Assembly (NCBI GenBank): GCA_020344415.1
Contig: CP070825.1
Span: 1,727,759-1,791,758, forward strand
DNA from: Candidatus Aminicenantota bacterium
GTDB lineage: Bacteria; Acidobacteriota; Aminicenantia; Aminicenantales; Aminicenantaceae
Reading direction: 5' to 3'
Length of the DNA stretch: 64,000 nucleotides
The translations under genes and the position numbers were made by a program. Below are positions 1-64,000 of the stretch, in pieces (position 1 is the stretch's first letter; every line of letters begins with the position of its first letter). The notes beneath the pieces were generated by a model. That model saw only the letters and a program-made list of their open reading frames with translations. It had not been told where the DNA came from and did no database searches.

Positions 1-529
1 GGTCAATTGGATATTTTCAATCTTCGAGCATCAGGAGAAGCAATCGGTCATGGAGAAGTTAGCAACACGCTTATTCCTTTCTCCTCAAGTCTATCACAGA
101 GAAATTCTGAATTTTCACTTGGTTTTGTAGCGTCTGCTTCGATAAAGAATACGCCGATCGGAATGATCTTCAACTACAAATATCTCTCCGAGAACAATCC
201 GAGCGGCTATTTAAAATTCACCAAAGATGGAACAGAAACTCATCTGAATAGATTCAACTGGGGCTGGTCCACGATCAAAGGATGCAATAAGATATTTGGA
301 ACTTCAACTAATATTGACGCCTTCTGGATGGTTTGGTGGAACATTTGGACTTCTCTTTGGCCATAGACTATCTATAGGCCTGTTTCTTGATCTTCCTGTA
401 TATTATGACAAGTCGTTATCTACTGAGATCAGGGGAGGTGAAGAAGGCTTTTTCTGCGGAAAATCCGACGCCCAGCCAGCCATTCGTACACCCGTGGGTT
501 TTTGGACAATGGTGATCCTTAGGTGGTGA
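1..529 (+). pseudogene. 3' end of a probable outer-membrane protein gene, frameshifted
   Basis: The reading frame is open from base 1 (the true start lies outside the window) and runs to a stop at 364-366. A second frame, +1 relative to the first, carries on from about 300 to a stop at 527-529. The first part alternates polar and aromatic residues like a beta-barrel or exported beta-rich protein. The second frame keeps this character around 330-420 (a Gly/Phe/Leu-rich stretch followed by LFLDLPVYYDK), so the two pieces read as one protein with a one-base shift near 320-340. The second frame ends 9 bp before the convergent stop at 539, which fits a genuine gene end. The family is not recognised. 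The shift could be a real mutation or an assembly error. Confidence 0.45.
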
Positions 530-538
530 CAGAAAGGA

Positions 539-2344
539 TTACCGACTGATCTCAAGTAAAGCAACCCCCACCGCTCCTGGTCCAGCGTGGGCACCCAAGA
601 CAGGAGAAGCATTCATTATTAGAGAGACTTCCTGCCCCATCGTTTCCTTTATTCTTTCTGCAATTCTCTTCCCTAATTCAAGAGCATTGGTATGGGCAAC
701 AGCAATAGAAAAACTTACCTCTGGATGCGTAATCTTTGCTGCCCTTATCTTCTCAAATACCATATCTAAAATTTTCTTTTCTAAGTTCTTCTTTCCTCTT
801 GTTTTGCCTACAGGGTCAAGAGCTCCCTCACGACTTATAGAGAGAATTGGGTTGATATTTAAAACTTTGGCAATAACTCCTTTGGCTTTGGTGACCCTCC
901 CCCCTTTGACCAGGTATTTCAGAGTGGGCAGGCCAATAAAAATCTGGTTGCTTTCAATAGCTTTCTTTATCCGTGCCAAGGTTGCTTTAACATCCAAACC
1001 TTCTTTTCGAGCACTAATCCCTTCCATCATAATCAAGCCCAGGCCCACCGAGATATTCCTCCCGTCAAGAACAGTGATCCTTTGAGGATCAATATTATTA
1101 GCTGCTTGGAGAGCTGTTTGAAAAGTTCCACTTAATCCCCCTGACACATGAAACGAAATAATCGATTGATAATGAACAAGAAGATGTTCATAAATCCTGG
1201 AAAAATCCATAAGACTGGGCTGGGATGTTTTAGGGGGAGTGGAAGATTGTTTCATTATCTGATAAAACTCTTCAGGGATTATGTCCACTTTATCTGTGTA
1301 AACCCTATCCATAGCCTGAAATTTTACAGGAACGAAATAAATATCGTTATTTTCAATATGCTCATCGAATATGTCACAAGTTGTATCTGATACAAACGCC
1401 AAATGCTTCTTCTCGGAAGTTGGCAAATCAGGCGAAAATGCGAAAATTCTCTTTGAAGTCACCTCTCCGAACTGAGATGCTGAGGAGAATATTTCCTCTG
1501 GATTTCCAGTCATAACATGAAATTTTGCAAAATTTGAAGAGCCATGAAAAATCAGATTCTCACCAAGAGAATTCATTTTTTCGATCAAACCAGGACGGTC
1601 AAGATTTGTCTTCCGGACACAACATTCTGCACAAAACTGCGGTTTTTCTTCAGGAGCAACTTTTTCCTCTATATATATTTGGTTCTTCTGTGGCGATACA
1701 GGCTGCAGTTTCCCCTTTTCGATGAAATGGACTATACCCTCAAGAAAATATATAAAAGCTTTTCCTCCAGCATCCACGACTTTATGCTTTCTTAATATTT
1801 CAAGCTGCTGAGGAGTCTCTTTAAGAGCTAACAATGCTCTTTCAAGAGATTTTCGAAGCAGCAGCACAAAATCATTTGTAGTTGAAGATAGTATCTCCAG
1901 CTCATCAGCCCACTCTCTGAATACTGTCAAAACGGTTCCCTCCTGGGGATTCTCCAGGGATTCATAAGCTCTGGCAACAGCCAGGACAGCCGCTTTGGGA
2001 ATATTCTCGACAACAGCTCTATCGTAATCTCCCATTCCCTCGGCAAAACCGGAAAGGAATTGAGCAAAGATTATCCCTGAATATCCGAGAGCAGAGGCAA
2101 CTGCAACATCAGCAATACTTCTGCTGCTTTTGTTTATTGAAGTCTCCCACCGAGGAAATTTTTCAATTATGGGCGCTAAAGTTTTTCTCAGGTTTGAACC
2201 TGTATCTTTATCAGGTATTGGGAAAACGTTTATTCTGTTGAGTTCTTTTTCGTGAGAAATGATTTCTTTCAACCCAGCTAGAACAGCATGCTGGTAACGG
2301 AGACCATCAAGGTATCTTATTTGGACAGCAGTCGATTTTTCCAC
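539..2344 (-). CDS. Fused DhaL/FakA-type kinase and DegV/FakB fatty-acid-binding protein
   Basis: The 601-residue protein joins both halves of the bacterial fatty-acid kinase. Residues 1-210 are a DhaL (Dak2) ATP-binding domain with NVFPIPDKDTGSN at 39-51. The two aspartates expected to hold Mg-ATP are kept, while the usual glycine between them is lysine. Residues about 235-300 match the FakA middle domain. Residues about 314-601 are a DegV/FakB fold with SDTTCD (319-324), TSQPS and SGGLSGT, the segments that bind the fatty-acid carboxylate in FakB. In Firmicutes FakA phosphorylates a fatty acid held by a separate FakB, and the acyl phosphate feeds PlsX/PlsY. Here both would be one chain. Acyltransferase PlsY genes occur at 13993 and 27409. 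It stands alone, divergent from the symporter at 2602. Confidence 0.88.
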   Translation of the reverse strand: MEKSTAVQIRYLDGLRYQHAVLAGLKEIISHEKELNRINVFPIPDKDTGSNLRKTLAPIIEKFPRWETSINKSSRSIADVAVASALGYSGIIFAQFLSGFAEGMGDYDRAVVENIPKAAVLAVARAYESLENPQEGTVLTVFREWADELEILSSTTNDFVLLLRKSLERALLALKETPQQLEILRKHKVVDAGGKAFIYFLEGIVHFIEKGKLQPVSPQKNQIYIEEKVAPEEKPQFCAECCVRKTNLDRPGLIEKMNSLGENLIFHGSSNFAKFHVMTGNPEEIFSSASQFGEVTSKRIFAFSPDLPTSEKKHLAFVSDTTCDIFDEHIENNDIYFVPVKFQAMDRVYTDKVDIIPEEFYQIMKQSSTPPKTSQPSLMDFSRIYEHLLVHYQSIISFHVSGGLSGTFQTALQAANNIDPQRITVLDGRNISVGLGLIMMEGISARKEGLDVKATLARIKKAIESNQIFIGLPTLKYLVKGGRVTKAKGVIAKVLNINPILSISREGALDPVGKTRGKKNLEKKILDMVFEKIRAAKITHPEVSFSIAVAHTNALELGKRIAERIKETMGQEVSLIMNASPVLGAHAGPGAVGVALLEISR

Positions 2345-2390
2345 TTTTTGTTTATGATATCATTTTTTCAAATCGGTTCCAACATCCAAC

Positions 2391-2543
2391 GGGGTCAGGC
2401 TTTCATAATTTTCATAACTTGAATATTTTTCAAATAATGGGGACAGGCTACTTTTTTTTAATAAAATCCATATATAGAAAATGTGGGTTTGATGAATCAA
2501 ACCCCAGCAGATAAATCAAGAAAAAGAGAACTGTCCCCTTTTT
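2391..2543. repeat. Dispersed palindromic repeat with inverted ends and central hairpin
   Basis: A half-end GGGGTCAGGC lies at 2391-2400. A fuller element runs 2439-2543: left end GGGGACAGGCTAC followed by T's, a central perfect hairpin GGGTTTGAT-GA-ATCAAACCC with 9-bp arms (2485-2504), and a right end AAAAAGAGAACTGTCCCC that is inverted relative to the left. The central hairpin resembles that of the element at 42348-42476. There is no ORF inside. It sits between the divergent genes at 2344 and 2602, and its right end is 6 bp from the -35 box of the second. Confidence 0.75.
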
Positions 2544-2548
2544 ATTCA

Positions 2549-2577
2549 TTGACTTTATGATTCATCCACTGTAAAAA
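2549..2577 (+). promoter_or_regulatory. Sigma-70-type promoter for the symporter gene
   Basis: TTGACT (2549-2554), a 17-bp spacer and TAAAAA (2572-2577). Transcription would start near 2584, giving a leader of about 18 nt before the ATG at 2602. Confidence 0.55.
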
Positions 2578-2601
2578 ACAAATGGTCAAAAAGTAGGTTT
2601 A

Positions 2602-4707
2602 ATGCGTATCTGGGGCCTTCACATTTTCGATGTGGGGATCATTATCCTTTATATTTTGGTTATCCTATGGCTTGGTAAACGAGCCGGTCAAAAAACAAGG
2701 AGCACAGGAGATTTTTTTCTAGCTGGACGCAAATTGGGCAAATTCTATCAGTTCTTTCTCAACTTTGGCTGTTCAACCAATGCTGACCAGGCTGTGGCTG
2801 TCTCGCGTGAAATATACCGCCAGGGCATAGGCGGCATGTGGATTCAATACCTCGTTCTCTTTTTAACTCCCTTTTACTGGTTCACAACATTCTTCTTCCG
2901 CCGTATTCGGTTGACAACCATAGGCGATTACTTCACAGAGCGATTCAAAAGCAAGTTTCTGGGAGGAAGCTACGCCGTCTTTATCTTACTCATGTCTCTT
3001 CTGGGCGTCGGTATAGCCTATATGGTCGCAGCAAAGACTATGATGGCTATGACGCCAAAATCTTCTGAAAAACTCACCTATGAAGAACGTTTGAGTGTTG
3101 AACAATTCCGGGAGTACCGAGAACTCAGGTCCAGGCTGGATGAAGGCTTTGGTCCGGAAGAAGGACTACGATATGAAGAATTAAACGAAAAAAATAAAAA
3201 AGGTGAATTGCATTCCTTTATTTCCCATACAGATCCAATCCTTTTTTATTTTATCTTTGCAGTTATTGTCGGGATTTATACGATGCTGGGAGGATTCAGG
3301 GCAGCAGCCATCACAGATGCCATACAGGGATTTCTCATTATTATCTTCTCCCTTATTCTCATCCCCATAGGATTGCACAAGATTGGTGGTTTTTCTGGCC
3401 TTCATGCTTCTGTGCCTGACTATATGTTTGAACTATTCGGTTCGGTCACCATGAGTGAATATGCCTGGTATACGATATTTGCAATGGCTCTTGCCAATCT
3501 TATCTCAATCATTGCTGTGGCTCCGGGCATGCAAACAGCGGGCTCTGCGAAAGACGAGATGACAGCACGCTTTGGCATGATCGGCGGGATGTTTTTTAAA
3601 AGGTTTATCATGATCTTCTGGGCCTTAGCAGGCTTATTGGCAATCGGCCTCTACGCTGGGATGCTTCACGACCCAGATTTAATCTGGGGATACATGACAA
3701 AAGACCTGCTCTTTCCAGGAGCAATTGGGCTTATGCTAGTAGGAGTGTTGGCAGCAAATATGTCCACACTGGATGCAAGCACTGTTTCCTATTCCGCTCT
3801 TTTCATCAACAATCTTTATGAACCATTCAGGCCTAATAAATCGCAGAGACATTACTTGATTATTGGTCGAATCGCTATTGCCGTAACACTTTTAGGCGGC
3901 ATAGGTGTAGCCCTTTTCATCAATAATCTATTGGTGCTATTCAAATATGCAATTTCTATTCCAGCAATTTATGGTGCCTCTATCTGGTTGGGATTTTTAT
4001 GGCGCCGATTGACAAAATCGGCAATTATCATCCAGGTTGCTGTCTGTTTAATCATTTACGCTCTAATTCCCAATCTCTTCCAAACTTTGGACTGGGCCAA
4101 ACACAATAAATCCTTTCTATTAGAAACCAAACCCAAAACCATAATCATTACAACTAGCGCTCTAAAGGAAGATGTGGAAGCAGGAAAGGCAGATTTTGTG
4201 GGTCAGTCTATTGAAAAACCGCATACCATCGAACCAATCGGCATATTCTTTGAGGATGTCGCCCGGATTGACACTGCTGATCCCTCCTCACCCAAGCTAG
4301 GAATAGGAAGATTCCACGCAGAAATTTGGGTGTTGAGCTGGTTTGGCATCGATTTTTCTAACTTTACAAAGGCACAACTTGTTGCTGTGCGATTCTTGTT
4401 TGATGCGCTGTTTCCTTTTCTTCTCCTCTTCCTCATATCTTATGTAACAAAGCCAACTCCCAAAGAGAATCAGGATAGATTCTTTGCCAAGCTGCATACA
4501 CCTGTCCAGAAAACACCAGGAGAGGAGAAGCTCGCTCTTGAGGACTCCTACAGTAATCCGGGAAAATTTGAAAAGGATAAGATTTGGCCGGGATCCAAAT
4601 GGGAAATACTCAAACCGAGTAAAGCAGATTTCCTGGGCTTTGGAGGACGCTGGATACTGGTAGGTGTGATTATCCTTTTGCTCTGGTTGATGGTGTCAAT
4701 AAGATAA
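2602..4707 (+). CDS. Sodium:solute symporter (SSS/SGLT family)
   Basis: A 701-residue polytopic membrane protein of the solute:sodium symporter family. The N-terminus FDVGIIILYILVILWLGKRAG, the STGDFFLAGRKL segment and the AITDAIQGFLIII helix are typical of SSS sugar and organic-solute carriers. It is longer than the usual 500-550 residues. A charged insert of about 50 residues (roughly 150-200, rich in Glu/Lys/Arg) separates two helices, and a periplasmic-looking stretch plus one more helix and a hydrophilic tail extend the C-terminus. It converges with the rhamnose operon (54 bp gap). Uptake of rhamnose or another deoxyhexose with Na+ is a reasonable inference from position only; the substrate cannot be read from the sequence. 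Confidence 0.85.
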   Translation: MRIWGLHIFDVGIIILYILVILWLGKRAGQKTRSTGDFFLAGRKLGKFYQFFLNFGCSTNADQAVAVSREIYRQGIGGMWIQYLVLFLTPFYWFTTFFFRRIRLTTIGDYFTERFKSKFLGGSYAVFILLMSLLGVGIAYMVAAKTMMAMTPKSSEKLTYEERLSVEQFREYRELRSRLDEGFGPEEGLRYEELNEKNKKGELHSFISHTDPILFYFIFAVIVGIYTMLGGFRAAAITDAIQGFLIIIFSLILIPIGLHKIGGFSGLHASVPDYMFELFGSVTMSEYAWYTIFAMALANLISIIAVAPGMQTAGSAKDEMTARFGMIGGMFFKRFIMIFWALAGLLAIGLYAGMLHDPDLIWGYMTKDLLFPGAIGLMLVGVLAANMSTLDASTVSYSALFINNLYEPFRPNKSQRHYLIIGRIAIAVTLLGGIGVALFINNLLVLFKYAISIPAIYGASIWLGFLWRRLTKSAIIIQVAVCLIIYALIPNLFQTLDWAKHNKSFLLETKPKTIIITTSALKEDVEAGKADFVGQSIEKPHTIEPIGIFFEDVARIDTADPSSPKLGIGRFHAEIWVLSWFGIDFSNFTKAQLVAVRFLFDALFPFLLLFLISYVTKPTPKENQDRFFAKLHTPVQKTPGEEKLALEDSYSNPGKFEKDKIWPGSKWEILKPSKADFLGFGGRWILVGVIILLLWLMVSIR

Positions 4708-4722
4708 GACTATCTGATAAAC

Positions 4723-4759
4723 CTGTATCATTCATCGGCATTATTTTTGAATAATTCAG
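4723..4759. repeat. Short hairpin of the CTG..ATTATTC family, convergent gene end
   Basis: CTGTATCATTC (4723-4733) pairs with GAATAATTCAG (4749-4759) with two mismatches. Related hairpins occur at 44390-44423 and 53641-53705. It lies between the convergent ends at 4707 and 4761, so it may act as a transcript end. Confidence 0.4.
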
Positions 4760-4760
4760 A

Positions 4761-5918
4761 TTAATAAACGCACTTCCTGGCTTCATCTGCAAAAGCATGA
4801 ATCAATTCGCTATCCGCATCAAAGAAATGGTCAGAAGGAGCTAATATGTAGCCCCCTCCCTCACCTGCTTCTTCGAAACAGCGGCGCACTTCCTTCCTTG
4901 TCTCCGAAGAGGAGCAATCTCTGAAATAGAGTGACTGATCAAAGCCTCCTATCAAACACACTCTATCTCCGATTCTTTTCTTGGCCTCTTTCAAGTCGAC
5001 ATCTCCTCCTAGCGAGGGCGGCGTAAATGTTTCCATCGCATCCGGATTCATATCCGCAATCTTTTCGAGAATAGGCATCATACCACCACACGTATGATAA
5101 ACAACACGCTGTCCTTTCATATGAGCAAGTTCGATGAGCCCTGAATCGTAGGGAGCAACAAATTCCTCAAATATTCTCGGTGAAATAACAGTGGATGATG
5201 CATCACCGCCTCCAAGTTCGACGACATCAAATTTCGCACCGCCCATAGAATAGATATAGGATGCTTTTCTCTCCTTCAAGATCTTCAGGAAGGAATGCAC
5301 CCATTCAGGGTCGTCATAAGTTCCCATGATGAGCTTTTCAATCCCGTACAAGACCGAAGCATCTTGCCAGCAGCCCGGTTGACCGTATACATCAAACCCA
5401 GGGATCGAACCACGGATTATTCCTCTATCACCGAATTCTTCGGCTTCCTTGTTTACCCTCTCTACATCGCAGAGGGGAAACGGTGCATACTTGGCAAAGA
5501 TATCTATATCTGATTTTTCTTTGATCATTCGCTCTGTAACCCAGGTCGTATGCCTATCTGATTGTAACACCATGGAAAGGTTTCTTTCAGGGTTCATAAA
5601 ATAGAAACGTGTGATTTTGTATTCTGGATTAGGGACATCCTCTGTTTTAATCTTCCAGTTTTCTGAGCTTATGCGTTGGGCTTCTAAAAATCCTGTTTCC
5701 CTTTGCTCTGGATCATAATATTCACTGCGTGAAAGATTAGGCCGGTAAGCAACAGCCCATCGGATAGGGTCCAGTCCAAAATAGTCGAAAAACTCTTGAT
5801 AGGACATTCCGTTCATGTAGGTTTTCAGGAAATAGGGCATGACATGATGTGTTGTGACTGGAAGTCTATCAGGGATTTCTCGCTTTAACGCTGACAGGAA
5901 CCGCTGCCTTGAAGTCAT
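4761..5918 (-). CDS. Uroporphyrinogen-decarboxylase (UROD/MtbA-like) family protein
   Basis: A 385-residue (beta/alpha)8 UROD-superfamily protein: N-terminal TSRQRFLSALKREIPDRLPV, a central GSIPGFDVYGQPG segment and YHTCGGMMPIL near residue 275. His and Cys of that last motif match two zinc ligands of the methylcobamide:CoM methyltransferase branch; the third (a late Cys) is not obvious. True heme-pathway UROD has a different N-terminus (FLRA.RRQ), so a heme role is unlikely. It is the last gene of the rhaB-rhaA operon, 6 bp after rhaA, with no clear ribosome-binding site, which suggests coupled translation. Members of this family often accompany sugar genes in uncultured bacteria, but their reaction is unknown to me. 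Confidence 0.8.
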   Translation of the reverse strand: MTSRQRFLSALKREIPDRLPVTTHHVMPYFLKTYMNGMSYQEFFDYFGLDPIRWAVAYRPNLSRSEYYDPEQRETGFLEAQRISSENWKIKTEDVPNPEYKITRFYFMNPERNLSMVLQSDRHTTWVTERMIKEKSDIDIFAKYAPFPLCDVERVNKEAEEFGDRGIIRGSIPGFDVYGQPGCWQDASVLYGIEKLIMGTYDDPEWVHSFLKILKERKASYIYSMGGAKFDVVELGGGDASSTVISPRIFEEFVAPYDSGLIELAHMKGQRVVYHTCGGMMPILEKIADMNPDAMETFTPPSLGGDVDLKEAKKRIGDRVCLIGGFDQSLYFRDCSSSETRKEVRRCFEEAGEGGGYILAPSDHFFDADSELIHAFADEARKCVY

Positions 5919-5924
5919 TATTAG

Positions 5925-7193
5925 TTATTTGCGCTTGCTAGTAACTTCTCGATCGTAGAGTTTTATTTCTTCCATCCAAGATTCGCCAACAGGGACGCCC
6001 ATTCTCAGGCAGTAGTAATCCCAGATTGTACCGAAAGGCATGGTTTTGAATTCTTCCATGAGTGCGAGCCGTGCAAAATTATTTCCTGATTTCTCTGCCT
6101 CTTTGAGCCTCTCCCGGGGTTCCAAGAGGGCGCACAGCAAACCCTTTAATGTTGCCCGCGCTCCAATCACCCAAGCGCCTACTCGATTCATGCTTGCATC
6201 AAAAAAATCGAGAGCAATATGCACCCTGTCTAAGGCATCGCTGCGGACAATCTCTTCTGTCAGGCTTTTTACCTCGTCATTCAAAATAACAACATGGTCG
6301 CTGTCCCATCTCACTCCACGGCTGATGTGAAGAAGAAGCTCATCGGAAAACAGCAGAATGGAAGATATTTTATCTGCAACCGATTCAGTAGGATGAAAAT
6401 GCCCCAGATCAAGGCACAGCATTTTTCCCTTTGAAAGTGCATAGCCCATATAGAATTCATGGGAACCGACCACAAAAGACTCGCTCCCTATACCAAAAAG
6501 TTTGCTCTCTAGAGAATCCTTCATCTCTGAAGGGCTGTATTCAATCTTATAAATCTCGTCCAGAGATTCTTTCAGGAGGATGCGATGGGTCCCGCGATGG
6601 ACTGGGCTATCTTTGGTGCCATCAGGTATCCAGAGATTATGAATGCAAGGGCTCTGAAGCTCTCGTCCCATTATTGCGCTGATTTCGCGACAGCGTTTCA
6701 CGTGTTCAATCCAGAATTCGCGAATCTCCTTTTCCATGCTACTCAGAGTAAAGCCGGAATCTGCTTTCGGATGAGAGAAGCAGGTTGGGTTAAAATCAAG
6801 CTTAAGGCCCTCCTTTTTTGCCCAATCGATCCAACTCTTATAGTGCTCTTGACCTATTTTATCTCTCTCTACTTGCTTTCCGCCGAAATCCCTATACATA
6901 GCATGCAGATTCAACCGATGACTCCCAGGAATCATGGAGTAGGCTTTCTTAAGGTCCATCCGAAGCTCATCAACTGTCCTCGCTCTCCCTGGGTGGCTGC
7001 CAGTCACCTGGATGCCTCCCCCTTCAAGGCGAGAATCTGGCTTCTCGAATCCTCCCAGATCATCGCCTTGCCAACAATGGAGAGAAAGGGATACATTTTC
7101 TAAAAGTTCAAGAGCTCTATCAGAATCCACACCAAATTGGGAATAGCGCTCTTGAGCTAATTGGTAAGCATTCTCAATCTTTGTTGAATCCAT
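5925..7193 (-). CDS. rhaA: L-rhamnose isomerase
   Basis: RhaA converts L-rhamnose to L-rhamnulose, the first step of phosphorylative rhamnose use. The 422-residue protein shows the family landmarks: SLSLHCWQGDDLGGFE near the N-terminus, LDFNPTCFSHPKADSGFTLS, HNLWIPDGTKD, GSHEFYMGYALSKGKMLCLDLGHFHPTE and SRGVRWDSDHVV; the acidic and histidine residues in these segments form the metal site in known structures. The frame is open to an upstream ATG at 7214, but the ATG at 7193 is preceded by AAAGGGGAGATCACG, a good ribosome-binding site, so the shorter start is chosen. It is the middle gene of rhaB-rhaA-UROD, 86 bp after rhaB. Confidence 0.95.
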   Translation of the reverse strand: MDSTKIENAYQLAQERYSQFGVDSDRALELLENVSLSLHCWQGDDLGGFEKPDSRLEGGGIQVTGSHPGRARTVDELRMDLKKAYSMIPGSHRLNLHAMYRDFGGKQVERDKIGQEHYKSWIDWAKKEGLKLDFNPTCFSHPKADSGFTLSSMEKEIREFWIEHVKRCREISAIMGRELQSPCIHNLWIPDGTKDSPVHRGTHRILLKESLDEIYKIEYSPSEMKDSLESKLFGIGSESFVVGSHEFYMGYALSKGKMLCLDLGHFHPTESVADKISSILLFSDELLLHISRGVRWDSDHVVILNDEVKSLTEEIVRSDALDRVHIALDFFDASMNRVGAWVIGARATLKGLLCALLEPRERLKEAEKSGNNFARLALMEEFKTMPFGTIWDYYCLRMGVPVGESWMEEIKLYDREVTSKRK

Positions 7194-7279
7194 CGTGATC
7201 TCCCCTTTAATCAATCAAATTTAGATCTCATTTCCTACTATTTCATAAAACTTATGGCAGATATTGTAATAAAACAGGC

Positions 7280-8755
7280 TTAAGCGCCGGTTATGTTCTG
7301 AAACCTCTCATAAGCTGATTCCCATTCTGGTGTCTTCTCCGGCTTATACTTCACGAGCTCAAAAGATTCTTTGATGATTTCCCTCATATCTTTGTCAGAA
7401 TCAATAAATCCTAAAGAGAGGGCCTGAACCATGATATTCCCGATCGCTGTCGCCTCGACCGGACCTGCAATAACAGGGAGCCCTGTTGCGTTTGCTGTGA
7501 ACTGACAGAGCAGACGATTCTGCGCGCCTCCGCCTATGATATGGACCCTATGAATTGGATGTGGATATATTTTCTTTAGCTGATCGAGAACAAGACGGTA
7601 TTTTAATGCGAGGCTTTCGAGGATGCTGCGCACATAATCAGCAGGTGAATCAGGCACTGGTTGACCTGTTTTTTGGCAGAACTCACGAACGGCCAGAGGC
7701 ATATCTTCTGGATTGAGAAATCCTTTCCAATCGGGCTGAATGATCGATCTGAACGAAGAAGCACTTTTAGCTGCATCTATCAATTCATCGTATCCATAAT
7801 TCCGCTCCCCAGCCCAGGCCCTGCGACACTCTTGCAACAGCCAAAGACCTGTAATATTCTTTAGAAAACGGAATGTTCCTTCAACTCCTCCTTCATTCGT
7901 GAAGTTTAAATCCAGGGTTTGGTCATTGATGATCGGATCTTTCGTTTCTATCCCCATGAGGGACCAGGTCCCACTGCTGATATACGCCCAGCCCTCGCTT
8001 TCAGCAGGAACTGCTGCAACAGCAGAACCAGTGTCATGTGAAGCTACCGCACAAACAGGAACCTGGTCTAATCCTGTCTCCTGGCAGATTTTTCGATCCA
8101 ACTTGCCCATAATCGTTCCAGGCGGGATAATTTCTTGCATAATAGAGCTGGAAACGCCCAGCGCTTCAAACAGCTCGTCTTCCCATTCTTTCTTTCGAGG
8201 ATTGTAGAGTTGAGAGGTTGTAGCAAAAGTAAACTCTGTCTTTTTTTCTCCGGTCATCAAGTAATTGAATATATCCGGTATGAAAAGAAGGTCACTCGCA
8301 AAATCTAAAAGCTGAGGTTGATCCCTTTTCATCGCAAAGAGTTGGAATAGCGTATTGAGCTGAACAAACTGGATACCTGTCAATTGATATATGCGTTCGC
8401 GAGTAATCTTCTTGAACAATTCCTCCATAGCGCCTTCGGTCCGAGAGTCTCGATAAGCATATGGTAGGCCCAGTATAGTGCCATCAGGGGCTAACAAACC
8501 AAAATCAACTCCCCACGTATCGACAGCGATGCTTTCAGGACGAGCCTCTCCCTCTGAAACACAAAGCTTCATGCCTTTTTTCATCTCCTCGAAGAGGTGA
8601 AAAATGTTCCAGTATAAATGTCCCCTAATAGAAACCATTCCATTGGGAAAACGATTGAGTTCTTTTATATTTAATCGACCATCCTCAAGCCACCCCAGTA
8701 CAGTCCTGCCACTCTCAGCACCAAGGTCGAAAGCCAAATAAGCGGGAGTTTTCAT
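7280..8755 (-). CDS. rhaB: L-rhamnulokinase
   Basis: RhaB phosphorylates L-rhamnulose at O1 using ATP. The 491-residue protein is a FGGY/ASKHA kinase: phosphate loop AFDLGAESGR (9-18), AVDTWGVDFGLL, YRDSRT, ASHDTGSAVAAVP, ISSGTWSLMG, and the adenosine motif IIGGGAQNRLLCQFTANATG near the C-terminus; these segments are typical of RhaB rather than xylulokinase or glycerol kinase. Translation starts at the ATG behind AGGAATAAAGA. It opens the rhamnose operon. The rhamnulose-1-phosphate aldolase (rhaD) and a regulator are not in this window. Confidence 0.95.
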   Translation of the reverse strand: MKTPAYLAFDLGAESGRTVLGWLEDGRLNIKELNRFPNGMVSIRGHLYWNIFHLFEEMKKGMKLCVSEGEARPESIAVDTWGVDFGLLAPDGTILGLPYAYRDSRTEGAMEELFKKITRERIYQLTGIQFVQLNTLFQLFAMKRDQPQLLDFASDLLFIPDIFNYLMTGEKKTEFTFATTSQLYNPRKKEWEDELFEALGVSSSIMQEIIPPGTIMGKLDRKICQETGLDQVPVCAVASHDTGSAVAAVPAESEGWAYISSGTWSLMGIETKDPIINDQTLDLNFTNEGGVEGTFRFLKNITGLWLLQECRRAWAGERNYGYDELIDAAKSASSFRSIIQPDWKGFLNPEDMPLAVREFCQKTGQPVPDSPADYVRSILESLALKYRLVLDQLKKIYPHPIHRVHIIGGGAQNRLLCQFTANATGLPVIAGPVEATAIGNIMVQALSLGFIDSDKDMREIIKESFELVKYKPEKTPEWESAYERFQNITGA

Positions 8756-8763
8756 TCTTTATT

Positions 8764-8834
8764 CCTAAAGAAAGAGCAACTATAATCCTCTTAGGTTTGT
8801 CATCCAATTATCACACAAGCCGCTTTTCTGTCAA
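8764..8834 (-). promoter_or_regulatory. Promoter and possible operator of the rhamnose operon
   Basis: On the minus strand TTGACA (8829-8834), 16 bp, GATAAT (8807-8812). Between this and the rhaB start lies a weak dyad CCTAAAGA-N16-TCTTAGG (8764-8794), placed over the early transcribed region where a repressor could bind. The dyad is imperfect and tentative. Confidence 0.5.
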
Positions 8835-8901
8835 TGGCAGGAGACTTTCCCCAAGGTGCAACCCTCTCAAAGATTAGCTGGCTGGTTTTTTCCTTCTTGT
8901 A

Positions 8902-8920
8902 AAAAGGGGACTGTCCCCTT
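8902..8920. repeat. Perfect palindrome AAAGGGGAC-T-GTCCCCTTT
   Basis: Nine-bp arms around a single T, between divergent rhaB and asnS. It is the same core as the palindromes at 34616-34638 and 54033-54045 and the ends of the longer repeats. It lies 12 bp upstream of the asnS -35 box. Confidence 0.75.
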
Positions 8921-8932
8921 TAATTTAATTGA

Positions 8933-8961
8933 TTGACCTCAGCCTGTTACTCTTTTATAAT
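8933..8961 (+). promoter_or_regulatory. Strong sigma-70 promoter giving a nearly leaderless asnS mRNA
   Basis: TTGACC (8933-8938), 17-bp spacer, TATAAT (8956-8961). The expected start is A8968, three bases before the ATG at 8971. There is no room for a Shine-Dalgarno sequence. Confidence 0.7.
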
Positions 8962-8970
8962 TCCTGCATC

Positions 8971-10263
8971 ATGAAGTGGGTATACATAGAAGATATTTCA
9001 GACTACAAAGGGCAAGAGGTTGAAATCAGAGGATGGGTCTATAATAAGCGGTCCAGCGGTAAAGTACGCTTCCTCCTTATCAGGGATGGCACAGGAATTC
9101 TACAGGGAACGATATTCAGCGATGAGAAAGACAGCCTTCTCTTCAAGAGGTTTGATGAGCTCACGCAAGAATCTTCTATCGTAGTCCGAGGCCGGGTTAG
9201 AGAAGACAAACGATCTCCTGGCGGGTTTGAATTGAGTATTGAGGACCTTGAAATCATTCAGATTGCTGAAGATTATCCGATAACTCCAAAATCTCACGGC
9301 GTTCCTTTCCTTATGGAACATCGTCATCTCTGGCTTCGCTCGCAAAAACAGCGCGCCATTCTCCAAATCAGGGCTGAGCTTATCAGAGCCATACGCGATT
9401 TCTTCGACAACAGCGGTTTCCGGCTCATGGATACGCCTATCTTAACACCGAGTGCCTGTGAAGGAACAACCACTCTCTTTGAGACAGAATATTTTGACCA
9501 GAAAGCCTATCTGAGCCAGAGCGGCCAACTCTATAATGAAGCCACGGCAATGGCTTTTGGGAAAGTTTACTGTTTCGGTCCCACCTTCAGGGCAGAAAAA
9601 TCAAAAACAAGAAAGCATCTCATCGAATTCTGGATGGTAGAACCAGAAGTAGCTTTTGCCGCCTTAGAGGATATTACCGAACTAGCAGAAGACACTATTG
9701 TCTACATAGTCAAGCGTATCCTCGAGAAAAATAAAAAAGAACTAGAAGTACTGGAAAGGGATATTAAACCATTAGAGAAGGTAAAGAAGCCTTTCCCCCG
9801 AAAAAAATATGATGAAATCCTCAAGATGATTCAGGAAAAAGGATCAAAAATGGAATGGGGTGATGACTTCGGCTCCCCTGATGAAACACTCATATCAGAA
9901 ATATTCGATACTCCCGTTTGTATTACCCACTTTCCGGCCAAGATCAAGGCATTTTATATGGAACCTGATCCAGAGCGACCGGACCTTGTCCTCGGGGTAG
10001 ATGTTCAGGCGTCAGAGGGATACGGTGAACTCATCGGCGGCGGCCAGCGCATCCATGACCTTGACCTTCTCGAGAAAAGGATTAAAAAACACAATCTACC
10101 TCGAGAAGCTTTCGAATGGTACCTGGATTTAAGAAAATTTGGATCCGTGCCTCATTCTGGATTCGGTCTCGGCGTCGAAAGGATGCTTGGCTGGATCTGT
10201 AAAATCAAACATATCAGGGAATCCATCCCTTTTCCTCGTCTCCTGTATAAGATCTACCCCTAG
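8971..10263 (+). CDS. asnS: Asparaginyl-tRNA synthetase
   Basis: Class IIb aminoacyl-tRNA synthetase charging tRNA-Asn. The 430-residue protein has an N-terminal OB-fold anticodon-binding domain (about 1-95; [24 protein letters not shown] region), class II motif 2 ([18 protein letters not shown]) and motif 3 ([13 protein letters not shown]). The frame is open to a TTG at 8929, but that codon lies upstream of the -35 box, so it cannot be in the transcript; ATG 8971 is chosen. MEPEVAF-type sequence after motif 2 favours AsnS over AspS, though non-discriminating AspRS-like activity cannot be ruled out from sequence alone. Single-gene unit, 107 bp before rimO. Confidence 0.93.
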
Positions 10264-10290
10264 TTCTTCAATCCATTTTGTGCTTAGCGG

Positions 10291-10319
10291 TTTACTTAAA
10301 TCTCTCTAAGATTTACAAT
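10291..10319 (+). promoter_or_regulatory. Promoter of the rimO operon
   Basis: TTTACT (10291-10296), 17-bp spacer, TACAAT (10314-10319). Predicted start near 10326, leader about 45 nt. Confidence 0.55.
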
Positions 10320-10370
10320 TTGACCTGGATCATTCATAAAAAATGCCGCTTAAAATAATGGTGAATCAAT

Positions 10371-11696
10371 ATGAAGAAGGTAGCCCTAATTAGCTTTGGT
10401 TGCGCAAAAAACCTGATAGACAGCGAAGTGATGCTGGGTTATTTAGATAAGGCAAGGTATACCTTTACCTCTGACCCTGTAAAAGCCGATATCGTTATAC
10501 TCAACACCTGCGGATTTATCGAACCAGCCAGAAAAGAGGCAATCCAGGCTTTAAGAGAAGTTGCTCGGCTGAAGAGAAAAGCGAAGGAAAAGAAAATAAT
10601 AGTTGTTGGCTGTTACGTCGAAAGGAACAAAAAGAGCTTGAAGGAAAATTTTCCTGAAATTGATTTATGGCTAGGAGTAAATGACTTCGATAAAATCGTG
10701 CAGGCCATTGAGGGAAAGCCATTTAAGGAATCTCAATACAGTTATCTCGACGACCATGCGTCTCCCCGCCATCTATCAACCCCGCCGGCATGGACTTATG
10801 TCAAGATATCAGAAGGATGTTCCCATCAATGCTCTTTCTGTTCTATTCCCTTGATCAAGGGCTCTTACAGGTCCCGCACTATCTCCTCCATTCTCAAAGA
10901 AGTTGAAGAGCTCGGTTCCAAGGGAGTTAAAGAGGTCAACCTTGTCTCCCAAGACTCCACATATTTCGGTCAAGATCAAGGGTTAGATGAAGGGTTATCT
11001 CTTCTTCTCAAAGAGCTTTTAAAAATCAAAGAAATCGAATGGATTCGTTTCCTCTATGGCTATCCCGAAGAAATTAGCGATTCCCTTCTGGAAATCATGC
11101 AAGAGAAAAAAATATGCTCTTATCTCGATATCCCTTTCCAGCACTCTGACTCTGAAATCATAAGAAAAATGAAAAGAGGGATGGACGGGAAAAGAGCATT
11201 GAGACTTGTACATAAAATTAGAAAGAAAATTCCAGATATTGCCCTACGAACCTCCCTTGTTGTCGGTTTTCCAGGGGAAGGAAGAGAAGAATTCGAGAGC
11301 CTTAAAAAATTTGTAAAGGAAGCAAGGTTTGACCATTTGGGTATCTTCACTTATTCCAAGGAGGAAGGAACCGACTCGTTTACGCTTGGAGATCCAGTCA
11401 GAGAAAGCACGAAAATAAAAAGAAAAGAAAAAATCATGGAAATCCAAACAGAGATCTCTTATCAGAACAATCAAAAATATCTGAATAAGCAAATAGATGT
11501 TTTAATTGAAGGTACCCAGAAAGAAAATTCCAGGACCTTGATTGGCCGAGGCAGGTTCCAGGCTCCAGAGGTTGATGGGATTATTTTTATTGAAACCCAA
11601 TCTGCATCGCAAATAAGCGAGATAATTAACTCCATTCAAAAAGTTGAAATCTATTCTTTGGATATATATGATTTATACGGAAAGCTCGTTCAATGA
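10371..11696 (+). CDS. rimO: Ribosomal protein S12 methylthiotransferase
   Basis: A radical-SAM methylthiotransferase that adds a methylthio group to the conserved aspartate of ribosomal protein S12. The 441-residue protein shows the three-domain order of the family. The N-terminal MTTase domain has its three cluster cysteines in SFGCAKNLIDSE, NTCGFIEPA and VVGCYVERN. The central radical-SAM domain has CSHQCSFC (CxxxCxxC) in SEGCSHQCSFCSIPLIKG, and a C-terminal TRAM domain follows. NLIDSE after the first cysteine is the RimO signature that separates it from MiaB (NxxDSE with different context). First gene of a seven-gene operon; its stop overlaps the pgpA start (ATGA). No strong ribosome-binding site precedes the ATG. 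Confidence 0.95.
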   Translation: MKKVALISFGCAKNLIDSEVMLGYLDKARYTFTSDPVKADIVILNTCGFIEPARKEAIQALREVARLKRKAKEKKIIVVGCYVERNKKSLKENFPEIDLWLGVNDFDKIVQAIEGKPFKESQYSYLDDHASPRHLSTPPAWTYVKISEGCSHQCSFCSIPLIKGSYRSRTISSILKEVEELGSKGVKEVNLVSQDSTYFGQDQGLDEGLSLLLKELLKIKEIEWIRFLYGYPEEISDSLLEIMQEKKICSYLDIPFQHSDSEIIRKMKRGMDGKRALRLVHKIRKKIPDIALRTSLVVGFPGEGREEFESLKKFVKEARFDHLGIFTYSKEEGTDSFTLGDPVRESTKIKRKEKIMEIQTEISYQNNQKYLNKQIDVLIEGTQKENSRTLIGRGRFQAPEVDGIIFIETQSASQISEIINSIQKVEIYSLDIYDLYGKLVQ

Positions 11697-12142
11697 AACT
11701 CGTTTCAAAAATCATTGCAACCTTTTTTGGCGTAGGATACTTCCCTATAGCTCCAGGTACCCTGACCAGCTTGATTGTGGTTTTTTTGTACAGGCTTTTT
11801 CTCCATGAACTCAGCTGGCCTATTTACGTTCTCTTCTTCTTCCTCCTCTTCTTTTTTGGCGTTTTCGCCTCCTCCAAATACGCATCAGAACTAAACAAAA
11901 AAGATCCTAGGAATATTGTGATTGACGAAGCAGCAGGACAATTTCTCGTATTATTCCGAATGAGCGAGGATTGGTTTCCCCTTCTTTTGAGTTTCTTCCT
12001 TTTCCGCCTGTTTGACATCGTAAAGCCCATTCCTATAAAAAAAGTTGAAAACTTCCCCTCTGGTTGGGGAATCATGATGGATGACCTTTTAGCTGCGATC
12101 TATGCCGGTGTGATAGTCAATATATATTTAATTTTGAGATGA
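11693..12142 (+). CDS. pgpA: Phosphatidylglycerophosphatase A
   Basis: PgpA removes the phosphate from phosphatidylglycerol phosphate to give phosphatidylglycerol in the inner membrane. The 149-residue protein has about three to four membrane segments and the family motifs APGTLTSL near the N-terminus, DEAAGQFLVL in the middle and MMDDLLAAIYAG at the C-terminus; the acidic residues of the last two are the conserved PgpA residues. ATGA overlaps link it to rimO before and cinA after. It belongs with plsY and gpsA further down as part of a phospholipid block. Confidence 0.93.
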   Translation: MKLVSKIIATFFGVGYFPIAPGTLTSLIVVFLYRLFLHELSWPIYVLFFFLLFFFGVFASSKYASELNKKDPRNIVIDEAAGQFLVLFRMSEDWFPLLLSFFLFRLFDIVKPIPIKKVENFPSGWGIMMDDLLAAIYAGVIVNIYLILR

Positions 12143-13395
12143 AAGATAAAAAGGACCATAGAATCGAGATCATAGCTGTCGGTTCAGAGCTCCTCACCCC
12201 CTTTTTCCAAGACACCAACTCCCTTTACCTGACCCAGCGCTTGAATGACCTGGCTATGGATGTCTCGTATAAGACAATAGTGGGAGATGACTGGACTGAT
12301 CTCACTCAATCCATCCAAGAAGCCCTATCTCATGCTCATCTAATCATCGCTATGGGAGGTCTTGGTCCGACCAAAGACGACAGAACTCGGGAAGCCTTTG
12401 CAACAGTCCTGGAACGGAAACTCATCTTCAAAGAAGAGATTTTAAAAAAAATAGAGGCAAGGTTTAAGCGCAGGGGAATGTTTATGCCTCAGGTAAACAA
12501 GAAGCAGGCCTATATTATAAAAGGAGCCCTGATTCTGGATAATAAAAACGGAACAGCCCCTGGTCAGTGGCTTGACACAAAGGAGCATATTATAGTCTTG
12601 CTGCCTGGACCTCCGCATGAGCTCAAACCAATGTTTGAGGCTTCAGTCTGGCCGCGGCTTCAGAAATTAAGGACCGACTACGTCGCACGAAGGGTGCTGA
12701 AAACAGCCGGCTTAACTGAATCAAAAATAGAGAGTCTTATCTTTGATGCCTATCCTAAGGCTTCTCATCTCAACCTGACAACACTTGCCTACCCTGGACA
12801 AATAGAGATACACATGACAGCCCATTCCAAAGAGAGCAAAGCTCAGGCCGAGCGGAGAGTAAAAAAACTAGAAAAAGCTATCCTTGCAAGACTCAACGAC
12901 AGCGTATTTTCCGCTTCTGGCGCAGAGCTGGAAGAAGTAATCGGAAACCTATTATGTCTCAACAAAAAAAACCTGGCTGTTGCCGAATCATGCACGGGTG
13001 GCTTTTTGGGACACCGTATCACAAATGTCCCCGGAAGCTCAGAATATTTCATTCAGGGAATTGTGGCTTACAGCAATGAAGCAAAAACGAATCAACTGGG
13101 CATCTCTCCTGATTTAATCGAAAAACAAGGAGCTGTCAGCCCTCAGGTAGCTCAAGCCATGGCTACAGGTATCAAGGAAAAGGCAAACTCAAGCTACGGT
13201 CTTGCCGTCACCGGAATTGCCGGTCCCACTGGAGGAACGCCTGAGAAACCAGTAGGTCTGGTCTACATAGCCCTGGCTTGGGATAAGGGCACGGAAGTCT
13301 CTAAAAACCTTTTCTTGGGCAACAGAGAAGCAATAAAATTCCAGTCCAGCCAAAAAGCCCTCGATATGCTTCGGAGACATCTCTTGAAATCTTAA
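12139..13395 (+). CDS. cinA: CinA family protein (nicotinamide-nucleotide amidase / ADP-ribose pyrophosphatase type)
   Basis: A 418-residue two-domain CinA. The N-terminal MoaB/MogA-like COG1058 domain has GSELLTPFFQDTNS and MGGLGPTKDDRTREA; the C-terminal PncC-like domain (from about residue 262) has LAVAESCTGGFLGHRIT and YGLAVTGIAGPTGG. PncC domains deamidate nicotinamide mononucleotide in NAD salvage, and COG1058 domains hydrolyse ADP-ribose in characterised relatives. The name refers to the competence locus of Gram-positives; there is no competence gene here. Overlaps pgpA by ATGA; 34 bp before thpR. Confidence 0.92.
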   Translation: MKDKKDHRIEIIAVGSELLTPFFQDTNSLYLTQRLNDLAMDVSYKTIVGDDWTDLTQSIQEALSHAHLIIAMGGLGPTKDDRTREAFATVLERKLIFKEEILKKIEARFKRRGMFMPQVNKKQAYIIKGALILDNKNGTAPGQWLDTKEHIIVLLPGPPHELKPMFEASVWPRLQKLRTDYVARRVLKTAGLTESKIESLIFDAYPKASHLNLTTLAYPGQIEIHMTAHSKESKAQAERRVKKLEKAILARLNDSVFSASGAELEEVIGNLLCLNKKNLAVAESCTGGFLGHRITNVPGSSEYFIQGIVAYSNEAKTNQLGISPDLIEKQGAVSPQVAQAMATGIKEKANSSYGLAVTGIAGPTGGTPEKPVGLVYIALAWDKGTEVSKNLFLGNREAIKFQSSQKALDMLRRHLLKS

Positions 13396-13429
13396 ACGAA
13401 GGATTCTAAAATTCAATAATAAGGATAAG

Positions 13430-13996
13430 ATGAGAACTTTTATTGCTATAGAGCTCGATAATGAGATAAAAAACAATCTCTCATCTTTCGTAAGCAAGCT
13501 CGACAAACTGGCCAAAGGAAGCAGGCATATCAGATGGGTCAAACCCGAAGGGATGCACCTGACTCTGAAATTTTTAGTAGAAATCACCGGAGAAAAGGTC
13601 GAAGAGGTTGAAAATATCCTTAAAGCAGTTTCTGAAAAACACAAGCCATTCGCACTAAAATTCAAGGGAACAGGCTCATTTCCTCCGGCGAGTAGAAACC
13701 CGAGGGTGCTCTGGGTCGGGATTGAAGAAGTGGAAACACTCAAGGCTCTTCAATTTCATCTGGAGGGCGAGTTAGAAAAATTGGATTTTCCGAGAGAGAA
13801 GCGTAAGTTCCATCCCCATCTAACGCTGGGAAGGGTTAAAATCCCCACTCAACTCGAAGAAGCAATCTCTCAACTTGAAAAAAGCAAGGAATCAAGTTTT
13901 GGAGAAATGCAAGTTAATAAACTCACCTTCTTCCAGAGCATTCTTAAGCCAACAGGGGCAGAATACTCTGTTCTCTACGAATCCGAACTCAAATGA
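13430..13996 (+). CDS. thpR: RNA 2',3'-cyclic phosphodiesterase
   Basis: ThpR (LigT-like) opens 2',3'-cyclic phosphates on RNA ends. The 188-residue protein is a 2H phosphoesterase: the two histidine tetrapeptides are HLTL (in GMHLTLKFL, about residue 44) and HLTL (in FHPHLTLGRV, about residue 128), and the start RTFIAIELDNEIK is typical. An AAGGATAAG ribosome-binding site sits in front of the ATG. Its stop overlaps the plsY start by ATGA. Confidence 0.93.
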   Translation: MRTFIAIELDNEIKNNLSSFVSKLDKLAKGSRHIRWVKPEGMHLTLKFLVEITGEKVEEVENILKAVSEKHKPFALKFKGTGSFPPASRNPRVLWVGIEEVETLKALQFHLEGELEKLDFPREKRKFHPHLTLGRVKIPTQLEEAISQLEKSKESSFGEMQVNKLTFFQSILKPTGAEYSVLYESELK

Positions 13997-14583
13997 AAAT
14001 AATATTTGCCATCTGTTCTTATCTATTCGGAGCCATCCCCTCTGGCTATATCATTTTTTTCATCCGAGAAAAGAGGGATATCCGTGATTTTGGAAGTCAA
14101 AGCATAGGAGCCACCAATGTACTTCGGCTGAAAGGCTGGAAATACGCAATTCCCGTTGTCCTCATAGACATCCTTAAGGGATTCCTTCCTGTTTTCTTAG
14201 CTTTAAAAATCTTCCCAGACAAATCCTTTGCCTTGCTTTGCGGTTTCTTAGCTGTCCTAGGACACTGTTTTCCAGTTTACATCAAATTCAAGGGAGGAAA
14301 AGGAATAGCAACAACGTTGGGAGTCTATTCTGTTTTAGCACTTAAGCCCTTTCTTCTCAGCGTGGCGCTCTTTTTGATTATTGTTGCTATCAGCCGGTAT
14401 GTATCCCTTGGCTCTATCCTGGCCACTCTATGCTATCCCCTATTCGTTTTTCTGTTCAAAGGCGATACAGAACTCATCTTTCTGGGCCTTGTCATCTTCG
14501 TCCTGATTGCCTTGAAGCACACTGGGAATATTGGTAGACTTCTAAAAGGCAAAGAAAGAAAATTGGGGGAGAGAATCGGATGA
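13993..14583 (+). CDS. plsY: Acyl-phosphate:glycerol-3-phosphate acyltransferase
   Basis: PlsY moves an acyl group from acyl phosphate to glycerol-3-phosphate, making lysophosphatidic acid. The 196-residue, five- to seven-helix membrane protein keeps the three family motifs: GAIPSGYII, FGSQSIGATNVLR, and the GHCFPVYIKFKGGKGIATTLG stretch that forms the phosphate-binding loop. It precedes gpsA, which supplies its glycerol-3-phosphate, with ATGA overlap. This is the orthodox copy; a divergent paralogue is at 27409-27972. Confidence 0.95.
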   Translation: MKIIFAICSYLFGAIPSGYIIFFIREKRDIRDFGSQSIGATNVLRLKGWKYAIPVVLIDILKGFLPVFLALKIFPDKSFALLCGFLAVLGHCFPVYIKFKGGKGIATTLGVYSVLALKPFLLSVALFLIIVAISRYVSLGSILATLCYPLFVFLFKGDTELIFLGLVIFVLIALKHTGNIGRLLKGKERKLGERIG

Positions 14584-15581
14584 AAGCCTGTGTTATCGGC
14601 GGAGGAAGCTGGGGAAGTGCATTCTCCATTTATCTTGGACGCCTGGAAATAGAAACCCGGCTCTGGATCAGAGAAGAGGACGTTTATGAGGAAACAAAAA
14701 AACGCAGGGAAAACAGGTCTTTTTTACCTGGATTTACTTTTCCGTCAAATGTCTCTTTTTTCAATGATATGAAAAAAGCTTTAGATTCTTCAGAAATCAT
14801 TTTTATCGCTGTGCCTTCTCAATTCTGCCGACGGGTTTATGAACAACTCGCCCCCAATCTATCTTCTGACCATATTATCGTAAGCCTGACAAAAGGAATA
14901 GAAGAGGACACCTTGAAGCGCATGAGCACAGTGATGGAAGAAGTTTTCTCCCCTAATTTCAATCCTCGAATTGCTGTCCTATCTGGCCCGAGCTTTGCTA
15001 GGGAAGTCATAGAAGGACATCCCACTGCAGTGGTGACAGCTTCTAAAGATGCGCATATTGCCCAAAAAGTCCAGTATTTTATCTCAAGCCTTACTTTTCG
15101 AACATACACATCTGAAGATGTAACTGGGGTAGAACTGGCAGGAGCCTTCAAAAACGTCATCGCCATCGCTGCAGGAATTTCAGATGCTCTTCATTTCGGC
15201 AGCAATTCGATAGCTGCTCTAGTCACAAGGGGGATAGCGGAGATGACACGACTTGGTATGAAATTGGGAGCTAAGATGGAAACTTTTTCTGGTCTAGCAG
15301 GCATCGGTGATCTTGTCCTCACCTGCACTGGCAAGTTGAGCCGGAACCACTTTGTGGGCTATGAATTGGGAAAAGGAAAGTCTCTGACTGAAATCGTCTC
15401 AAGCATGAATATGATCGCAGAAGGGGTATCTACAACTCTCTCTGTGCATAAACTGGCAGAAACAGAAAACGTGGAAATGCCAATCTGTGAGCAGATTTAT
15501 TATGTGCTCTACAGGAATAAGGATCCGAGAGAAGCCCTTCAGGACTTAATGTCAAGAAAACTGAAAGACGAATATGTCTGA
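14580..15581 (+). CDS. gpsA: NAD(P)H-dependent glycerol-3-phosphate dehydrogenase
   Basis: GpsA reduces dihydroxyacetone phosphate to sn-glycerol-3-phosphate for phospholipid synthesis. The 333-residue protein has the Rossmann motif GGGSWGSAF (7-15), the substrate loop LSGPSFAREV, the catalytic-lysine region LAGAFKNVIAIAAG and the C-terminal GLAGIGDLVLTCTGKLSRN. Length and motifs are standard. It starts in an ATGA overlap with plsY, forming a direct supply pair. Confidence 0.96.
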   Translation: MKACVIGGGSWGSAFSIYLGRLEIETRLWIREEDVYEETKKRRENRSFLPGFTFPSNVSFFNDMKKALDSSEIIFIAVPSQFCRRVYEQLAPNLSSDHIIVSLTKGIEEDTLKRMSTVMEEVFSPNFNPRIAVLSGPSFAREVIEGHPTAVVTASKDAHIAQKVQYFISSLTFRTYTSEDVTGVELAGAFKNVIAIAAGISDALHFGSNSIAALVTRGIAEMTRLGMKLGAKMETFSGLAGIGDLVLTCTGKLSRNHFVGYELGKGKSLTEIVSSMNMIAEGVSTTLSVHKLAETENVEMPICEQIYYVLYRNKDPREALQDLMSRKLKDEYV

Positions 15582-15603
15582 TATATATGAAAGAGAGGAG
15601 AGA

Positions 15604-16368
15604 ATGAAATTTAAAAAAATAACTTTGGTCATATTTATCTCCCTGAGTTTGATTCTTTGTGCTTCTTCCCAAAAGAAAATCGAAGAAGCGAGAAAAAAAG
15701 ATCCTCAATACCAGTATAACTTGGGCCTTTTCTATCTAAATGAGGGCAATATTGAAGAAGCTATAAGATATTTCAACAAGGCTCTCTCCCTTAATCCACG
15801 CTATGCTCTTGCCCTTAATTCAATAGGGATGGCTTACCTGATGAGCGCAAAATTCCAAGATGCTATCAATTATTTCGAAAAATGCCTGGAAATTAACCCA
15901 GGCCTAACTGAAGCACACAATAACCTCGGAGTTGCTTACCAAGAGATGGGATTCATTGACCAGGCCGAAAAAGAGTTCAGAACAGCTCTTGCAGACGAAA
16001 AATACAAATCGAAAGATCTCGCTTATTTTAACCTGGCCAGATTATACGTGTTAAAAGAAAGACTTCAAGAAGCCCTTGAGTATGTTGAAAGGGCACTTGG
16101 ACTAAACACCCGTAATGTTCAGGCTCTAAACCTCAAAGGAATAATATACGAGAAGCAAGGTGATTTCCCGGAAGCCATCAGAAGCTATAGGCAAGCTGCA
16201 AAGTATATGCCCAATGACATTGACCTCAACTTCAACCTGGCCGTTGCCTACTTTAAAAACAACCAATTCCTTGAAGCCAGGACCATTTTCGAAAACATTT
16301 ATCCCCAAGCGACAGATCCTGAAATGAAGAAAAAAATCACAGAATATCTAAAAATAATAAATAAATAA
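15604..16368 (+). CDS. TPR-repeat lipoprotein
   Basis: A 254-residue exported lipoprotein made almost wholly of tetratricopeptide repeats. The ATG at 15604 is preferred over the upstream in-frame ATG at 15574 because GAGAGGAGAGA stands in front of it and it begins directly with a signal sequence; the lipobox LILC puts the lipidated cysteine at residue 19. At least five TPR units follow (e.g. YNLGLFYLNEGNIEEAIRYF, SIGMAYLMSAKFQDAINYF). The layout resembles PilF/PilW pilotins and other periplasmic scaffolds, but no pilus gene is nearby, so the partner is unknown. Last gene of the rimO operon; it overlaps the gpsA end only if the longer start is used. Confidence 0.85.
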   Translation: MKFKKITLVIFISLSLILCASSQKKIEEARKKDPQYQYNLGLFYLNEGNIEEAIRYFNKALSLNPRYALALNSIGMAYLMSAKFQDAINYFEKCLEINPGLTEAHNNLGVAYQEMGFIDQAEKEFRTALADEKYKSKDLAYFNLARLYVLKERLQEALEYVERALGLNTRNVQALNLKGIIYEKQGDFPEAIRSYRQAAKYMPNDIDLNFNLAVAYFKNNQFLEARTIFENIYPQATDPEMKKKITEYLKIINK

Positions 16369-16440
16369 CATTATAATTTCTTTAGCATCATTTACTCTAA
16401 AATCTCAAAGTTCTTGATAAATTATTTCTATATCAGCTTT

Positions 16441-16477
16441 ATAGGTTTTGGGAGCCAAGCTATCTCCCAAAACCTAT
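16441..16477. terminator. Strong hairpin between convergent operons
   Basis: Perfect 14-bp arms ATAGGTTTTGGGAG (16441-16454) and CTCCCAAAACCTAT (16464-16477) with a 9-nt loop, overlapping the ahcY stop and 72 bp past the TPR gene. It lacks a clean U-run on either strand, so termination is likely but not of the textbook type. Confidence 0.6.
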
Positions 16478-17730
16478 GTTCCTTCTTGCCAACCTGCCAA
16501 ATATTCTTTTTGCTCTGGGGTAAGTTTATCGATCCTCACTCCCAGGGATTTCAGCTTCAGACGAGCAATTTCCTCATCAATCTCTTTTGGGACAGAATAG
16601 ACCTTATTCTGCAAACTCTTTCCTTCCCGGAAAAGATAGAGGGCACACAACGCCTGATTAGCGAAGCTCATATCCATGACAACGGCAGGATGCCCCTCTG
16701 CCGCCGCCAGATTTATAAGCCGCCCTTCTCCCAAGAGATAGATTTTTTTCCCTTTCTTTAGTGTATACTCTTCAACAAAATCTCTGATTTCTCTATTACT
16801 CTTGGAAAGGCTCTCTAGAGCAGGGATGTCGATCTCTACATTGAAATGGCCGGAATTGGCAACGATCGCCCCGTCTTTCATCCTCTCGAAATGATTCTTG
16901 GTAATAACTTTTTTATCCCCGGTTGTCGTAACAAAAACATCACCGATTTTGGCTGCTTCATTTAGAGACATAACCTGAAAACCGTCCATTAAAGCCTCTA
17001 ACGCCCTGAGAGGGTCTACTTCACAGACAATAACTTTCGCACCTGATCCACTCGCTCTCATGGCAATTCCGCGCCCACACCAGCCATATCCGGCTACAAC
17101 AAAGTTTAATCCAGCAAGGAGGATATTGGTGGCGCGCAAAATGCCGTCTATTGTGCTCTGGCCTGTTCCGTAGCGATTGTCAAACAGGTGCTTTGTATTC
17201 GCATCATTGACAGCCACAATAGGATAATGAAGGACATTTTTCTCTGCCATACTTTTCAATCGAATCACACCTGTTGTCGTTTCTTCTGTGCCCCCTATAA
17301 TATTCTTAATCAGTTTCTTTCTTTTTGAGTGAATGGTACAGACAAGATCAGCCCCATCATCCATAGTAATCTGAGGATCGATGTCTAAGGATTGATTGAT
17401 GTGTTTATAATATGTCTTGTTATCCTCTTTTTTAATGGCGAAAACAGGAACTTTATTGTGTCCCACCAAAGCTGCGGCCACGTCATCCTGGGTACTGAGG
17501 GGATTAGAAGCTGTGAGAGCTACCTCCGCACCGCCCTTTTTCAGAGTTTCCATCAAATTTCCGGTTTCAGAGGTCACATGCAAGCAGGCTGAAATTCGCA
17601 CTCCTTTAAGAGGTTTTTCTTTGGCAAACTTCTCCTTTATTAAACTGAGCACCGGCATGAACCTGGCCGCCCACTCCATTCTGAGTTGACCTCTCTTCGC
17701 AAGCTTCAAGTCTTTAACATCGTATTCCAT
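16474..17730 (-). CDS. ahcY: Adenosylhomocysteinase
   Basis: Splits S-adenosylhomocysteine into adenosine and homocysteine, keeping methylation reactions running. The 418-residue protein has [18 protein letters not shown] with the substrate site, the NAD-binding [15 protein letters not shown] and conserved [14 protein letters not shown] and [12 protein letters not shown] segments. It is the shorter form common in archaea, Thermotoga and Acidobacteria relatives, lacking the roughly 40-residue insertion of many bacterial enzymes. It follows metK by 43 bp on the same strand, so SAM formation and SAH removal are probably co-transcribed. Confidence 0.95.
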
Positions 17731-17773
17731 CTTTTTCTCCTTCTTATTTCATATCCAATTAGAATTGATTCCT

Positions 17774-18940
17774 CTACAATCCAGCATCGCTTTTCAAAGC
17801 TTCAGCTTTATCAATTCTCTCCCAGGTGAATTCTTTTTCTGTGCGGCCAAAGTGGCCGTAACATGCTGTCTTTTTGTATATTGGACGAAGCAAGTCAAGC
17901 GATCTGATCATTCCCTTGGGAGTAAGATCGAAATGCGCTCGTATCAATTCTTTTATCTTGTCCTCAGGTATTTTCGCGGTTCCGTAAGAATCCACCATCA
18001 GGGAAACAGGATTAGCCACGCCAATAGCGTAGGCCATTTGCACTTCCAATTTATCTGCGATATCAGCAGCCACTATATTTTTTGCTATGTAACGAGCCAC
18101 ATAAGAACCTGAACGGTCAACCTTAGAGGGGTCCTTCCCTGAAAAGCATCCTCCTCCATGGCTGCCGACTCCTCCATAAGTATCCACTATGATCTTGCGC
18201 CCGGTTATACCCGTATCCGCCCATGGTCCCCCCTGCACAAAGCGCCCTGTCTCATTTATAAAAATGCTTGTGTTCTCATCAAGCATTTCAGGAGGGATAA
18301 TTTCCTTTATGACGACCTTTTTTATATCCTCTTTTAAATCATACATATTGACTTTTGGATTATGTTGAGCAGCGATAACAACGGCGGCCACTCTATAGGG
18401 TTTATCACCGTCATATTCCACGGTAACTTGGGATTTTCCGTCCGGCCTGAGATAATCCAGAATCCTCTCTCTACGCACCTGGCTAAGCTTTCTCACCAGC
18501 TTATGTGCCAACATAATAGGCATTTGCATGAGCTCCTCAGTCTCTCTGCACGCAAAGCCGAACATTAGCCCCTGATCTCCAGCACCCTGTTCACGATCCT
18601 CTGTCTCATCAACACCCCTTGCAATATCAGAAGCCTGTTCATGGATAGAAGAAACCACAGAGCATGTCTCATAGTCAAAGCCATATTTCGCGCGGATGTA
18701 CCCGATTTCCTTAATCCTTTCTCTGACAACTTTCTGGAATTCACAATAGCCTTCACTCCTGATTTCTCCCGCAATAAGAACAAGGCCCGTTGTAACCAGG
18801 GTTTCACAAGCCACTCTGCTTTTAGGGTCTTGAGCTATGAGATCATCTAGAATAGAATCAGATATCTGATCGCAGATCTTATCTGGATGACCTTCTGTCA
18901 CAGACTCTGATGTAAATAAATGTATTCCTTTCTTACTCAC
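17774..18940 (-). CDS. metK: S-adenosylmethionine synthetase
   Basis: Makes SAM from methionine and ATP. The 388-residue protein carries [14 protein letters not shown] (ATP site), [12 protein letters not shown], and the phosphate loop [16 protein letters not shown], all normal. The frame extends to a TTG at 18946, but GAGGAGG directly abuts that codon; the GTG at 18940 has the same Shine-Dalgarno at a proper 6-nt spacing and gives the usual [13 protein letters not shown] start, so GTG is chosen. Promoter at 18986-19014. No SAM riboswitch is visible in the short leader. Confidence 0.95.
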
Positions 18941-18985
18941 TCGCAACCTCCTCTAACTGATAGCGATGTCAAAAGAGTAGCAGAA

Positions 18986-19014
18986 AAATTACCATAAATA
19001 GAACTAGTTTTCAA
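18986..19014 (-). promoter_or_regulatory. Promoter of metK-ahcY
   Basis: Minus strand TTGAAA (19009-19014), 17-bp spacer, TAATTT (18986-18991). The leader to the GTG would be about 40 nt, too short for a known SAM riboswitch. Confidence 0.55.
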
Positions 19015-19016
19015 CG

Positions 19017-19042
19017 AAAAAAAGGGGGCTGCACCTTTTTTT
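19017..19042. repeat. Degenerate palindrome of the dispersed family
   Basis: AAAAAAAGG (19017-19025) and CCTTTTTTT (19034-19042) flank GGGCTGCA. The overall shape A(n)GGGG-ctg-CC T(n) resembles the GGGGACWGTCCCC palindromes. It lies between the divergent promoters of metK and the M16 gene. Confidence 0.5.
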
Positions 19043-19109
19043 TAACACACATCAAAAGTTTTAGCAGATTTGAATTTGCCTTCTTATTTATGTTATTTTT
19101 AAAATGGCT

Positions 19110-20468
19110 ATGGCGGGAATATTAAAAAAGAGATTTGCCGTCCTCAGAAAAACCTTGTTCTTTGCGCTTTCTCTGCTGTTCTTACTAATACCTCCAGCTG
19201 TGAGAACTCAGGAACAAGAAAAAACATTTCTCCCTGTTACACACTTCCAATTAAAAAACGGGCTTCATGTCGTTCTATCTGAAGATTACTCCTTTCCGCT
19301 TGTCTCAGTCGTCGTTGGCTATAATGTTGGCTCCATTAATGAGCAGCCAGGAAAGACAGGTATAGCCTATCTTTTGCAGAACATGATGTTCCAGGGTTCA
19401 AGAAATGTGAGCCGAATGCAACACGTTAGCTTCATCAATAGGGTTGGAGGAGAGCTAAGTGCTCTTACGACTCAAGATAAAACCCTCTTCTACCAGAGAG
19501 TGCCTTCCAACCAGCTTGCTCGGGTACTCTGGCTTGAATCTGACAGGATGAAATTCCTCGAGATTAACGCTTTAAAAGTAGAACAAATCAAGGAGGCTAT
19601 TATCGAAGAAATCCATCAAAGGAAGGCAAATGATCCTTACATGGAAAGTTTCCTTACCTTTGACCAGCTTCTCTATCTTGATCCAGCCTACAGTCATCCT
19701 GTTATCGGATACGAAACAGATATAAGAAATTTAACAGTTGAAGACGTGAGAGATTTTTATTCGACTTTTTATATTCCCAATAATGCGGTACTCTGTGTGG
19801 TCGGCAATATTGATAAAAAGAAAACCGAAGTGGAAATAAGAAAATATTTTGAAACTCTGATAAAAGGAGAAGACATCCTCTCTTTGCCTCCGCCAAAGGC
19901 TCCAATAAAGAAAAGAACCGCGGGACCCCTTCAAGAACTTCTCGCATCAGCACCAGGTTTTCATCTGGGTTATAGGATAGCTTCTCCTATGTCAGATGAT
20001 TTCTATCCGTTGAAGATTATCGAGTACATACTTTTGCGAGGCCAGACTTCTCTCCTTTACAGAAGATTATTTAAAAGAGAGGTAATTGCTATTCAACTGA
20101 ACGGAAACATAGAAACGAGGAAAAACCAAGCCACTTTGCGAATGTTTGTCATTAACAGCAATCAATTACTCGTGGAGAGAAGCCAAAAGGCCATTTTTTC
20201 AGAAATAAACAGGCTTAAATCAAGGCTATTACCTGAAAAAGAACTCAGAAGAGCAAAAAATATGTTTAAAATCGATTATATAAGCCAATTCGCTACTTCC
20301 CTCAGCAAAGCTCTCTTTCTCAACGAGACTTTTCTTTCAAAACGAAGCTTGGATGGCTTGTCTGGGGAACTCGAGAAGTATCTTTCGGTTACACCTCATG
20401 ATATTCTTCGTATATCCAAAAAGTACTTCACTCAAGAAAATATTCTTCTCAATATAAAAATAAAATGA
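19110..20468 (+). CDS. M16-family (insulinase-like) protein lacking the HxxEH zinc motif, subunit 1
   Basis: An exported protein with the two-lobed M16 fold (LKNGLHVVLSEDYSFPLVSV; GRGQTSLLYRRLF-like second half). Active M16 peptidases have HxxEH in a GLAHxxEHMxF segment; here it reads GIAYLLQNMMF, so the three key residues are Y, Q and N. The distal glutamate region (EAIIEEIHQRK) is still recognisable. A signal peptide covers about the first 35 residues. Two in-frame ATGs exist (19104 and 19110); a weak promoter TTGAAT-18-TATTTT (19070-19099) would start transcription so close that the second ATG is the safer choice. It overlaps the next gene by ATGA. Likely role: non-catalytic half of an M16 heterodimer, or a binding protein. 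Confidence 0.82.
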   Translation: MAGILKKRFAVLRKTLFFALSLLFLLIPPAVRTQEQEKTFLPVTHFQLKNGLHVVLSEDYSFPLVSVVVGYNVGSINEQPGKTGIAYLLQNMMFQGSRNVSRMQHVSFINRVGGELSALTTQDKTLFYQRVPSNQLARVLWLESDRMKFLEINALKVEQIKEAIIEEIHQRKANDPYMESFLTFDQLLYLDPAYSHPVIGYETDIRNLTVEDVRDFYSTFYIPNNAVLCVVGNIDKKKTEVEIRKYFETLIKGEDILSLPPPKAPIKKRTAGPLQELLASAPGFHLGYRIASPMSDDFYPLKIIEYILLRGQTSLLYRRLFKREVIAIQLNGNIETRKNQATLRMFVINSNQLLVERSQKAIFSEINRLKSRLLPEKELRRAKNMFKIDYISQFATSLSKALFLNETFLSKRSLDGLSGELEKYLSVTPHDILRISKKYFTQENILLNIKIK

Positions 20469-21937
20469 AGGCGAACTCAAAATACCAAATTAATATCAGG
20501 GGGTGCATTCTCTTCCTCCTCCCTCTGATTGTAATGACATCTTCTCTTTTGTCCCAGGAAAGATTCCGAAAAGCACCTCCCAATCCTGAACCTCTTGCTG
20601 AGCTTATTCTCCCGGAGATAGAATCCCACACTCTTTCAAACGGCCTTTCACTCTCCGTAATCCATCAGGAGAATGTTCCAACTATAGGATTGAAGCTGAT
20701 CATCTTAACAGGAGAGAGCTCCTCGCCAGATGACCTGCCAGGCTCAGCAAGTCTTACGGCCAATATGCTAAGCCGCGGAGCTTCTACCTTATCTGGATCT
20801 GATATCGAGGAAAGGATAGAATCCATTGGAGGAACCTTCTCAACTTCCATCCATGCAGACCACACAATATTCACTTTCACTTTTCTTGAGGAATATTTAG
20901 ATGTAGCTCTTGATATTCTAAGCAAAATGATTCTCCGGCCCACTTTCACAAGGACTGAAATTTCTTACGCTAAAAGAGCCATGTACTATGACATGGTAGG
21001 GAAAATATCAGATCCAGAATTCATCGCCAAAAGACATCTTTTCCGACTTCTCTTCAAGGATCACCCATACGAAAAAAGCGCCTATAATGAAGATGTCATA
21101 AGAAATATTCGCCAGAAGGACCTTCTTGATTTCTTCGATGAACACTATAGACCGAATAATGCTATGCTTATCTTAACGGGGAATCTAAACCTGTCAACAG
21201 CGTCAAGAAAAGTCAGCAGTTATCTAAACACTTGGGAGAGAAAAAACCTGAATTCTTCCTTCATCCCTCCTCCTGAACCATATAGCGAGAAGAAAATTTG
21301 CTTTATTGACCTTCCTAAAGTCAAGGATGCCACGATTTATATGGGGAATATTGTCCTAGCCCCCCGCAGCCCGGATTTCCTTCCTTTTCTAGTGATGAAC
21401 CAGGTCCTTGGTGGAGCACATAACAGTCGTCTATTCATGAACCTGAGAGAGTCAAAGGGATATGCTTATTTCGCCTTTAGCAACGTTGAATTCTTTAAGA
21501 GATTCGGAGTTTTCTTAATGAGGGCAAAGGTAAGACCTGATGTCATTCGGGATTCTATTGAAGAAACCTTTAAGGAAATCGAAAACATCGCAAAAACGAG
21601 AATTCCCAGCAACGAGCTTGAACAAGCAAAATCCTACTTGATAGGGAATTTCCCTCTTAAAATCGAAATTCTAGAAGAGCTTTCATCTAGAGTTTCTGAA
21701 ATCAAGGTTTTCAATCTTGGAGAAGAGCACTGGAGTAAATATTACGAGAACATCATGTTCATCAACTCAAAAAAAGTCTTCGAAACAGCCCAGAAATATC
21801 CTCTTCTTACTTCTGTGGTTGTCATTGTCGGAGACAAAGATGTTATGCTCGATTATGTTTTGGAGTTCGATGAGGTCGACATGTATGACATTAAAGGAAA
21901 CTTATTGCAGAGTTTTAAGAAAGGAGATATCGAATGA
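20465..21937 (+). CDS. M16-family protein lacking the zinc motif, subunit 2
   Basis: A 490-residue exported M16-fold protein (signal peptide about 1-30). In bacterial M16 pairs one subunit carries the zinc site and the partner does not. The equivalent position here reads LPGSASLTANMLSRG, without His or Glu, as expected for the non-catalytic partner. Since subunit 1 has also lost the site, the pair has no recognisable catalytic centre. The second lobe is well kept (NQVLGGAHNSRLFMNLRESKGYAY, the glycine-rich and RxxxGxxY region that binds substrate in the active pairs). ATGA overlaps join it to both neighbours, the second being FTCD. Confidence 0.82.
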   Translation: MKANSKYQINIRGCILFLLPLIVMTSSLLSQERFRKAPPNPEPLAELILPEIESHTLSNGLSLSVIHQENVPTIGLKLIILTGESSSPDDLPGSASLTANMLSRGASTLSGSDIEERIESIGGTFSTSIHADHTIFTFTFLEEYLDVALDILSKMILRPTFTRTEISYAKRAMYYDMVGKISDPEFIAKRHLFRLLFKDHPYEKSAYNEDVIRNIRQKDLLDFFDEHYRPNNAMLILTGNLNLSTASRKVSSYLNTWERKNLNSSFIPPPEPYSEKKICFIDLPKVKDATIYMGNIVLAPRSPDFLPFLVMNQVLGGAHNSRLFMNLRESKGYAYFAFSNVEFFKRFGVFLMRAKVRPDVIRDSIEETFKEIENIAKTRIPSNELEQAKSYLIGNFPLKIEILEELSSRVSEIKVFNLGEEHWSKYYENIMFINSKKVFETAQKYPLLTSVVVIVGDKDVMLDYVLEFDEVDMYDIKGNLLQSFKKGDIE

Positions 21938-23604
21938 AGCTTGTGGAATGTGTTCCCAATTTTAGTGAAGGCAGAGACAAAGAAAAGATCAACACGATTA
22001 CCAAGGAGATTAAAGCCACTCCTCATGTCGAGCTTCTCGACGTAGATCCCGGAGAATCGACAAATCGGACGGTTGTCACCTTTATTGGCACTCCTGAGGG
22101 AGCAAAGGAGGCTGCCTTCAAAGCGATAAAGAAAGCAGCTGAAGTCATCGACATGAGCAAGCACACAGGTGCCCACAGTCGAATCGGGGCCACGGATGTC
22201 TGCCCCTTTGTCCCGGTCACCGGAGTAACCATGCAAGATTGCGTTCAGCTTGCCCATGAATTGGGAGAAAGAGTAGCCAAAGAGCTTAAGATCCCAGTTT
22301 ACCTGTATGAAGAAGCTGCCCAAAAGCCAGACAGAAAGAACCTGGCGACTATCCGCATTGGAGAATACGAGGGCTTACAAGAAAAATTAAAAGATCCAGA
22401 ATGGGCGCCTGATTATGGCGAGCCAGTTTTCAATCCAAAAGCAGGCGCCACCGTGATTGGAGCAAGAGAATTCTTGATTGCATATAATATTAATTTAAAC
22501 ACCCGAGACCGAAAACTTGCTCAAGAGATTGCACTGAATATAAGAGAGAAGGGGCGGGCAAAGAGAGATGATGAGGGAAAAATTATAAGAGACGCAGAAG
22601 GAAAAGCCATCAAGATTCCAGGCAAATTTAAGGAAGTTAAAGCCGTGGGGTGGTATATCGAAGATTATGAGATAGCTCAGATTTCAATTAATTTCACAAA
22701 CTATAAAATATCTCCACCACACCTCGTTTTCGATGAAGTGATCAAAGAAGCAGAAAAAATTGGATTGCGGGTTACAGGGAGCGAACTGGTGGGCTTGATC
22801 CCCAAAGAAGCTATGCTCATGGCAGGAAGATATTATCTTGAAAAACAAGGAAAAAGCCCTGGAGTGCCTGAAGAAGAGCTCATAAAAGTCGCAGTTTCTT
22901 CCCTCGGTTTAGAGGATGTTGCGCCCTTTGATCATGAGAAGAAAATAATCGAATATCAGTTTAAAGATATAGAGGAATCTCTAATCGATTTAAACCTCCG
23001 TGAATTTGCCAATGAACTTTCGATGGACTCTCCTGCTCCAGGTGGCGGAAGCACTGCTGCCCTATGTGGTGCCTTATCATCTTCTCTTTCTTCTATGGTT
23101 TCTAATTTAACTGTCGGCAAGAAAGAATATGAAAGCGTTCAAGATGATGTGAAAAAGATAGCTCTCAAGGCACAGCATCTAAAAGATGAATTTCTTAGGG
23201 CAGTCGATTTAGATACTATGGCCTTTAACAAACTTATGGATGCATACAGACTGCCAAAAAAAACAGATGAACAGAAAGAAGAAAAGGAGCAAGCAGTGGA
23301 AGAAGCATTGAAAGAGGCAACTCTGGTTCCTTTCGAAGTCCTTGAAAAGAGCATTGAAGCTTTAGAGCTGGCAAAAGAGATCGCTTTAAAAGGAAATCAA
23401 AACTCGCTGAGTGATGCGGGAGTAGCGGGTCTCACGGCTCAAACATCTGCTGAAGGCGCTTATTACAATGTTAAGATAAACCTGCCCGACATCCAAGACA
23501 AGGGATTTAAATCTAAAATAAATAGAAAAGCTGCTGCCCTGAGGAAAAAAGCGCAGAAATTCGGGAATGAACTGAGAGAAATCATCGAGAAAGGACTAAA
23601 ATAA
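21934..23604 (+). CDS. Bifunctional glutamate formimidoyltransferase / formimidoyl-THF cyclodeaminase
   Basis: Histidine-degradation and folate enzyme: moves the formimino group from formiminoglutamate to tetrahydrofolate, then releases ammonia to give methenyl-THF. The 556-residue protein has an N-terminal FTCD transferase (about 1-300; start LVECVPNFSEGRD, and MSKHTGAHSRIGATDVCPFVP with the catalytic histidine) and a C-terminal cyclodeaminase (about 350-556; LSMDSPAPGGGSTAALCGALSSSL). Vertebrates have this fusion; many bacteria use separate proteins, but fused forms are known in several phyla. A charged linker around 205-235 is low complexity. Ribosome-binding site AAGGAGATATCGA lies inside the preceding gene; ATGA overlap. 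Other hut genes are not in the window. Confidence 0.93.
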   Translation: MKLVECVPNFSEGRDKEKINTITKEIKATPHVELLDVDPGESTNRTVVTFIGTPEGAKEAAFKAIKKAAEVIDMSKHTGAHSRIGATDVCPFVPVTGVTMQDCVQLAHELGERVAKELKIPVYLYEEAAQKPDRKNLATIRIGEYEGLQEKLKDPEWAPDYGEPVFNPKAGATVIGAREFLIAYNINLNTRDRKLAQEIALNIREKGRAKRDDEGKIIRDAEGKAIKIPGKFKEVKAVGWYIEDYEIAQISINFTNYKISPPHLVFDEVIKEAEKIGLRVTGSELVGLIPKEAMLMAGRYYLEKQGKSPGVPEEELIKVAVSSLGLEDVAPFDHEKKIIEYQFKDIEESLIDLNLREFANELSMDSPAPGGGSTAALCGALSSSLSSMVSNLTVGKKEYESVQDDVKKIALKAQHLKDEFLRAVDLDTMAFNKLMDAYRLPKKTDEQKEEKEQAVEEALKEATLVPFEVLEKSIEALELAKEIALKGNQNSLSDAGVAGLTAQTSAEGAYYNVKINLPDIQDKGFKSKINRKAAALRKKAQKFGNELREIIEKGLK

Positions 23605-23624
23605 AAAACCTGACCCCAATTTTT
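23603..23624. repeat. Solo end of the dispersed repeat
   Basis: AAAAAACCTGACCCCAATTTTT lies in the 26-bp gap between convergent stops (23604 and 23631). The CCTGACCCC core matches the right ends at 24533-24558, 36770-36795 and 42454-42476. No partner end is visible. Confidence 0.5.
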
Positions 23625-23630
23625 GGTTAT

Positions 23631-24437
23631 TTATTTGATGACTATTTTTTTTAAAAGAAAAGAAAAACCGAAAAAGAAAAAAGAAAGGATCACAATAGCC
23701 CCAGAGGCAGGAAAATCAAAATAGTAAGCTAATAAAAGCCCAAAAACTACAGAAAGAAAGGCTACAACAGAAGAGAGAAAGATAGCCTGTTTAAAATTGG
23801 TGGCGAGCTGTAAGCCAGCCGCAGCTGGAATGACCACCAAGGCTGACACTAAAAGAATCCCTACTACTTTCATTCCTAGGACGATTGTCACAGCAGTTAG
23901 AATTGTTAAGACAACATCGAGGCGGCTAACCTTAATTCCTGATGCCTTTGCAGCTTCACGATCAAATGTCACATACATAAATTTGTGATAATTCAATATA
24001 ACAATCAACACAACTATCACAGCCAAAGCAACAGAAAGCCAGACCTCAGCGGTATCTATAGCCAAGATTTCACCGAAAAGGTAGGCGAATAAATCCACGT
24101 TAAAGCCTTGGGCGAGTGTGACCAATAATATCCCAAAGGCAAAACCCACACTACTAAAAATGGCTATAGCCGTATCTCCGTACAGACCTGCTTTTTCTTT
24201 CAGTTTCATGATCCCTAGAGCTGCTAAGACTGCTATGGCCAAGGCCATGACTAAGGGCATGATATTCAGCAAAAGTCCCAGAGCAATTCCCGCAAAGGTA
24301 ACATGAGCTAAACCATGGCCGATCATTGCATCGCGTCTGAGGATAAGAAACACTCCTAAGAGGGCACAGGCGATGGCGACAAAGATCCCTGCGAGGAGTG
24401 CTCGCTGGAGGAATCCGTAGCTAAGAAAAGCTTCCAT
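23631..24437 (-). CDS. znuB: Metal ABC transporter permease (ZnuB/MntB-type)
   Basis: Inner-membrane permease of a zinc/manganese-type ABC importer. The 268-residue protein has eight to nine hydrophobic segments and the family's GDAMIGHGLAHVTFAGIALG-like region (here RRDAMIGHGLAHVTFAG) and the late VGILLVSALVVIPAAAG motif. It is the last gene of the operon, separated from the ATPase gene by a repeat at 24450-24558 whose edge is 12 bp upstream of the start; no ribosome-binding site is apparent before the ATG, perhaps a consequence of that insertion. Zn rather than Mn is inferred from the His-rich binding protein upstream. Confidence 0.9.
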   Translation of the reverse strand: MEAFLSYGFLQRALLAGIFVAIACALLGVFLILRRDAMIGHGLAHVTFAGIALGLLLNIMPLVMALAIAVLAALGIMKLKEKAGLYGDTAIAIFSSVGFAFGILLVTLAQGFNVDLFAYLFGEILAIDTAEVWLSVALAVIVVLIVILNYHKFMYVTFDREAAKASGIKVSRLDVVLTILTAVTIVLGMKVVGILLVSALVVIPAAAGLQLATNFKQAIFLSSVVAFLSVVFGLLLAYYFDFPASGAIVILSFFFFGFSFLLKKIVIK

Positions 24438-24449
24438 TTTATTAATCGT

Positions 24450-24558
24450 GGCCAGGTCTTGGTTTTTGACTTTGATTTCTTGATTCAGTCATATTTTTAA
24501 TTAACACTGTATGAAGATTCAAGATAAAACAAAAAGGCAAAAAACAAGACCTGACCCC
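24450..24558. repeat. Dispersed palindromic repeat inserted between znuC and znuB
   Basis: Left end GGCCAGGTCTTGGTTTTTGAC (starting 24450) is inverted relative to the right end AGGCAAAAAACAAGACCTGACC at 24535-24556. The arms agree over about 20 bp with few mismatches. No ORF and no clear central hairpin. It nearly fills the gap between the two genes. Confidence 0.75.
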
Positions 24559-24565
24559 ATCAACT

Positions 24566-25333
24566 TTAATGGCGATGGGAGATCATGTGGTGCCCATCGG
24601 CAAGAATCTCTTTGAAGGCCTCAGAGCGGCAGAACTCAGCATGAGAACCATGATAGACAAGTTTCTGGTTAAGACAGGCAACCTGTGTCACATGCCTGTT
24701 GACAACACCAAAATCATGTGTAATTAGAACTATAGTAATCCTTTCTCGTTTATTAAGATTATCGAGCATATCATAAAAATGCCCTTGAGTTTCAGCATCC
24801 ACTCCTGTAGTTGGCTCATCGAGGAAGAGAATCTCTGGCTGATTGACTATTGCTCTAGCTATAAAAATGCGCTGCTGCTGTCCACCGGAGAGGCTTCCTA
24901 TTCGACGATTTTTGAAAGGCTCCATGCCTACATGAGATAATGCCTTCTGAATAGAAAGCTCCTCTTCCTTTCTTGTAAGCCCTGGGAGCCGCCTGCCTGA
25001 AATGAGTCCCATATGCACTACTTCTTTGGCCGACACCGGGAAAAAGGGATCAATATGGGTGGCCTTTTGAGGGACATAGCCCAACTTTTGCCAATCAGTA
25101 AACTCCTCGATGGGCTTTCCGATAATTCGAATCTCACCTTGAGCAGGCCTCAATAGTCCAAGGATTATCTTAACTAGAGTTGTTTTTCCTGAGCCATTAG
25201 GCCCTATTACAGCTAAAAAATCCCCTGAATTGATGGAAAATGTCACACCGGTCAAAACATCCGTGTATCCATAGCGAAAGGAAATATCCTGAACAGTGAT
25301 CAATTCATTAGGCTTATTTGCAGATGAGTCCAT
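24566..25333 (-). CDS. znuC: Metal ABC transporter ATP-binding protein (ZnuC-type)
   Basis: The 255-residue ATPase of the importer: Walker A GPNGSGKTTL, signature LSGGQQQR, Walker B ILFLDEPTTG and the switch histidine in VLITHDFG. The C-terminus ends in a His-containing tail (ADGHHMISHRH), common in metal-ion ATPases. The start overlaps the znuA stop by 20 nt. Family as a whole includes Zn, Mn and Fe transporters. Confidence 0.92.
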   Translation of the reverse strand: MDSSANKPNELITVQDISFRYGYTDVLTGVTFSINSGDFLAVIGPNGSGKTTLVKIILGLLRPAQGEIRIIGKPIEEFTDWQKLGYVPQKATHIDPFFPVSAKEVVHMGLISGRRLPGLTRKEEELSIQKALSHVGMEPFKNRRIGSLSGGQQQRIFIARAIVNQPEILFLDEPTTGVDAETQGHFYDMLDNLNKRERITIVLITHDFGVVNRHVTQVACLNQKLVYHGSHAEFCRSEAFKEILADGHHMISHRH

Positions 25334-26282
25334 GTTTTAGGCTCTCCAAATTCTTTTCCATTATATCAAAAAATGTCACACCCGACCTCAATTGCTCTTT
25401 GGACAAGTTTGCGCCAGGATTTAAGACAAGGATTCGAGCGCCAATCTCCTCTGAAATGACTCTGGTTAAATCATCACTTACGGCAATCTCAAAGTAAATT
25501 GTTTTTATCTTATGCTCTTTGGCCTCTTCTATAACCTCAATAAGCTGTTTTGCTGTCGGTTTAGAATCTGGACTCAATCCATAAAGGGAAATCTGATGCA
25601 GATTATATCTTCTCGCCAGGTAACCAAATGCCGCATGACCACCAATTATAAAAGTCCTATGGACACAGCTCCGTAGCCCCTCTCTGTATTTTATGTCCAA
25701 CTTCTGGAGTTTTTCCTTATATATGCCTGCATTCCTTTTGAAAATCGATGAACCTTCAGGATGCACTTCAGAGAGAACCGCAGTGATCTTATCAATTATT
25801 ATCTGGTCAATCTCAAAGTCCAGCCAGATATGAGGATCCACAGCTTCATGTTCATCAGCATGTTGATGTCTATGCGATTCCTCTTCCATCAAGGATATAC
25901 CTTGGCTGGCTTCCAGTATTCTCAGTTTCGGATTTTTTACACTTCTTAAAATACCGTGGAGCCAAGGCTCTAGATCTCGACCGATATATATAAAAATATC
26001 AGCAGATGAAATTCTAACGATATCGCTCGGCCTGGGCTTCCAGGTATGGATCTCTGCGCCAGGAGGAAGAAGCAGGCTAACCTCCCCTCTATCTCCGCAG
26101 ACAGCCTCTGCGAACTCTTTTAGGGGGAAAACACTTGTTACAATATTTATCTCGTCTGAAGCACTTAAATTCGACGATTGAAAAACCAAAAGGCTTAAAA
26201 CCAAAACTAGAATCAGAGATAATCGATTCAGTGGCCTTTTCCTTTTATTTTGATTGCAAAAAAAATGCGCCCTCTTGATCAT
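25314..26282 (-). CDS. znuA: Zinc-type periplasmic binding protein (ZnuA, cluster A-I)
   Basis: Captures the metal in the periplasm for the ZnuBC importer. Start chosen at 26282 because its ATG overlaps the preceding stop (ATGA) and is followed by a signal peptide (hydrophobic stretch LSLILVLVLSLLVF); the frame is open further upstream but that part lies inside the GT2 gene. The 322-residue protein has the metal histidines in EIHTWKP, DPHIWLD and GGHAAFGY, plus the His-rich loop HRHQHADEHEAVDPH (between strands near the metal site) typical of zinc rather than manganese binders. Confidence 0.92.
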   Translation of the reverse strand: MIKRAHFFCNQNKRKRPLNRLSLILVLVLSLLVFQSSNLSASDEINIVTSVFPLKEFAEAVCGDRGEVSLLLPPGAEIHTWKPRPSDIVRISSADIFIYIGRDLEPWLHGILRSVKNPKLRILEASQGISLMEEESHRHQHADEHEAVDPHIWLDFEIDQIIIDKITAVLSEVHPEGSSIFKRNAGIYKEKLQKLDIKYREGLRSCVHRTFIIGGHAAFGYLARRYNLHQISLYGLSPDSKPTAKQLIEVIEEAKEHKIKTIYFEIAVSDDLTRVISEEIGARILVLNPGANLSKEQLRSGVTFFDIMEKNLESLKHGLICK

Positions 26283-27403
26283 TCTATGGGATAGAGCCTT
26301 TCTTTCCACTCGATCTTCTTCTTGAAAACAGAGATACGAAAAGAATTCAGAAGAATTAAGAGGGCTAATGCGACGCCAAAAGGATGGAGTAGGCCATAGA
26401 TAAAGCTGGTCTGAAACCTTATAGATAGGATAATTTTTAAGAGAGAAATAGTCGCCACCTGTATAAGAGGCACTGTTAAGCTCTGGTGCGATTCCCAAGC
26501 TTCCCAGAGAGATAGATAAGGGAATATGAAAAGAAAATAGCAGGCTAAGAGAAGAGCAAAAAGATAATGCGGGGCACTCCCTATGGCTTCATACACATTT
26601 TTTGAAAATCCGTACCACAGTTCTCTAAAGCATGTGTAAAACCTCACATTCATAACCTTAGTGCCATCCACGGCGGAAATTTTTCCTCTATGCTCCTTAA
26701 CCTTTCGAGCTAGAGCAAAATCATCGACGATTGCCACCTTTATAGACTCATGGCCTCCAAAGGAAAAATAAAAATCTCCCTTAATAAAAAGGAATGGTCC
26801 TATGCCAAAGGCAAGGTGTGAGTTTCCAGAGTAATTAACCAGCCGTGAAGGAAGAAGAGCAAAAAAGGTTAAATGAATGATCGGGTAAAAAAGTTTTTCC
26901 GACCAGGTCTTCGCAGCAAGGCCTGGAACATAGGTCACAAAAACCGATTTTCTTTTTTGAGCTACAGCGAAGGCCAGAGAAACAGACTGAGGCTTATGGG
27001 TTGTATCTGCATCTGTGAACAGAAACCATTCTCCTTGAGCTACCTGAGAAAGCTGGTGGCAAGCCCAATTTTTTCCGTTCCATCCCGGGGGAAGCTCCTT
27101 GCCCTTGATAATCTTCAGCCTCTTATGTTTATGGGAAAGCTCTTCAACGATCTCAAAGGTTCTGTCGCGTGAGTTGTCGTCAAGGACAATGATTTCAAGA
27201 TGAGGGTATTCGGATTGAAGCAGAGTAGCCACACAATTTTCAATATTCTTCTCTTCATTTCTCGCAGGAATCAATATCGAGATCAGGGGCAAGGGCTCTT
27301 TAAGCTTGACCCCTTCCTGCTTTTTAATCCTCTTAACATTCTGGAGCAAATTTATAAGAAAAAGAACCAGGAAGAAGCAAATACCTATCTGAAGAAATTC
27401 CAT
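26279..27403 (-). CDS. Membrane-anchored family 2 glycosyltransferase
   Basis: A 374-residue GT2 enzyme: N-terminal membrane helix (EFLQIGICFFLVLFLINLL), catalytic core with PARNEEKNIENC, LDDNSRDRT and the metal-binding DADTT (TDAD), then acceptor region KVAIVDDFALARKVK and three to four C-terminal membrane helices. The closest well-known types are CrtQ-like (carotenoid acid) and hopanoid-associated HpnB-like transferases. Donor and acceptor cannot be read. The ATG at 27403 behind GTAGAGGTA is preferred to the TTG at 27415, which overlaps the upstream plsY-like gene further. Its stop overlaps the znuA start. Confidence 0.85.
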   Translation of the reverse strand: MEFLQIGICFFLVLFLINLLQNVKRIKKQEGVKLKEPLPLISILIPARNEEKNIENCVATLLQSEYPHLEIIVLDDNSRDRTFEIVEELSHKHKRLKIIKGKELPPGWNGKNWACHQLSQVAQGEWFLFTDADTTHKPQSVSLAFAVAQKRKSVFVTYVPGLAAKTWSEKLFYPIIHLTFFALLPSRLVNYSGNSHLAFGIGPFLFIKGDFYFSFGGHESIKVAIVDDFALARKVKEHRGKISAVDGTKVMNVRFYTCFRELWYGFSKNVYEAIGSAPHYLFALLLACYFLFIFPYLSLWEAWESHQSLTVPLIQVATISLLKIILSIRFQTSFIYGLLHPFGVALALLILLNSFRISVFKKKIEWKERLYPIE

Positions 27404-27408
27404 TACCT

Positions 27409-27972
27409 CTACCAACCAGACTCTTGTTTTATCTTTCTCATATAAGGCTCATCGATAAGCCTTTTCACACCCATTAAAAGGAGCAATGAAACCAAAAGTC
27501 CGAGCTCTGCCCATGATTTTTTAAGAACTACCCACCATAGGAAGGGTATGCTCGCCATTCCTATACTAACAGCGAGGTGAAAACTCCGGGTAGGAAGATA
27601 TATGATCCCTATTAAGATACAGGAGGCAAGGATTACGAGCGGCTGCATGGCAACAAGAAACCCCAAGGCAGCAGCTAGTCCCTTTCCTCCTCTTCCTTTT
27701 AGGTAAACAGGAAAACAATGACCCAGGATAACTGCAAATCCGCAGAGCCAAATCCACCAAGGAGAAAGACCTAGAAAATACCCCACCCAATAGGCAGAAA
27801 AACCTTTCAACACATCTAAAAAGCCAGCTAATATTCCGTATTTTTTTCCGACTACATGCCAAACATTCCTTCCTCCAACATTGCCTTCTCCCACGACTCG
27901 GATATCGACACCCTTAATCTTTTTAGCAACGATGAAGGAAAAAGGAATAGAGCCCAACAAAAAGGAAACCAC
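27409..27972 (-). CDS. PlsY-like acyltransferase, divergent second copy
   Basis: A 187-residue multi-helix protein of the PlsY family. It keeps GSIPFSFIVAK, GHCFPVYLKGRGGKGLAAALG and the general helix pattern, but the middle motif reads GEGNVGGRNVWHVVGK, where orthodox PlsY (e.g. the copy at 13993) has GSQSIGATNVLRLKG. The start is a GTG; no better upstream start exists in frame before a TGA near 28040. First gene of an operon with a GT2 and the zinc importer. Either a second acyl-phosphate acyltransferase with another acceptor or a redundant copy. Confidence 0.83.
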   Translation of the reverse strand: MVSFLLGSIPFSFIVAKKIKGVDIRVVGEGNVGGRNVWHVVGKKYGILAGFLDVLKGFSAYWVGYFLGLSPWWIWLCGFAVILGHCFPVYLKGRGGKGLAAALGFLVAMQPLVILASCILIGIIYLPTRSFHLAVSIGMASIPFLWWVVLKKSWAELGLLVSLLLLMGVKRLIDEPYMRKIKQESGW

Positions 27973-28108
27973 AACCCCAAGAATTATCTTGATAACGATC
28001 CTTATATGCTTATTATTTCTTATTATATTACTAGCCGTATGTCAAATAGTTTTCATCAGTTGTGTCAGTTGTAAGTATCTCCATTTTCGTAATAGTTTTA
28101 AAAACAGC

Positions 28109-28236
28109 CAGGCAAGCTAATTCGTCAGCCCGCGGATATTCCCCAGCGTGGTAAATCCGCTTATTCCTCGGCTCGCTATCCTCTTCGAGGAACCATGCCC
28201 GCTCGCCTCCGGATGACTTCCCCATCAGCTTGCCTG
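28109..28236. repeat. Small inverted-repeat element, GC-richer than its surroundings
   Basis: This fills the 366-bp gap between genes ending at 28339 and starting at 27972. Outer arms CAGGCAAGCT (28109-28118) and AGCTTGCCTG (28227-28236) enclose smaller pairings such as CCTCG/CGAGG near 28157-28181. An unrecognised 64-codon frame (28225 to 28031, minus) overlaps it but has no family likeness. Could be a MITE-like element or a structured RNA. The rest of the gap is AT-rich with nothing recognisable. Confidence 0.5.
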
Positions 28237-28338
28237 ACTGTTACCACACCTTTAGCTATGAAAATTATAGGTTTTTTACCGTGGAAACTGATGTAAAATA
28301 TAAATAAAGCTCTATTCTCGCTGAGTTAATAACCTAAA

Positions 28339-30915
28339 TTATTCAAACCTTACAACGATTTCTTTTCTTCTGTATCCTTCTTCCCGGCTCTTGAAATTTA
28401 TTTTTATTTCCTTCTCAAGCCTTCCTCTCTCTGCCAACTCTGCCTCTATTATCGAGTGGATCGATCGGGGCGTTATGAGGATTAAAGTATATTCCATACC
28501 TGGTAATCCTTCAGCAGTGATTTTCAACTGATTATCCCTGTATTGGGCTCTGATAACCTTCAGTGCAGAAGTTTTATCCCCGATTTTAGGAAAATGGGGT
28601 GGAGAATAGAGGAAAATGCTTCCTTGTGTTTCGATTTCTACAATTGTTTTTCCTTCTATTTCGAGATCGAGCACACAACGAACCTCCCCCATATATTCTT
28701 CTATCTTGAAGCTTTTCGCTTCACCGTTGACCTTCAACGCCTTTATAGAGGTTCCGAACCCCAACGAAGGAGAGAGATTAAGCCGATATGGGACAGATAC
28801 CTGGGCTTCAATCTCAAAGACAATATTTTTCGTGTTTCTTTCCACGATAAAATTAAATAAATCTTTTCCGACACGGAAATTATAGATTTGAACTCTACCC
28901 CAGCTCCCAGGAAAACTTGGCCTGAATTCGATCTCTTTCCTCAGGGCATTCCCTTTCAATCCCAACAATCCTCGCACCAGAGATGTGATTACACAAGAGG
29001 AGCTCCAGATTTGATGCGGAACAGACTCTTCGATCGGAGCAAACAACTCTCCCGAAAGAAGTTCAGGGCAAAAACCTAATGCATCAATATAAGTGTTATA
29101 AGCCATGTTCATGAGGTGAGAATACCCGGCCAGAGAACGACCGTAGTTATACTCAGAAAGACATACATAGCCGGTCAGAAAAGGCCAGACCGTCCCGTAG
29201 TTATAGTTTAAAGGATCGTAGTAAGAGCTTCTTGGAGATAGAGTTCTTATCCCCCAGTCCGTGCTCATCTCTGATGAAGCAAAGAGATCCAGGATATAAT
29301 CTGCTCGGTCCTGAGGAAATTGTCTGAAAAAGAGGGGCATGGAAGGCCAGACAGTTGTCTCCATAAGTGGCTTATCATCAACGGTCAAAGCATGTGCATA
29401 TCTTTTTTCGGCCTCAACCCAAAATTTTTCTCGAATTGCAGCTGAAGCTGTTTTGTAAACTTTCTCAGCTTTTTCAGATAGTTTTTTATCTCCCGTGAGA
29501 TATGCTAGTTCCGAAACAACTCTGTGTGCCTCTGCTGATAGAGCGGCTAAATAGATATCCGACTTTGTCTTCTTCAAGAAAGCACCTAGCTCTAAGGCAG
29601 CTAATCCAGCAACTGTATTTTCCATAAGACCGTCTTCATCTGTATCGGCAGAAAGGATATACTCATATGCTTTTTTTATCGATGGCCAACTCTCTCTGAT
29701 AAATTCGAGATCGCCAGAGCAATTCAGATAGTTATACAAAGAAACTATATAATACGGAGTCGTCTCGGCGTGGTAAAAACCATAGGGATATTCCTCGAAC
29801 CAAGGAATAAAAGCAGCACCCTGGGAAAGCTCATGCATGATTTTTCCATCCTGACGCTGATTTTTTCTAATAAAAGCTAAACTCTGCCGGGTCACATCAA
29901 AAGATCCTATGCTGGTGAGCGCCCAGGAATTATAAAAGGCGTCTCCCCCGAAAAACCAGGCAAATCCAGGCCTTTCGCTTCTTCCAGAAAGCCCGTAGCC
30001 AGCAATCAATCCGCAGCCCAGTTGAGGGTTACAAACAAACGCCTTGTCCACTGCTACTTTCGCCCACTGGAAAGCTATGTTCAATTCTTCATCTGGAGTC
30101 TGGACCGAGAGACCCTCCTTTTCGAGTCTTTCATAATGGCGAAATTTCTCAAGATAGAGATTTCCTAAATCTTCGCTCAAGCGGGCATAAATTTCATCTA
30201 CACGCTTTCTCCCATCATGGCTGGCGGAGACAAAGATGGGATAAAAATGCTGTTTTGCATCTTCCGAATCCACAGGGATTTTCAATTTCATTTCTCCTTC
30301 AGGAAGGGCATGAGCTGGGCCAGAGGAAAATTGTTCCCCAGCAGGACTTCCTACAAGAGCAACATTTTTTCCCGTGCCTTCAGAAATAACGAAATACCTT
30401 TTCTCTCTGTCCCAATAACTGTACTGTCCGCCCAGACCTGCTGGCCACATAGGTTTTAAATCAGGGATGAAGCTCGCGACTATGGATAGAGGCTTGACTG
30501 TTACAACAGAAAGCAGGATCACAACTCCGCTCTCTCTCAAAGGAGTAAACAGGATCGCCTCTGCGTTAAAGGAGGAATGGACGAAACGAAGGATGCTTTG
30601 ATGAGGATATACATCAACTCTGCTTGCTATTTTCTGTCCTTCAATTATCTCTTTCTCATCCTCAATTAAAAAATGGAGTTTAAGATTATGGAGAACTTTA
30701 TAAGGATATATCCAGACCTCAAAATTTCCATCCTCTGTTCCTAGGATTGCGCTTTTCTGACCCGTGCTTTCGAAATAACAGCCGGACTGAACAGGTCTAT
30801 GAAGGTGAGGTTGTCCGCTTTTCAATGTAAATTTTTTGATCAAATTCTCTTTGCCTCCATCAACACCAGTGAAAACAAGGCATAGAATCAGGACAAAAAA
30901 CGACACCTTTCTCAT
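28339..30915 (-). CDS. Secreted (alpha/alpha)6 glycoside hydrolase, glycogen-debranching-like
   Basis: An 858-residue exported protein (signal peptide about 1-20). An N-terminal beta-sandwich (about 25-280) precedes a toroidal helical domain (about 290-690) with segments seen in amylo-1,6-glucosidase-like families: GFAWFFGGDAFYNSWAL, RKNQRQDGKIMHE, FYHAETTPYYIVSLYNYL, and DTDEDGLMENTVAG. A C-terminal beta domain follows. The acidic residues in these segments are candidate catalytic residues, but I cannot assign the exact GH family or substrate. Its start overlaps the galK stop (ATGA), so the two are translated together, which hints that it releases galactose-containing sugars outside the cytoplasm. 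Confidence 0.75.
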   Translation of the reverse strand: MRKVSFFVLILCLVFTGVDGGKENLIKKFTLKSGQPHLHRPVQSGCYFESTGQKSAILGTEDGNFEVWIYPYKVLHNLKLHFLIEDEKEIIEGQKIASRVDVYPHQSILRFVHSSFNAEAILFTPLRESGVVILLSVVTVKPLSIVASFIPDLKPMWPAGLGGQYSYWDREKRYFVISEGTGKNVALVGSPAGEQFSSGPAHALPEGEMKLKIPVDSEDAKQHFYPIFVSASHDGRKRVDEIYARLSEDLGNLYLEKFRHYERLEKEGLSVQTPDEELNIAFQWAKVAVDKAFVCNPQLGCGLIAGYGLSGRSERPGFAWFFGGDAFYNSWALTSIGSFDVTRQSLAFIRKNQRQDGKIMHELSQGAAFIPWFEEYPYGFYHAETTPYYIVSLYNYLNCSGDLEFIRESWPSIKKAYEYILSADTDEDGLMENTVAGLAALELGAFLKKTKSDIYLAALSAEAHRVVSELAYLTGDKKLSEKAEKVYKTASAAIREKFWVEAEKRYAHALTVDDKPLMETTVWPSMPLFFRQFPQDRADYILDLFASSEMSTDWGIRTLSPRSSYYDPLNYNYGTVWPFLTGYVCLSEYNYGRSLAGYSHLMNMAYNTYIDALGFCPELLSGELFAPIEESVPHQIWSSSCVITSLVRGLLGLKGNALRKEIEFRPSFPGSWGRVQIYNFRVGKDLFNFIVERNTKNIVFEIEAQVSVPYRLNLSPSLGFGTSIKALKVNGEAKSFKIEEYMGEVRCVLDLEIEGKTIVEIETQGSIFLYSPPHFPKIGDKTSALKVIRAQYRDNQLKITAEGLPGMEYTLILITPRSIHSIIEAELAERGRLEKEIKINFKSREEGYRRKEIVVRFE

Positions 30916-32087
30916 TTACCCTCCTTCTTATCCAACCAATAAGCTTTTGCTCCCTCACCGATTTCGATTTCATACAATTTTGGCTGAATATACCCTCTAT
31001 CTTTTGCTTCTTTGAAAATTCTTTCTTTAAAAGTAGGTATTTTCTTTTTCTCAACCAGTGCAAGCCCAGAACCTCCAAAGCCTGCGCCGGTAAGACGGGC
31101 TCCTACACTCCCGGAAAATTCCTTTGCCACCTCATAGAGCAAGTCAAGCTCTGGACAGGAAACCTCATAATCGTCCCTTAAGCTTTCATGAGAATGGAAT
31201 AGAATCTCGCCCAAGAGTGAAAGATTATTGTTCCTTAAAGCTTCAACAGCTTCCCTTACTCGCTCGTTTTCACTTACAATGTGCTTTGCTCTTTTATAAA
31301 GCACCTCATCCATTTCTTTTCTTCGTTCTTCTAGCATTTTGAAATCTACATCCTTATAACCTTTGATCCCGTATTTTTTTAAGACATCAAGCGCCGAGGA
31401 AGCTTCGATTCTTCTCTTGTTGTATTCAGAAGACGCCAATTCCCTCCGAACACCGCTATCATAGATGACAATGCCCAATGCTGCCTTCTCTAAATAAAGC
31501 GGAATGAGCTCATATCGAAGTGTCTCGCAATCTAAGAACAGTGCCTTGTTTTCCTCCCCTAAGACCGAGATAAACTGGTCCATCAGGCCGCATTTCACTC
31601 CCACAAAATCATTCTCTGCTTTTTGGGCCAATCGAGCCATTTTTTTGGGGGTAAGCTCCAGCTTGAAGAGAGCCTTTAGGCCATGAATCACACTGACCTC
31701 AAGGGCTGCAGAGGAACTCAATCCAGCATCTAAAGGTATATCACCCCAGATGAAGGCGTCTATTCCTTGAAGGCCGTAGCCTTCCTTCTCAAGAACCCAA
31801 AAAATCCCTTTGATATAATTGGCCCAGCGATTTTTTTCAGAAAATGAGATCCTCTCAATAGAAAACTCCTCTTTTTGCTTGAAATTCTCTGCCCATAGAA
31901 AAACCTTTTCATCTTTCCTGCGGGAAGCAACAAAATAGTTCCTCAGGTTAAGTGCTGCGGGCAAGACATAACCCAGGTTATAGTCGGTGTGCTCTCCAAT
32001 GACGTTGACTCTTCCGGGAGCAAAGGAAAGGACCTCAGGACGAGTCTGATAGATTTCTTTAAAAGATCGACTCAGTGATTTTTCCAT
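30912..32087 (-). CDS. galK: Galactokinase
   Basis: Phosphorylates alpha-D-galactose in the Leloir pathway. The 391-residue GHMP kinase has the galactokinase signature PGRVNVIGEHTDYNLGYVLPAAL region (stated in parts: PGRVNVIGEHTDYN, GYVLPAAL), the ATP loop DAGLSSSAALEV and the C-terminal TGAGFGGSGLALV. ATG 32087 is chosen over the TTG at 32117: it matches the usual start length and the TTG lies between the -35 and -10 boxes. No galT or galE is in the window. First gene of the galK-glycosidase pair. Confidence 0.95.
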   Translation of the reverse strand: MEKSLSRSFKEIYQTRPEVLSFAPGRVNVIGEHTDYNLGYVLPAALNLRNYFVASRRKDEKVFLWAENFKQKEEFSIERISFSEKNRWANYIKGIFWVLEKEGYGLQGIDAFIWGDIPLDAGLSSSAALEVSVIHGLKALFKLELTPKKMARLAQKAENDFVGVKCGLMDQFISVLGEENKALFLDCETLRYELIPLYLEKAALGIVIYDSGVRRELASSEYNKRRIEASSALDVLKKYGIKGYKDVDFKMLEERRKEMDEVLYKRAKHIVSENERVREAVEALRNNNLSLLGEILFHSHESLRDDYEVSCPELDLLYEVAKEFSGSVGARLTGAGFGGSGLALVEKKKIPTFKERIFKEAKDRGYIQPKLYEIEIGEGAKAYWLDKKEGK

Positions 32088-32101
32088 CAAGAAGTACCTG
32101 A

Positions 32102-32131
32102 ATTTTAAAGAAAACAAAAATGAAAAGTCAA
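32102..32131 (-). promoter_or_regulatory. Promoter of galK with a very short leader
   Basis: Minus strand TTGACT (32126-32131), 18-bp spacer, TAAAAT (32102-32107). The expected start near 32095 leaves a leader of about 8 nt before the ATG, with only a weak AGG in it. Confidence 0.5.
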
Positions 32132-32229
32132 ATAACCTGTTTTTGCTTGCACCCTGGTAAATTTTATGTAATTATTTAGATTATCGTTATGAAGGTTTAC
32201 ACCCTTAAATAGTATACGGAGGATCCAAT

Positions 32230-33684
32230 ATGTCATCAATTCTTAAAGGATTATCACCATCTCTTCTTTGGAAACACTTTGAACAGATCCTTGAAATCCC
32301 GCACTGTTCAGGAAACGAGGAGGCTTTTGGCGATTATATTATATCTGTGGCCGAAAGGCTCAATCTTGCATGGAATAGGGATAAAGTTGGAAATGTTGTT
32401 GTCGAAAAAAAAGGTTCGCCCGGCCATGATAACGCTGAAGGAGTTATTCTTCAAGGACACTTGGATATGGTCGGCGAAAAGAACTCTGATGTTGCCCACG
32501 ATTTCGATAAAGACCCTATAGAAGCGGAAGTCAAAGGAGAATGGATTCAGGCCAAAGGGACTACTCTTGGCTCGGATAATGGTATCGGAGTAGCCGCCTC
32601 TCTTGCCATCATGGAGGATGAGACTTTAGTGCACGGCCCCCTGGAATTTCTTTTTACAGTGGATGAAGAGACAGGCCTCACTGGAGCAACGCAAATAGAG
32701 CCCGGTTTTCTTAAAGGCAAAAAACTCCTTAATCTCGATAGCGAAGAGGAAGGAGAGTTTACAATTGGTTGTGCAGGAGGCGGAGACTCAGAAATCACCT
32801 TGCCAATAGAAAGAAAAAAAGACAGCGGTGGAGCCCTCTATAGACTTAAACTTTCTGGTTTCAGAGGAGGACATTCAGGAATAGACATAAACCAGGGAAG
32901 AGGAAACGCCATAAAATTACTAGCCCGCTTGCTTTGGCAAGCCTCCAAAGAATTCCCCTTCGAACTCGTCTCTATGGAAGGCGGAAACAAACGAAATGCA
33001 ATTGCCCGCGAAACATGGGCTGACCTTCTTTTGGATCCTGAACAAGAGCAAGGTTTTTCTGCCTTCATCCAAAAGGATTTTGAAAAAATCCAATTTGAAT
33101 ACAAAGCCGTAGAAAAAGATGCAGCGTTTTCTTTTGAAAAATCAAGCGAGGAAGCAGGAGAACCTTTAAGTGTTGAATCACAAACAAAGCTTATCAACTT
33201 ACTTTTCACCCTCCCTCACGGCGTTCTCGCCATGCATCCTGAAATGGAAGGCCTCGTGGAAACATCCACTAACATGGCCATCATTCATACTCACCCAGAC
33301 CACGCTCAAATCATCTGCAGCAGTCGCAGCTCAGTCTCCTCAGCCTTAGAAGCCACCCGGAATACCATCGCATCTCTAAGCGAACTAGCAGGAGCAAATG
33401 TCTCTCAGCCAGAGGGATATCCTGGATGGACGCCCGATCTCCAATCCCCTCTTCTTAAGACCTTGAAAGATGTCTACAAAAAAACCTTCCAAAAGGAGCC
33501 CGAAGTGGGAGCTATTCATGCAGGCCTTGAATGTGGGATCATAGGAGAAAAATTCCCAGGCATGGATATGATCTCATTCGGTCCTACTATTGAAAATCCC
33601 CATTCCCCGGATGAAAAAGTTCACACAGGTTCAGTAGAAAAATTCTGGAAATTCCTCACAGCCGTGCTGGAAGAGCCAGGGTAA
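32230..33684 (+). CDS. pepD: Aminoacyl-histidine dipeptidase (PepD-type, M20 family)
   Basis: A cytoplasmic zinc dipeptidase cleaving Xaa-His and other dipeptides. The 484-residue protein has the M20 metal motifs: GHLDMVGEK (His and Asp ligands), GTTLGSDNGIGVA with the bridging aspartate, DEETGLTGA with the catalytic and metal glutamates, LNLDSEEEGEF, and late HAGLECGII. Length and start LSPSLLWKHFEQILEIPHCSGNE are typical of PepD. Good ribosome-binding site ACGGAGGATCC. Single gene, divergent from galK. Confidence 0.95.
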   Translation: MSSILKGLSPSLLWKHFEQILEIPHCSGNEEAFGDYIISVAERLNLAWNRDKVGNVVVEKKGSPGHDNAEGVILQGHLDMVGEKNSDVAHDFDKDPIEAEVKGEWIQAKGTTLGSDNGIGVAASLAIMEDETLVHGPLEFLFTVDEETGLTGATQIEPGFLKGKKLLNLDSEEEGEFTIGCAGGGDSEITLPIERKKDSGGALYRLKLSGFRGGHSGIDINQGRGNAIKLLARLLWQASKEFPFELVSMEGGNKRNAIARETWADLLLDPEQEQGFSAFIQKDFEKIQFEYKAVEKDAAFSFEKSSEEAGEPLSVESQTKLINLLFTLPHGVLAMHPEMEGLVETSTNMAIIHTHPDHAQIICSSRSSVSSALEATRNTIASLSELAGANVSQPEGYPGWTPDLQSPLLKTLKDVYKKTFQKEPEVGAIHAGLECGIIGEKFPGMDMISFGPTIENPHSPDEKVHTGSVEKFWKFLTAVLEEPG

Positions 33685-33848
33685 ATTAAACAAGATTCAA
33701 ATCTTCGCTTTAGCCATTAGAGAACAGAAGTCTAGCATCAAAATCCAATACTTATGGCTCGGACAGGAAAAAGTCCGGCTTTACCCTAAAGATGACAGTA
33801 TTAGAGATTGAGATTATCCCAAAGTAACAGGGTATAAAATTAGAATTT

Positions 33849-34032
33849 AAGGAGCAGGGTAATATCTCCGCTCTAGTTCAGATTTTTCACGCCATTCCCT
33901 CACTGCCCTTCTCGGCACCTGCGTAACTCGCTGCGCTCAAACATACTCGGTGTCCGGCTTCGCCGGATTCCCTCGAAGAACGGCTCTGGAAGGCTAAATC
34001 TTCAATGCCGCTCCGATATTACCCTGCTCCTT
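33849..34032. repeat. 184-bp inverted-repeat element (MITE-like or structured RNA)
   Basis: The gap 33685-34079 holds no gene. Inside it, perfect 18-bp arms AAGGAGCAGGGTAATATC (33849-33866) and GATATTACCCTGCTCCTT (34015-34032) enclose a GC-rich core with the hairpin TCCGGC-TTC-GCCGGA (33952-33966) and ACTCGCTGCGCTC. No ORF and no clear target duplication. The flanks are AT-rich. A non-autonomous mobile element or structured RNA gene are both possible. Confidence 0.6.
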
Positions 34033-34079
34033 ATCTTAATCTTGATTTAATCCCATCAATTTGGGACAAAGTTTAGAAA

Positions 34080-34601
34080 TTAAGACCTGATGCCAAGCAG
34101 ATCTCTCCAGCGGTCAATATGGCCGTATTCGTCAGTCTGGTCCTTTTCGATGATTTTCCGCGTTTCTTCGTCCCACTCTATATCCCGCAACAGCTCATCG
34201 TAATGGCTAACCGCTCTTCGTTCTACCCATATGCCAGTCTTAAGGATGGCTTTTTTGCCTATCAATCGTGAGAAGAAGCCAAAGGCAAAACCCACAATCC
34301 AATACGCCCATCTCAGCTTGCTGGGTTTGAAACCGTATTCAAAGAGCTTTACCTGGAAATCTTGCAGATGAGTCATCTCATTGCACATTGCTGCGATGAG
34401 ATAATGATTGATTTCATCCTCCCTTTTTGTGATCTGAAATTTGTAAATATTGGCTGCCATCGTCTCTAATGTATGTAAGGCATGCAATCCCTTTTTAATG
34501 CTTTTTAATCTTCGTGGGGGGATCCCCTCTCGCCGAAGCTTAAAATCCTCGGCTCGCAGTTCAGGGCGTATGATTGAAATGTCAAAATTTTCTTTATTCA
34601 T
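34080..34601 (-). CDS. COQ7-like (demethoxyubiquinone hydroxylase family) diiron protein
   Basis: A 173-residue ferritin-like four-helix protein with a full set of diiron ligands at the expected spacing: E46, E75xxH78, E127 and E158xxH161. COQ7/CLK-1 hydroxylates demethoxyubiquinone, which needs O2. Aerobic quinone synthesis is not otherwise visible here, so the substrate is uncertain; oxygen detoxification or a rubrerythrin-like role is equally possible. A hydrophobic stretch around 98-112 (WAYWIVGFAFGFF) could hold it at the membrane, as for COQ7. It follows the 34639 membrane gene on the same strand, separated by a palindrome. Confidence 0.8.
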   Translation of the reverse strand: MNKENFDISIIRPELRAEDFKLRREGIPPRRLKSIKKGLHALHTLETMAANIYKFQITKREDEINHYLIAAMCNEMTHLQDFQVKLFEYGFKPSKLRWAYWIVGFAFGFFSRLIGKKAILKTGIWVERRAVSHYDELLRDIEWDEETRKIIEKDQTDEYGHIDRWRDLLGIRS

Positions 34602-34615
34602 GATGAACCTCTTTT

Positions 34616-34638
34616 AAAAAGGGGACAGTCCCCTTTTT
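34616..34638. repeat. Perfect palindrome AAAAAGGGGAC-A-GTCCCCTTTTT
   Basis: Eleven-bp arms around one A, in the 37-bp gap between two minus-strand genes, directly after the stop of the upstream one. With its T-run it could act as a terminator or processing site. Same core as 8902-8920 and 54033-54045. Confidence 0.75.
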
Positions 34639-35385
34639 TCAAATCCAGCCAAGCTCACTGAACTGAGGAAATCCAGAATGGGATATTCCCCAGTAAGCAA
34701 AGAGTAACAGACTCATGAAGTAGCCGATAGAAAAGAATAGAAGCACCGGATTCTGAGCACCTTCCTTCTTTCTTCTCAAATAAAGATAGGAGGCAAGAAG
34801 AAAGCCTAAACCAGCAGTAAGAATGCTGAAAACAACTGTCTGCCCTTCAATCCCATCCACAGAAAAATTAAAGCCATAGAAAGCCGCTCCGATCGAAAGA
34901 AGAACGATGTTTGATATTGAAAGAGTCTTCAAAGGAAGCATGTAGGCTAAGATTATTAAGCTTATAGAAATCAAGAAAATTCCTGTATGCCAAATATAGT
35001 GGCTTATGATCTCATCGAAAAGATAATTAGCCTTATACAGTTCTGTTTCTTTCATGTTTTGAAGAAGCCTGGCAACGGAATTTGAGGAGAGATGAAGACC
35101 ATGGCCATCCACATAAAGCAGGGAAGCAAAACCTAACATTACGCTCGTCAAGGTTATTTGCTTCTTAGGTGAACGCGGCAGGGAATGTAAAATTTTCTTA
35201 ATCCGATGATATAGGAAATAAACGAGGGGAATAACAACAAAGGGTGTTAAAAAATCAAGGGTATCCCCCCAGGTCAGAGGCTTTCTAAAGAAGCTCTTGA
35301 GGAAAGCGGGCAAATCATGAAAAAGAGCAAAGATAACACCGTAGAGAAGCAGCAAAAAACACAAAGTATTTTTATCTTCTCTCAT
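34639..35385 (-). CDS. Polytopic membrane protein with conserved-looking histidine clusters
   Basis: A 248-residue protein with about seven hydrophobic segments. Not recognised. Two potentially functional clusters stand out: VDGHGLHLSSNS (around residue 95) and DEIISHYIWHTG (around 128), i.e. His/Asp/Ser residues near membrane boundaries; this is reminiscent of metal-dependent intramembrane hydrolases such as the CREST (ceramidase-like) group, but the motif order does not let me assign it. ATG at 35385 is favoured over GTG at 35394 because an AAAGAG lies about 8 nt upstream. It sits between the Omp85-like gene (20 bp gap) and the diiron gene, suggesting one unit. Confidence 0.7.
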   Translation of the reverse strand: MREDKNTLCFLLLLYGVIFALFHDLPAFLKSFFRKPLTWGDTLDFLTPFVVIPLVYFLYHRIKKILHSLPRSPKKQITLTSVMLGFASLLYVDGHGLHLSSNSVARLLQNMKETELYKANYLFDEIISHYIWHTGIFLISISLIILAYMLPLKTLSISNIVLLSIGAAFYGFNFSVDGIEGQTVVFSILTAGLGFLLASYLYLRRKKEGAQNPVLLFFSIGYFMSLLLFAYWGISHSGFPQFSELGWI

Positions 35386-35405
35386 GCTAATCACTCTTTG
35401 AATTC

Positions 35406-36512
35406 TTAGAAGATATGGTTAAAATCGAAATAAATCCCTGTCCCCTCCTCACTAAAACCCATATCAAACCTAACAACAAAGTTTTTAAGATAATACCTCA
35501 ACCCCCAGCCGAGATCAACAACTCCTTTATCGAGGCTAATATTTGACCAAGACGGCCATATGAGTCCCCCATCTATAAAAATATTTCCTCCCAGTTTTTT
35601 CCAGATGGGAAATCTGTACTCGGCGTTTATTAAGAATTTCCCCTTATCTATGAAACGATTCCGAGCATAACCTCTCATTGCAGTTATCTCCGAGCCACCG
35701 CCAAGAACGGGCATCTCGAAAATCGGAATTTCCTTCCCTGATATTTTCTTAACAAGGGCACGAAGGGCCAAGACGTCTTTTTGACCAAAAAGACGATTAT
35801 ATTTTCTGAAATCTAAGGTGAAACGGTAGTAGTTGGCATTCTTATTTCCCAAAATCTCTGAAGCCAGATCGTTTTGAAAAAGTAGACGAAAGCCTCTTCT
35901 CGGATGGATCTGGCTGTCTGAAGTATCAAAACGGATGATGAACGTGGCATATGGAGAAAAGCCCCCCCCCACTCCCCTTAATGTTTCTGTGTATGGCCTT
36001 CCCTCTTCAACATTAAAATAGTCTACTTCCTTTAATACATAATGTGCTTCTATTACAAAATGCGGGGTAAAACCTCTGCCGATCTTTATCTGAAGCTCTT
36101 TTCTTTCATATGTGAATATGGTCTCATTCTCTTTGCAAGAACCTACTCCAAATCCGTAAAAACTGTACTTCAAAAATTTATCGTACTCGGCTCTGAGATC
36201 AAAGGAGATGGGATATCTTTTTCCTTGGCGGATTTCAAAATCAGGAATAGAAAAAGTGAAAACATACCATCTTTCTCCCTTACTGGAATTAAATAAAATG
36301 AAATCGAAGGATTCCTTTCTGGAGAGATAGTTGATAAATTTTGCCTTCCCACCATAACCCACCCCGATGTCTGTGTCATACATGAGAATCGGGAATACAC
36401 TCAGAGATTTTTTTTTATCTTCATCTGAAAAAGCAATGGCTCGAATGGGAATCATAAAGAAGAAATGAAGGATCAATGTGATCAAGATGAGATATTTAAC
36501 CTTGCTAACCAT
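35406..36512 (-). CDS. Omp85/BamA-type outer-membrane beta-barrel without POTRA domains
   Basis: A 368-residue exported barrel (signal peptide about 1-28) matching the bacterial surface-antigen (D15/Omp85) C-terminal barrel: RRGFRLLFQ, the MRGYARNRF segment corresponding to the (V/I)RGY motif of the lid loop, KFLINAEYRFPIW, FIDGGLIW, GLRYYLKNFVVRFDMGF and an F at the C-terminus. No POTRA domain precedes the barrel, so it is not BamA or TamA but a short patatin-barrel or lipid-transport-like member. Its coding strand contains a run of nine G's (35962-35970 as C's). Good ribosome-binding site AAGGGGCAAGA. A Pho-box-like array lies upstream. Confidence 0.85.
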   Translation of the reverse strand: MVSKVKYLILITLILHFFFMIPIRAIAFSDEDKKKSLSVFPILMYDTDIGVGYGGKAKFINYLSRKESFDFILFNSSKGERWYVFTFSIPDFEIRQGKRYPISFDLRAEYDKFLKYSFYGFGVGSCKENETIFTYERKELQIKIGRGFTPHFVIEAHYVLKEVDYFNVEEGRPYTETLRGVGGGFSPYATFIIRFDTSDSQIHPRRGFRLLFQNDLASEILGNKNANYYRFTLDFRKYNRLFGQKDVLALRALVKKISGKEIPIFEMPVLGGGSEITAMRGYARNRFIDKGKFLINAEYRFPIWKKLGGNIFIDGGLIWPSWSNISLDKGVVDLGWGLRYYLKNFVVRFDMGFSEEGTGIYFDFNHIF

Positions 36513-36603
36513 TCTTGCCCCTTTTTATTTAAGAATAAATGAAAAACAAAAAAACATCAATTTTAACCTCTAGCCTCAATTTATGCTCTCCTGGGAAAAA
36601 AGT

Positions 36604-36642
36604 TGTCAAAGAGTTGTGAAATATTTGTTAAAAGTTCGTTAA
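36604..36642 (-). promoter_or_regulatory. Pho-box-like array of four 11-bp-spaced hexamers
   Basis: On the minus strand TTAACG, TTAACA, TTCACA and TTGACA begin exactly 11 bp apart (plus-strand windows 36637-36642, 36626-36631, 36615-36620, 36604-36609). This matches the PhoP/PhoB-type pattern of TT(A/T/C)ACA direct repeats. The last hexamer doubles as a -35 box, with CATAAA as a possible -10 18 bp on (36580-36585), reading into the Omp85-like gene at 36512. Confidence 0.6.
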
Positions 36643-36651
36643 GAATAATTA

Positions 36652-36795
36652 GCGGTCCCCTTAATCCCCAACTAAAAAACAATGTAGAGACTTGATTTAT
36701 TTAGTGTAGGGGCATGATTCATCAAGCCCACCTACAGGATGTTATTTGAACAGATAAAGTCAAGAATCGAGAGGCAAAAAGCAAGACCTGACCCC
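36652..36795. repeat. Dispersed palindromic repeat upstream of the penicillin-acylase gene
   Basis: Right end AGGCAAAAAGCAAGACCTGACCCC ends at 36795; the left end is worn (GCGGTCCCC at 36652). AACTAAAAAACAATG and the CTTGATTTAT core match the element at 42348-42476, and a second dyad GTAGGGGCATGAT...ATCAAGCCCACCTAC is added in the centre. No ORF. The rest of the 352-bp gap contains the Pho-like box and the promoter listed separately. Confidence 0.65.
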
Positions 36796-36805
36796 AAGAA
36801 AAATA

Positions 36806-36834
36806 TTGACTAATCATAAGTCTCATTTTATATT
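36806..36834 (+). promoter_or_regulatory. Promoter of the penicillin-acylase-family gene
   Basis: TTGACT (36806-36811), 17-bp spacer, TATATT (36829-36834), starting 10 bp after the repeat ends. Predicted leader about 24 nt containing GGGAG. Confidence 0.65.
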
Positions 36835-36864
36835 TTGCCCTACTACACGGGAGAATATCTAAAA

Positions 36865-39210
36865 ATGAAGAAAAGAGTTTTAAAGATAATCATTTTCGCA
36901 ATCATTATCATAATCATTGTAACTGCACTTTGGATAACCTATCGACTCCGTTCCTCTTTGCCAAAAACAAAAGGAGAAATCTCTATCCTGGGATTATCAA
37001 ATGAGGTTGAAATCATCAGGGATAAGCTCGGGATTCCCCATATCGTTGCAGAGAATGAAGAAGATCTATTTTTTGCCTGTGGCTATGTCCACACCCAGGA
37101 CAGGCTATGGCAGATGGAATTGTCGAGACGGATAGGGGCTGGCACTCTATCTGAAATCTTCGGTGAAAAAACGTTAGAAACAGACACTCATATGAGGGCT
37201 TTAGGCCTGAGACAAGCTGCTGAGAAAGATTTCAAAAGCTTAACTCCAAAAATGAAAAAGCTTCTCGCCTCTTATTGTGCTGGAGTCAATTACTATCTGA
37301 AGAAAAAGAAAAACCTTCCTCCAGAATTTCTTATTTTAAGATACAAACCTCAGCCATGGAAAATCCTTGACTGTTTCTTAATCAAACAAAATATGGCTTT
37401 GACTCTGAGCTACACTATAAAATCAAAACTCCTAAGGATGGAACTATTCAAAAGATTCGGGAAAGACAAAGCTCAAGAAATTATTCACTCCTCTCCCGTG
37501 GGAGACGTGGTAATTCCTTCTTTTGACTTTGAAATGAAGCCTTTATTTCCCAGGGGAAATTATTCAGGCAGCAACAATTGGGTAGCTGATGGAACATTAA
37601 CCCAAACAGGAAAGCCTCTTTTAGCGAATGATCCTCATTTAAAGATAAATAGTCTCCCTTCTATCTGGTATGGAATCCATATGCGCTGTCCAGAAATCAA
37701 CGTGATCGGAGTCTCTCTTCCTGGGGTGCCAGGAGTGATTATTGGCCACAATGATTATATTGCTTGGGGTATAACTAATTCATATGTCGACATCCAGGAT
37801 TTATACTTAGAAAAATTGGATCCTGAACAAAAAAAATACTTTTTTAATGGGGATTGGAAAGACCTTAAAATCTACAAAGAAGAAATTGTGGTTAAGGGAG
37901 AAAATAATCCCAAAAAAATTGATGTGAAGTGGACTCATCGGGGTCCAATCTTAACTCCTTGGATTATTCAAAGCGAAAGGCCAATCTCTATGAGATGGGC
38001 TATTTACGAAGGAGGACAGGCTGCAGAAGCCTTCTATCTGATAGATAAAGCAAAAAACTGGTATGATTTTGTAAATGGAGTATCTCTATTTGATTCTCCA
38101 TCTCAGAATTTCGTTTATGCCGATATCGATGGAAACATCGGCTATTACCTGAATGGAAAGATCCCTATCAGGAATAACCATAAGGGACTCCTGCCTGTAC
38201 CTGGAGAAACAGATGAATACGATTGGAAAGGCTTTCTTAAGGAGGAGGAAAAGCCCTTTTCTTTCAATTCTCTCGAACACCTCGTTGTTACAGCTAACAA
38301 TAAAATCGTATCCGATGATTATCCTTACTTCCTTGGTGATGAGTATATAGCTCCATTTAGAGCACAGAGAATAAAAGAGTTACTCGCAAAGAGAAAGAAT
38401 CACTCAATAGATTCTTTCAAGGAAATTCAACTGGATATCCATTCTCTCCGGGCTCGGCTTCTTCTTCCTTTTATCAAGGAGCTCGAAAATTTATCAGCTA
38501 CAGCACAAAAAGCTCAGGATATTTTAAAAAATTGGGATGGAAATATGTCCGATGATAAAGAAGCTGTTCTCTTTCATATATTTATCCAAATGCTCGAAGA
38601 AAACACCTTTAAAGATGAACTCGGAGATAGCTTTCCTCAATTTCAAGAGGCTACAGACAACAAATGGGCTGGGATCTATAAAATCATAAATAATCCACAA
38701 TCATCCTGGTTTGATAATATTCATACACCTGAAACAGAATTAAGAAAAGACATTATAAATATGAGCCTTTCACAAGCTTATGAACGGCTTGAGGAAAAAT
38801 TCGGTTCTCCAAAAAAGTGGGAATGGTCAAAAATGCACGCAATCCATTTTCAGCATCCCTTGGGTCAGGTTTGGTTTTTAAAGTTTCTCAATCGGGGGCC
38901 CTACCCAATCAAAGGAACTAAAGATACAGTCAATGCTTCATTTTTTCTTTTTGACAATCCATTTCGAACAGAATACGGTGTATCCTACAGACAGATCATT
39001 GACTTGGATGACATGAAAAATTCAGTGTTTGTTCTCCCCACAGGTCAATCAGGCCATTTTCTAAGCCGTCATTATGACGACCAGATCAAGACCTGGCTTG
39101 AAGGCAGATATTATCCAATGTTGTTTGATATGGAAACTATAGAAAAAGAATCCGAAGGCAAATTGATATTAAAACCGATTAAAGAAAACCGGGATTCAGA
39201 AAATAGATAA
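36865..39210 (+). CDS. Penicillin-acylase family N-terminal-nucleophile hydrolase
   Basis: A 781-residue Ntn-hydrolase precursor with an N-terminal membrane anchor or signal (residues 7-25, very Ile-rich). The pattern is the penicillin G acylase/acyl-homoserine-lactone acylase one: RDKLGIPHIVAENEEDLFFACGYVHTQDRLWQMEL in the alpha chain (cited in parts), a spacer, then the autocleavage site YSGSNNWV with catalytic Ser236, and NDPHL, GVPGVIIGHND and WGITNSYVD after it. Such enzymes hydrolyse amide bonds of acylated compounds in the periplasm. The real substrate is unknown; beta-lactams are only one option. ATG 36865 is chosen over the in-frame 36835 start, which lies inside the -10 region. Convergent with the response regulator. 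Confidence 0.9.
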   Translation: MKKRVLKIIIFAIIIIIIVTALWITYRLRSSLPKTKGEISILGLSNEVEIIRDKLGIPHIVAENEEDLFFACGYVHTQDRLWQMELSRRIGAGTLSEIFGEKTLETDTHMRALGLRQAAEKDFKSLTPKMKKLLASYCAGVNYYLKKKKNLPPEFLILRYKPQPWKILDCFLIKQNMALTLSYTIKSKLLRMELFKRFGKDKAQEIIHSSPVGDVVIPSFDFEMKPLFPRGNYSGSNNWVADGTLTQTGKPLLANDPHLKINSLPSIWYGIHMRCPEINVIGVSLPGVPGVIIGHNDYIAWGITNSYVDIQDLYLEKLDPEQKKYFFNGDWKDLKIYKEEIVVKGENNPKKIDVKWTHRGPILTPWIIQSERPISMRWAIYEGGQAAEAFYLIDKAKNWYDFVNGVSLFDSPSQNFVYADIDGNIGYYLNGKIPIRNNHKGLLPVPGETDEYDWKGFLKEEEKPFSFNSLEHLVVTANNKIVSDDYPYFLGDEYIAPFRAQRIKELLAKRKNHSIDSFKEIQLDIHSLRARLLLPFIKELENLSATAQKAQDILKNWDGNMSDDKEAVLFHIFIQMLEENTFKDELGDSFPQFQEATDNKWAGIYKIINNPQSSWFDNIHTPETELRKDIINMSLSQAYERLEEKFGSPKKWEWSKMHAIHFQHPLGQVWFLKFLNRGPYPIKGTKDTVNASFFLFDNPFRTEYGVSYRQIIDLDDMKNSVFVLPTGQSGHFLSRHYDDQIKTWLEGRYYPMLFDMETIEKESEGKLILKPIKENRDSENR

Positions 39211-39221
39211 CTCCATTGATA

Positions 39222-39246
39222 GAAAAAGGGGGCGTTCCCTATTTTT
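39222..39246. repeat. Imperfect palindrome between convergent genes
   Basis: AAAAAGGGGGCGTTCCCTATTTTT-type sequence at 39222-39246, probably a worn copy of the GGGGACWGTCCCC palindrome; its position suggests a bidirectional terminator. Confidence 0.4.
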
Positions 39247-39922
39247 GAAACCTGTATCCTGACCAGGGAACTGTAATGAGATGAGAGGGTTTAGCTGGAT
39301 TATCCTCGATTTTCTGCCTTAAATTGTGGATAAACGTATCGATGGTCCGGGTTGTCGGGAATTTATCATACCCCCACACCTCGTTGAGAATCTTATCTCG
39401 GCTCACGACTTCTCCCTCATGGGATACCAGAAGATTGAGCAAGCCAAATTCTTTGGCGGTAAGATAGAGGTCCTTTTTTCCCTTAGAAGCGATCTGTTTT
39501 TTGAAGTTTATATAGACAGCTCCAAAAGAGTATTCTTCAAGCTCTGTTTTTTCTGGTCTTGAGCGGCGCAGGATCGCTTTTATCCTGGCAATAAGCTCCT
39601 TTGTTCCGAATGGCTTAGTTATATAATCATCTGCTCCCAGCTCAAGACCTAACACTTTATCTATCTCTTCTTTTCTCTGGCCTGTGAGCATGATAATCGG
39701 GATTACTACTCCTTTTGTCCTTAAGTTCCGGCAGATCTCCATCCCGTTTAAAGAAGGAAGCATCACATCAAGGACAATCAGATCAGTCTTTTCTCTGCAA
39801 GCAAGCTGGAATCCCTGCTCTCCATCTGTGGAAGAGATTACCTTGAAATTCTCTGCCTCAAGAGAAGAAGTTAAAGTCTTGAGCAGAGCTTCGTCATCTT
39901 CGACAATTAAAATTTTCTTCAT
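39239..39922 (-). CDS. OmpR/PhoB-family response regulator
   Basis: A 227-residue regulator: receiver domain with acidic pocket EDD (8-10), phosphorylation site D52 in VLDVMLPSLNG, the conserved Lys in ITKPFG, and a C-terminal winged-helix domain ending RTIDTFIHNLRQKIEDN and VPWSGYRFQK. Its start overlaps the stop of the kinase gene by ATGA, so the two form one two-component pair. OmpR/PhoB-type regulators bind direct repeats spaced 10-11 bp; such an array is at 36604-36642, so that site is a candidate target. Confidence 0.94.
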   Translation of the reverse strand: MKKILIVEDDEALLKTLTSSLEAENFKVISSTDGEQGFQLACREKTDLIVLDVMLPSLNGMEICRNLRTKGVVIPIIMLTGQRKEEIDKVLGLELGADDYITKPFGTKELIARIKAILRRSRPEKTELEEYSFGAVYINFKKQIASKGKKDLYLTAKEFGLLNLLVSHEGEVVSRDKILNEVWGYDKFPTTRTIDTFIHNLRQKIEDNPAKPSHLITVPWSGYRFQK

Positions 39923-42285
39923 GGCTTTGGAAAAACCAGGATAAAAGTACTCCCTTTATCTGGTTGGCTTTCAACCTTTATATCGCCCTTATGGACTGTC
40001 ATGATGTGTTTGATAATCTTCAATCCCAATCCGACCCCTTTTGTACTTAGCTGACTCGCGTCCGCACTCCTGTAAAAACCTTCGAAAATCCTCTTCTGTT
40101 CTTCACGGGGAATCCCTACGCCCTTATCTTCAACCTGGATCTCTACTTGTTTATCTTTCTCGATTAAGTGAATATCAATCTCCTTTTTATCTGAAGAGTA
40201 TTTTATTGCATTATCAATGAGGTTGTCCAATGCCTGTTTTACTGCATCACGGTCAATCTCCAGATATACAGGATGATCAGGGAAATGTATCTTGAGAACA
40301 AATCCCTCTGATTCTAATCTGTGATGGAAAAGTTTTGCAGCTTCTTCAATCAAGGGTTCGATCTCTGTCTTTTGATATTCATAAGATTTTACGTTTTGTT
40401 CGATCTTGGCAAAATCGAGGATGTTATGAAGAAGACGTGAAAGCCGGATCGTCTCACTGGCCATCAGATCAAGGAGCTCACCTCTTTTAGCCCTATCTTT
40501 CACTTTCTGCTCCTGAAGGATTTCTGTGATCCCTTGGATGGAACTCATCGGAGTCCGAAGCTCATGAGAGACAGTTGAGATGAATTCAGTTTTAAGGCGA
40601 CTGACCTCATCCAATTTTTCTTTTTCCGCCCTTTCAAAAATAACCTCTTCTTGAAGCGATATCCTTTCCAGGTTTAAAGCCAATTCTCCAGCCATTGTCC
40701 CTAAAAGCTCTAGATCATCTCGAGTAAACCTCTCTCCTGACATTTTCTTGCCCAACGTCAGGTATCCAGCCAAAGCTGTAGACCTGAAAGAAAGCGGCAG
40801 AATTATCTCCAGGTTTTTCTCTTTTAAGGCAGCTTCCTGAGAAAAATCAATGTTTTCTTCAGTCTTTACTGCTTTTTTTCTGGTTATGACTTTCTCAGAT
40901 GCGAGGCCATAAGAGACGAGAGAACCCAGGTCTTTTTCTCCATCTCGTGCGATCGAAAGCGTCAATCTGCCAGAGTCAATAAAGTAAATAAAAATTCCCA
41001 TCTTTTCCAGAGGGAGTGTCTTTTTTATTTTTTCCAGAAAAAAATCCACAAGATGGTCTCGACGGACGATCCTGTGTGCCCTGTCGTTAAAACTGAGTAT
41101 ACTTCTGCGGTAATCATAACTCTGCCGGAAAAAAGTCCTGTCTACAAATTCCTGAATTTTTTTTCTTGCCGGATGAAATACGACTGCAGCACCAAGTGCA
41201 CCAATCATAAAGATGAATGTTTCTTGGACAAAGAAAAGCTTTGAAAAGATATTATGGAGGACGCTTACGGAAAATAGATACAAACTGACTGTAAACACCG
41301 TCAGTATTGTATAGACCAGACTGCGGTTGATAACGAGTTCAATGTTCATCAATCTGAATCGAACAATAGAAAAAGCAAAGGCCAGCGGGATGAGGATAAA
41401 AAACACCTGTGAAAGCTCCTCTGAAATCAGAGGATTTAACCTCATAACCTGAGGCAGCTGGTATAAGAAAATAAAGGGTCCAAGCCCGATAAAGAGGCCA
41501 TAAAAGATCCATTTAATCTGAGATCGTTCTTCTTCAAGGATTGTTTTTCTGTAAATAATGATCAAGGACAAAATCGCCAGGAAAACAAACAAAATGAGAT
41601 AAAAGCGGAAGTAAAGGTAAAAGACATGATAAAGCCTGTGAATTTCAATAGAAGTTTTTATTCTGGATAGCAGAAACAGGGTCTCAAGCATTCCTGCAAA
41701 AATAAGGGCTGGAAAATAAATGGCGAACTTCTCAAGCCTATACCTTTTCCTTGAAAAATAAAGGGAGAAGTGCAAGAGCAATGCAGGAGCCAGAGGATAT
41801 AAGATATAGAACATAATGCCAGGGATGCAAGGAAGCCAACCCTCTCGCAGGTGACAAAAACCCGTATTAATCACAATGGATGAGGCAAATAACAGAGCTG
41901 CCCAATAAAAAATTCGAGCCCTTGCTTCATCTGGCTTCAGGAAAAGAACAGAAATTCCAATAACCATGATGAAAAGACCGATCACCAGATAGATCAATGG
42001 AAAGGGTGTTGAATAAAAGGGGATGAGAAAGATTTCTTTCTTTTCTATTTTGCCATCATCATTCTGGATTAACAAAATCGAGCGTTCGTCAATTGTCCTG
42101 TTGCTTAGAATGAATTCAACGTCTTTCTCGTGTTCTATTTTTATGTTGTCTATTTGACGCAGGTTCTGGGTATTTATTTCTGCGGGAAGACCGGTGCGGT
42201 TGAGAAGCAGGAAATATCCATAAACGCTTATTAGTATGATAAAAAAGCCTGTGCATAAAGAAAGGTAAAAGGAAAATTTCCTCAT
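39919..42285 (-). CDS. Multi-membrane-segment GAF histidine kinase
   Basis: A 788-residue sensor kinase. One N-terminal helix and a short extracytoplasmic region (about 30-90) are followed by seven to eight hydrophobic segments (about 95-385, ComP-like, ending FRLMNIELVINRSLVYTIL), then a GAF-like domain (about 405-540), a HisKA dimerisation helix with H574 in SHELRTP, and a HATPase domain with N box DNLIDNAIKYSS, G1 VEDKGVGIP and G2 GVGLGL. The ComP-like front suggests sensing of a membrane-embedded or lipophilic signal. It is transcribed divergently from the beta-lactamase-like gene and ahead of the regulator. Confidence 0.92.
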   Translation of the reverse strand: MRKFSFYLSLCTGFFIILISVYGYFLLLNRTGLPAEINTQNLRQIDNIKIEHEKDVEFILSNRTIDERSILLIQNDDGKIEKKEIFLIPFYSTPFPLIYLVIGLFIMVIGISVLFLKPDEARARIFYWAALLFASSIVINTGFCHLREGWLPCIPGIMFYILYPLAPALLLHFSLYFSRKRYRLEKFAIYFPALIFAGMLETLFLLSRIKTSIEIHRLYHVFYLYFRFYLILFVFLAILSLIIIYRKTILEEERSQIKWIFYGLFIGLGPFIFLYQLPQVMRLNPLISEELSQVFFILIPLAFAFSIVRFRLMNIELVINRSLVYTILTVFTVSLYLFSVSVLHNIFSKLFFVQETFIFMIGALGAAVVFHPARKKIQEFVDRTFFRQSYDYRRSILSFNDRAHRIVRRDHLVDFFLEKIKKTLPLEKMGIFIYFIDSGRLTLSIARDGEKDLGSLVSYGLASEKVITRKKAVKTEENIDFSQEAALKEKNLEIILPLSFRSTALAGYLTLGKKMSGERFTRDDLELLGTMAGELALNLERISLQEEVIFERAEKEKLDEVSRLKTEFISTVSHELRTPMSSIQGITEILQEQKVKDRAKRGELLDLMASETIRLSRLLHNILDFAKIEQNVKSYEYQKTEIEPLIEEAAKLFHHRLESEGFVLKIHFPDHPVYLEIDRDAVKQALDNLIDNAIKYSSDKKEIDIHLIEKDKQVEIQVEDKGVGIPREEQKRIFEGFYRSADASQLSTKGVGLGLKIIKHIMTVHKGDIKVESQPDKGSTFILVFPKP

Positions 42286-42347
42286 GTTCTATTTTCCCTG
42301 TTGCTGGGCGAAATATAACATCATTTCAATTTTTTTGTCAAACAGCT

Positions 42348-42476
42348 GGGGTCAGGTCTTGCTTTTTGCCTCAACTAAAAAAAAATGCAAGGGCTTGATT
42401 TATCAAGCCCACTATTTAAAAAGTGATTTAAAGAAATAAGGTTGATCTTCAATAGGCAAAAAACAAGACCTGACCC
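42348..42476. repeat. Best-preserved copy of the dispersed palindromic repeat
   Basis: Left end GGGGTCAGGTCTTGCTTTTT (from 42348, continuing GCCT to 42371) is inverted against AGGCAAAAAACAAGACCTGA (from 42454, continuing CCC to 42476). The centre has the hairpin GGGCTTGAT-TT-ATCAAGCCC (42391-42410). About 129 bp, no ORF, between divergent genes at 42285 and 42572. Confidence 0.85.
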
Positions 42477-42571
42477 TAAAAAATAAAAAAAAGTCATTTA
42501 AAAACAATTCAAGATGTTGTAAAATTCTTAGACTTTGTTATTCGATAAGCATTGTATAAGGAGGTTCTAAC

Positions 42572-44362
42572 ATGAAAAAAAGATTGATAAGTATTGTATG
42601 CCTTATTCTTTTTGTCTCTCTCTTTATTTTTCCACCTTTGCAAGCGCAGGAAAAGGCTAAAGAAGAAAGCCTGAAAGGCTACTCTGAGTTTATCAACGAA
42701 CTCATAAAGGAGTGGAAAATCCCCGGGCTCGCAATATCTATCGTTAAGGATGGTAAAGTCATCTTTTCAGAGGGGTTTGGGTTTCGGGATATAAAAAAAG
42801 GCTTAAAGGTCACACCTCGAACCCTTTTTGCCATAGGGTCCTGCTCCAAAGCATTTACAGCAACAACCGTAGGACTCCTGGTAGACGAAGACAAAGTGGA
42901 TTGGGATAAGCCCGTAAGAGAGTATCTCCCCTCCTTTAAACTTGAAGATTCTTTTGCATCGGAAAGAATGACTCCTCGCGATCTCGTCTGCCATCGCTCT
43001 GGTTTACCCAGACACGATTTGATGTGGTACAACTCCTCAGCTAGCCGCAAAGAACTTTTTGATCGGCTGCGATATCTCGAACCTAGCAGAGATTTCAGAA
43101 CAACCTACCAGTATCAAAACCTTAAGTTCTTGACCGCAGGATATTTAGTAGGTCAAGTCGCAAAAACTTCCTGGGAAGAGTTTGTCCAGGAGCGCATCTT
43201 TGACCCTTTGGGAATGAATGACAGCAACTTTTCTGTGGAGGATTCAAAGAAGGCGCCAGATTTTGCTCTTCCTTACGCGGAAAGGAAAGAAAAAATTGTG
43301 GAGATTCCCTTCCGAAACATTGATACAATCGGCCCAGCAGGTTCGATCAATTCCAACGTCACTGATATGGCGAAATGGGTTCTCCTCAACTTGAACAAAG
43401 GAAAGGTTGGAGAGAAGCAAATCATCTCGGAAGCCTCTCTTAAACAGATTCACTCTCCTCAAATGTTGAGCTCTCAATCGATCAGGTATGACGAGCTGTT
43501 TTATTCAAGCTACGGAATGGGTTGGGGAATCACAGCGTATAGAGGCCATCTTATGGTTTCCCATGGCGGCGGAATCGATGGGTTCAGTGCCCTTGTCAGC
43601 TTAATGCCTCGCGACAACATGGGAATAGTTATTCTCACTAATAAGGGCAACCCTATAACCTCCATCGTTGCCTATAACGCTTATGACCGTCTCTTAGGTC
43701 TAGACCAGGTAGATTGGAATAAGCGCACAAGGGAACGAATGGATGAAGCAGAGAAAGAAGCTGAAAAAGCAAAAGAAAAAAAGGATAAGGATAGAAAGCT
43801 CAATACCAAACCTTCCCATCCTTTTGAAGATTATACTGGCGATTTCGAGCACCCTGGATACGGAGTCGTCTCTATCACGAAAGAAGGCAATCAGCTAAAA
43901 GGGGTATACAACTCTATTGAATTTGCTATGAAGCATTACCATTACGATGTTTTTGAATTCCTTAATGAACTAATGAATACATCCATGAAGGTTTCCTATT
44001 CAACCGATGTCAAAGGCAATATTCACAGCCTTGCTATTAAGCTAGAGCGAGCAGTCAAAGAAATCGTCTTCACCAGAATGCCCCCCAAAAAAATGAAGGA
44101 GAAAAGCTTTCTTGAAAAATTCGCTGGAGAGTATGAACTGGAGGGAACGACTGTTAAAATACATTTAAAGGGTAAGGATACACTTTTCTTATCTGTCCCT
44201 GGCCAGCCGGAATACGAATTGATCCCCTACAGAGGCACTGAGTTTTATCTAAAGAATCTAGACGGATTTAGCATAGAATTCATACTGGATGAATCAGGAG
44301 CTGTCACAGAAGCTAAAGTCGTTCAACCAAACGGCACCTTAACAGCCAAGAAAAAGAAATAG
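42572..44362 (+). CDS. Exported class C beta-lactamase-like serine hydrolase
   Basis: A 596-residue exported protein (signal peptide about 1-26). The AmpC/DD-peptidase-like domain (about 35-380) has the nucleophile motif S90-C-S-K93 (SxxK), Y181-Q-N183 (YxN) and H331-G-G (HxG). A charged linker (about 385-415) leads to a C-terminal beta domain (DUF3471/lipocalin-like, about 420-596) as in Pab87-type peptidases and many esterases. This group includes D-amino-acid peptidases and esterases, so beta-lactam hydrolysis should not be assumed. Clear ribosome-binding site AAGGAGG. A small hairpin follows at 44390-44423. Confidence 0.9.
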   Translation: MKKRLISIVCLILFVSLFIFPPLQAQEKAKEESLKGYSEFINELIKEWKIPGLAISIVKDGKVIFSEGFGFRDIKKGLKVTPRTLFAIGSCSKAFTATTVGLLVDEDKVDWDKPVREYLPSFKLEDSFASERMTPRDLVCHRSGLPRHDLMWYNSSASRKELFDRLRYLEPSRDFRTTYQYQNLKFLTAGYLVGQVAKTSWEEFVQERIFDPLGMNDSNFSVEDSKKAPDFALPYAERKEKIVEIPFRNIDTIGPAGSINSNVTDMAKWVLLNLNKGKVGEKQIISEASLKQIHSPQMLSSQSIRYDELFYSSYGMGWGITAYRGHLMVSHGGGIDGFSALVSLMPRDNMGIVILTNKGNPITSIVAYNAYDRLLGLDQVDWNKRTRERMDEAEKEAEKAKEKKDKDRKLNTKPSHPFEDYTGDFEHPGYGVVSITKEGNQLKGVYNSIEFAMKHYHYDVFEFLNELMNTSMKVSYSTDVKGNIHSLAIKLERAVKEIVFTRMPPKKMKEKSFLEKFAGEYELEGTTVKIHLKGKDTLFLSVPGQPEYELIPYRGTEFYLKNLDGFSIEFILDESGAVTEAKVVQPNGTLTAKKKK

Positions 44363-44389
44363 CTGCGCATAGAAAAAGAATAATTAAAC

Positions 44390-44423
44390 CTGGATTACTC
44401 GTTATTTTATAGGAATAATTCTG
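44390..44423. repeat. Short hairpin of the CTGGATTATTC family
   Basis: CTGGATTACTC (44390-44400) faces GAATAATTCTG (44413-44423) imperfectly, 27 bp past the hydrolase stop. Related to 4723-4759 and 53641-53705. Confidence 0.35.
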
Positions 44424-44545
44424 GCAAAATTGATTTTAAACAAAAAAACAATCAACCTTTAATATAATAAGTTTAGGTACGGGAAATAGTAATCTGAAAA
44501 ACTATTTTTATTCAATTTTCACAAAAAAATCCTCTGCTTTCCCTC

Positions 44546-44555
44546 ACAAATTTGT
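44546..44555. promoter_or_regulatory. Candidate activator dyad upstream of the sigma-54 promoter
   Basis: Perfect palindrome ACAAATTTGT about 80-90 bp upstream of the -24 box, followed by a second dyad GCCC-N12-GGGC (44561-44580). Position fits an enhancer for an NtrC-type activator. The rest of the 321-bp gap 44363-44683 is AT-rich. Confidence 0.4.
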
Positions 44556-44631
44556 TGGATGCCCGACATTTTTGTAGGGCTTCCCCAAGAAAAGAAATTC
44601 ATAAGTTCTTTATTTTAAAAAAGATATAATT

Positions 44632-44647
44632 TGGCACATTTGTTGCT
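44632..44647 (+). promoter_or_regulatory. Consensus sigma-54 (-24/-12) promoter
   Basis: TGGCAC (44632-44637), N5, TTGCT (44643-44647), an exact match to the RpoN consensus TGGCAC-N5-TTGC(A/T) with the GG and GC doublets 12 bp apart. Expected start near 44658, 26 nt before the ATG at 44684. The last gene of the same operon encodes a sigma-54 activator. Confidence 0.8.
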
Positions 44648-44683
44648 CTTAATATGGTCTTAATCAATTTAAAGGAGGTTAAG

Positions 44684-45115
44684 ATGATTAAGAAAAAAGC
44701 AGTTGCTTTAATGGGATTCATGTTGATCCTAGGCTTAGGTCTTATCTTCGCTACAGAAAACCCTCAAGCACAAACTCGAAATGTTAATCAAAATAGAATT
44801 GCACAGAAATTCAAAGCTCGTATAATGTTCATGGACCAGAACGGAGACGGCATCTGTGATTCTTTCCGCGACCATGATAACGACGGAATACCCAACTGTC
44901 AGGATCCTGATTGGTCCAGACCCCAGGATGGCACTGGATACAAGAACAAGAACGGAAATAATTCTTCATCGAATATGTTCAAAAACAGAAAGGGCTCTCA
45001 AGGCGGAAATGCATGGAACAAGCAGTCGTTCAGACAGAACAAAGCGAATTTTGGCGGCGGAATTTGTGACCGTACAGGGCCCAAAGGAAATGCCTTCAAA
45101 CGCGGTCGAGGGTAA
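44684..45115 (+). CDS. Small exported protein with calcium-loop-like repeats
   Basis: A 143-residue protein with a signal peptide (about 1-30). Residues 51-59 DQNGDGICD and 63-76 DHDNDGIPNCQDPD resemble thrombospondin type 3 or EF-hand-like calcium loops. A low-complexity Asn/Gly/Lys/Ser region follows, ending with GGICDRTGPKG (125-135) and a basic tail. The paired GICD motifs and three cysteines suggest metal binding or a disulfide. The ATG at 44684 follows AAAGGAGGTTAAG, an excellent ribosome-binding site; the upstream in-frame ATG (44654) lies before or at the transcript start. First gene of the sigma-54 operon and, given hairpins after it, probably its most abundant product. Function unknown. 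Confidence 0.8.
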   Translation: MIKKKAVALMGFMLILGLGLIFATENPQAQTRNVNQNRIAQKFKARIMFMDQNGDGICDSFRDHDNDGIPNCQDPDWSRPQDGTGYKNKNGNNSSSNMFKNRKGSQGGNAWNKQSFRQNKANFGGGICDRTGPKGNAFKRGRG

Positions 45116-45121
45116 TTTCTT

Positions 45122-45183
45122 GAGGAGAGGGAAACCTCTCCTCTTTCAAAGAGCGAAAAGGAGCATGTCCTTTTTCGCTCTTT
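45122..45183 (+). terminator. Tandem strong hairpins after the first gene of the operon
   Basis: Hairpin 1: GAGGAGAGG-GAAA-CCTCTCCTC (45122-45143), a 9-bp stem with a GNRA loop, then TTTC. Hairpin 2: AAAGAGCGAAAAGGA (45148-45162) and TCCTTTTTCGCTCTTT (45168-45183). Both lie between the stop at 45115 and the ribosome-binding site at about 45186, so they probably cause partial termination or protect the upstream mRNA. Confidence 0.7.
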
Positions 45184-45196
45184 CAAGGAGGAGAAA

Positions 45197-46366
45197 ATGA
45201 AAAAATTCATATTATATACAATTTTTATGTTGTTTCTGGGTTCGAGCTTAACGGCTGATTCCTTCTCTCTATCTTTCTTCCAGAATATGACAAACAACCT
45301 TTTTCAGAACAGATATGCTGAGCCGGATCAAGTTACTTCATTGAGCTTTTATGTCGATAAAAATCTCTCGAGGCTCTCACTGTTTAGTCAGGGAAATTAT
45401 TCGTATCTTTTTGAGAACCCTAATCTCACTTATTATATCCATGACATTGGCTTGGACTATCTTCACCCCATCAACGAGAAGACTGCCCTTTATTTTTCTC
45501 TTGCGGGCCGAGGGGCTTTCTATCGATCAGATTACAGTGATTTCAATTATTACTCTTTCGGTTTCTTCAGCGCTCTCAAGACTTATCTCAGCCAGACATC
45601 GATTTTTAAGTTAAACTATTCCCTGGAATACAAAAATTATAAATATTCCCCTTTCGATTCCATAACTCATTCCTTATTCGCTTCTCTGGATAAGTATTTC
45701 CAGACAAAGACCACGCTTAAGGCAGAGATGACCTGGGGATACAAATTCTTCTTGCATCCTTATCTTACTCAGGAAATCATTCAGCCCGATGAAAGTCAAT
45801 TCTCCTATGGTGGAAAAGGAAAAGGCAAACAATATGGCTGGAGACAATACCAATCTATCACTCAAATCAAGAGTGAGGGAGAAGGGATTCAAGTTTTTTC
45901 TCTCACGGGATTGATCGCGCAAGGACTGGGGAACAAAGTGGGACTCAGATTCTCCGGCATGAAACAAATGACCCTATCTGGAAAGAATCCTTTCACATTT
46001 ATCGAAGAATATTACACGGTCGAAAATCCTTCCTACGACGGATTTTCCTGGGCCGGCTACGAGCTCGGCACTCTATTGACCTTAATGCTGCCCTGGAACA
46101 TCCAACTCAAAATGGGGTATACTATGGCCAATAAAGAGTTCCCTGGGATTGAGAGCATGAGTCTCGATGGAAATTCTTTAGATATAACAAGAAAGGATGA
46201 AAGAAAACAATTTGAAGTGGGAGCAGAAAAGAATTTCCCCAGGTTCTCTCTATTTTTATCTTATCTTTATATAAACAACCATTCAAGCGATCCCTTTTTT
46301 GAATGGAAAGGGCACTTCTTTTCAGCAGGGATTGAATGGAATATCAACTATGGAGAACGGAAATGA
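45197..46366 (+). CDS. Probable outer-membrane beta-barrel protein
   Basis: A 389-residue exported protein (signal peptide about 1-20). The whole sequence alternates aromatic/hydrophobic and polar residues in 8-12-residue strands (e.g. TSLSFYVDKNLSRLSLFSQG, TALYFSLAGRGAFYR), the pattern of a 14-18-strand barrel. The ending FSAGIEWNINYGERK is less typical than a terminal aromatic. No family recognised. Ribosome-binding site CAAGGAGGAG. It overlaps the next gene by ATGA. As part of a signalling operon it may be a porin or the surface partner of the small calcium-loop protein. Confidence 0.75.
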   Translation: MKKFILYTIFMLFLGSSLTADSFSLSFFQNMTNNLFQNRYAEPDQVTSLSFYVDKNLSRLSLFSQGNYSYLFENPNLTYYIHDIGLDYLHPINEKTALYFSLAGRGAFYRSDYSDFNYYSFGFFSALKTYLSQTSIFKLNYSLEYKNYKYSPFDSITHSLFASLDKYFQTKTTLKAEMTWGYKFFLHPYLTQEIIQPDESQFSYGGKGKGKQYGWRQYQSITQIKSEGEGIQVFSLTGLIAQGLGNKVGLRFSGMKQMTLSGKNPFTFIEEYYTVENPSYDGFSWAGYELGTLLTLMLPWNIQLKMGYTMANKEFPGIESMSLDGNSLDITRKDERKQFEVGAEKNFPRFSLFLSYLYINNHSSDPFFEWKGHFFSAGIEWNINYGERK

Positions 46367-46800
46367 GGCGACAAGAAAAACTTTCCATTTTCTTTATCTG
46401 GATAATATTCGCGAGCCTTTCTTTTGGTCAGGAACCTCAACATTTTTACAACGTTGATAAAGAAATAAAAGTAGAAGGGAAGATCCAAAAAATAACCATG
46501 GAGCCCCGCTATAAAAACACCTCTCCATTTTTAATCATCATGCTTGAGAAAAAAGACACGCGCGAGATATATAAAGTAGAAGTCAGCCCTGTATGGTTCT
46601 TTGATCATGATTTTCATAAAGGCGAAAATTTGATGGTTATTGGTTCTCTCTACTCAACTAAAGAAAAAACCCAGAGCATTATTGCCCGCGCGATACGATC
46701 CAGGGGAGAAACCCTTATCCTCCGGGATAAACAAGGCTTCCCGAACTGGAGGGGAGGACCGATGAAAAAAAAGGGAAGAAGAAAAGGTAAGAGATTTTGA
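46363..46800 (+). CDS. Small exported OB-fold-like protein
   Basis: A 145-residue protein with a signal peptide (about 1-24, LSIFFIWIIFASLSFG). The core KEIKVEGKIQKITMEPRY, FLIIMLEKK, YKVEVSP, KGENLMVIGSLYS and IIARAIRSRGETLILRDKQGFPNWRG looks like a five-strand OB fold; the LRDKQGFPNWRG ending recurs in small exported OB proteins of Deltaproteobacteria. A basic tail follows. ATG 46363 overlaps the upstream stop by ATGA; the longer in-frame start lies inside the barrel gene. Ligand unknown. Confidence 0.7.
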   Translation: MRRQEKLSIFFIWIIFASLSFGQEPQHFYNVDKEIKVEGKIQKITMEPRYKNTSPFLIIMLEKKDTREIYKVEVSPVWFFDHDFHKGENLMVIGSLYSTKEKTQSIIARAIRSRGETLILRDKQGFPNWRGGPMKKKGRRKGKRF

Positions 46801-48038
46801 GAAAAAAGAATTACCTCTTATTTTTTTACCTTCCTTTACTAGGGATAGTCATAATCTTTTTCGTCCTTTCAAATCTCAACCAGAATTATATCAGGAAAAA
46901 AGTAGAACATTTGGTCAAAGAGCAGCTCCAAGCCACGGCTGAGATTTTAAAGGTCAATATATCCCATCTTCTAAAAGAGGATAACCCTGCAAATGAAATA
47001 CTTGGACGCTACTCCCAGGAAGAAAACATCTATTATATGGCTATGATAGATGAGAATAAGGAAATTCTTGGCTGGAGCTCCCGTTTTGAAGGATACCTCC
47101 CTCTCTCTCTTGAAAAGATAGAGAAAGAAACCTCATGGATCATTGACTCACCCGCAGGGAAAATATTCAACCTCTTCTCTTCCTTTTCACCCGGTGGCGA
47201 AAAAACTTACTACCTATATCTTGGATACTCTTTGAAAGATTTAGGTGCGATGATAGCTCATTCCAGGCGGAGTTTTTTCATAATCTTTGGATTCATCTTC
47301 GTGATCGGGGCTATCTTTTTTATAGGCCTCTACCAGCTTCAAACCCATTATCTCGAGAAAAAGAGAGAAGCAGAGGAGGAAAAAAAAGAGAAAGAGCGAT
47401 ACCGAGAGATTTCCGCATTCACATCTGGTGTGGCCCACGAAATAAAAAATCCATTAAACAGCCTTTCTCTTCTATTTGAGCTTTTTCAAAAAAGAGTGCC
47501 TCAAGAGTATCAAGAAGATGTTTCTCTCGGCAAAAAGGAAATCCAGAAGGTTACAAGAATCATTAATCAGTTTACGGATTCTCTAAGACCTCTAAAACTC
47601 AACAAAGAAAAGTTTCTCCTGAAAGATTTGATTTTAGACGTTCGCGACTCACTCATCAAAGAAGTCAGCAAGACAGGAGTTGAAATAGATTATTCTCAGA
47701 ACGTCCCAGTTGCTTTAAATGCAGACAAGGTATTAATGAGCCAATCGTTCTTGAATCTTTTCAAAAATTCGCTTGAAGCGACTGATAGAGGCAAAATTCT
47801 GATTCAGGCAAAACAATACAGAAAAAAAGTTTTCATTACGGTAAAAGATACAGGAAAAGGGATAGCCGAGGAAGATAAGGAGCATATTTTTGAACCGTTC
47901 TTCTCCAAAAAAAAGAAAGGCATAGGAATAGGGCTCTATCTTACGAAAAAGACAATCGAAGCACATGAGGGAAAGATAGAAGTCCAGAGTGAGATCGAGC
48001 AAGGAACCACTTTTTTCATCCAAATGCCCGGGGGATAA
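46797..48038 (+). CDS. Membrane histidine kinase (NtrB/ZraS-like)
   Basis: A 413-residue sensor kinase starting with TTG in a TTGA overlap with the upstream stop. Two membrane helices (about 7-25 and 160-180) bracket a periplasmic sensor of about 130 residues (PAS/Cache-like: YYMAMIDENKEILGWSS). A short Glu/Lys coiled segment leads to HisKA with H214 in GVAHEIKNPLNSL, then a HATPase domain with N box NLFKNSLEA, KDTGKGIAEED and GIGIGLYLTKK. The HEIKNP-type H box is usual for kinases paired with NtrC-type regulators. Its regulator follows 1 bp later. Confidence 0.93.
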   Translation: MRKKNYLLFFYLPLLGIVIIFFVLSNLNQNYIRKKVEHLVKEQLQATAEILKVNISHLLKEDNPANEILGRYSQEENIYYMAMIDENKEILGWSSRFEGYLPLSLEKIEKETSWIIDSPAGKIFNLFSSFSPGGEKTYYLYLGYSLKDLGAMIAHSRRSFFIIFGFIFVIGAIFFIGLYQLQTHYLEKKREAEEEKKEKERYREISAFTSGVAHEIKNPLNSLSLLFELFQKRVPQEYQEDVSLGKKEIQKVTRIINQFTDSLRPLKLNKEKFLLKDLILDVRDSLIKEVSKTGVEIDYSQNVPVALNADKVLMSQSFLNLFKNSLEATDRGKILIQAKQYRKKVFITVKDTGKGIAEEDKEHIFEPFFSKKKKGIGIGLYLTKKTIEAHEGKIEVQSEIEQGTTFFIQMPGG

Positions 48039-48039
48039 T

Positions 48040-49401
48040 ATGAACAAGGCGAATCTTTTAATAGTGGAAGATGACCCTCTGCAGAGAAGATTGATCAAGG
48101 AAAATCTTGAACGTGAGGATTACGCAGTTTTTGAAGCAGCTTCTGGGAAAGAAGCTATCAGCATAATCGCCGAACATGCTATAGACATTGCAATTATCGA
48201 TTACAAGCTCGATGGTGAGACCGGAATTGCGGTTATTCAAAAAATATTAGAACAGAATCCTCTAATTACTCCAATAATAGTAACGGCTTTTGGCAATATT
48301 GAGAATGCTGTCGAGGCCTTGAAAGAGGGAGCTTATGATTATATCGTCAAACCCATTGATTTTAAAAAATTTCTTCTAGTGCTAGAAAGGGCCTTGGAAA
48401 GACAGAAATTGAAAAATGAGGTTTCCCTTCTTCAAAGCTCTCTTGAAGAGAGATTCAGTTCTAAAAACTTCGTGTTTTCATCCTCAGAGATGAATGAAGT
48501 GGCGCTTCTCGCCTCAAAGGCTTCTAAGAGCGATGCAACTGTCCTTATTACAGGCGAGACAGGAACTGGAAAGGATTTTGTGGCAAAGACCATTCATTTT
48601 TCATCAAGGAGAAAAAAAGGGCCCTATTTGGCTGTCAATATTCCATCCTTTCCAGAGACGCTAATCGAGAGTGAGCTATTCGGGGCAGAAAAAGGATCTT
48701 ATACGGGTGCCCATGAAAGGAAAATCGGAAAATTCGAAGCTGCCTCAGGAGGAACGCTCTTTCTGGATGAAATAGGAGATCTTCCTCTCCAATTTCAAGT
48801 CAAGCTGCTCCGCTTTCTCCAAGATAGAGAGTTTTATCGTTTGGGCTCATCCCGTCCATTGAAATCAGATGTAAGGATTATCGCAGCTACAAACAAGGAC
48901 TTGGAAAAACTAATGAAAGAAGAAAATTTCAGGTCAGACCTCTATTACAGGCTGGATGTTATCCACATCAATGTCCCCCCTCTTAGGAAAAGAAAACAAG
49001 ATATTCCTCCTCTTGTTGATCATTTTATTCGGAAATACAGCGAGAAGGAGGGGAAAAAAATCGAAGGGATTTCGGCTGAAGCCATGAACTCTCTCCTTCA
49101 TTATTCCTTCCAAGGGAATATCAGAGAGCTGGAAAATGTTGTGGAAAGAGCAGTTGTTTTTTGCGAAGGGAGCCATATAACATCTGCTGAACTACCGCTT
49201 TTCCTGAAAGATGAAAAAGAGGAGGATTTGAAGCCAGAAGGCCTATCTCTATCAGACAAAGTGAAGAATATCGAGATCAGAGAAATAAAGAAGGCACTTC
49301 TAGAAAATAAGGGAATTAAAAGCAAAGCTGCCAGGGCTCTCGGAATTACAGAGAGAATTCTGAGCTACAAAATGAAAAATTACAATCTTTCTTCTGATTA
49401 G
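48040..49401 (+). CDS. NtrC-family sigma-54-dependent response regulator
   Basis: A 453-residue activator: receiver domain (1-120, phosphorylation site D54 in IIDYKLDG), AAA+ domain with Walker A GETGTGKD (172-179), the sigma-54 contact loop GSYTGA (219-224; consensus GAFTGA), Walker B GGTLFLDEIGDLP, and a C-terminal Fis-type helix-turn-helix (IKSKAARALGITERILSYK). The phenylalanine to tyrosine change in the loop occurs in some active members. ATG 48040 is used because the upstream frame lies inside the kinase gene. Last gene of the sigma-54 operon, so it probably activates its own promoter at 44632. Confidence 0.94.
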   Translation: MNKANLLIVEDDPLQRRLIKENLEREDYAVFEAASGKEAISIIAEHAIDIAIIDYKLDGETGIAVIQKILEQNPLITPIIVTAFGNIENAVEALKEGAYDYIVKPIDFKKFLLVLERALERQKLKNEVSLLQSSLEERFSSKNFVFSSSEMNEVALLASKASKSDATVLITGETGTGKDFVAKTIHFSSRRKKGPYLAVNIPSFPETLIESELFGAEKGSYTGAHERKIGKFEAASGGTLFLDEIGDLPLQFQVKLLRFLQDREFYRLGSSRPLKSDVRIIAATNKDLEKLMKEENFRSDLYYRLDVIHINVPPLRKRKQDIPPLVDHFIRKYSEKEGKKIEGISAEAMNSLLHYSFQGNIRELENVVERAVVFCEGSHITSAELPLFLKDEKEEDLKPEGLSLSDKVKNIEIREIKKALLENKGIKSKAARALGITERILSYKMKNYNLSSD

Positions 49402-49422
49402 AAAACTCAAAATTTACATATT

Positions 49423-51363
49423 TCATTTTATTACTATATTTTTCAACCAATCCAAAATTTCATCCCATTTGTCATACCCGCCATGAGCGGCTCCTTTTAC
49501 TTCTATATAATTATGTTCAATACCCAGCTCATTCAACCTTTCAACTACTCTCCTGGTGTTTTTAACCGGAACAGCATTATCCATATCTCCATGGACGATA
49601 AAAACGTTTAATCTTACGCCCCTATCCAGGAGATCAATAATCTTAAACCCTTTCAAGTGAAGTGGAGCCGTCACTGCTCCTGACCTGATTATTACCGCTT
49701 TAAACAAATCTGGATATTGAAGCCCCAGACGCCAGGCTCCATATCCTCCCATGGAAAATCCATCAAGGATAATATTTTTCTCATCAATGCTGTACAGCTT
49801 TTTCAAATGATTAATACACTCTATAACATCCTTACCCGAGTCACCCAAATACCAATCGGAAAGCCCTCTGGCTTTTGGAGACAGGATGATGCATTTTAGC
49901 TTATTTTGTAAAACTCTTGTGACATATTGTATGGTTCTTTTTTCATCTACTACGCTGCCGTGTAATGAAACAAAAAGCGGGATTGGAACATCTTTCTTGT
50001 AACTTTCGGGCACGAAAACAGAATAAGGCTGGAGCGTGTTATCTATTTCTGACCGATGGGCGAGTCTTGCAATTTTCCCCGGGGGAAAGAGAACCGCCAT
50101 TCCCCTGCTGATATCTCTGAATAAACTATTTGTCTCCTGATACAATTGAGCCAACGAATCAACATCTGAAAAAGGAGGCGAATCTTCCATGAATTGCTTG
50201 ATCCATTCCAACCTTATTTCCAGAATGGGGATACTCTCCCTGAAAATAATATCACTTGTGAAAAGCTCCTTGTCTTTTGTTTCATTCAATCTTGAATGGA
50301 GGTTCTCAAATTCATTCTTGTTTAAGACAAAATATTCCTTTTCCTCTTCATACCTCAGGGTGCCTTTTTCATCCACGATCTTTAGGTTCAGGTTGTATAA
50401 ACCAGATAAGTGATATTCATCTTCAATAACCAGCCTGAATGAATTTATCCCCTTTTCTAAGGCGATATTGTTTGAAGAGGAAACAATAAGGTCCCCTGAA
50501 CTAAGTTTATAGTAGATTTCCCAACCAAGTTGTTCAGATGGCGAATTGACCGCACAAGTTATTGCTTTTTCGCTGTCGTGATAGAAGTGTGTGGCACTCA
50601 GGCAGGTCTGGAACTCGGGGCTCTCTGGCAATTGGCTTATAAATTTAAATATGGCCCCCTTTCTCAGGTTTGTAGCTTCAGTGTCATAGTTCATATCAGG
50701 AAAAAGCTGAAATATTTCCCTCCTCTCCTGATCTCTGTCGACATAGATAAGGTTTATCCCCCACTGCTTTTGTATGAAAGGCTTGAAAGGAATAATGTAT
50801 TTCCAAGGAATAGCGATCTCATACGTTATTATCTTTTGAAGAGCATCTGGGATGATTTCTACTCTTACATCCTTTATTGAAGTTCCTGGAAAATAGACCC
50901 CATCTTGATTAACCAGAACCTTTGTATCCAGCTCACCCTGGCGGGAAAATCCAAAGGTATAAAATCGGTTACTCTGGCTTCCTTGGGAGGGGTCGATAAA
51001 AGTCAAATAAAATCCATCCCCATATCTCCAACTTCTGTCTGGAAACTCAAAGTAGTCATCGATAGCTTTTACTGCCGCATAAAAATTTTCTGAATCAAAT
51101 GTAAATTTGGCTGTCACAGTAGCATCAGATGAAGGATCAACTCGCTTCCCTCCTGGAGTAAAGTGGATAGGGAGACCTTTAACTATTCTCCATTCCTCAA
51201 GGCTCCCATCAATCCTGATCGTTGTATCTGTTTGGACGATTTCAAGTTCATCTGAATTTTGAAATGGCAGAGCTGTTAAATAGAAAAAAAACATAGAGAA
51301 TAGGATTAAAATAATTTGAAACTTTTTGATTCTCACAGTGAAGTTAAAATGATAATTATCCAT
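49423..51363 (-). CDS. Exported esterase with N-terminal CBM9/DOMON-like domain
   Basis: A 646-residue protein. After a hydrophobic leader (about 14-32) residues 40-260 match the carbohydrate-binding family 9-like sandwich (IRIDGSLEEW, YAAVKAIDDYFEFPD, YEIAIPWKYI), followed by a linker and an alpha/beta-hydrolase (about 430-646) of the PHB-depolymerase/feruloyl-esterase type: oxyanion HG (SLHGS), nucleophile S537 in GFSMGG, D595 in HGDMDNAVP and H627 in GAAHGG. Probably an esterase acting on acylated polysaccharides outside the cytoplasm. The start codon lies a few bases from a repeat end (51366-51390), and no good ribosome-binding site is seen. Convergent with the sigma-54 operon. Confidence 0.85.
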   Translation of the reverse strand: MDNYHFNFTVRIKKFQIILILFSMFFFYLTALPFQNSDELEIVQTDTTIRIDGSLEEWRIVKGLPIHFTPGGKRVDPSSDATVTAKFTFDSENFYAAVKAIDDYFEFPDRSWRYGDGFYLTFIDPSQGSQSNRFYTFGFSRQGELDTKVLVNQDGVYFPGTSIKDVRVEIIPDALQKIITYEIAIPWKYIIPFKPFIQKQWGINLIYVDRDQERREIFQLFPDMNYDTEATNLRKGAIFKFISQLPESPEFQTCLSATHFYHDSEKAITCAVNSPSEQLGWEIYYKLSSGDLIVSSSNNIALEKGINSFRLVIEDEYHLSGLYNLNLKIVDEKGTLRYEEEKEYFVLNKNEFENLHSRLNETKDKELFTSDIIFRESIPILEIRLEWIKQFMEDSPPFSDVDSLAQLYQETNSLFRDISRGMAVLFPPGKIARLAHRSEIDNTLQPYSVFVPESYKKDVPIPLFVSLHGSVVDEKRTIQYVTRVLQNKLKCIILSPKARGLSDWYLGDSGKDVIECINHLKKLYSIDEKNIILDGFSMGGYGAWRLGLQYPDLFKAVIIRSGAVTAPLHLKGFKIIDLLDRGVRLNVFIVHGDMDNAVPVKNTRRVVERLNELGIEHNYIEVKGAAHGGYDKWDEILDWLKNIVIK

Positions 51364-51365
51364 TG

Positions 51366-51390
51366 AAAAAAGTAGCCTGTCCCCCTTTTT
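51366..51390. repeat. Solo end of the dispersed repeat next to a start codon
   Basis: AAAAAGTAGCCTGTCCCCCTTTTT type sequence; its reverse complement matches the left end GGGGACAGGCTACTTTTT at 2439. It occupies the 32-bp gap between the ImmA gene stop and the esterase ATG. Confidence 0.6.
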
Positions 51391-51395
51391 TTATT

Positions 51396-52487
51396 TTAAA
51401 TCATGGATGCGATGTTCGTTTTTTTCTTGCCCAGGAGTGCACACAGCTTCTCGAGATTTATCTTTTTCTTCTTATAAGCTTCAAGTGCCAGGCTTTTGAA
51501 CCGATCTGAGCGAATGGGCATTCCTCTTTCTTTTTGCTGTCGTCCATTATCTTGATAATCCCCAAAAAGAGCATTTTCACGCACCTTAGGATCGAATCTC
51601 TGGAACTCTTCAAATTTGGCGCTTGAGACAAACTCTAAATTTTCTAGAGTCCGAAGCATTGAATGAATATCAACACCGAAATACCGTTTAAGGTAGAGAA
51701 CATCCCTATAGCTTAACTGACTCGAGCGGATATCTTTGCTTATGATTTCTTTCACTTTTCTCGGAGGCATCAGAAATCTTGAAGCGAAAGTCTGTGCAAA
51801 AATCTCACGGGGATGATAGAGGGTTATATATTCATCAATGAAAACATCTGGATTGTCGATGATAGGCCCTGTATTTCTATCTTTAAGGTAATGACAGTAT
51901 TCATGGGCAGCAGTGAAAACCTGCTTTCCAAAGGATTGAGCACAATTGACCGATATAAAAGCAGATTCGCTCACATCCAAAAAGATAAAAACTCCTGAAA
52001 TCTGCGATTTCTCTGAAAACGGCTGCCTTATAACGTGGCACCCGCTAAGGTCAAGAAGCGAAAAAACATCGCGGATCGGCTCCTCTCCTAGTCCTAGCCT
52101 TCTCCTTTCTTCATATGCCATTCTTTCGGCTGAAATATTCGAATAAAAAGGAGCCAGTTCAATCCGCTTCGATGTTATTTCTTCAAGCCACGTATACTCT
52201 TCGCAATATTTTTTGAATTTGTTCAACTCCTTTCTAGACTCTATCTCCACGCCTTCCCCCTTTAGAAGAAGATTAAATGCTGTTTCTTTTTCTTGAAGGA
52301 AGTATGAGACATCCTTTTTAAAATAACCGGCAACGGTCGTTAAGGTTTCAAGGCTAGGTTTTCTTTTTCCCAGCTCAAGGAGCGATATGAATTCACTTGA
52401 CAAATTCACTGCTTTGGCAAGTGCATCTTGAGTAATACCTAAGTCTTCTCTAGATTTTCTGAGTTTGGCTCCAAGGATATTTTGCAT
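51396..52487 (-). CDS. XRE-type regulator fused to ImmA/IrrE metallopeptidase
   Basis: A 363-residue protein with an N-terminal helix-turn-helix of the XRE/Cro family (about 5-60: LRKSREDLGITQDALAKAVNLS) and a gluzincin-like ImmA/IrrE peptidase domain (about 125-270) with HEYCH (HExxH) and the third ligand in the EIFAQTFASRFLMP segment. Such proteins (IrrE, ImmA, and antitoxin-like relatives) sense stress and cleave repressors. Residues after about 290 form a charged tail. No adjacent toxin or phage gene was seen. A palindromic operator overlaps its own promoter, which suggests autoregulation. Confidence 0.92.
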   Translation of the reverse strand: MQNILGAKLRKSREDLGITQDALAKAVNLSSEFISLLELGKRKPSLETLTTVAGYFKKDVSYFLQEKETAFNLLLKGEGVEIESRKELNKFKKYCEEYTWLEEITSKRIELAPFYSNISAERMAYEERRRLGLGEEPIRDVFSLLDLSGCHVIRQPFSEKSQISGVFIFLDVSESAFISVNCAQSFGKQVFTAAHEYCHYLKDRNTGPIIDNPDVFIDEYITLYHPREIFAQTFASRFLMPPRKVKEIISKDIRSSQLSYRDVLYLKRYFGVDIHSMLRTLENLEFVSSAKFEEFQRFDPKVRENALFGDYQDNGRQQKERGMPIRSDRFKSLALEAYKKKKINLEKLCALLGKKKTNIASMI

Positions 52488-52500
52488 TTTTCACCCCAAA

Positions 52501-52543
52501 TATAAGATTAGTCTTATATAACTCCCAGTCATAAAAAAGTCAA
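52501..52543 (-). promoter_or_regulatory. Promoter with overlapping operator for the XRE-ImmA gene
   Basis: Minus strand TTGACT (52538-52543), 17-bp spacer, TATATA (52515-52520). The palindrome TATAAGA-TTAG-TCTTATA (52501-52518) overlaps the -10 box and start site, the position expected for self-repression by the XRE domain. Start codon at 52487 behind GGGGTGA. Confidence 0.65.
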
Positions 52544-52559
52544 TATTAAGCGAAAAATA

Positions 52560-53543
52560 TTACTGTGAGTAATATTTCGAATCCCACCAGAGCTTGATTC
52601 TTCTCATCCCTTCATTCAAGGATACAGCAGGATTATATCCGAGTTTATTCCTTGCCTTAGAAATATCAAATCGACACTTAAGGGTTAAAAACTTAAAGGC
52701 AACCCTGGACAAGAGTGGATGTTTTCCTGTCAGGCGTGCGAAAATATCCATAAGGAGAGCTACTCCCCAAGCAATGGGATAAGGGAACATCAGACGAATA
52801 TTTCCTTTGCCTGCAATGTGATTGAGGTTCGTGAAGAACTCACCAGTTGAAGTATCTTCGCCATCCGTAAGATTAAATATTTCACCCACAGCACTCTCAT
52901 TTTGATTCGCAAGACATAAAGCATCGACTAAATTATCAATATAAACATGCGGAAAAATCCCTCTTCCTCTGCTTATAAGAAGCATTAGATTTCTTTGCGC
53001 AAATCTCAAAGCTCTTGTCGTACATAGAGGGTCCCCGGGTCCATAAACAGCTGGAGGTCTTATTATCACCGTTGGAAGAAGGTGGCTGTATCTCCTGACA
53101 TATTGTTCGGCCTTTGCTTTTGACCTCAAATAATTTCCAGTAAAACGGCCATATGGCTGATCTTCCTGAATAACGCTACTCCCCTTTAGATCCTGAACAC
53201 CCATTGTGCTCAGATAAATGAATTTCTCAATATGTGAATCCACTGAGGCCTGGAGTGTATTCTTGGTTCCCAAATAATTAACCCGATAAAAGTCCCTGTA
53301 ATCTCCCCAATCACTCGCTAATCCTCCGATATGATAAACGACCTGGATCCCCCTGACTGCCTTTTCCAAGGAGGAAAAGTCCGTTAAATCTCCATAACAA
53401 ATCTCAACATTCTCAAGCTCTTTTAATTTCGTGATATTACTCGTGTTTCGAACAAAGGCTCTGGTCTCTACTTCATCCTCAGATAGTCTTTTGACTAAAT
53501 GTCCACCGATATAACCAGATGCCCCTGTGACAAGAGCTCTCAT
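52560..53543 (-). CDS. NAD-dependent epimerase/dehydratase (extended SDR)
   Basis: A 327-residue extended short-chain dehydrogenase: nucleotide motif TGASGYIGG (GxxGxxG, residues 6-14), DLTD, active-site Ser/Thr in YLSTMGV and catalytic Tyr/Lys in NYLRSK (YxxxK), and RPPAVYGPGDP. The 3-beta-hydroxysteroid dehydrogenase/NSDHL-like and hopanoid-associated epimerase branches are closest in feel. Substrate unknown. ATG 53543 is used rather than the TTG at 53549. No obvious Shine-Dalgarno. Stands alone 72 bp upstream of the XRE-ImmA gene on the same strand. Confidence 0.88.
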   Translation of the reverse strand: MRALVTGASGYIGGHLVKRLSEDEVETRAFVRNTSNITKLKELENVEICYGDLTDFSSLEKAVRGIQVVYHIGGLASDWGDYRDFYRVNYLGTKNTLQASVDSHIEKFIYLSTMGVQDLKGSSVIQEDQPYGRFTGNYLRSKAKAEQYVRRYSHLLPTVIIRPPAVYGPGDPLCTTRALRFAQRNLMLLISRGRGIFPHVYIDNLVDALCLANQNESAVGEIFNLTDGEDTSTGEFFTNLNHIAGKGNIRLMFPYPIAWGVALLMDIFARLTGKHPLLSRVAFKFLTLKCRFDISKARNKLGYNPAVSLNEGMRRIKLWWDSKYYSQ

Positions 53544-53640
53544 TTTCAATAATTTCGGAAATCAGCAAAAAAAATCTAAACTTAAATTATGCGCAAAAAA
53601 CAATCAAGTCCGGGCGCTCCACTCCCTCTCTCTAAGCAAC

Positions 53641-53705
53641 CTGGATTATTCGCTATTTGCTGCTCTAATCGAATAAGGTATCTGCATTTTTCATGAATAA
53701 TTCAG
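53641..53705. repeat. Hairpin of the CTGGATTATTC family
   Basis: CTGGATTATTC (53641-53651) pairs with GAATAATTCAG (53695-53705) with one mismatch. It lies 33 bp past the dodecin stop (minus strand). See also 4723-4759 and 44390-44423. Confidence 0.45.
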
Positions 53706-53738
53706 AGTAAATATCATCGTGAGATTAGATGTCTGTGT

Positions 53739-53945
53739 CTAATCTTGATACTTAAAGGAGACCTTTACTTTTGCTCGATAGGCAACGACTTTTCCATCTT
53801 CAACTTTCATATCAAACTCTACAACTTCTGCAATCCTCAGGTCCTTAAGGCTCTTCCCAGCCGTTTCAACTGCGTTTTTCGCAGCTTCCTCCCAGGAGTC
53901 AGGACTTGTTCCTATTAATTCAATAACTTTGTAGACGCTTTCCAT
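53739..53945 (-). CDS. Dodecin (flavin-storage protein)
   Basis: A 68-residue protein with the dodecin pattern: VYKVIELIGTSPDSWEEAAKNAV, the flavin-stacking region around residues 40-48 (VEFDMKVEDGK) and KVKVSFKY at the end. Dodecins form hollow 12-mers that bind riboflavin, FMN or CoA. Length is typical (65-71). Ribosome-binding site AAGGAGGGTAGCA. Own promoter at 53997-54025. Confidence 0.92.
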   Translation of the reverse strand: MESVYKVIELIGTSPDSWEEAAKNAVETAGKSLKDLRIAEVVEFDMKVEDGKVVAYRAKVKVSFKYQD

Positions 53946-53996
53946 TGCTACCCTCCTTGGTTGAAATTTCTAAACAATCTTTCCAAAGGTGGGAAA

Positions 53997-54025
53997 ACTG
54001 TAAAATTTTCTAAACCTTTTGTCAA
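53997..54025 (-). promoter_or_regulatory. Promoter of the dodecin gene
   Basis: Minus strand TTGACA (54020-54025), 17-bp spacer, TACAGT (53997-54002). Leader about 44 nt. Confidence 0.6.
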
Positions 54026-54032
54026 TCTCCTT

Positions 54033-54045
54033 GGGGACTGTCCCC
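54033..54045. repeat. Palindrome GGGGAC-T-GTCCCC between divergent promoters
   Basis: Six-bp arms, with partial A/T extension (TTTT after). It lies 7 bp from the dodecin -35 box and 9 bp from the VOC -35 box. Confidence 0.7.
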
Positions 54046-54054
54046 TTTTCTTGT

Positions 54055-54083
54055 TTGACATTCATCATGCTGTTCACTAATCT
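54055..54083 (+). promoter_or_regulatory. Promoter of the VOC gene
   Basis: TTGACA (54055-54060), 17-bp spacer, TAATCT (54078-54083), then AAAAGGAGATAT as ribosome-binding site before ATG 54116. Confidence 0.65.
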
Positions 54084-54115
54084 AATATCCGATTTCATGA
54101 AAAGGAGATATAGAA

Positions 54116-54484
54116 ATGTCAAGAGTCGTTCATTTCGAAATTAACGCGGATGATCCGGAAAGAGCCGTCAAATTCTATACTGAGGTCTTCGGATGGGAAA
54201 TCAAAAAATGGGAAGGGCCTATGGACTACTGGCTCGTTATGACTGGCCCCAAGGATAAGCCAGGAATAGACGGAGGTTTGATGAAACGGCAAGATCCGAC
54301 TGCGTCGACAATTAATACAATTGATGTCCCATCTGTGGATGAATATTCAGCAAAAATAACTGAAGCGGGTGGCAAAGTCATTCAGCCAAAACAAGCGATC
54401 CCCGGAGTTGGATATATGGCCTACTTTCAAGATTCGGAAGGAAACACAGTGGGCATTTTTGAAGAAGACACCTCTGCTCAATAG
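54116..54484 (+). CDS. VOC-family (glyoxalase/bleomycin-resistance fold) protein
   Basis: A 122-residue vicinal-oxygen-chelate protein: VVHFEINADDPERAVKFYTEVFGWEI at the N-terminus and YFQDSEGNTVGIFEED at the C-terminus. The first His (H6) and the last Glu are candidate metal ligands, as in the CFP32/27 kDa-antigen-like group. Function of this group is mostly unknown; methylglyoxal or bleomycin should not be assumed. Excellent ribosome-binding site. Divergent from dodecin. Confidence 0.9.
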   Translation: MSRVVHFEINADDPERAVKFYTEVFGWEIKKWEGPMDYWLVMTGPKDKPGIDGGLMKRQDPTASTINTIDVPSVDEYSAKITEAGGKVIQPKQAIPGVGYMAYFQDSEGNTVGIFEEDTSAQ

Positions 54485-54598
54485 AAAAAAGAAAACTGCT
54501 TAAAACCTGGTGTTAAACAATTCACCGGCATCAAAAGGGTGGAATGCGACCGGAAAGAGAAATATCTAAAGGCGATAGGAATCTTAAAGAACTATTCC

Positions 54599-56350
54599 CT
54601 ATTTTAGGGGTTCTACTGTCTTTTCTAATTGAATATAGTTTATGATATCAGAGGGGACATCTTTAACAGCGAGAGAGATGGTATAATTACTTGGATCTAC
54701 ATACATTTCCGCTAAATAGGGATATCTGCTTTTAACAGCAATCTCATAATCTTTGGAAGGTATCTTGATATCTTCAGTCAATTCATGACAGGGTGATATA
54801 TTGTTTGCCGAATCCATAAGAGCCATATACACTTTAATTTGCCCGATATAATTGTCGTCCTGAGGATACAACGTTAAATTCTTTATTGGGATAAGGATTT
54901 TTAGAGTCAAACGAAGCCTCTTCGATCCGGGCCTTGGCTCTACAGGCATGGCCTGCACTATAATGTTCATAGGATTATACTCGCGTTGAAGGAACAACCG
55001 TGAAGAGATGCTCTCTTTAATCTTCTCCTCCTGAGAAATCCTCATGTATCCATGCCGGAGACGAATATTATATTTCTCCCCTACTCCAACCAGCTTAACC
55101 TGAATAGAGTGATATTTATTATCTTCGCGATGAGGGGACACATATCCGAGTGAATAATAAAACTGAAGGTCATCCTCGATTCTCTCCAGGCCTGAGTCAA
55201 TATCATTGGTGTTTAGAATGGCAAGCCCGCCTGTATCGTGCGCCATCAGTTTAAGAGCGTCATCTGTTATTCTCGAAGTAGGTTTAACCATCCCAGAACC
55301 GCGAGAATAAACATTCCATCCCGCCTGCTTGTCTGCTGAGAGAGTCATGCTCTCAAGTCCTTTAGCATTGATGGGATAAAGAGCAATTTCATTCGCATTA
55401 CATCTTGCTGTCATTTCTTTAAAAATCTTTGTGGCATTATAATTCATGGCTTCTGCCCTAGCGTTTCCTACAGGAAAGGCTTGATCAAGGAAAGTGAAAA
55501 CTTCCTCACCTGGATTTATAGGCAATCCATCGCTGACATAAATCAATATTTTTTTACCCTCGATTCCGATTAAATGATCTGTAAAAGCATTCAGGGATTT
55601 CATGGAGTATATAAGGTCGTTTCGCTCGGCCTCTACATAGCTCCTGGCATAGCCTAAAGTCCTATCATAATTATCATATTTGCTAATCTGCGTTGATTCT
55701 GTGGCCATTCTGTTCAGCTCTTTTCTCATATCTTCTTTGGCCCTTGCTCGTAAAAGAGACTGGCCAGAGCGTTTTTTTACTTGATTTATAGCATGGAGAA
55801 GTTGCCCTTCATTCGAAGTGAATTCCTGTAAGATTTCAAGTTTTTGATCGAGAGAAACCACCATTCCCTGGTTGTTATTGTTTTCAGGAGAAAAATTATT
55901 TCGAATGAATGACTCTAATTTTTTTATGCTCCAATTTCTATTCAGGGGATGGAGATGCCAGTTATCAAAATAAATAATAATTTTATTCTTCATCTGGAAA
56001 GTACTCTCGGGCAAGGGTTTTAAAGGTTTCTCTTTTTCTTTTTCAGGCACAGAGGCATAAACTTCCATTTCCTTGACTTCATAAAAATTCGTCAATTTCT
56101 GGAGCAAGCCATCTTCGTAAATTTCAAAATTCTCAGGCTTCAGGTCTATGATTCGATTTCCTTTTTTGTCAGTTACAATAACATGAACATTGGTCACAAT
56201 AACTTCCACCTCGTAGGTAGGTTTGGGAATTTTCTGTTTTTTCTGTTGCGTGAAGCTTTTGTATGGTTCCAACGTAAAAGTAACCGGGCTTAGGAAAAAA
56301 AGGATGAAGATGCTGATAAATGCGAGCAGGATTATTTTTTTGAATGCCAT
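54599..56350 (-). CDS. VWFA-related protein of the Acidobacteria type
   Basis: A 583-residue exported protein. After a signal peptide (about 1-28) comes a segment typical of the VWFA-related Acidobacterial domain: VIVTDKKGNRIIDLKPENFEIYEDG, then a von Willebrand A-like fold (KIIIYFDNWHL, ILIYVSDGLPINP) whose MIDAS motif is not canonical DxSxS, and a C-terminal beta-rich part (VQAMPVEPRPGSKRLRLTLK onward). ATG 56350 behind TTGAGGAAA is preferred to the ATG at 56365. It follows the TonB receptor after a strong hairpin. Role unknown; probably periplasmic or surface. Confidence 0.85.
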   Translation of the reverse strand: MAFKKIILLAFISIFILFFLSPVTFTLEPYKSFTQQKKQKIPKPTYEVEVIVTNVHVIVTDKKGNRIIDLKPENFEIYEDGLLQKLTNFYEVKEMEVYASVPEKEKEKPLKPLPESTFQMKNKIIIYFDNWHLHPLNRNWSIKKLESFIRNNFSPENNNNQGMVVSLDQKLEILQEFTSNEGQLLHAINQVKKRSGQSLLRARAKEDMRKELNRMATESTQISKYDNYDRTLGYARSYVEAERNDLIYSMKSLNAFTDHLIGIEGKKILIYVSDGLPINPGEEVFTFLDQAFPVGNARAEAMNYNATKIFKEMTARCNANEIALYPINAKGLESMTLSADKQAGWNVYSRGSGMVKPTSRITDDALKLMAHDTGGLAILNTNDIDSGLERIEDDLQFYYSLGYVSPHREDNKYHSIQVKLVGVGEKYNIRLRHGYMRISQEEKIKESISSRLFLQREYNPMNIIVQAMPVEPRPGSKRLRLTLKILIPIKNLTLYPQDDNYIGQIKVYMALMDSANNISPCHELTEDIKIPSKDYEIAVKSRYPYLAEMYVDPSNYTISLAVKDVPSDIINYIQLEKTVEPLK

Positions 56351-56400
56351 TTTCCTCAATTCCATAAAAAAATCAAAAATAATAACTAGATCTAGAGGAA

Positions 56401-56441
56401 ATGAAGAGGCTGGCCCCTCTTTAAGGTGCCAGCCTCTTCAT
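56401..56441 (-). terminator. Hairpin between the TonB receptor and VWFA genes
   Basis: ATGAAGAGGCTGGC (56401-56414) and GCCAGCCTCTTCAT (56428-56441), perfect 14-bp arms and a 13-nt loop, 15 bp after the receptor stop. No immediate U-run, so it could also be an mRNA-stabilising structure. Confidence 0.6.
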
Positions 56442-56455
56442 GTTTCAACTTCAGG

Positions 56456-59400
56456 TTAGAACCTTATTCTGGCTCCGACATATAGTCTCATGGGCATCAG
56501 GATTTCCGTTATCTCTTGATAACCCCATTTTGGTTCATTGTGGGCATACTGAAGATCGATACCAGCCTGATTATTAGTAAGGTTGTAAACATCGAGGAAC
56601 AGATCAACAACTGCCGTATCGTAAAGCCTTATTGCGTAATTGAACTTTAAATCAACTTGATAATAACTTTGGGTTTTCTCTTGTCCGGTTTTTACATATG
56701 TACCATCATCCAGCGGCCAATTGTAATAAATGTCGTATCTATCAGGGTAAAAGTCAAAAGATTCAGTGTATTTCATTCCTGTATTCCAGTAGAATAGGCC
56801 TCCAATATCCAAGCCAAACGGAGTTCTGTATGTGCCGAAGATTTTTATCTTGTGAGGAATAGTTCCAGGAGTAGGTCCCCACATCCAATCATTTCTTGGG
56901 TCGAGGAAGATAAAATCACCTTGAAGGTCTGCATTTGCATCAGACTGGCTGTTCCCAAGAGCGTACTTGTACGAATACTGGGCAACTATAAAAGAGCCGG
57001 TTTCGAATCGCTTTGAGACTTCAAAGTCAATACCGTAGATGTCTCTTTTAGCTCCCCAGAGGTTAGAGAGGAAATAGTTGATATTGGGAGGCGGACCTTC
57101 CGGCGGATAGCCAAAATCCTCAAAAGTGAGAGCGAGATGGGAATAATCGTCCGGCATATGTTCAACATAAGTGAAGAGATCATAATCTTCAATAATTCTA
57201 CGGTCTCCGCGATAATATCCCTGGGTTGCAATAACCAGTCCATTACCTAAATCAATTTCATGAGTCAAGGAAAACTCTCTGGCAAAACCATCTCTTGTGC
57301 TCGGGGTCCACTCACAATCTCTCTGTTTTTCTCCTCCACGTATGCGAAAAGTGTACCAGTCGTTGTTAAGCCAGATCTGCTCGTGACGAACTCGTCCAGA
57401 AAGGTTTCCAGCAAAGTGGACCATGCCCATAGGCGTGGGATCAGAGAAGTGCCCGTAGAAGGCTGTTAATTTGTGGGTTCCTCTCCCACCGATATTCCAG
57501 ACCAATCCTATTCTGGGCAGAAACACAAAATCCATATTAAGGATTGTTTCACCTTTCGAGTCTTTGTAATGGTGATTTTCTACTCTCACCCCAGCATTGA
57601 GCGTGAAGTAATCACTGATTTTCCAGTCGTCCATGAGATAGCCAATCCAGCGCTGGGCACGAACTTTATTAGGACCTTTTTCGACCTGATAGGTTCTCAT
57701 GAAGTTCAACCCGTTTTCACCCATAGCACTATAGGTTGCCGCTTTCAACTCATCGGAAGTAACAACGCCATCCCCGTTTGCATCATATGCATCAGAGGTT
57801 GGACCCCAGTGTGAATTCAACCAGGGAACTAGCCTCTCATCGAATTCGCTATGCGGCATAATGCCTACATCGTAAAGTTCTCCAAGAGTAACTCCGACAA
57901 GACTAGGATCCAAAGAAGAACGGACTTCTCCTAATGGATAAAATACGTCGTCCTTATCATACTCATTGGTGTACATTACACCCGATTTGATCCGCATGTT
58001 GCCTAAATACAATTCAGCATTTAGACTGAATTGATCCCTGGTGTTTCTATTATCGGCACCATCCGAATAGCTCCCAAACTGGAATTGCTCAATGGGCGGG
58101 TATTCTCCAGGCATAAAATAAAGCCTGTCCTCAACGCCTGCATCTGGAAAGCGGGGACCAAGCTCATATCCCCACCAGTAATGTCCGTAACGAAAATCTA
58201 CGATGAGGTTCTCTCCAAAGATCCTCTGATAATAACCGCTGTAGACACCCATATTGTAGTCGTATAAGGGCTGACGAGTCTTGATTTCGGTCTTATCACG
58301 GGAACCCTCAACAGTATAGTCATCCAAGAAATACAGAAAAGTAAATGAATCATTCGGAGTCAACTTGAATGAGGCTTTGCCAAAAAGCCCTGTTCTTTTC
58401 TGTTTGTAGTTTACTTCCTCGCGGATTGAAGAAGCGGATTCTGAGAGCCTGAAATCTTTTGCATTGTTTCTGTATTGTCCAGAAAGAAAAAACCAGACTC
58501 TATCCTTCAATAACGGGCCGCCAAAAGTTGCCGCAGTATCATATTTGTTGTCTTTGAAGCCCTCGAGCATTGTGGAATCATCCGCACTATCATATGCGCT
58601 CCCGCCGTAATCCAAAAATAATTTGGCGGGTTGGAAATAAAAGTTTGCAGAGCCTGTAAATCTGTTTCCTCCTGACTTGGTCACGATGTTTCCTACAACA
58701 CCTTTACCTCCTCCATATTCAGCTGGAACACCTGAAGTCATAAGTTCCTGCTCCTGGATGACCTCGTTGTTAAAGGTCATTAAGGCTCTCTGAGCTGCCA
58801 TTCCAGTAATGTTTACTCCATCCAAGAAATAGACATTATCTCTGGAGCCACGCTTGCCTCCTCCTGTATCTACGTTTATCGCTCCTTGGAAACCTCGGTC
58901 CCAGTAATTCATGCCGCCTTTACCAGCTGGATCCTGAGAGAGATCTCTGCCCCCAGAGTTGGGAACCATGTTGACTCCAGCTGCCAGCTGGAGATATCCA
59001 ACAAAATCTCGAGCTATTGGAAGAGATTCAACGATTTCATGAGTTACATGCTCTGCTATAACAGATTTTGTGGTGTCCACAGCAGGAGTAACAGCGACAA
59101 CAGTTATGGATTCCTCAATCGTTGCCTGTTTCAACTCAATCTGAAGAACGGTTTGTCTATCCAGAGATACTTCAATGCTTTCTGAGGTTTTTTCCTGGAA
59201 TCCTGGAAGAGAAGACTTGATTTGATAAATCCCCGGGGTTAAATTAACAAACAAAACCTCTCCAGCCGCGTTTGAAATTAAAGTCTTTTCCCCCATCATA
59301 ACAGGACTTGAGAGAGTCAATGAAACGCCCGGAAGGGCCGTACCTTCATCATCAACGACTGTGATTTTCAGAGTTCCACTTTGAGTTTGAGCGAAAAGTG

Positions 59401-59458
59401 CAGAAGATGCAATCATAAGAACAGCAACTAATATAGATAAAGTTTTGAACTTTCTCAT
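56456..59458 (-). CDS. TonB-dependent receptor with carboxypeptidase-regulatory domain (Oar-like)
   Basis: A 1000-residue outer-membrane receptor: signal peptide (about 1-23), CarboxypepD_reg-like domain (about 28-105: LKITVVDDEGTALPGVSLTL), plug (about 115-235: VYFLDGVNITGM, VPAEYGGGKGVVGNIVTKSGG), and a long barrel ending MRLYVGARIRF with the terminal Phe expected for insertion. An EF-hand-like loop DANGDGVVTSDEL lies near residue 558, in what should be an extracellular loop. No SusD gene adjoins it, which sets it apart from SusCD pairs; Oar-like receptors of Acidobacteria are usually solitary. Substrate unknown. Confidence 0.92.
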   Translation of the reverse strand: MRKFKTLSILVAVLMIASSALFAQTQSGTLKITVVDDEGTALPGVSLTLSSPVMMGEKTLISNAAGEVLFVNLTPGIYQIKSSLPGFQEKTSESIEVSLDRQTVLQIELKQATIEESITVVAVTPAVDTTKSVIAEHVTHEIVESLPIARDFVGYLQLAAGVNMVPNSGGRDLSQDPAGKGGMNYWDRGFQGAINVDTGGGKRGSRDNVYFLDGVNITGMAAQRALMTFNNEVIQEQELMTSGVPAEYGGGKGVVGNIVTKSGGNRFTGSANFYFQPAKLFLDYGGSAYDSADDSTMLEGFKDNKYDTAATFGGPLLKDRVWFFLSGQYRNNAKDFRLSESASSIREEVNYKQKRTGLFGKASFKLTPNDSFTFLYFLDDYTVEGSRDKTEIKTRQPLYDYNMGVYSGYYQRIFGENLIVDFRYGHYWWGYELGPRFPDAGVEDRLYFMPGEYPPIEQFQFGSYSDGADNRNTRDQFSLNAELYLGNMRIKSGVMYTNEYDKDDVFYPLGEVRSSLDPSLVGVTLGELYDVGIMPHSEFDERLVPWLNSHWGPTSDAYDANGDGVVTSDELKAATYSAMGENGLNFMRTYQVEKGPNKVRAQRWIGYLMDDWKISDYFTLNAGVRVENHHYKDSKGETILNMDFVFLPRIGLVWNIGGRGTHKLTAFYGHFSDPTPMGMVHFAGNLSGRVRHEQIWLNNDWYTFRIRGGEKQRDCEWTPSTRDGFAREFSLTHEIDLGNGLVIATQGYYRGDRRIIEDYDLFTYVEHMPDDYSHLALTFEDFGYPPEGPPPNINYFLSNLWGAKRDIYGIDFEVSKRFETGSFIVAQYSYKYALGNSQSDANADLQGDFIFLDPRNDWMWGPTPGTIPHKIKIFGTYRTPFGLDIGGLFYWNTGMKYTESFDFYPDRYDIYYNWPLDDGTYVKTGQEKTQSYYQVDLKFNYAIRLYDTAVVDLFLDVYNLTNNQAGIDLQYAHNEPKWGYQEITEILMPMRLYVGARIRF

Positions 59459-59756
59459 ACTGTTTTATTCTCCTTCTCCCTAATATTCGGGAAAATTTTT
59501 GGCTTTGCTCCTCGTTTGTTTGACAGAAGCTTAGCTAAATTTACCATTGCCCTAGAATAAAAATTCAAACATTGATTTTTCATTCCAAACCTATAGCCAT
59601 TAAAATATGAATATCTGCTGGATTCTCACCTCCATTTGTTCTAAAGGATATGTTTAGTTTCAGAATTTCATATATGTATTCGTTCAAAAATAGATCTTTA
59701 CACATTTCAGATTCTTTTAGTTAGCAAAATTTATGCCATATCTTGATTCTTTTCTA

Positions 59757-60125
59757 TCTTACAGAAATTAATGAAATTAGAGAGAAATAGGAAAATCCTG
59801 CAAACTAAATATTATTCAATTAAGCAAATTTCTATTCAATTATTTGAATCCAAAATTTTGGAAGGATGAGACTTCAATTAACTTTACATTTAAGTCTTAA
59901 ATATAGTGATTAATATTATTTAGTAAGAAATGTAATGCATTCCCCAATCGCCTCCTATCCATATTTTCCGATTTCTATTACTTTAGTAATTATGAGCATT
60001 TTTTTTCTTGGTACACTTATTTTTTTTTTATCTTACTGCAATTAAAGAAATTAGAAAAAATGATAAATACTGATCATCCAAATAAACAAATTCCCATTCA
60101 ATTATTTGAATCCAAATATTTGGAA
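59757..60125. repeat. Diverged direct duplication of about 100 bp, in the 714-bp AT-rich gap
   Basis: The gap 59459-60172 has no gene. It contains two similar stretches, 59757-59863 and 60031-60125. The best-kept part is 39 nt (59825-59863 and 60087-60125), each containing ATTCAA-TTAT-TTGAAT, followed by a perfect palindrome, CCAAAATTTTGG in one copy and CCAAATATTTGG in the other. These could be protein-binding sites upstream of the TonB receptor (minus strand). The remainder is simple AT-rich sequence. Confidence 0.6.
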
Positions 60126-60172
60126 TAACGAGGGGGTTAATGGATTTTACGCGGGGTTTTCAAAAATGGTTC

Positions 60173-61075
60173 TTATTTTATATTCTCTAGCAATTTTTTT
60201 GCTAGTTCTGCCTTTTCAGACTCAGGCGCCAGTTCGATGACTTTCTGAAAGTTCCTTCTGGCCTCTCCCGTATCCCCTTTATTAAGGTCCGCCAAAGCTA
60301 ACTGATAATAAGCATTAACATAATTGGAGTCCAACTGAATGCATCTTCTTAAATTATCAATAGCCAAATCAACCTCTCCATTATTAAACAAGAGAATGCC
60401 AATGTTATAAAAAAGACTGGGATCTGTGAGACTATTTTCATCGAGCCGATTAAAATATTTCATTCCTTCCTCAAGCTCGCCTCTTTGAAAATAAATGGCA
60501 CTGAGATTAATGAGAGTATCCCGTGATTGAGGTTCCTTCTCCAACACAAGCTTAAAGTTCTCTATGGCTTTGTCTAAATCATCCAGTCTGTAGTAACAAA
60601 GCCCAATCTTCTCATACGCCTGGAATAGATCTTGATTCTCAACCAGAACTCTTTGATATTCCTGTAACGCTTCAGCATATTTTTTCTCCTGGTAAAGCAC
60701 ATCTCCTTTGCTCAAAGGTGATTTTGGAATAAGGGAAAGCTTAATATCAATAGGCATATTCTTTTTAATAGCAGAGAGCTTAATATTAATATTTTGCGGC
60801 TTATATCCTTCAGCCATAAAGCCAATGGTCCATGCACCCGGGCGAACATTAGCCTTTCTCCATATACCCTTTTTATCAGTTGTTAATTCATATTTTTTTC
60901 CATCTTCAGAAAATATTAAGATAACCTTGGCTCCTGCAATAGGTTTTCCATCTTCTGATTTTACTGTGCCCTCCACAGTAGCAAAGGTTTTTGTGTATAC
61001 AGTATTAAGGCTAATCAAAATCACTATTGTGAAAATAATCATTATCTTTGCCGATGCACTCATTAGTTTCTTCAT
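60173..61075 (-). CDS. Exported carboxypeptidase-regulatory/TPR protein
   Basis: A 300-residue exported protein (signal peptide about 1-30). Residues 32-115 form a CarboxypepD_reg/Cna-B-like beta sandwich (FATVEGTVKSEDGKPIAGAKV, RPGAWTIGFMAEGYKP), followed by at least four TPR units (about 125-295: ALQEYQRVLVENQDLFQAYEKIG, AIENFKLVLEKEPQSRDTLINLS). Probably a periplasmic scaffold. Such combinations are frequent next to Oar-like receptors in Acidobacteria relatives. Ribosome-binding site GAGGTGG. Partner not known. Confidence 0.85.
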   Translation of the reverse strand: MKKLMSASAKIMIIFTIVILISLNTVYTKTFATVEGTVKSEDGKPIAGAKVILIFSEDGKKYELTTDKKGIWRKANVRPGAWTIGFMAEGYKPQNINIKLSAIKKNMPIDIKLSLIPKSPLSKGDVLYQEKKYAEALQEYQRVLVENQDLFQAYEKIGLCYYRLDDLDKAIENFKLVLEKEPQSRDTLINLSAIYFQRGELEEGMKYFNRLDENSLTDPSLFYNIGILLFNNGEVDLAIDNLRRCIQLDSNYVNAYYQLALADLNKGDTGEARRNFQKVIELAPESEKAELAKKLLENIK

Positions 61076-61133
61076 ATATCCACCTCTTATTGGAAACCTC
61101 GCATATATTCTTTAGTTAATTATAGCAACAAGA

Positions 61134-61297
61134 ATTGAGAATATCAAAAAAGAATATGGGGTCAGGTCTTGCTCTCTGCTTTTTTTTAGTAAATAGCCTT
61201 CAATCCTTGCTATTTGATCTTTTATGCGACAAGAGAAGGAAATCAGAGTCTGTTGCCGAGATAAAAAGGCAAAAAACGAGATCTGCCCCCAATTCTC
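61134..61297. repeat. Dispersed palindromic repeat with extended outer arms
   Basis: GGGGTCAGGTCTTGCTCTCTG (starting 61157 to 61160) is inverted against AGGCAAAAAACGAGATCTGCCCCC at 61267-61290. Short outer arms ATTGAGAA (61134-61141) and TTCTCAAT (61293-61300) continue the dyad. No ORF apart from one spurious frame. It sits between the divergent genes at 61075 and 61390. Confidence 0.7.
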
Positions 61298-61316
61298 AAT
61301 CCTTTTTATCCTTTTC

Positions 61317-61346
61317 TTGACTTAATTAATTTTTTGGAGATATATA
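61317..61346 (+). promoter_or_regulatory. Promoter of the DUF1028 gene
   Basis: TTGACT (61317-61322), 18-bp spacer, TATATA (61341-61346), 26 bp after the repeat. Ribosome-binding site AGAGGAGGTAC before the ATG at 61390. Confidence 0.6.
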
Positions 61347-61389
61347 TTTACACGCATGCAAAAATGCCAAATATAAGAGGAGGTACTTT

Positions 61390-62394
61390 ATGAAAAAGAC
61401 GATTTCAATCATTATTTTAATATTCGCTCTAACCATCTCTAGCACTGGGGAAAAATTTTCTAAAATAAACAAAGAGAGGCCAATCCATACATATTCAATC
61501 GTGGCGCGAGATCCCGGAACTGGGCAGCTAGGTGTGGCGGTTCAATCGCACTGGTTTTCAGTAGGACCGCTGGTTCCCTGGATAGAGGCAGGAGTAGGGG
61601 CTATCGCTACACAGTCTTTTGTAGAAGTCTCCTATGGTCCCCTCGGGTTGAGTCTAATGAGAGCAGGAAAAAGTGCCCCGCAGGCCTTAAAGGCACTCAT
61701 AGAAGTTGATCCAAACAAAGAAGTAAGACAGGTAGCGATGATAGACAATCAGGGACGAATCGCTGCCCATACAGGAGAATTGTGTATCAGTGAAGCAGGC
61801 CATTTAACGGGCGATCAATTCTCAGTCCAGGCTAATCTTATGCTCAATAATACGGTCTGGAAAGCCATGGCTGCTGCCTATGAGTCCACTGATGGCGATC
61901 TTACTGACCGTTTACTTGCTGCCTTGGAAGCCGCCGAAAAAGAAGGAGGCGATATTCGAGGGCGCCAGTCAGCGGCAATCATAGTGGTCACAGGGAATCC
62001 CACCGGTCAATCATGGCAGGACCGAATTGTTGACTTAAGAGTCGAAGACCATCCCGATCCAGTAGAAGAGTTGAAGCGGTTGGTAGCGGTTCACAGAGCA
62101 TATGAACACATGAATAAGGGCGATGAATATATGGCTGAAGAGAATATCGAAGCAGCCTTGAAAGAGTACAGCAAAGCAGAACAAATGGCCCCTTATAATA
62201 TAGAAATGGCCTTCTGGCATGCCGTCACCCTTGCGAGCCTAGATAAAGTAAGGGAATCTTTGCCTTTATTTAAGAAGGTTTTTGAAGCTGACCACAACTG
62301 GGCAGTTCTCCTGCCTCGCCTTCCTAAATCAGGTTTATTGCCCGATAAACCCAAGCTTATCAAAAAAATCCTCTCAGTTGCCCCCAGAAAATAA
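61390..62394 (+). CDS. Exported DUF1028 Ntn-hydrolase-like protein with TPR-like tail
   Basis: A 334-residue protein. A signal peptide (about 1-20) precedes a DUF1028 domain (about 30-225): THTYSIVARDPGTGQLGVAVQSHWFSVG-type start (HTYSIVARDP, GVAVQSHWF), GVGAIATQSFVEVSYG, and a DGDLTDRLLAALEAAEKEGGD region. Residues 230-330 are helical and TPR-like (AYEHMNKGDEYMAEENIEAAL). DUF1028 has an Ntn-hydrolase fold; its activity is unknown. Most members are cytoplasmic, so export is notable. Followed 21 bp later by an MBL lipoprotein on the same strand. Confidence 0.88.
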   Translation: MKKTISIIILIFALTISSTGEKFSKINKERPIHTYSIVARDPGTGQLGVAVQSHWFSVGPLVPWIEAGVGAIATQSFVEVSYGPLGLSLMRAGKSAPQALKALIEVDPNKEVRQVAMIDNQGRIAAHTGELCISEAGHLTGDQFSVQANLMLNNTVWKAMAAAYESTDGDLTDRLLAALEAAEKEGGDIRGRQSAAIIVVTGNPTGQSWQDRIVDLRVEDHPDPVEELKRLVAVHRAYEHMNKGDEYMAEENIEAALKEYSKAEQMAPYNIEMAFWHAVTLASLDKVRESLPLFKKVFEADHNWAVLLPRLPKSGLLPDKPKLIKKILSVAPRK

Positions 62395-62415
62395 GAGGAT
62401 AAGGAGTTTTGAAAG

Positions 62416-63396
62416 ATGCACAAAAAATGGAAAATTTTTGTGTTTGCCTTGATCTGCCCGATGCTTGTCATATGCTCTACAGCAGAAAAGCAGACTGAAG
62501 CAGAAGAGCGATCAGAACTCATTCAACCAGCAAAATGGTGGGAAAAACTTCCCCGGCCGATCTACGCAACATTAGAAAAAGTGGAAACCAGCCAAGAGTG
62601 GTTCGAAGTCTATAAACTCACCGAAGACACCTATGCCATTTATGAGCCATACCAATTCGAGGAAGCCATTAGTTACCTTGTTATTGGCAAAGAAAGAGCT
62701 ATTGTTATCGATACCGGAACAGGTATCGGAGACTTAAAAAAAACCGTTTCTGAATTGACTCAGCTGCCTGTCTCTGTAGTGAACACCCACACACACTGGG
62801 ATCACATTGGAGACAACCATCAATTTGAGGAGATCGCTTGCTTTAATAACCCGGATTGCATTAAAAAGCTTCGCACAGACATCGATAATGAATCGCTCCA
62901 AAGACACATCACAGGAGATTCCATCTGGAAATCCTTACCCAAAGATTTTGACTCGACAACATGGACACTCCCTTCTGTCAGCCCCACTTCTCTCTTGGAA
63001 GATGGCGATCTTATCGATCTTGGAGAGCGCATCTTAGAGGTTATCTATACGCCCGGTCACTCTCCTGGTTCCATATGCCTTTTAGACAAGAAATATCGCA
63101 TACTTTTCACAGGTGACACATTCTTTCCGGGACCTCTCTATGCCTATCCAGCAGATGTAAATATTGACCAATACATCGCTTCTATTGAAAAACTGAATTC
63201 TCGCGTGGATGAATATGATTATCTCTGTTCAGGGCATAATGACCCGTGGGTAAAGAGCGAGGTCATTCCGCGTGTGGCCGACGCCTTTCAAGAAATAATG
63301 GCTGGAAAGGGGAACTTTAAAGAAGATGAGGGAATACGCCGCTATTATTTTGAGGGTTTTGACATCCTGATACGCGCTGATATGACAAAAAAATAG
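62416..63396 (+). CDS. Metallo-beta-lactamase-fold lipoprotein
   Basis: A 326-residue protein with a lipoprotein signal (lipobox LVIC, cysteine 20). MBL metal motif THTHWDHIGD (HxHxDH, about 125-132), a downstream HSPGS histidine, FTGDTFF (bridging Asp) and SGHND (last His). The set of ligands is complete, so a working hydrolase is likely. The MBL fold covers beta-lactamases, lactonases, glyoxalase II and others; the substrate is unknown. Ribosome-binding site AAGGAG. Co-directional with the DUF1028 gene. Confidence 0.88.
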   Translation: MHKKWKIFVFALICPMLVICSTAEKQTEAEERSELIQPAKWWEKLPRPIYATLEKVETSQEWFEVYKLTEDTYAIYEPYQFEEAISYLVIGKERAIVIDTGTGIGDLKKTVSELTQLPVSVVNTHTHWDHIGDNHQFEEIACFNNPDCIKKLRTDIDNESLQRHITGDSIWKSLPKDFDSTTWTLPSVSPTSLLEDGDLIDLGERILEVIYTPGHSPGSICLLDKKYRILFTGDTFFPGPLYAYPADVNIDQYIASIEKLNSRVDEYDYLCSGHNDPWVKSEVIPRVADAFQEIMAGKGNFKEDEGIRRYYFEGFDILIRADMTKK

Positions 63397-63411
63397 ATAC
63401 GAAGCCGTCTT

Positions 63412-64000
63412 TTATTCCCTTGAACGAACCATAAGAACAGAAGCTGGAGCGCGGTCTGCCACCTTGTCCGGAATTGAACCAAAAAGCCAGCTTCTCAAAG
63501 TCCATTCGTTAGATGCACCCATAACAATAAGGTCATGCTCTGCAGCGGCACGGACGATAGCACGAACGATATCTGTATCCATCACGACATTCATCTCTGC
63601 TTGAACACCCACCTCGTCTAAAGTATCTCTTACGAAATCTTCGGCAACTCCTCGAAAAAGCCGGATGCTTTCCCGGTCGAACTCGGACCGAGCAGCCGAG
63701 GGTCCTCGCCCAACTTGACTGTTGAGCGCTGTTACTAAAGCCCCCCATTCTGCAGCTAACTCACTGGCCACCTTGAGTCCGAGTTTGGCATGAGGTCCTC
63801 CACTGATGGGGACAAGAATTCGTCCAACCTCTCCTAAGCCGCGTGTCTTAAGGACCACGACATTTCCTTTGGCAACCTTAAGCACTCCTGCTACGCTTGT
63901 GCGCTGAATTCGAGGTCTCCGTATCTCGCCATGCCAGCCCATGACCACTAAATCAGGTTGTTCCACATCTGCAACACTGAGGATCGCTGATGGAACATTG
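63412..64000 (-). CDS. Universal-stress-protein domain protein, 5' end outside the window
   Basis: The frame is open through the right edge, so at least 196 residues of a longer protein are seen. Residues from about base 63850 to 63412 form a complete USP domain (RILVPISGGPHAKLGLKVASELA, then MGASNEWTLRSWLFGSIPDKV with the GxxG...GS nucleotide pattern and APASVLMVRS). Before it is the end of another USP-like domain (DLVVMGWHGE, GNVVVLKTRG). Tandem USP tails occur in stand-alone proteins and at the C-terminus of amino-acid or cation transporters; the missing half would decide. Base composition is visibly more GC-rich than the neighbouring genes. Confidence 0.85.
   Translation of the reverse strand, partial: NVPSAILSVADVEQPDLVVMGWHGEIRRPRIQRTSVAGVLKVAKGNVVVLKTRGLGEVGRILVPISGGPHAKLGLKVASELAAEWGALVTALNSQVGRGPSAARSEFDRESIRLFRGVAEDFVRDTLDEVGVQAEMNVVMDTDIVRAIVRAAAEHDLIVMGASNEWTLRSWLFGSIPDKVADRAPASVLMVRSRE

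Follow-up and report, generated by a model that had tools for sequence, protein, structure and literature searches.

A conserved four-unit array beside an OmpR/PhoB-type two-component system in Aminicenantes: a probable operator of membrane-lipid and envelope operons

Introduction

Four regularly spaced hexamers upstream of an Omp85-superfamily barrel gene raise the question of which regulator recognises them, which genes they control and whether their resemblance to Pho boxes means that phosphate is the signal. They lie in a 64-kb stretch of DNA from a Candidatus Aminicenantota bacterium (C1:1727759-1791758, the assembly being one contig of 4.43 Mb; hereafter the window). A preliminary description had likened them to PhoP and PhoB sites, assigned the last hexamer the role of a -35 box, pointed to a regulator and kinase nearby and tied the barrel-membrane protein-diiron unit to phosphate or a related envelope signal. 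Overall, our analysis bears out a conserved OmpR/PhoB-type operator with the neighbouring regulator as its likely binder, but neither the phosphate tie nor the -35 role. We consider it very likely that the array serves as operator for the two-component system at 39239-42285, which appears to activate membrane-lipid and envelope operons.

The PhoP regulator of Bacillus subtilis uses TTAACA-like hexamers upstream of the -10 box. PHO boxes are 11-nt direct repeats in several bacteria, being described in Escherichia coli and showing comparable features in B. subtilis (PMC4415409). On direct repeats, regulators of the OmpR/PhoB family assemble head to tail as tandem multimers (PMC4832192).

Array and promoter architecture

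The four hexamers were found on the minus strand at the places first described, each exactly 11 bp from the next (Table 1), and they form an array, TTAACG-N5-TTAACA-N5-TTCACA-N5-TTGACA, running from 36642 to 36604 that is unique in the 64-kb window. The minus-strand sequence before the barrel gene reads TTAACG AACTT TTAACA AATAT TTCACA ACTCT TTGACA ACTTTTTTCCCAGGAGAGCA TAAATT. Compared with four TTNACA units, the array matched 19 of 20 informative positions, and the next independent best match in the window reached 15 of 20. With a matrix derived from 65 arrays of other genomes the site scored 68.5; the next non-overlapping match in the window scored -25, and the maximum of 30 first-order-shuffled windows was -14.9. 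Left-out members of the array set had a median score of 68.8, the weakest scoring 29.6, so that the window site can be regarded as a full member of the set.

Four units were present in 71 of the 84 arrays fetched, and a TAAATT-like -10 box began 20 bp after the last hexamer in 61 of these 71, the same distance that separates TTGACA from TAAATT in the window. The common layout is four 11-bp units, 20 bp and then TAAATT (consensus of the fetched arrays, CTTAACAAACTTTTAACAAACTTTTAACAACTTTTTGACAACTTT). The conserved 20-bp spacing falls outside the 16-18 bp that separate the -35 and -10 boxes of a canonical sigma-70 promoter, and a promoter scan at the window array returned no canonical promoter or sigma-70 pair; on both counts the assignment of TTGACA as an ordinary -35 box is unlikely and was rejected. 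The spacing instead argues for the fourth hexamer being a putative activator half-site within the -35 region. With the last unit 20 bp from the -10 box and no sigma-70 pair, array promoters would be expected to have weak basal activity and to depend on an activator, and the presence of four units suggests a tetramer or two dimers over about the -30 to -70 region.

Table 1. Features of the array, the surrounding genes and related arrays (positions of the first ten rows are those of the window)
Feature	Position	Strand	Remark
Half-site 1, TTAACG	36637..36642	-	11-bp period, upstream of barrel gene
Half-site 2, TTAACA	36626..36631	-	11-bp period
Half-site 3, TTCACA	36615..36620	-	11-bp period
Half-site 4, TTGACA	36604..36609	-	in -35 region, 20 bp from -10
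Predicted -10 box, TAAATT	36583-36578	-	position conserved across arrays
Omp85-superfamily barrel gene	35406..36512	-	first in the putatively controlled operon
251-aa membrane protein	34639..35394	-	predicted seven-helix bundle, conserved His/Asp/Glu
COQ7-family protein	34080..34601	-	diiron-type
OmpR/PhoB-type response regulator	39239..39922	-	probable array binder
Membrane histidine kinase (window)	39919..42285	-	paired with regulator
Genome array 1	the window		before barrel-membrane protein-diiron operon
Genome array 2	74926		precedes MMPL transporter and DUF3419/BtaA-like gene
Genome array 3	1511547		precedes alpha-oxoamine-synthase-type aminotransferase and UbiA; 149 bp after paralogous regulator gene
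Genome array 4	3280115		precedes DUF3108, two epimerase-family genes, CAAX protease-like and PAP2-family gene
pst-type arrays	L167:4593, L170:1182, L171:5787, L172:8035, L173:3770, L178:3997		Aminicenantes relatives
Small secreted proteins	L102:10707-11240, L106, L119 and others		examples

Distribution of the array

Genome-wide scans were carried out with patterns rather than with the matrix. In the genome of the window, a three-unit search allowing at most one mismatch returned 11 placements, and the stricter search with four units returned exactly four promoters (Table 1), with no match to the control in either case (a reversed pattern in the three-unit search). When up to three mismatches were allowed, two-unit matches did not outnumber those of the reversed control (33 vs 44), and the two-unit matches at 80565, 1325797, 2234975 and 1915536 were rejected as members. 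Near the third array, a run of 100 N (C1:1513622-1513721, in L013) joins a UbiA frame to a sigma-54 activator domain, and the resulting chimeric 507-aa reading frame probably arose artificially, from a gap in the assembly or from masking.

Exact three-unit arrays occurred in 39 of 142 genomes of the class, counts in fragmented genomes being lower bounds, in comparison to two matches of the reversed control pattern. The expectation that the array would recur at other members and be kept in relatives is borne out by three further promoters in the same genome and by these 39 genomes. The closest relatives of the regulator taken from a named collection bear the title 'Candidatus Aminicenantes', and regulator relatives from outside this group (Zixiibacteriota, Calditrichia, Acidobacteria) were accompanied by weak array scores only. 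A degenerate array in Candidatus Saccharicenans (L198:8821; TTGACAGACTTTTGACAGGATCCTGACGGCGAGATGACAACTCT), situated 137 bp after the regulator ortholog with a matrix score of 24.8, suggests that the operator predates the family.

The regulator-kinase pair

The OmpR/PhoB-type regulator and kinase noted earlier are indeed present, 2.6 kb upstream of the array. A receiver domain joined to a Trans_reg_C winged helix and accompanied by a HisKA kinase places the regulator in the OmpR/PhoB family, and the 11-bp-period direct-repeat half-sites in the promoters are as expected for an OmpR/PhoB-family regulon. The best-scoring NCBIfam models for the regulator were WalR/YycF, MtrA and RpaB, of which WalR and MtrA have roles at the envelope, but it remained below all curated cut-offs and the kinase fell well short of the one for WalK.

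Kinase orthologs were sought in the same 142 genomes with the first 400 residues of the window kinase as the query, and near-full-length matches (query start at or before residue 44, E below 1e-42), together with one fragmentary (G029) and one split match (G091), were taken as orthologs. Array and kinase occurred together in 31 genomes, the array alone in 8, the kinase alone in 6 and neither in 97 (Fisher p 5e-18), and the association held when stratified by genus (nine mixed genera; 14 observed vs 7.3 expected, p 1e-4), although shared ancestry is only partly removed from these p values. Additionally, the array starts 20-236 bp past the stop codon of the regulator ortholog in 12 genomes. The genome of the window also encodes a paralogous kinase-regulator pair (C1:1508334-1511398; L013:2335-5399), whose regulator is 81% and whose kinase is 62% identical to its counterpart in the window. 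This second pair immediately precedes an array of its own and the aminotransferase-UbiA operon.

Counting against this link are the 8 genomes with arrays but no detected kinase and the 6 with the reverse, three genomes with array and kinase in which no array stands beside the regulator gene (G007, G008, G093), and the separation of regulator and array in the window by a divergent gene. The latter, a penicillin-amidase family gene at 36835-39210 on the opposite strand, looks like an insertion, as the array directly follows the regulator gene in the 12 other loci. On the strength of co-occurrence and physical linkage, the array is probably bound by the pair at 39239-42285 or by its paralog.

Genes behind the arrays

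The first or second genes behind the arrays were surveyed as 86 proteins, with genes called mechanically as open reading frames. The most frequent families were UbiA (9), diacylglycerol-kinase-type lipid kinases (8) and radical SAM proteins (8), followed by short-chain dehydrogenase, epimerase and NAD_binding_4 families (about five each), Omp85 (4), aminotransferase I/II (3) and DUF3419 (2), with 5'-nucleotidases detected twice at E <= 1e-5 and represented by three cluster members. Two operons recurred. The first, found whole or in part, comprises an aminotransferase, UbiA, a lipid kinase, a ThiL-like AIRS protein and a dehydrogenase, and the second a dehydrogenase, a B12/radical SAM protein, an Omp85 barrel, a membrane protein and a COQ7-like diiron protein, the last three being the operon of the window.

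The best model for the aminotransferase was SerpalmtaseCFB at 412 of 640 bits, below the serine palmitoyltransferase equivalog cut-off that would mark a sphingolipid locus, and the 8-amino-7-oxononanoate synthase and glycine acetyltransferase models (387-390 bits) were both likewise below cut-off. A dehydrogenase reached 142 of 400 bits against KdsR (3-ketodihydrosphingosine reductase), with generic SDR models scoring higher. Judged from these families, the most natural reading would be a lipid pathway that begins with a sphingolipid-like step. Literature searches on Aminicenantes yielded nothing on sphingolipid and, on two-component systems and regulons, only an unrelated metagenome survey.

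The seven-helix protein of the window has invariant H98, H101, D127, E128 and H132 and may be a metal-dependent membrane enzyme. A Foldseek search with it gave no match at E <= 0.001, and VIA-align Z scores of up to 7.9 were no better than generic helical bundles give. The fold search showed no ceramidase-like (CREST) fold, an absence that does not count as evidence against one.

It is important to note that, for about half of the arrays, the genes that follow are non-lipid genes or have no known function, including small secreted proteins, 5'-nucleotidases and carbamoyltransferase-like proteins, so 'lipid regulon' may be too narrow a name. The small secreted proteins, which carry a glycine-rich stretch and a motif like GELITVKPNSLLLL and lack a Pfam match, occupy 11 operon positions behind arrays. 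The 5'-nucleotidase genes stand directly behind an array at three loci (L087:3753-5414, L093 and L094, of G006, G007 and G008).

Comparison with phosphate regulation and other systems

The proposed tie to phosphate was not supported at the loci examined. PstB was absent at E <= 1e-80 from the genome of the window and from array-rich relatives that include G003, G006, G008 and G030, and in the 21 array genomes that do have pstB, none of the copies listed was on a contig with a window-type array. The PhoU-like/Na-Pi transporter locus of the same genome, called from a PhoU family match and a neighbouring reading frame, carried no array either. The regulator reached 199 of the 296 bits of the PhoB equivalog cut-off and the kinase 201 of the 334 bits of that for PhoR. 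In three genomes a 5'-nucleotidase gene follows an array, the only phosphate-related exception found.

The pst operons of relatives in several cases have their own adjacent PhoB/PhoR-like pair (L167, L175, L178), which at several loci precedes an array (L167, L178). These regulators belong to the same lineage and family as the window regulator, and 11-bp TTAACA repeats stand before a porin-like gene and the pst genes at their loci. Identity among the pst-linked regulators is about 60-96%, whereas their identity to the window regulator is 38-45%. The arrays at pst promoters follow the style TTAACA-N5-TTAACA-N5-TTTATN-N5-TTAACA, differing in their third unit and A-rich spacers, and score at most 12.9 with the matrix in comparison to 29.6 for the weakest window-type member. 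This pst-type array is probably the real Pho box of the Aminicenantes lineage. As the TTAACA half-site is common to two regulators of the lineage, the half-site alone does not mean phosphate, and the contig positions of PstB, the array style and the regulator identities led us to reject pst as direct evidence for a phosphate reading.

Alternatively, the kinase may sense phosphate shortage, directly or via phospholipid state, and the regulon may exchange phospholipids for phosphorus-free lipids. The half-sites are Pho-box-like, pst operons of relatives likewise have 11-bp TTAACA arrays, and other bacteria are known to remodel their lipids when phosphorus is deficient (PMC4796936). Phosphorus-saving remodelling is still a live explanation because DUF3419/BtaA-like, PAP2-like and, in three genomes, 5'-nucleotidase genes are among the targets, which together with the serine-palmitoyltransferase-like gene would fit phosphorus-free lipids or scavenging. 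We nevertheless judge it unlikely, as the window-type array is absent from the pst loci examined and from the one Na-Pi/PhoU locus checked, the true pst regulator belongs to a different pair, and the genome of the window has neither pst nor a close match to that regulator. Binding of the array by the pst-type PhoB of the lineage, instead of by the neighbouring regulator, would explain the similar TTAACA repeats at pst promoters but is highly improbable, given that the best match to the pst regulator in the genome of the window is 44% identical (vs about 60-96% among pst-linked regulators), that array-rich genomes (G003, G006, G030) are without PstB and that it is the other pair which shows both co-occurrence and physical linkage with the arrays. 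A chance run of T-rich hexamers with TTGACA as an ordinary -35 box, for which the AT-rich region might speak, was rejected as having a negligible probability on the window match, the matrix score (68.5 vs a shuffle maximum of -14.9), conservation across genera and the absence of a canonical sigma-70 pair.

The window system resembles B. subtilis PhoP and E. coli PhoB in having an OmpR/PhoB-family regulator and 11-nt direct-repeat units, but differs in falling below the PhoB and PhoR model cut-offs, in the pst link not being found at the loci examined, in its arrays of four units with 20 bp to TAAATT and in its recurrent lipid and envelope targets. The closest functional parallel, by analogy, is PhoP of Mycobacterium tuberculosis, an OmpR/PhoB regulator that recognises 7-bp motifs with a 4-bp spacer (an 11-bp period) as a tandem dimer extendable to a trimer or tetramer (PMC4832192) and controls genes of complex lipid synthesis (PMC3413638). 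Its half-site (TCACAGC) and lipid genes are different.

Proposed mechanism and significance

Returning to the array as the operator of the neighbouring two-component system, we propose that the phosphorylated regulator would bind head to tail on the four 11-bp half-sites (consensus TTAACAAACTT) and, as these occupy the -35 region, would recruit RNA polymerase to the TAAATT box 20 bp further on. Bound in this position it would act as an activator rather than a repressor, switching on the barrel, seven-helix membrane protein and diiron operon. The same regulator and, in this genome, its 81%-identical paralog may control a limited set of membrane-lipid and envelope operons as a small regulon. The putative signal is an envelope or lipid state, and an envelope signal would be compatible with these targets. 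The broader proposal of an undescribed Aminicenantes two-component regulon, with a rigid operator-promoter and with coordinated control of an uncharacterised membrane-lipid pathway, an outer-membrane Omp85-type barrel, a seven-helix protein and a diiron enzyme, is tentative, and we place it slightly short of an even chance.

In summary, the array system is set apart from the true phosphate regulon of the lineage, and arrays of TTAACA with an 11-bp period should not be named 'Pho boxes' from sequence alone. The operator is so regular that it can be used as a genome-wide label. With it, otherwise unconnected operons of a little-studied and mostly uncultured lineage come together as a single candidate regulon, and the seven-helix protein, the diiron protein and the barrel acquire a common setting, the biogenesis of lipids or of the envelope. 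If the proposal is true, a map of the regulon would identify both the steps that are missing for a new lipid and its transporters.
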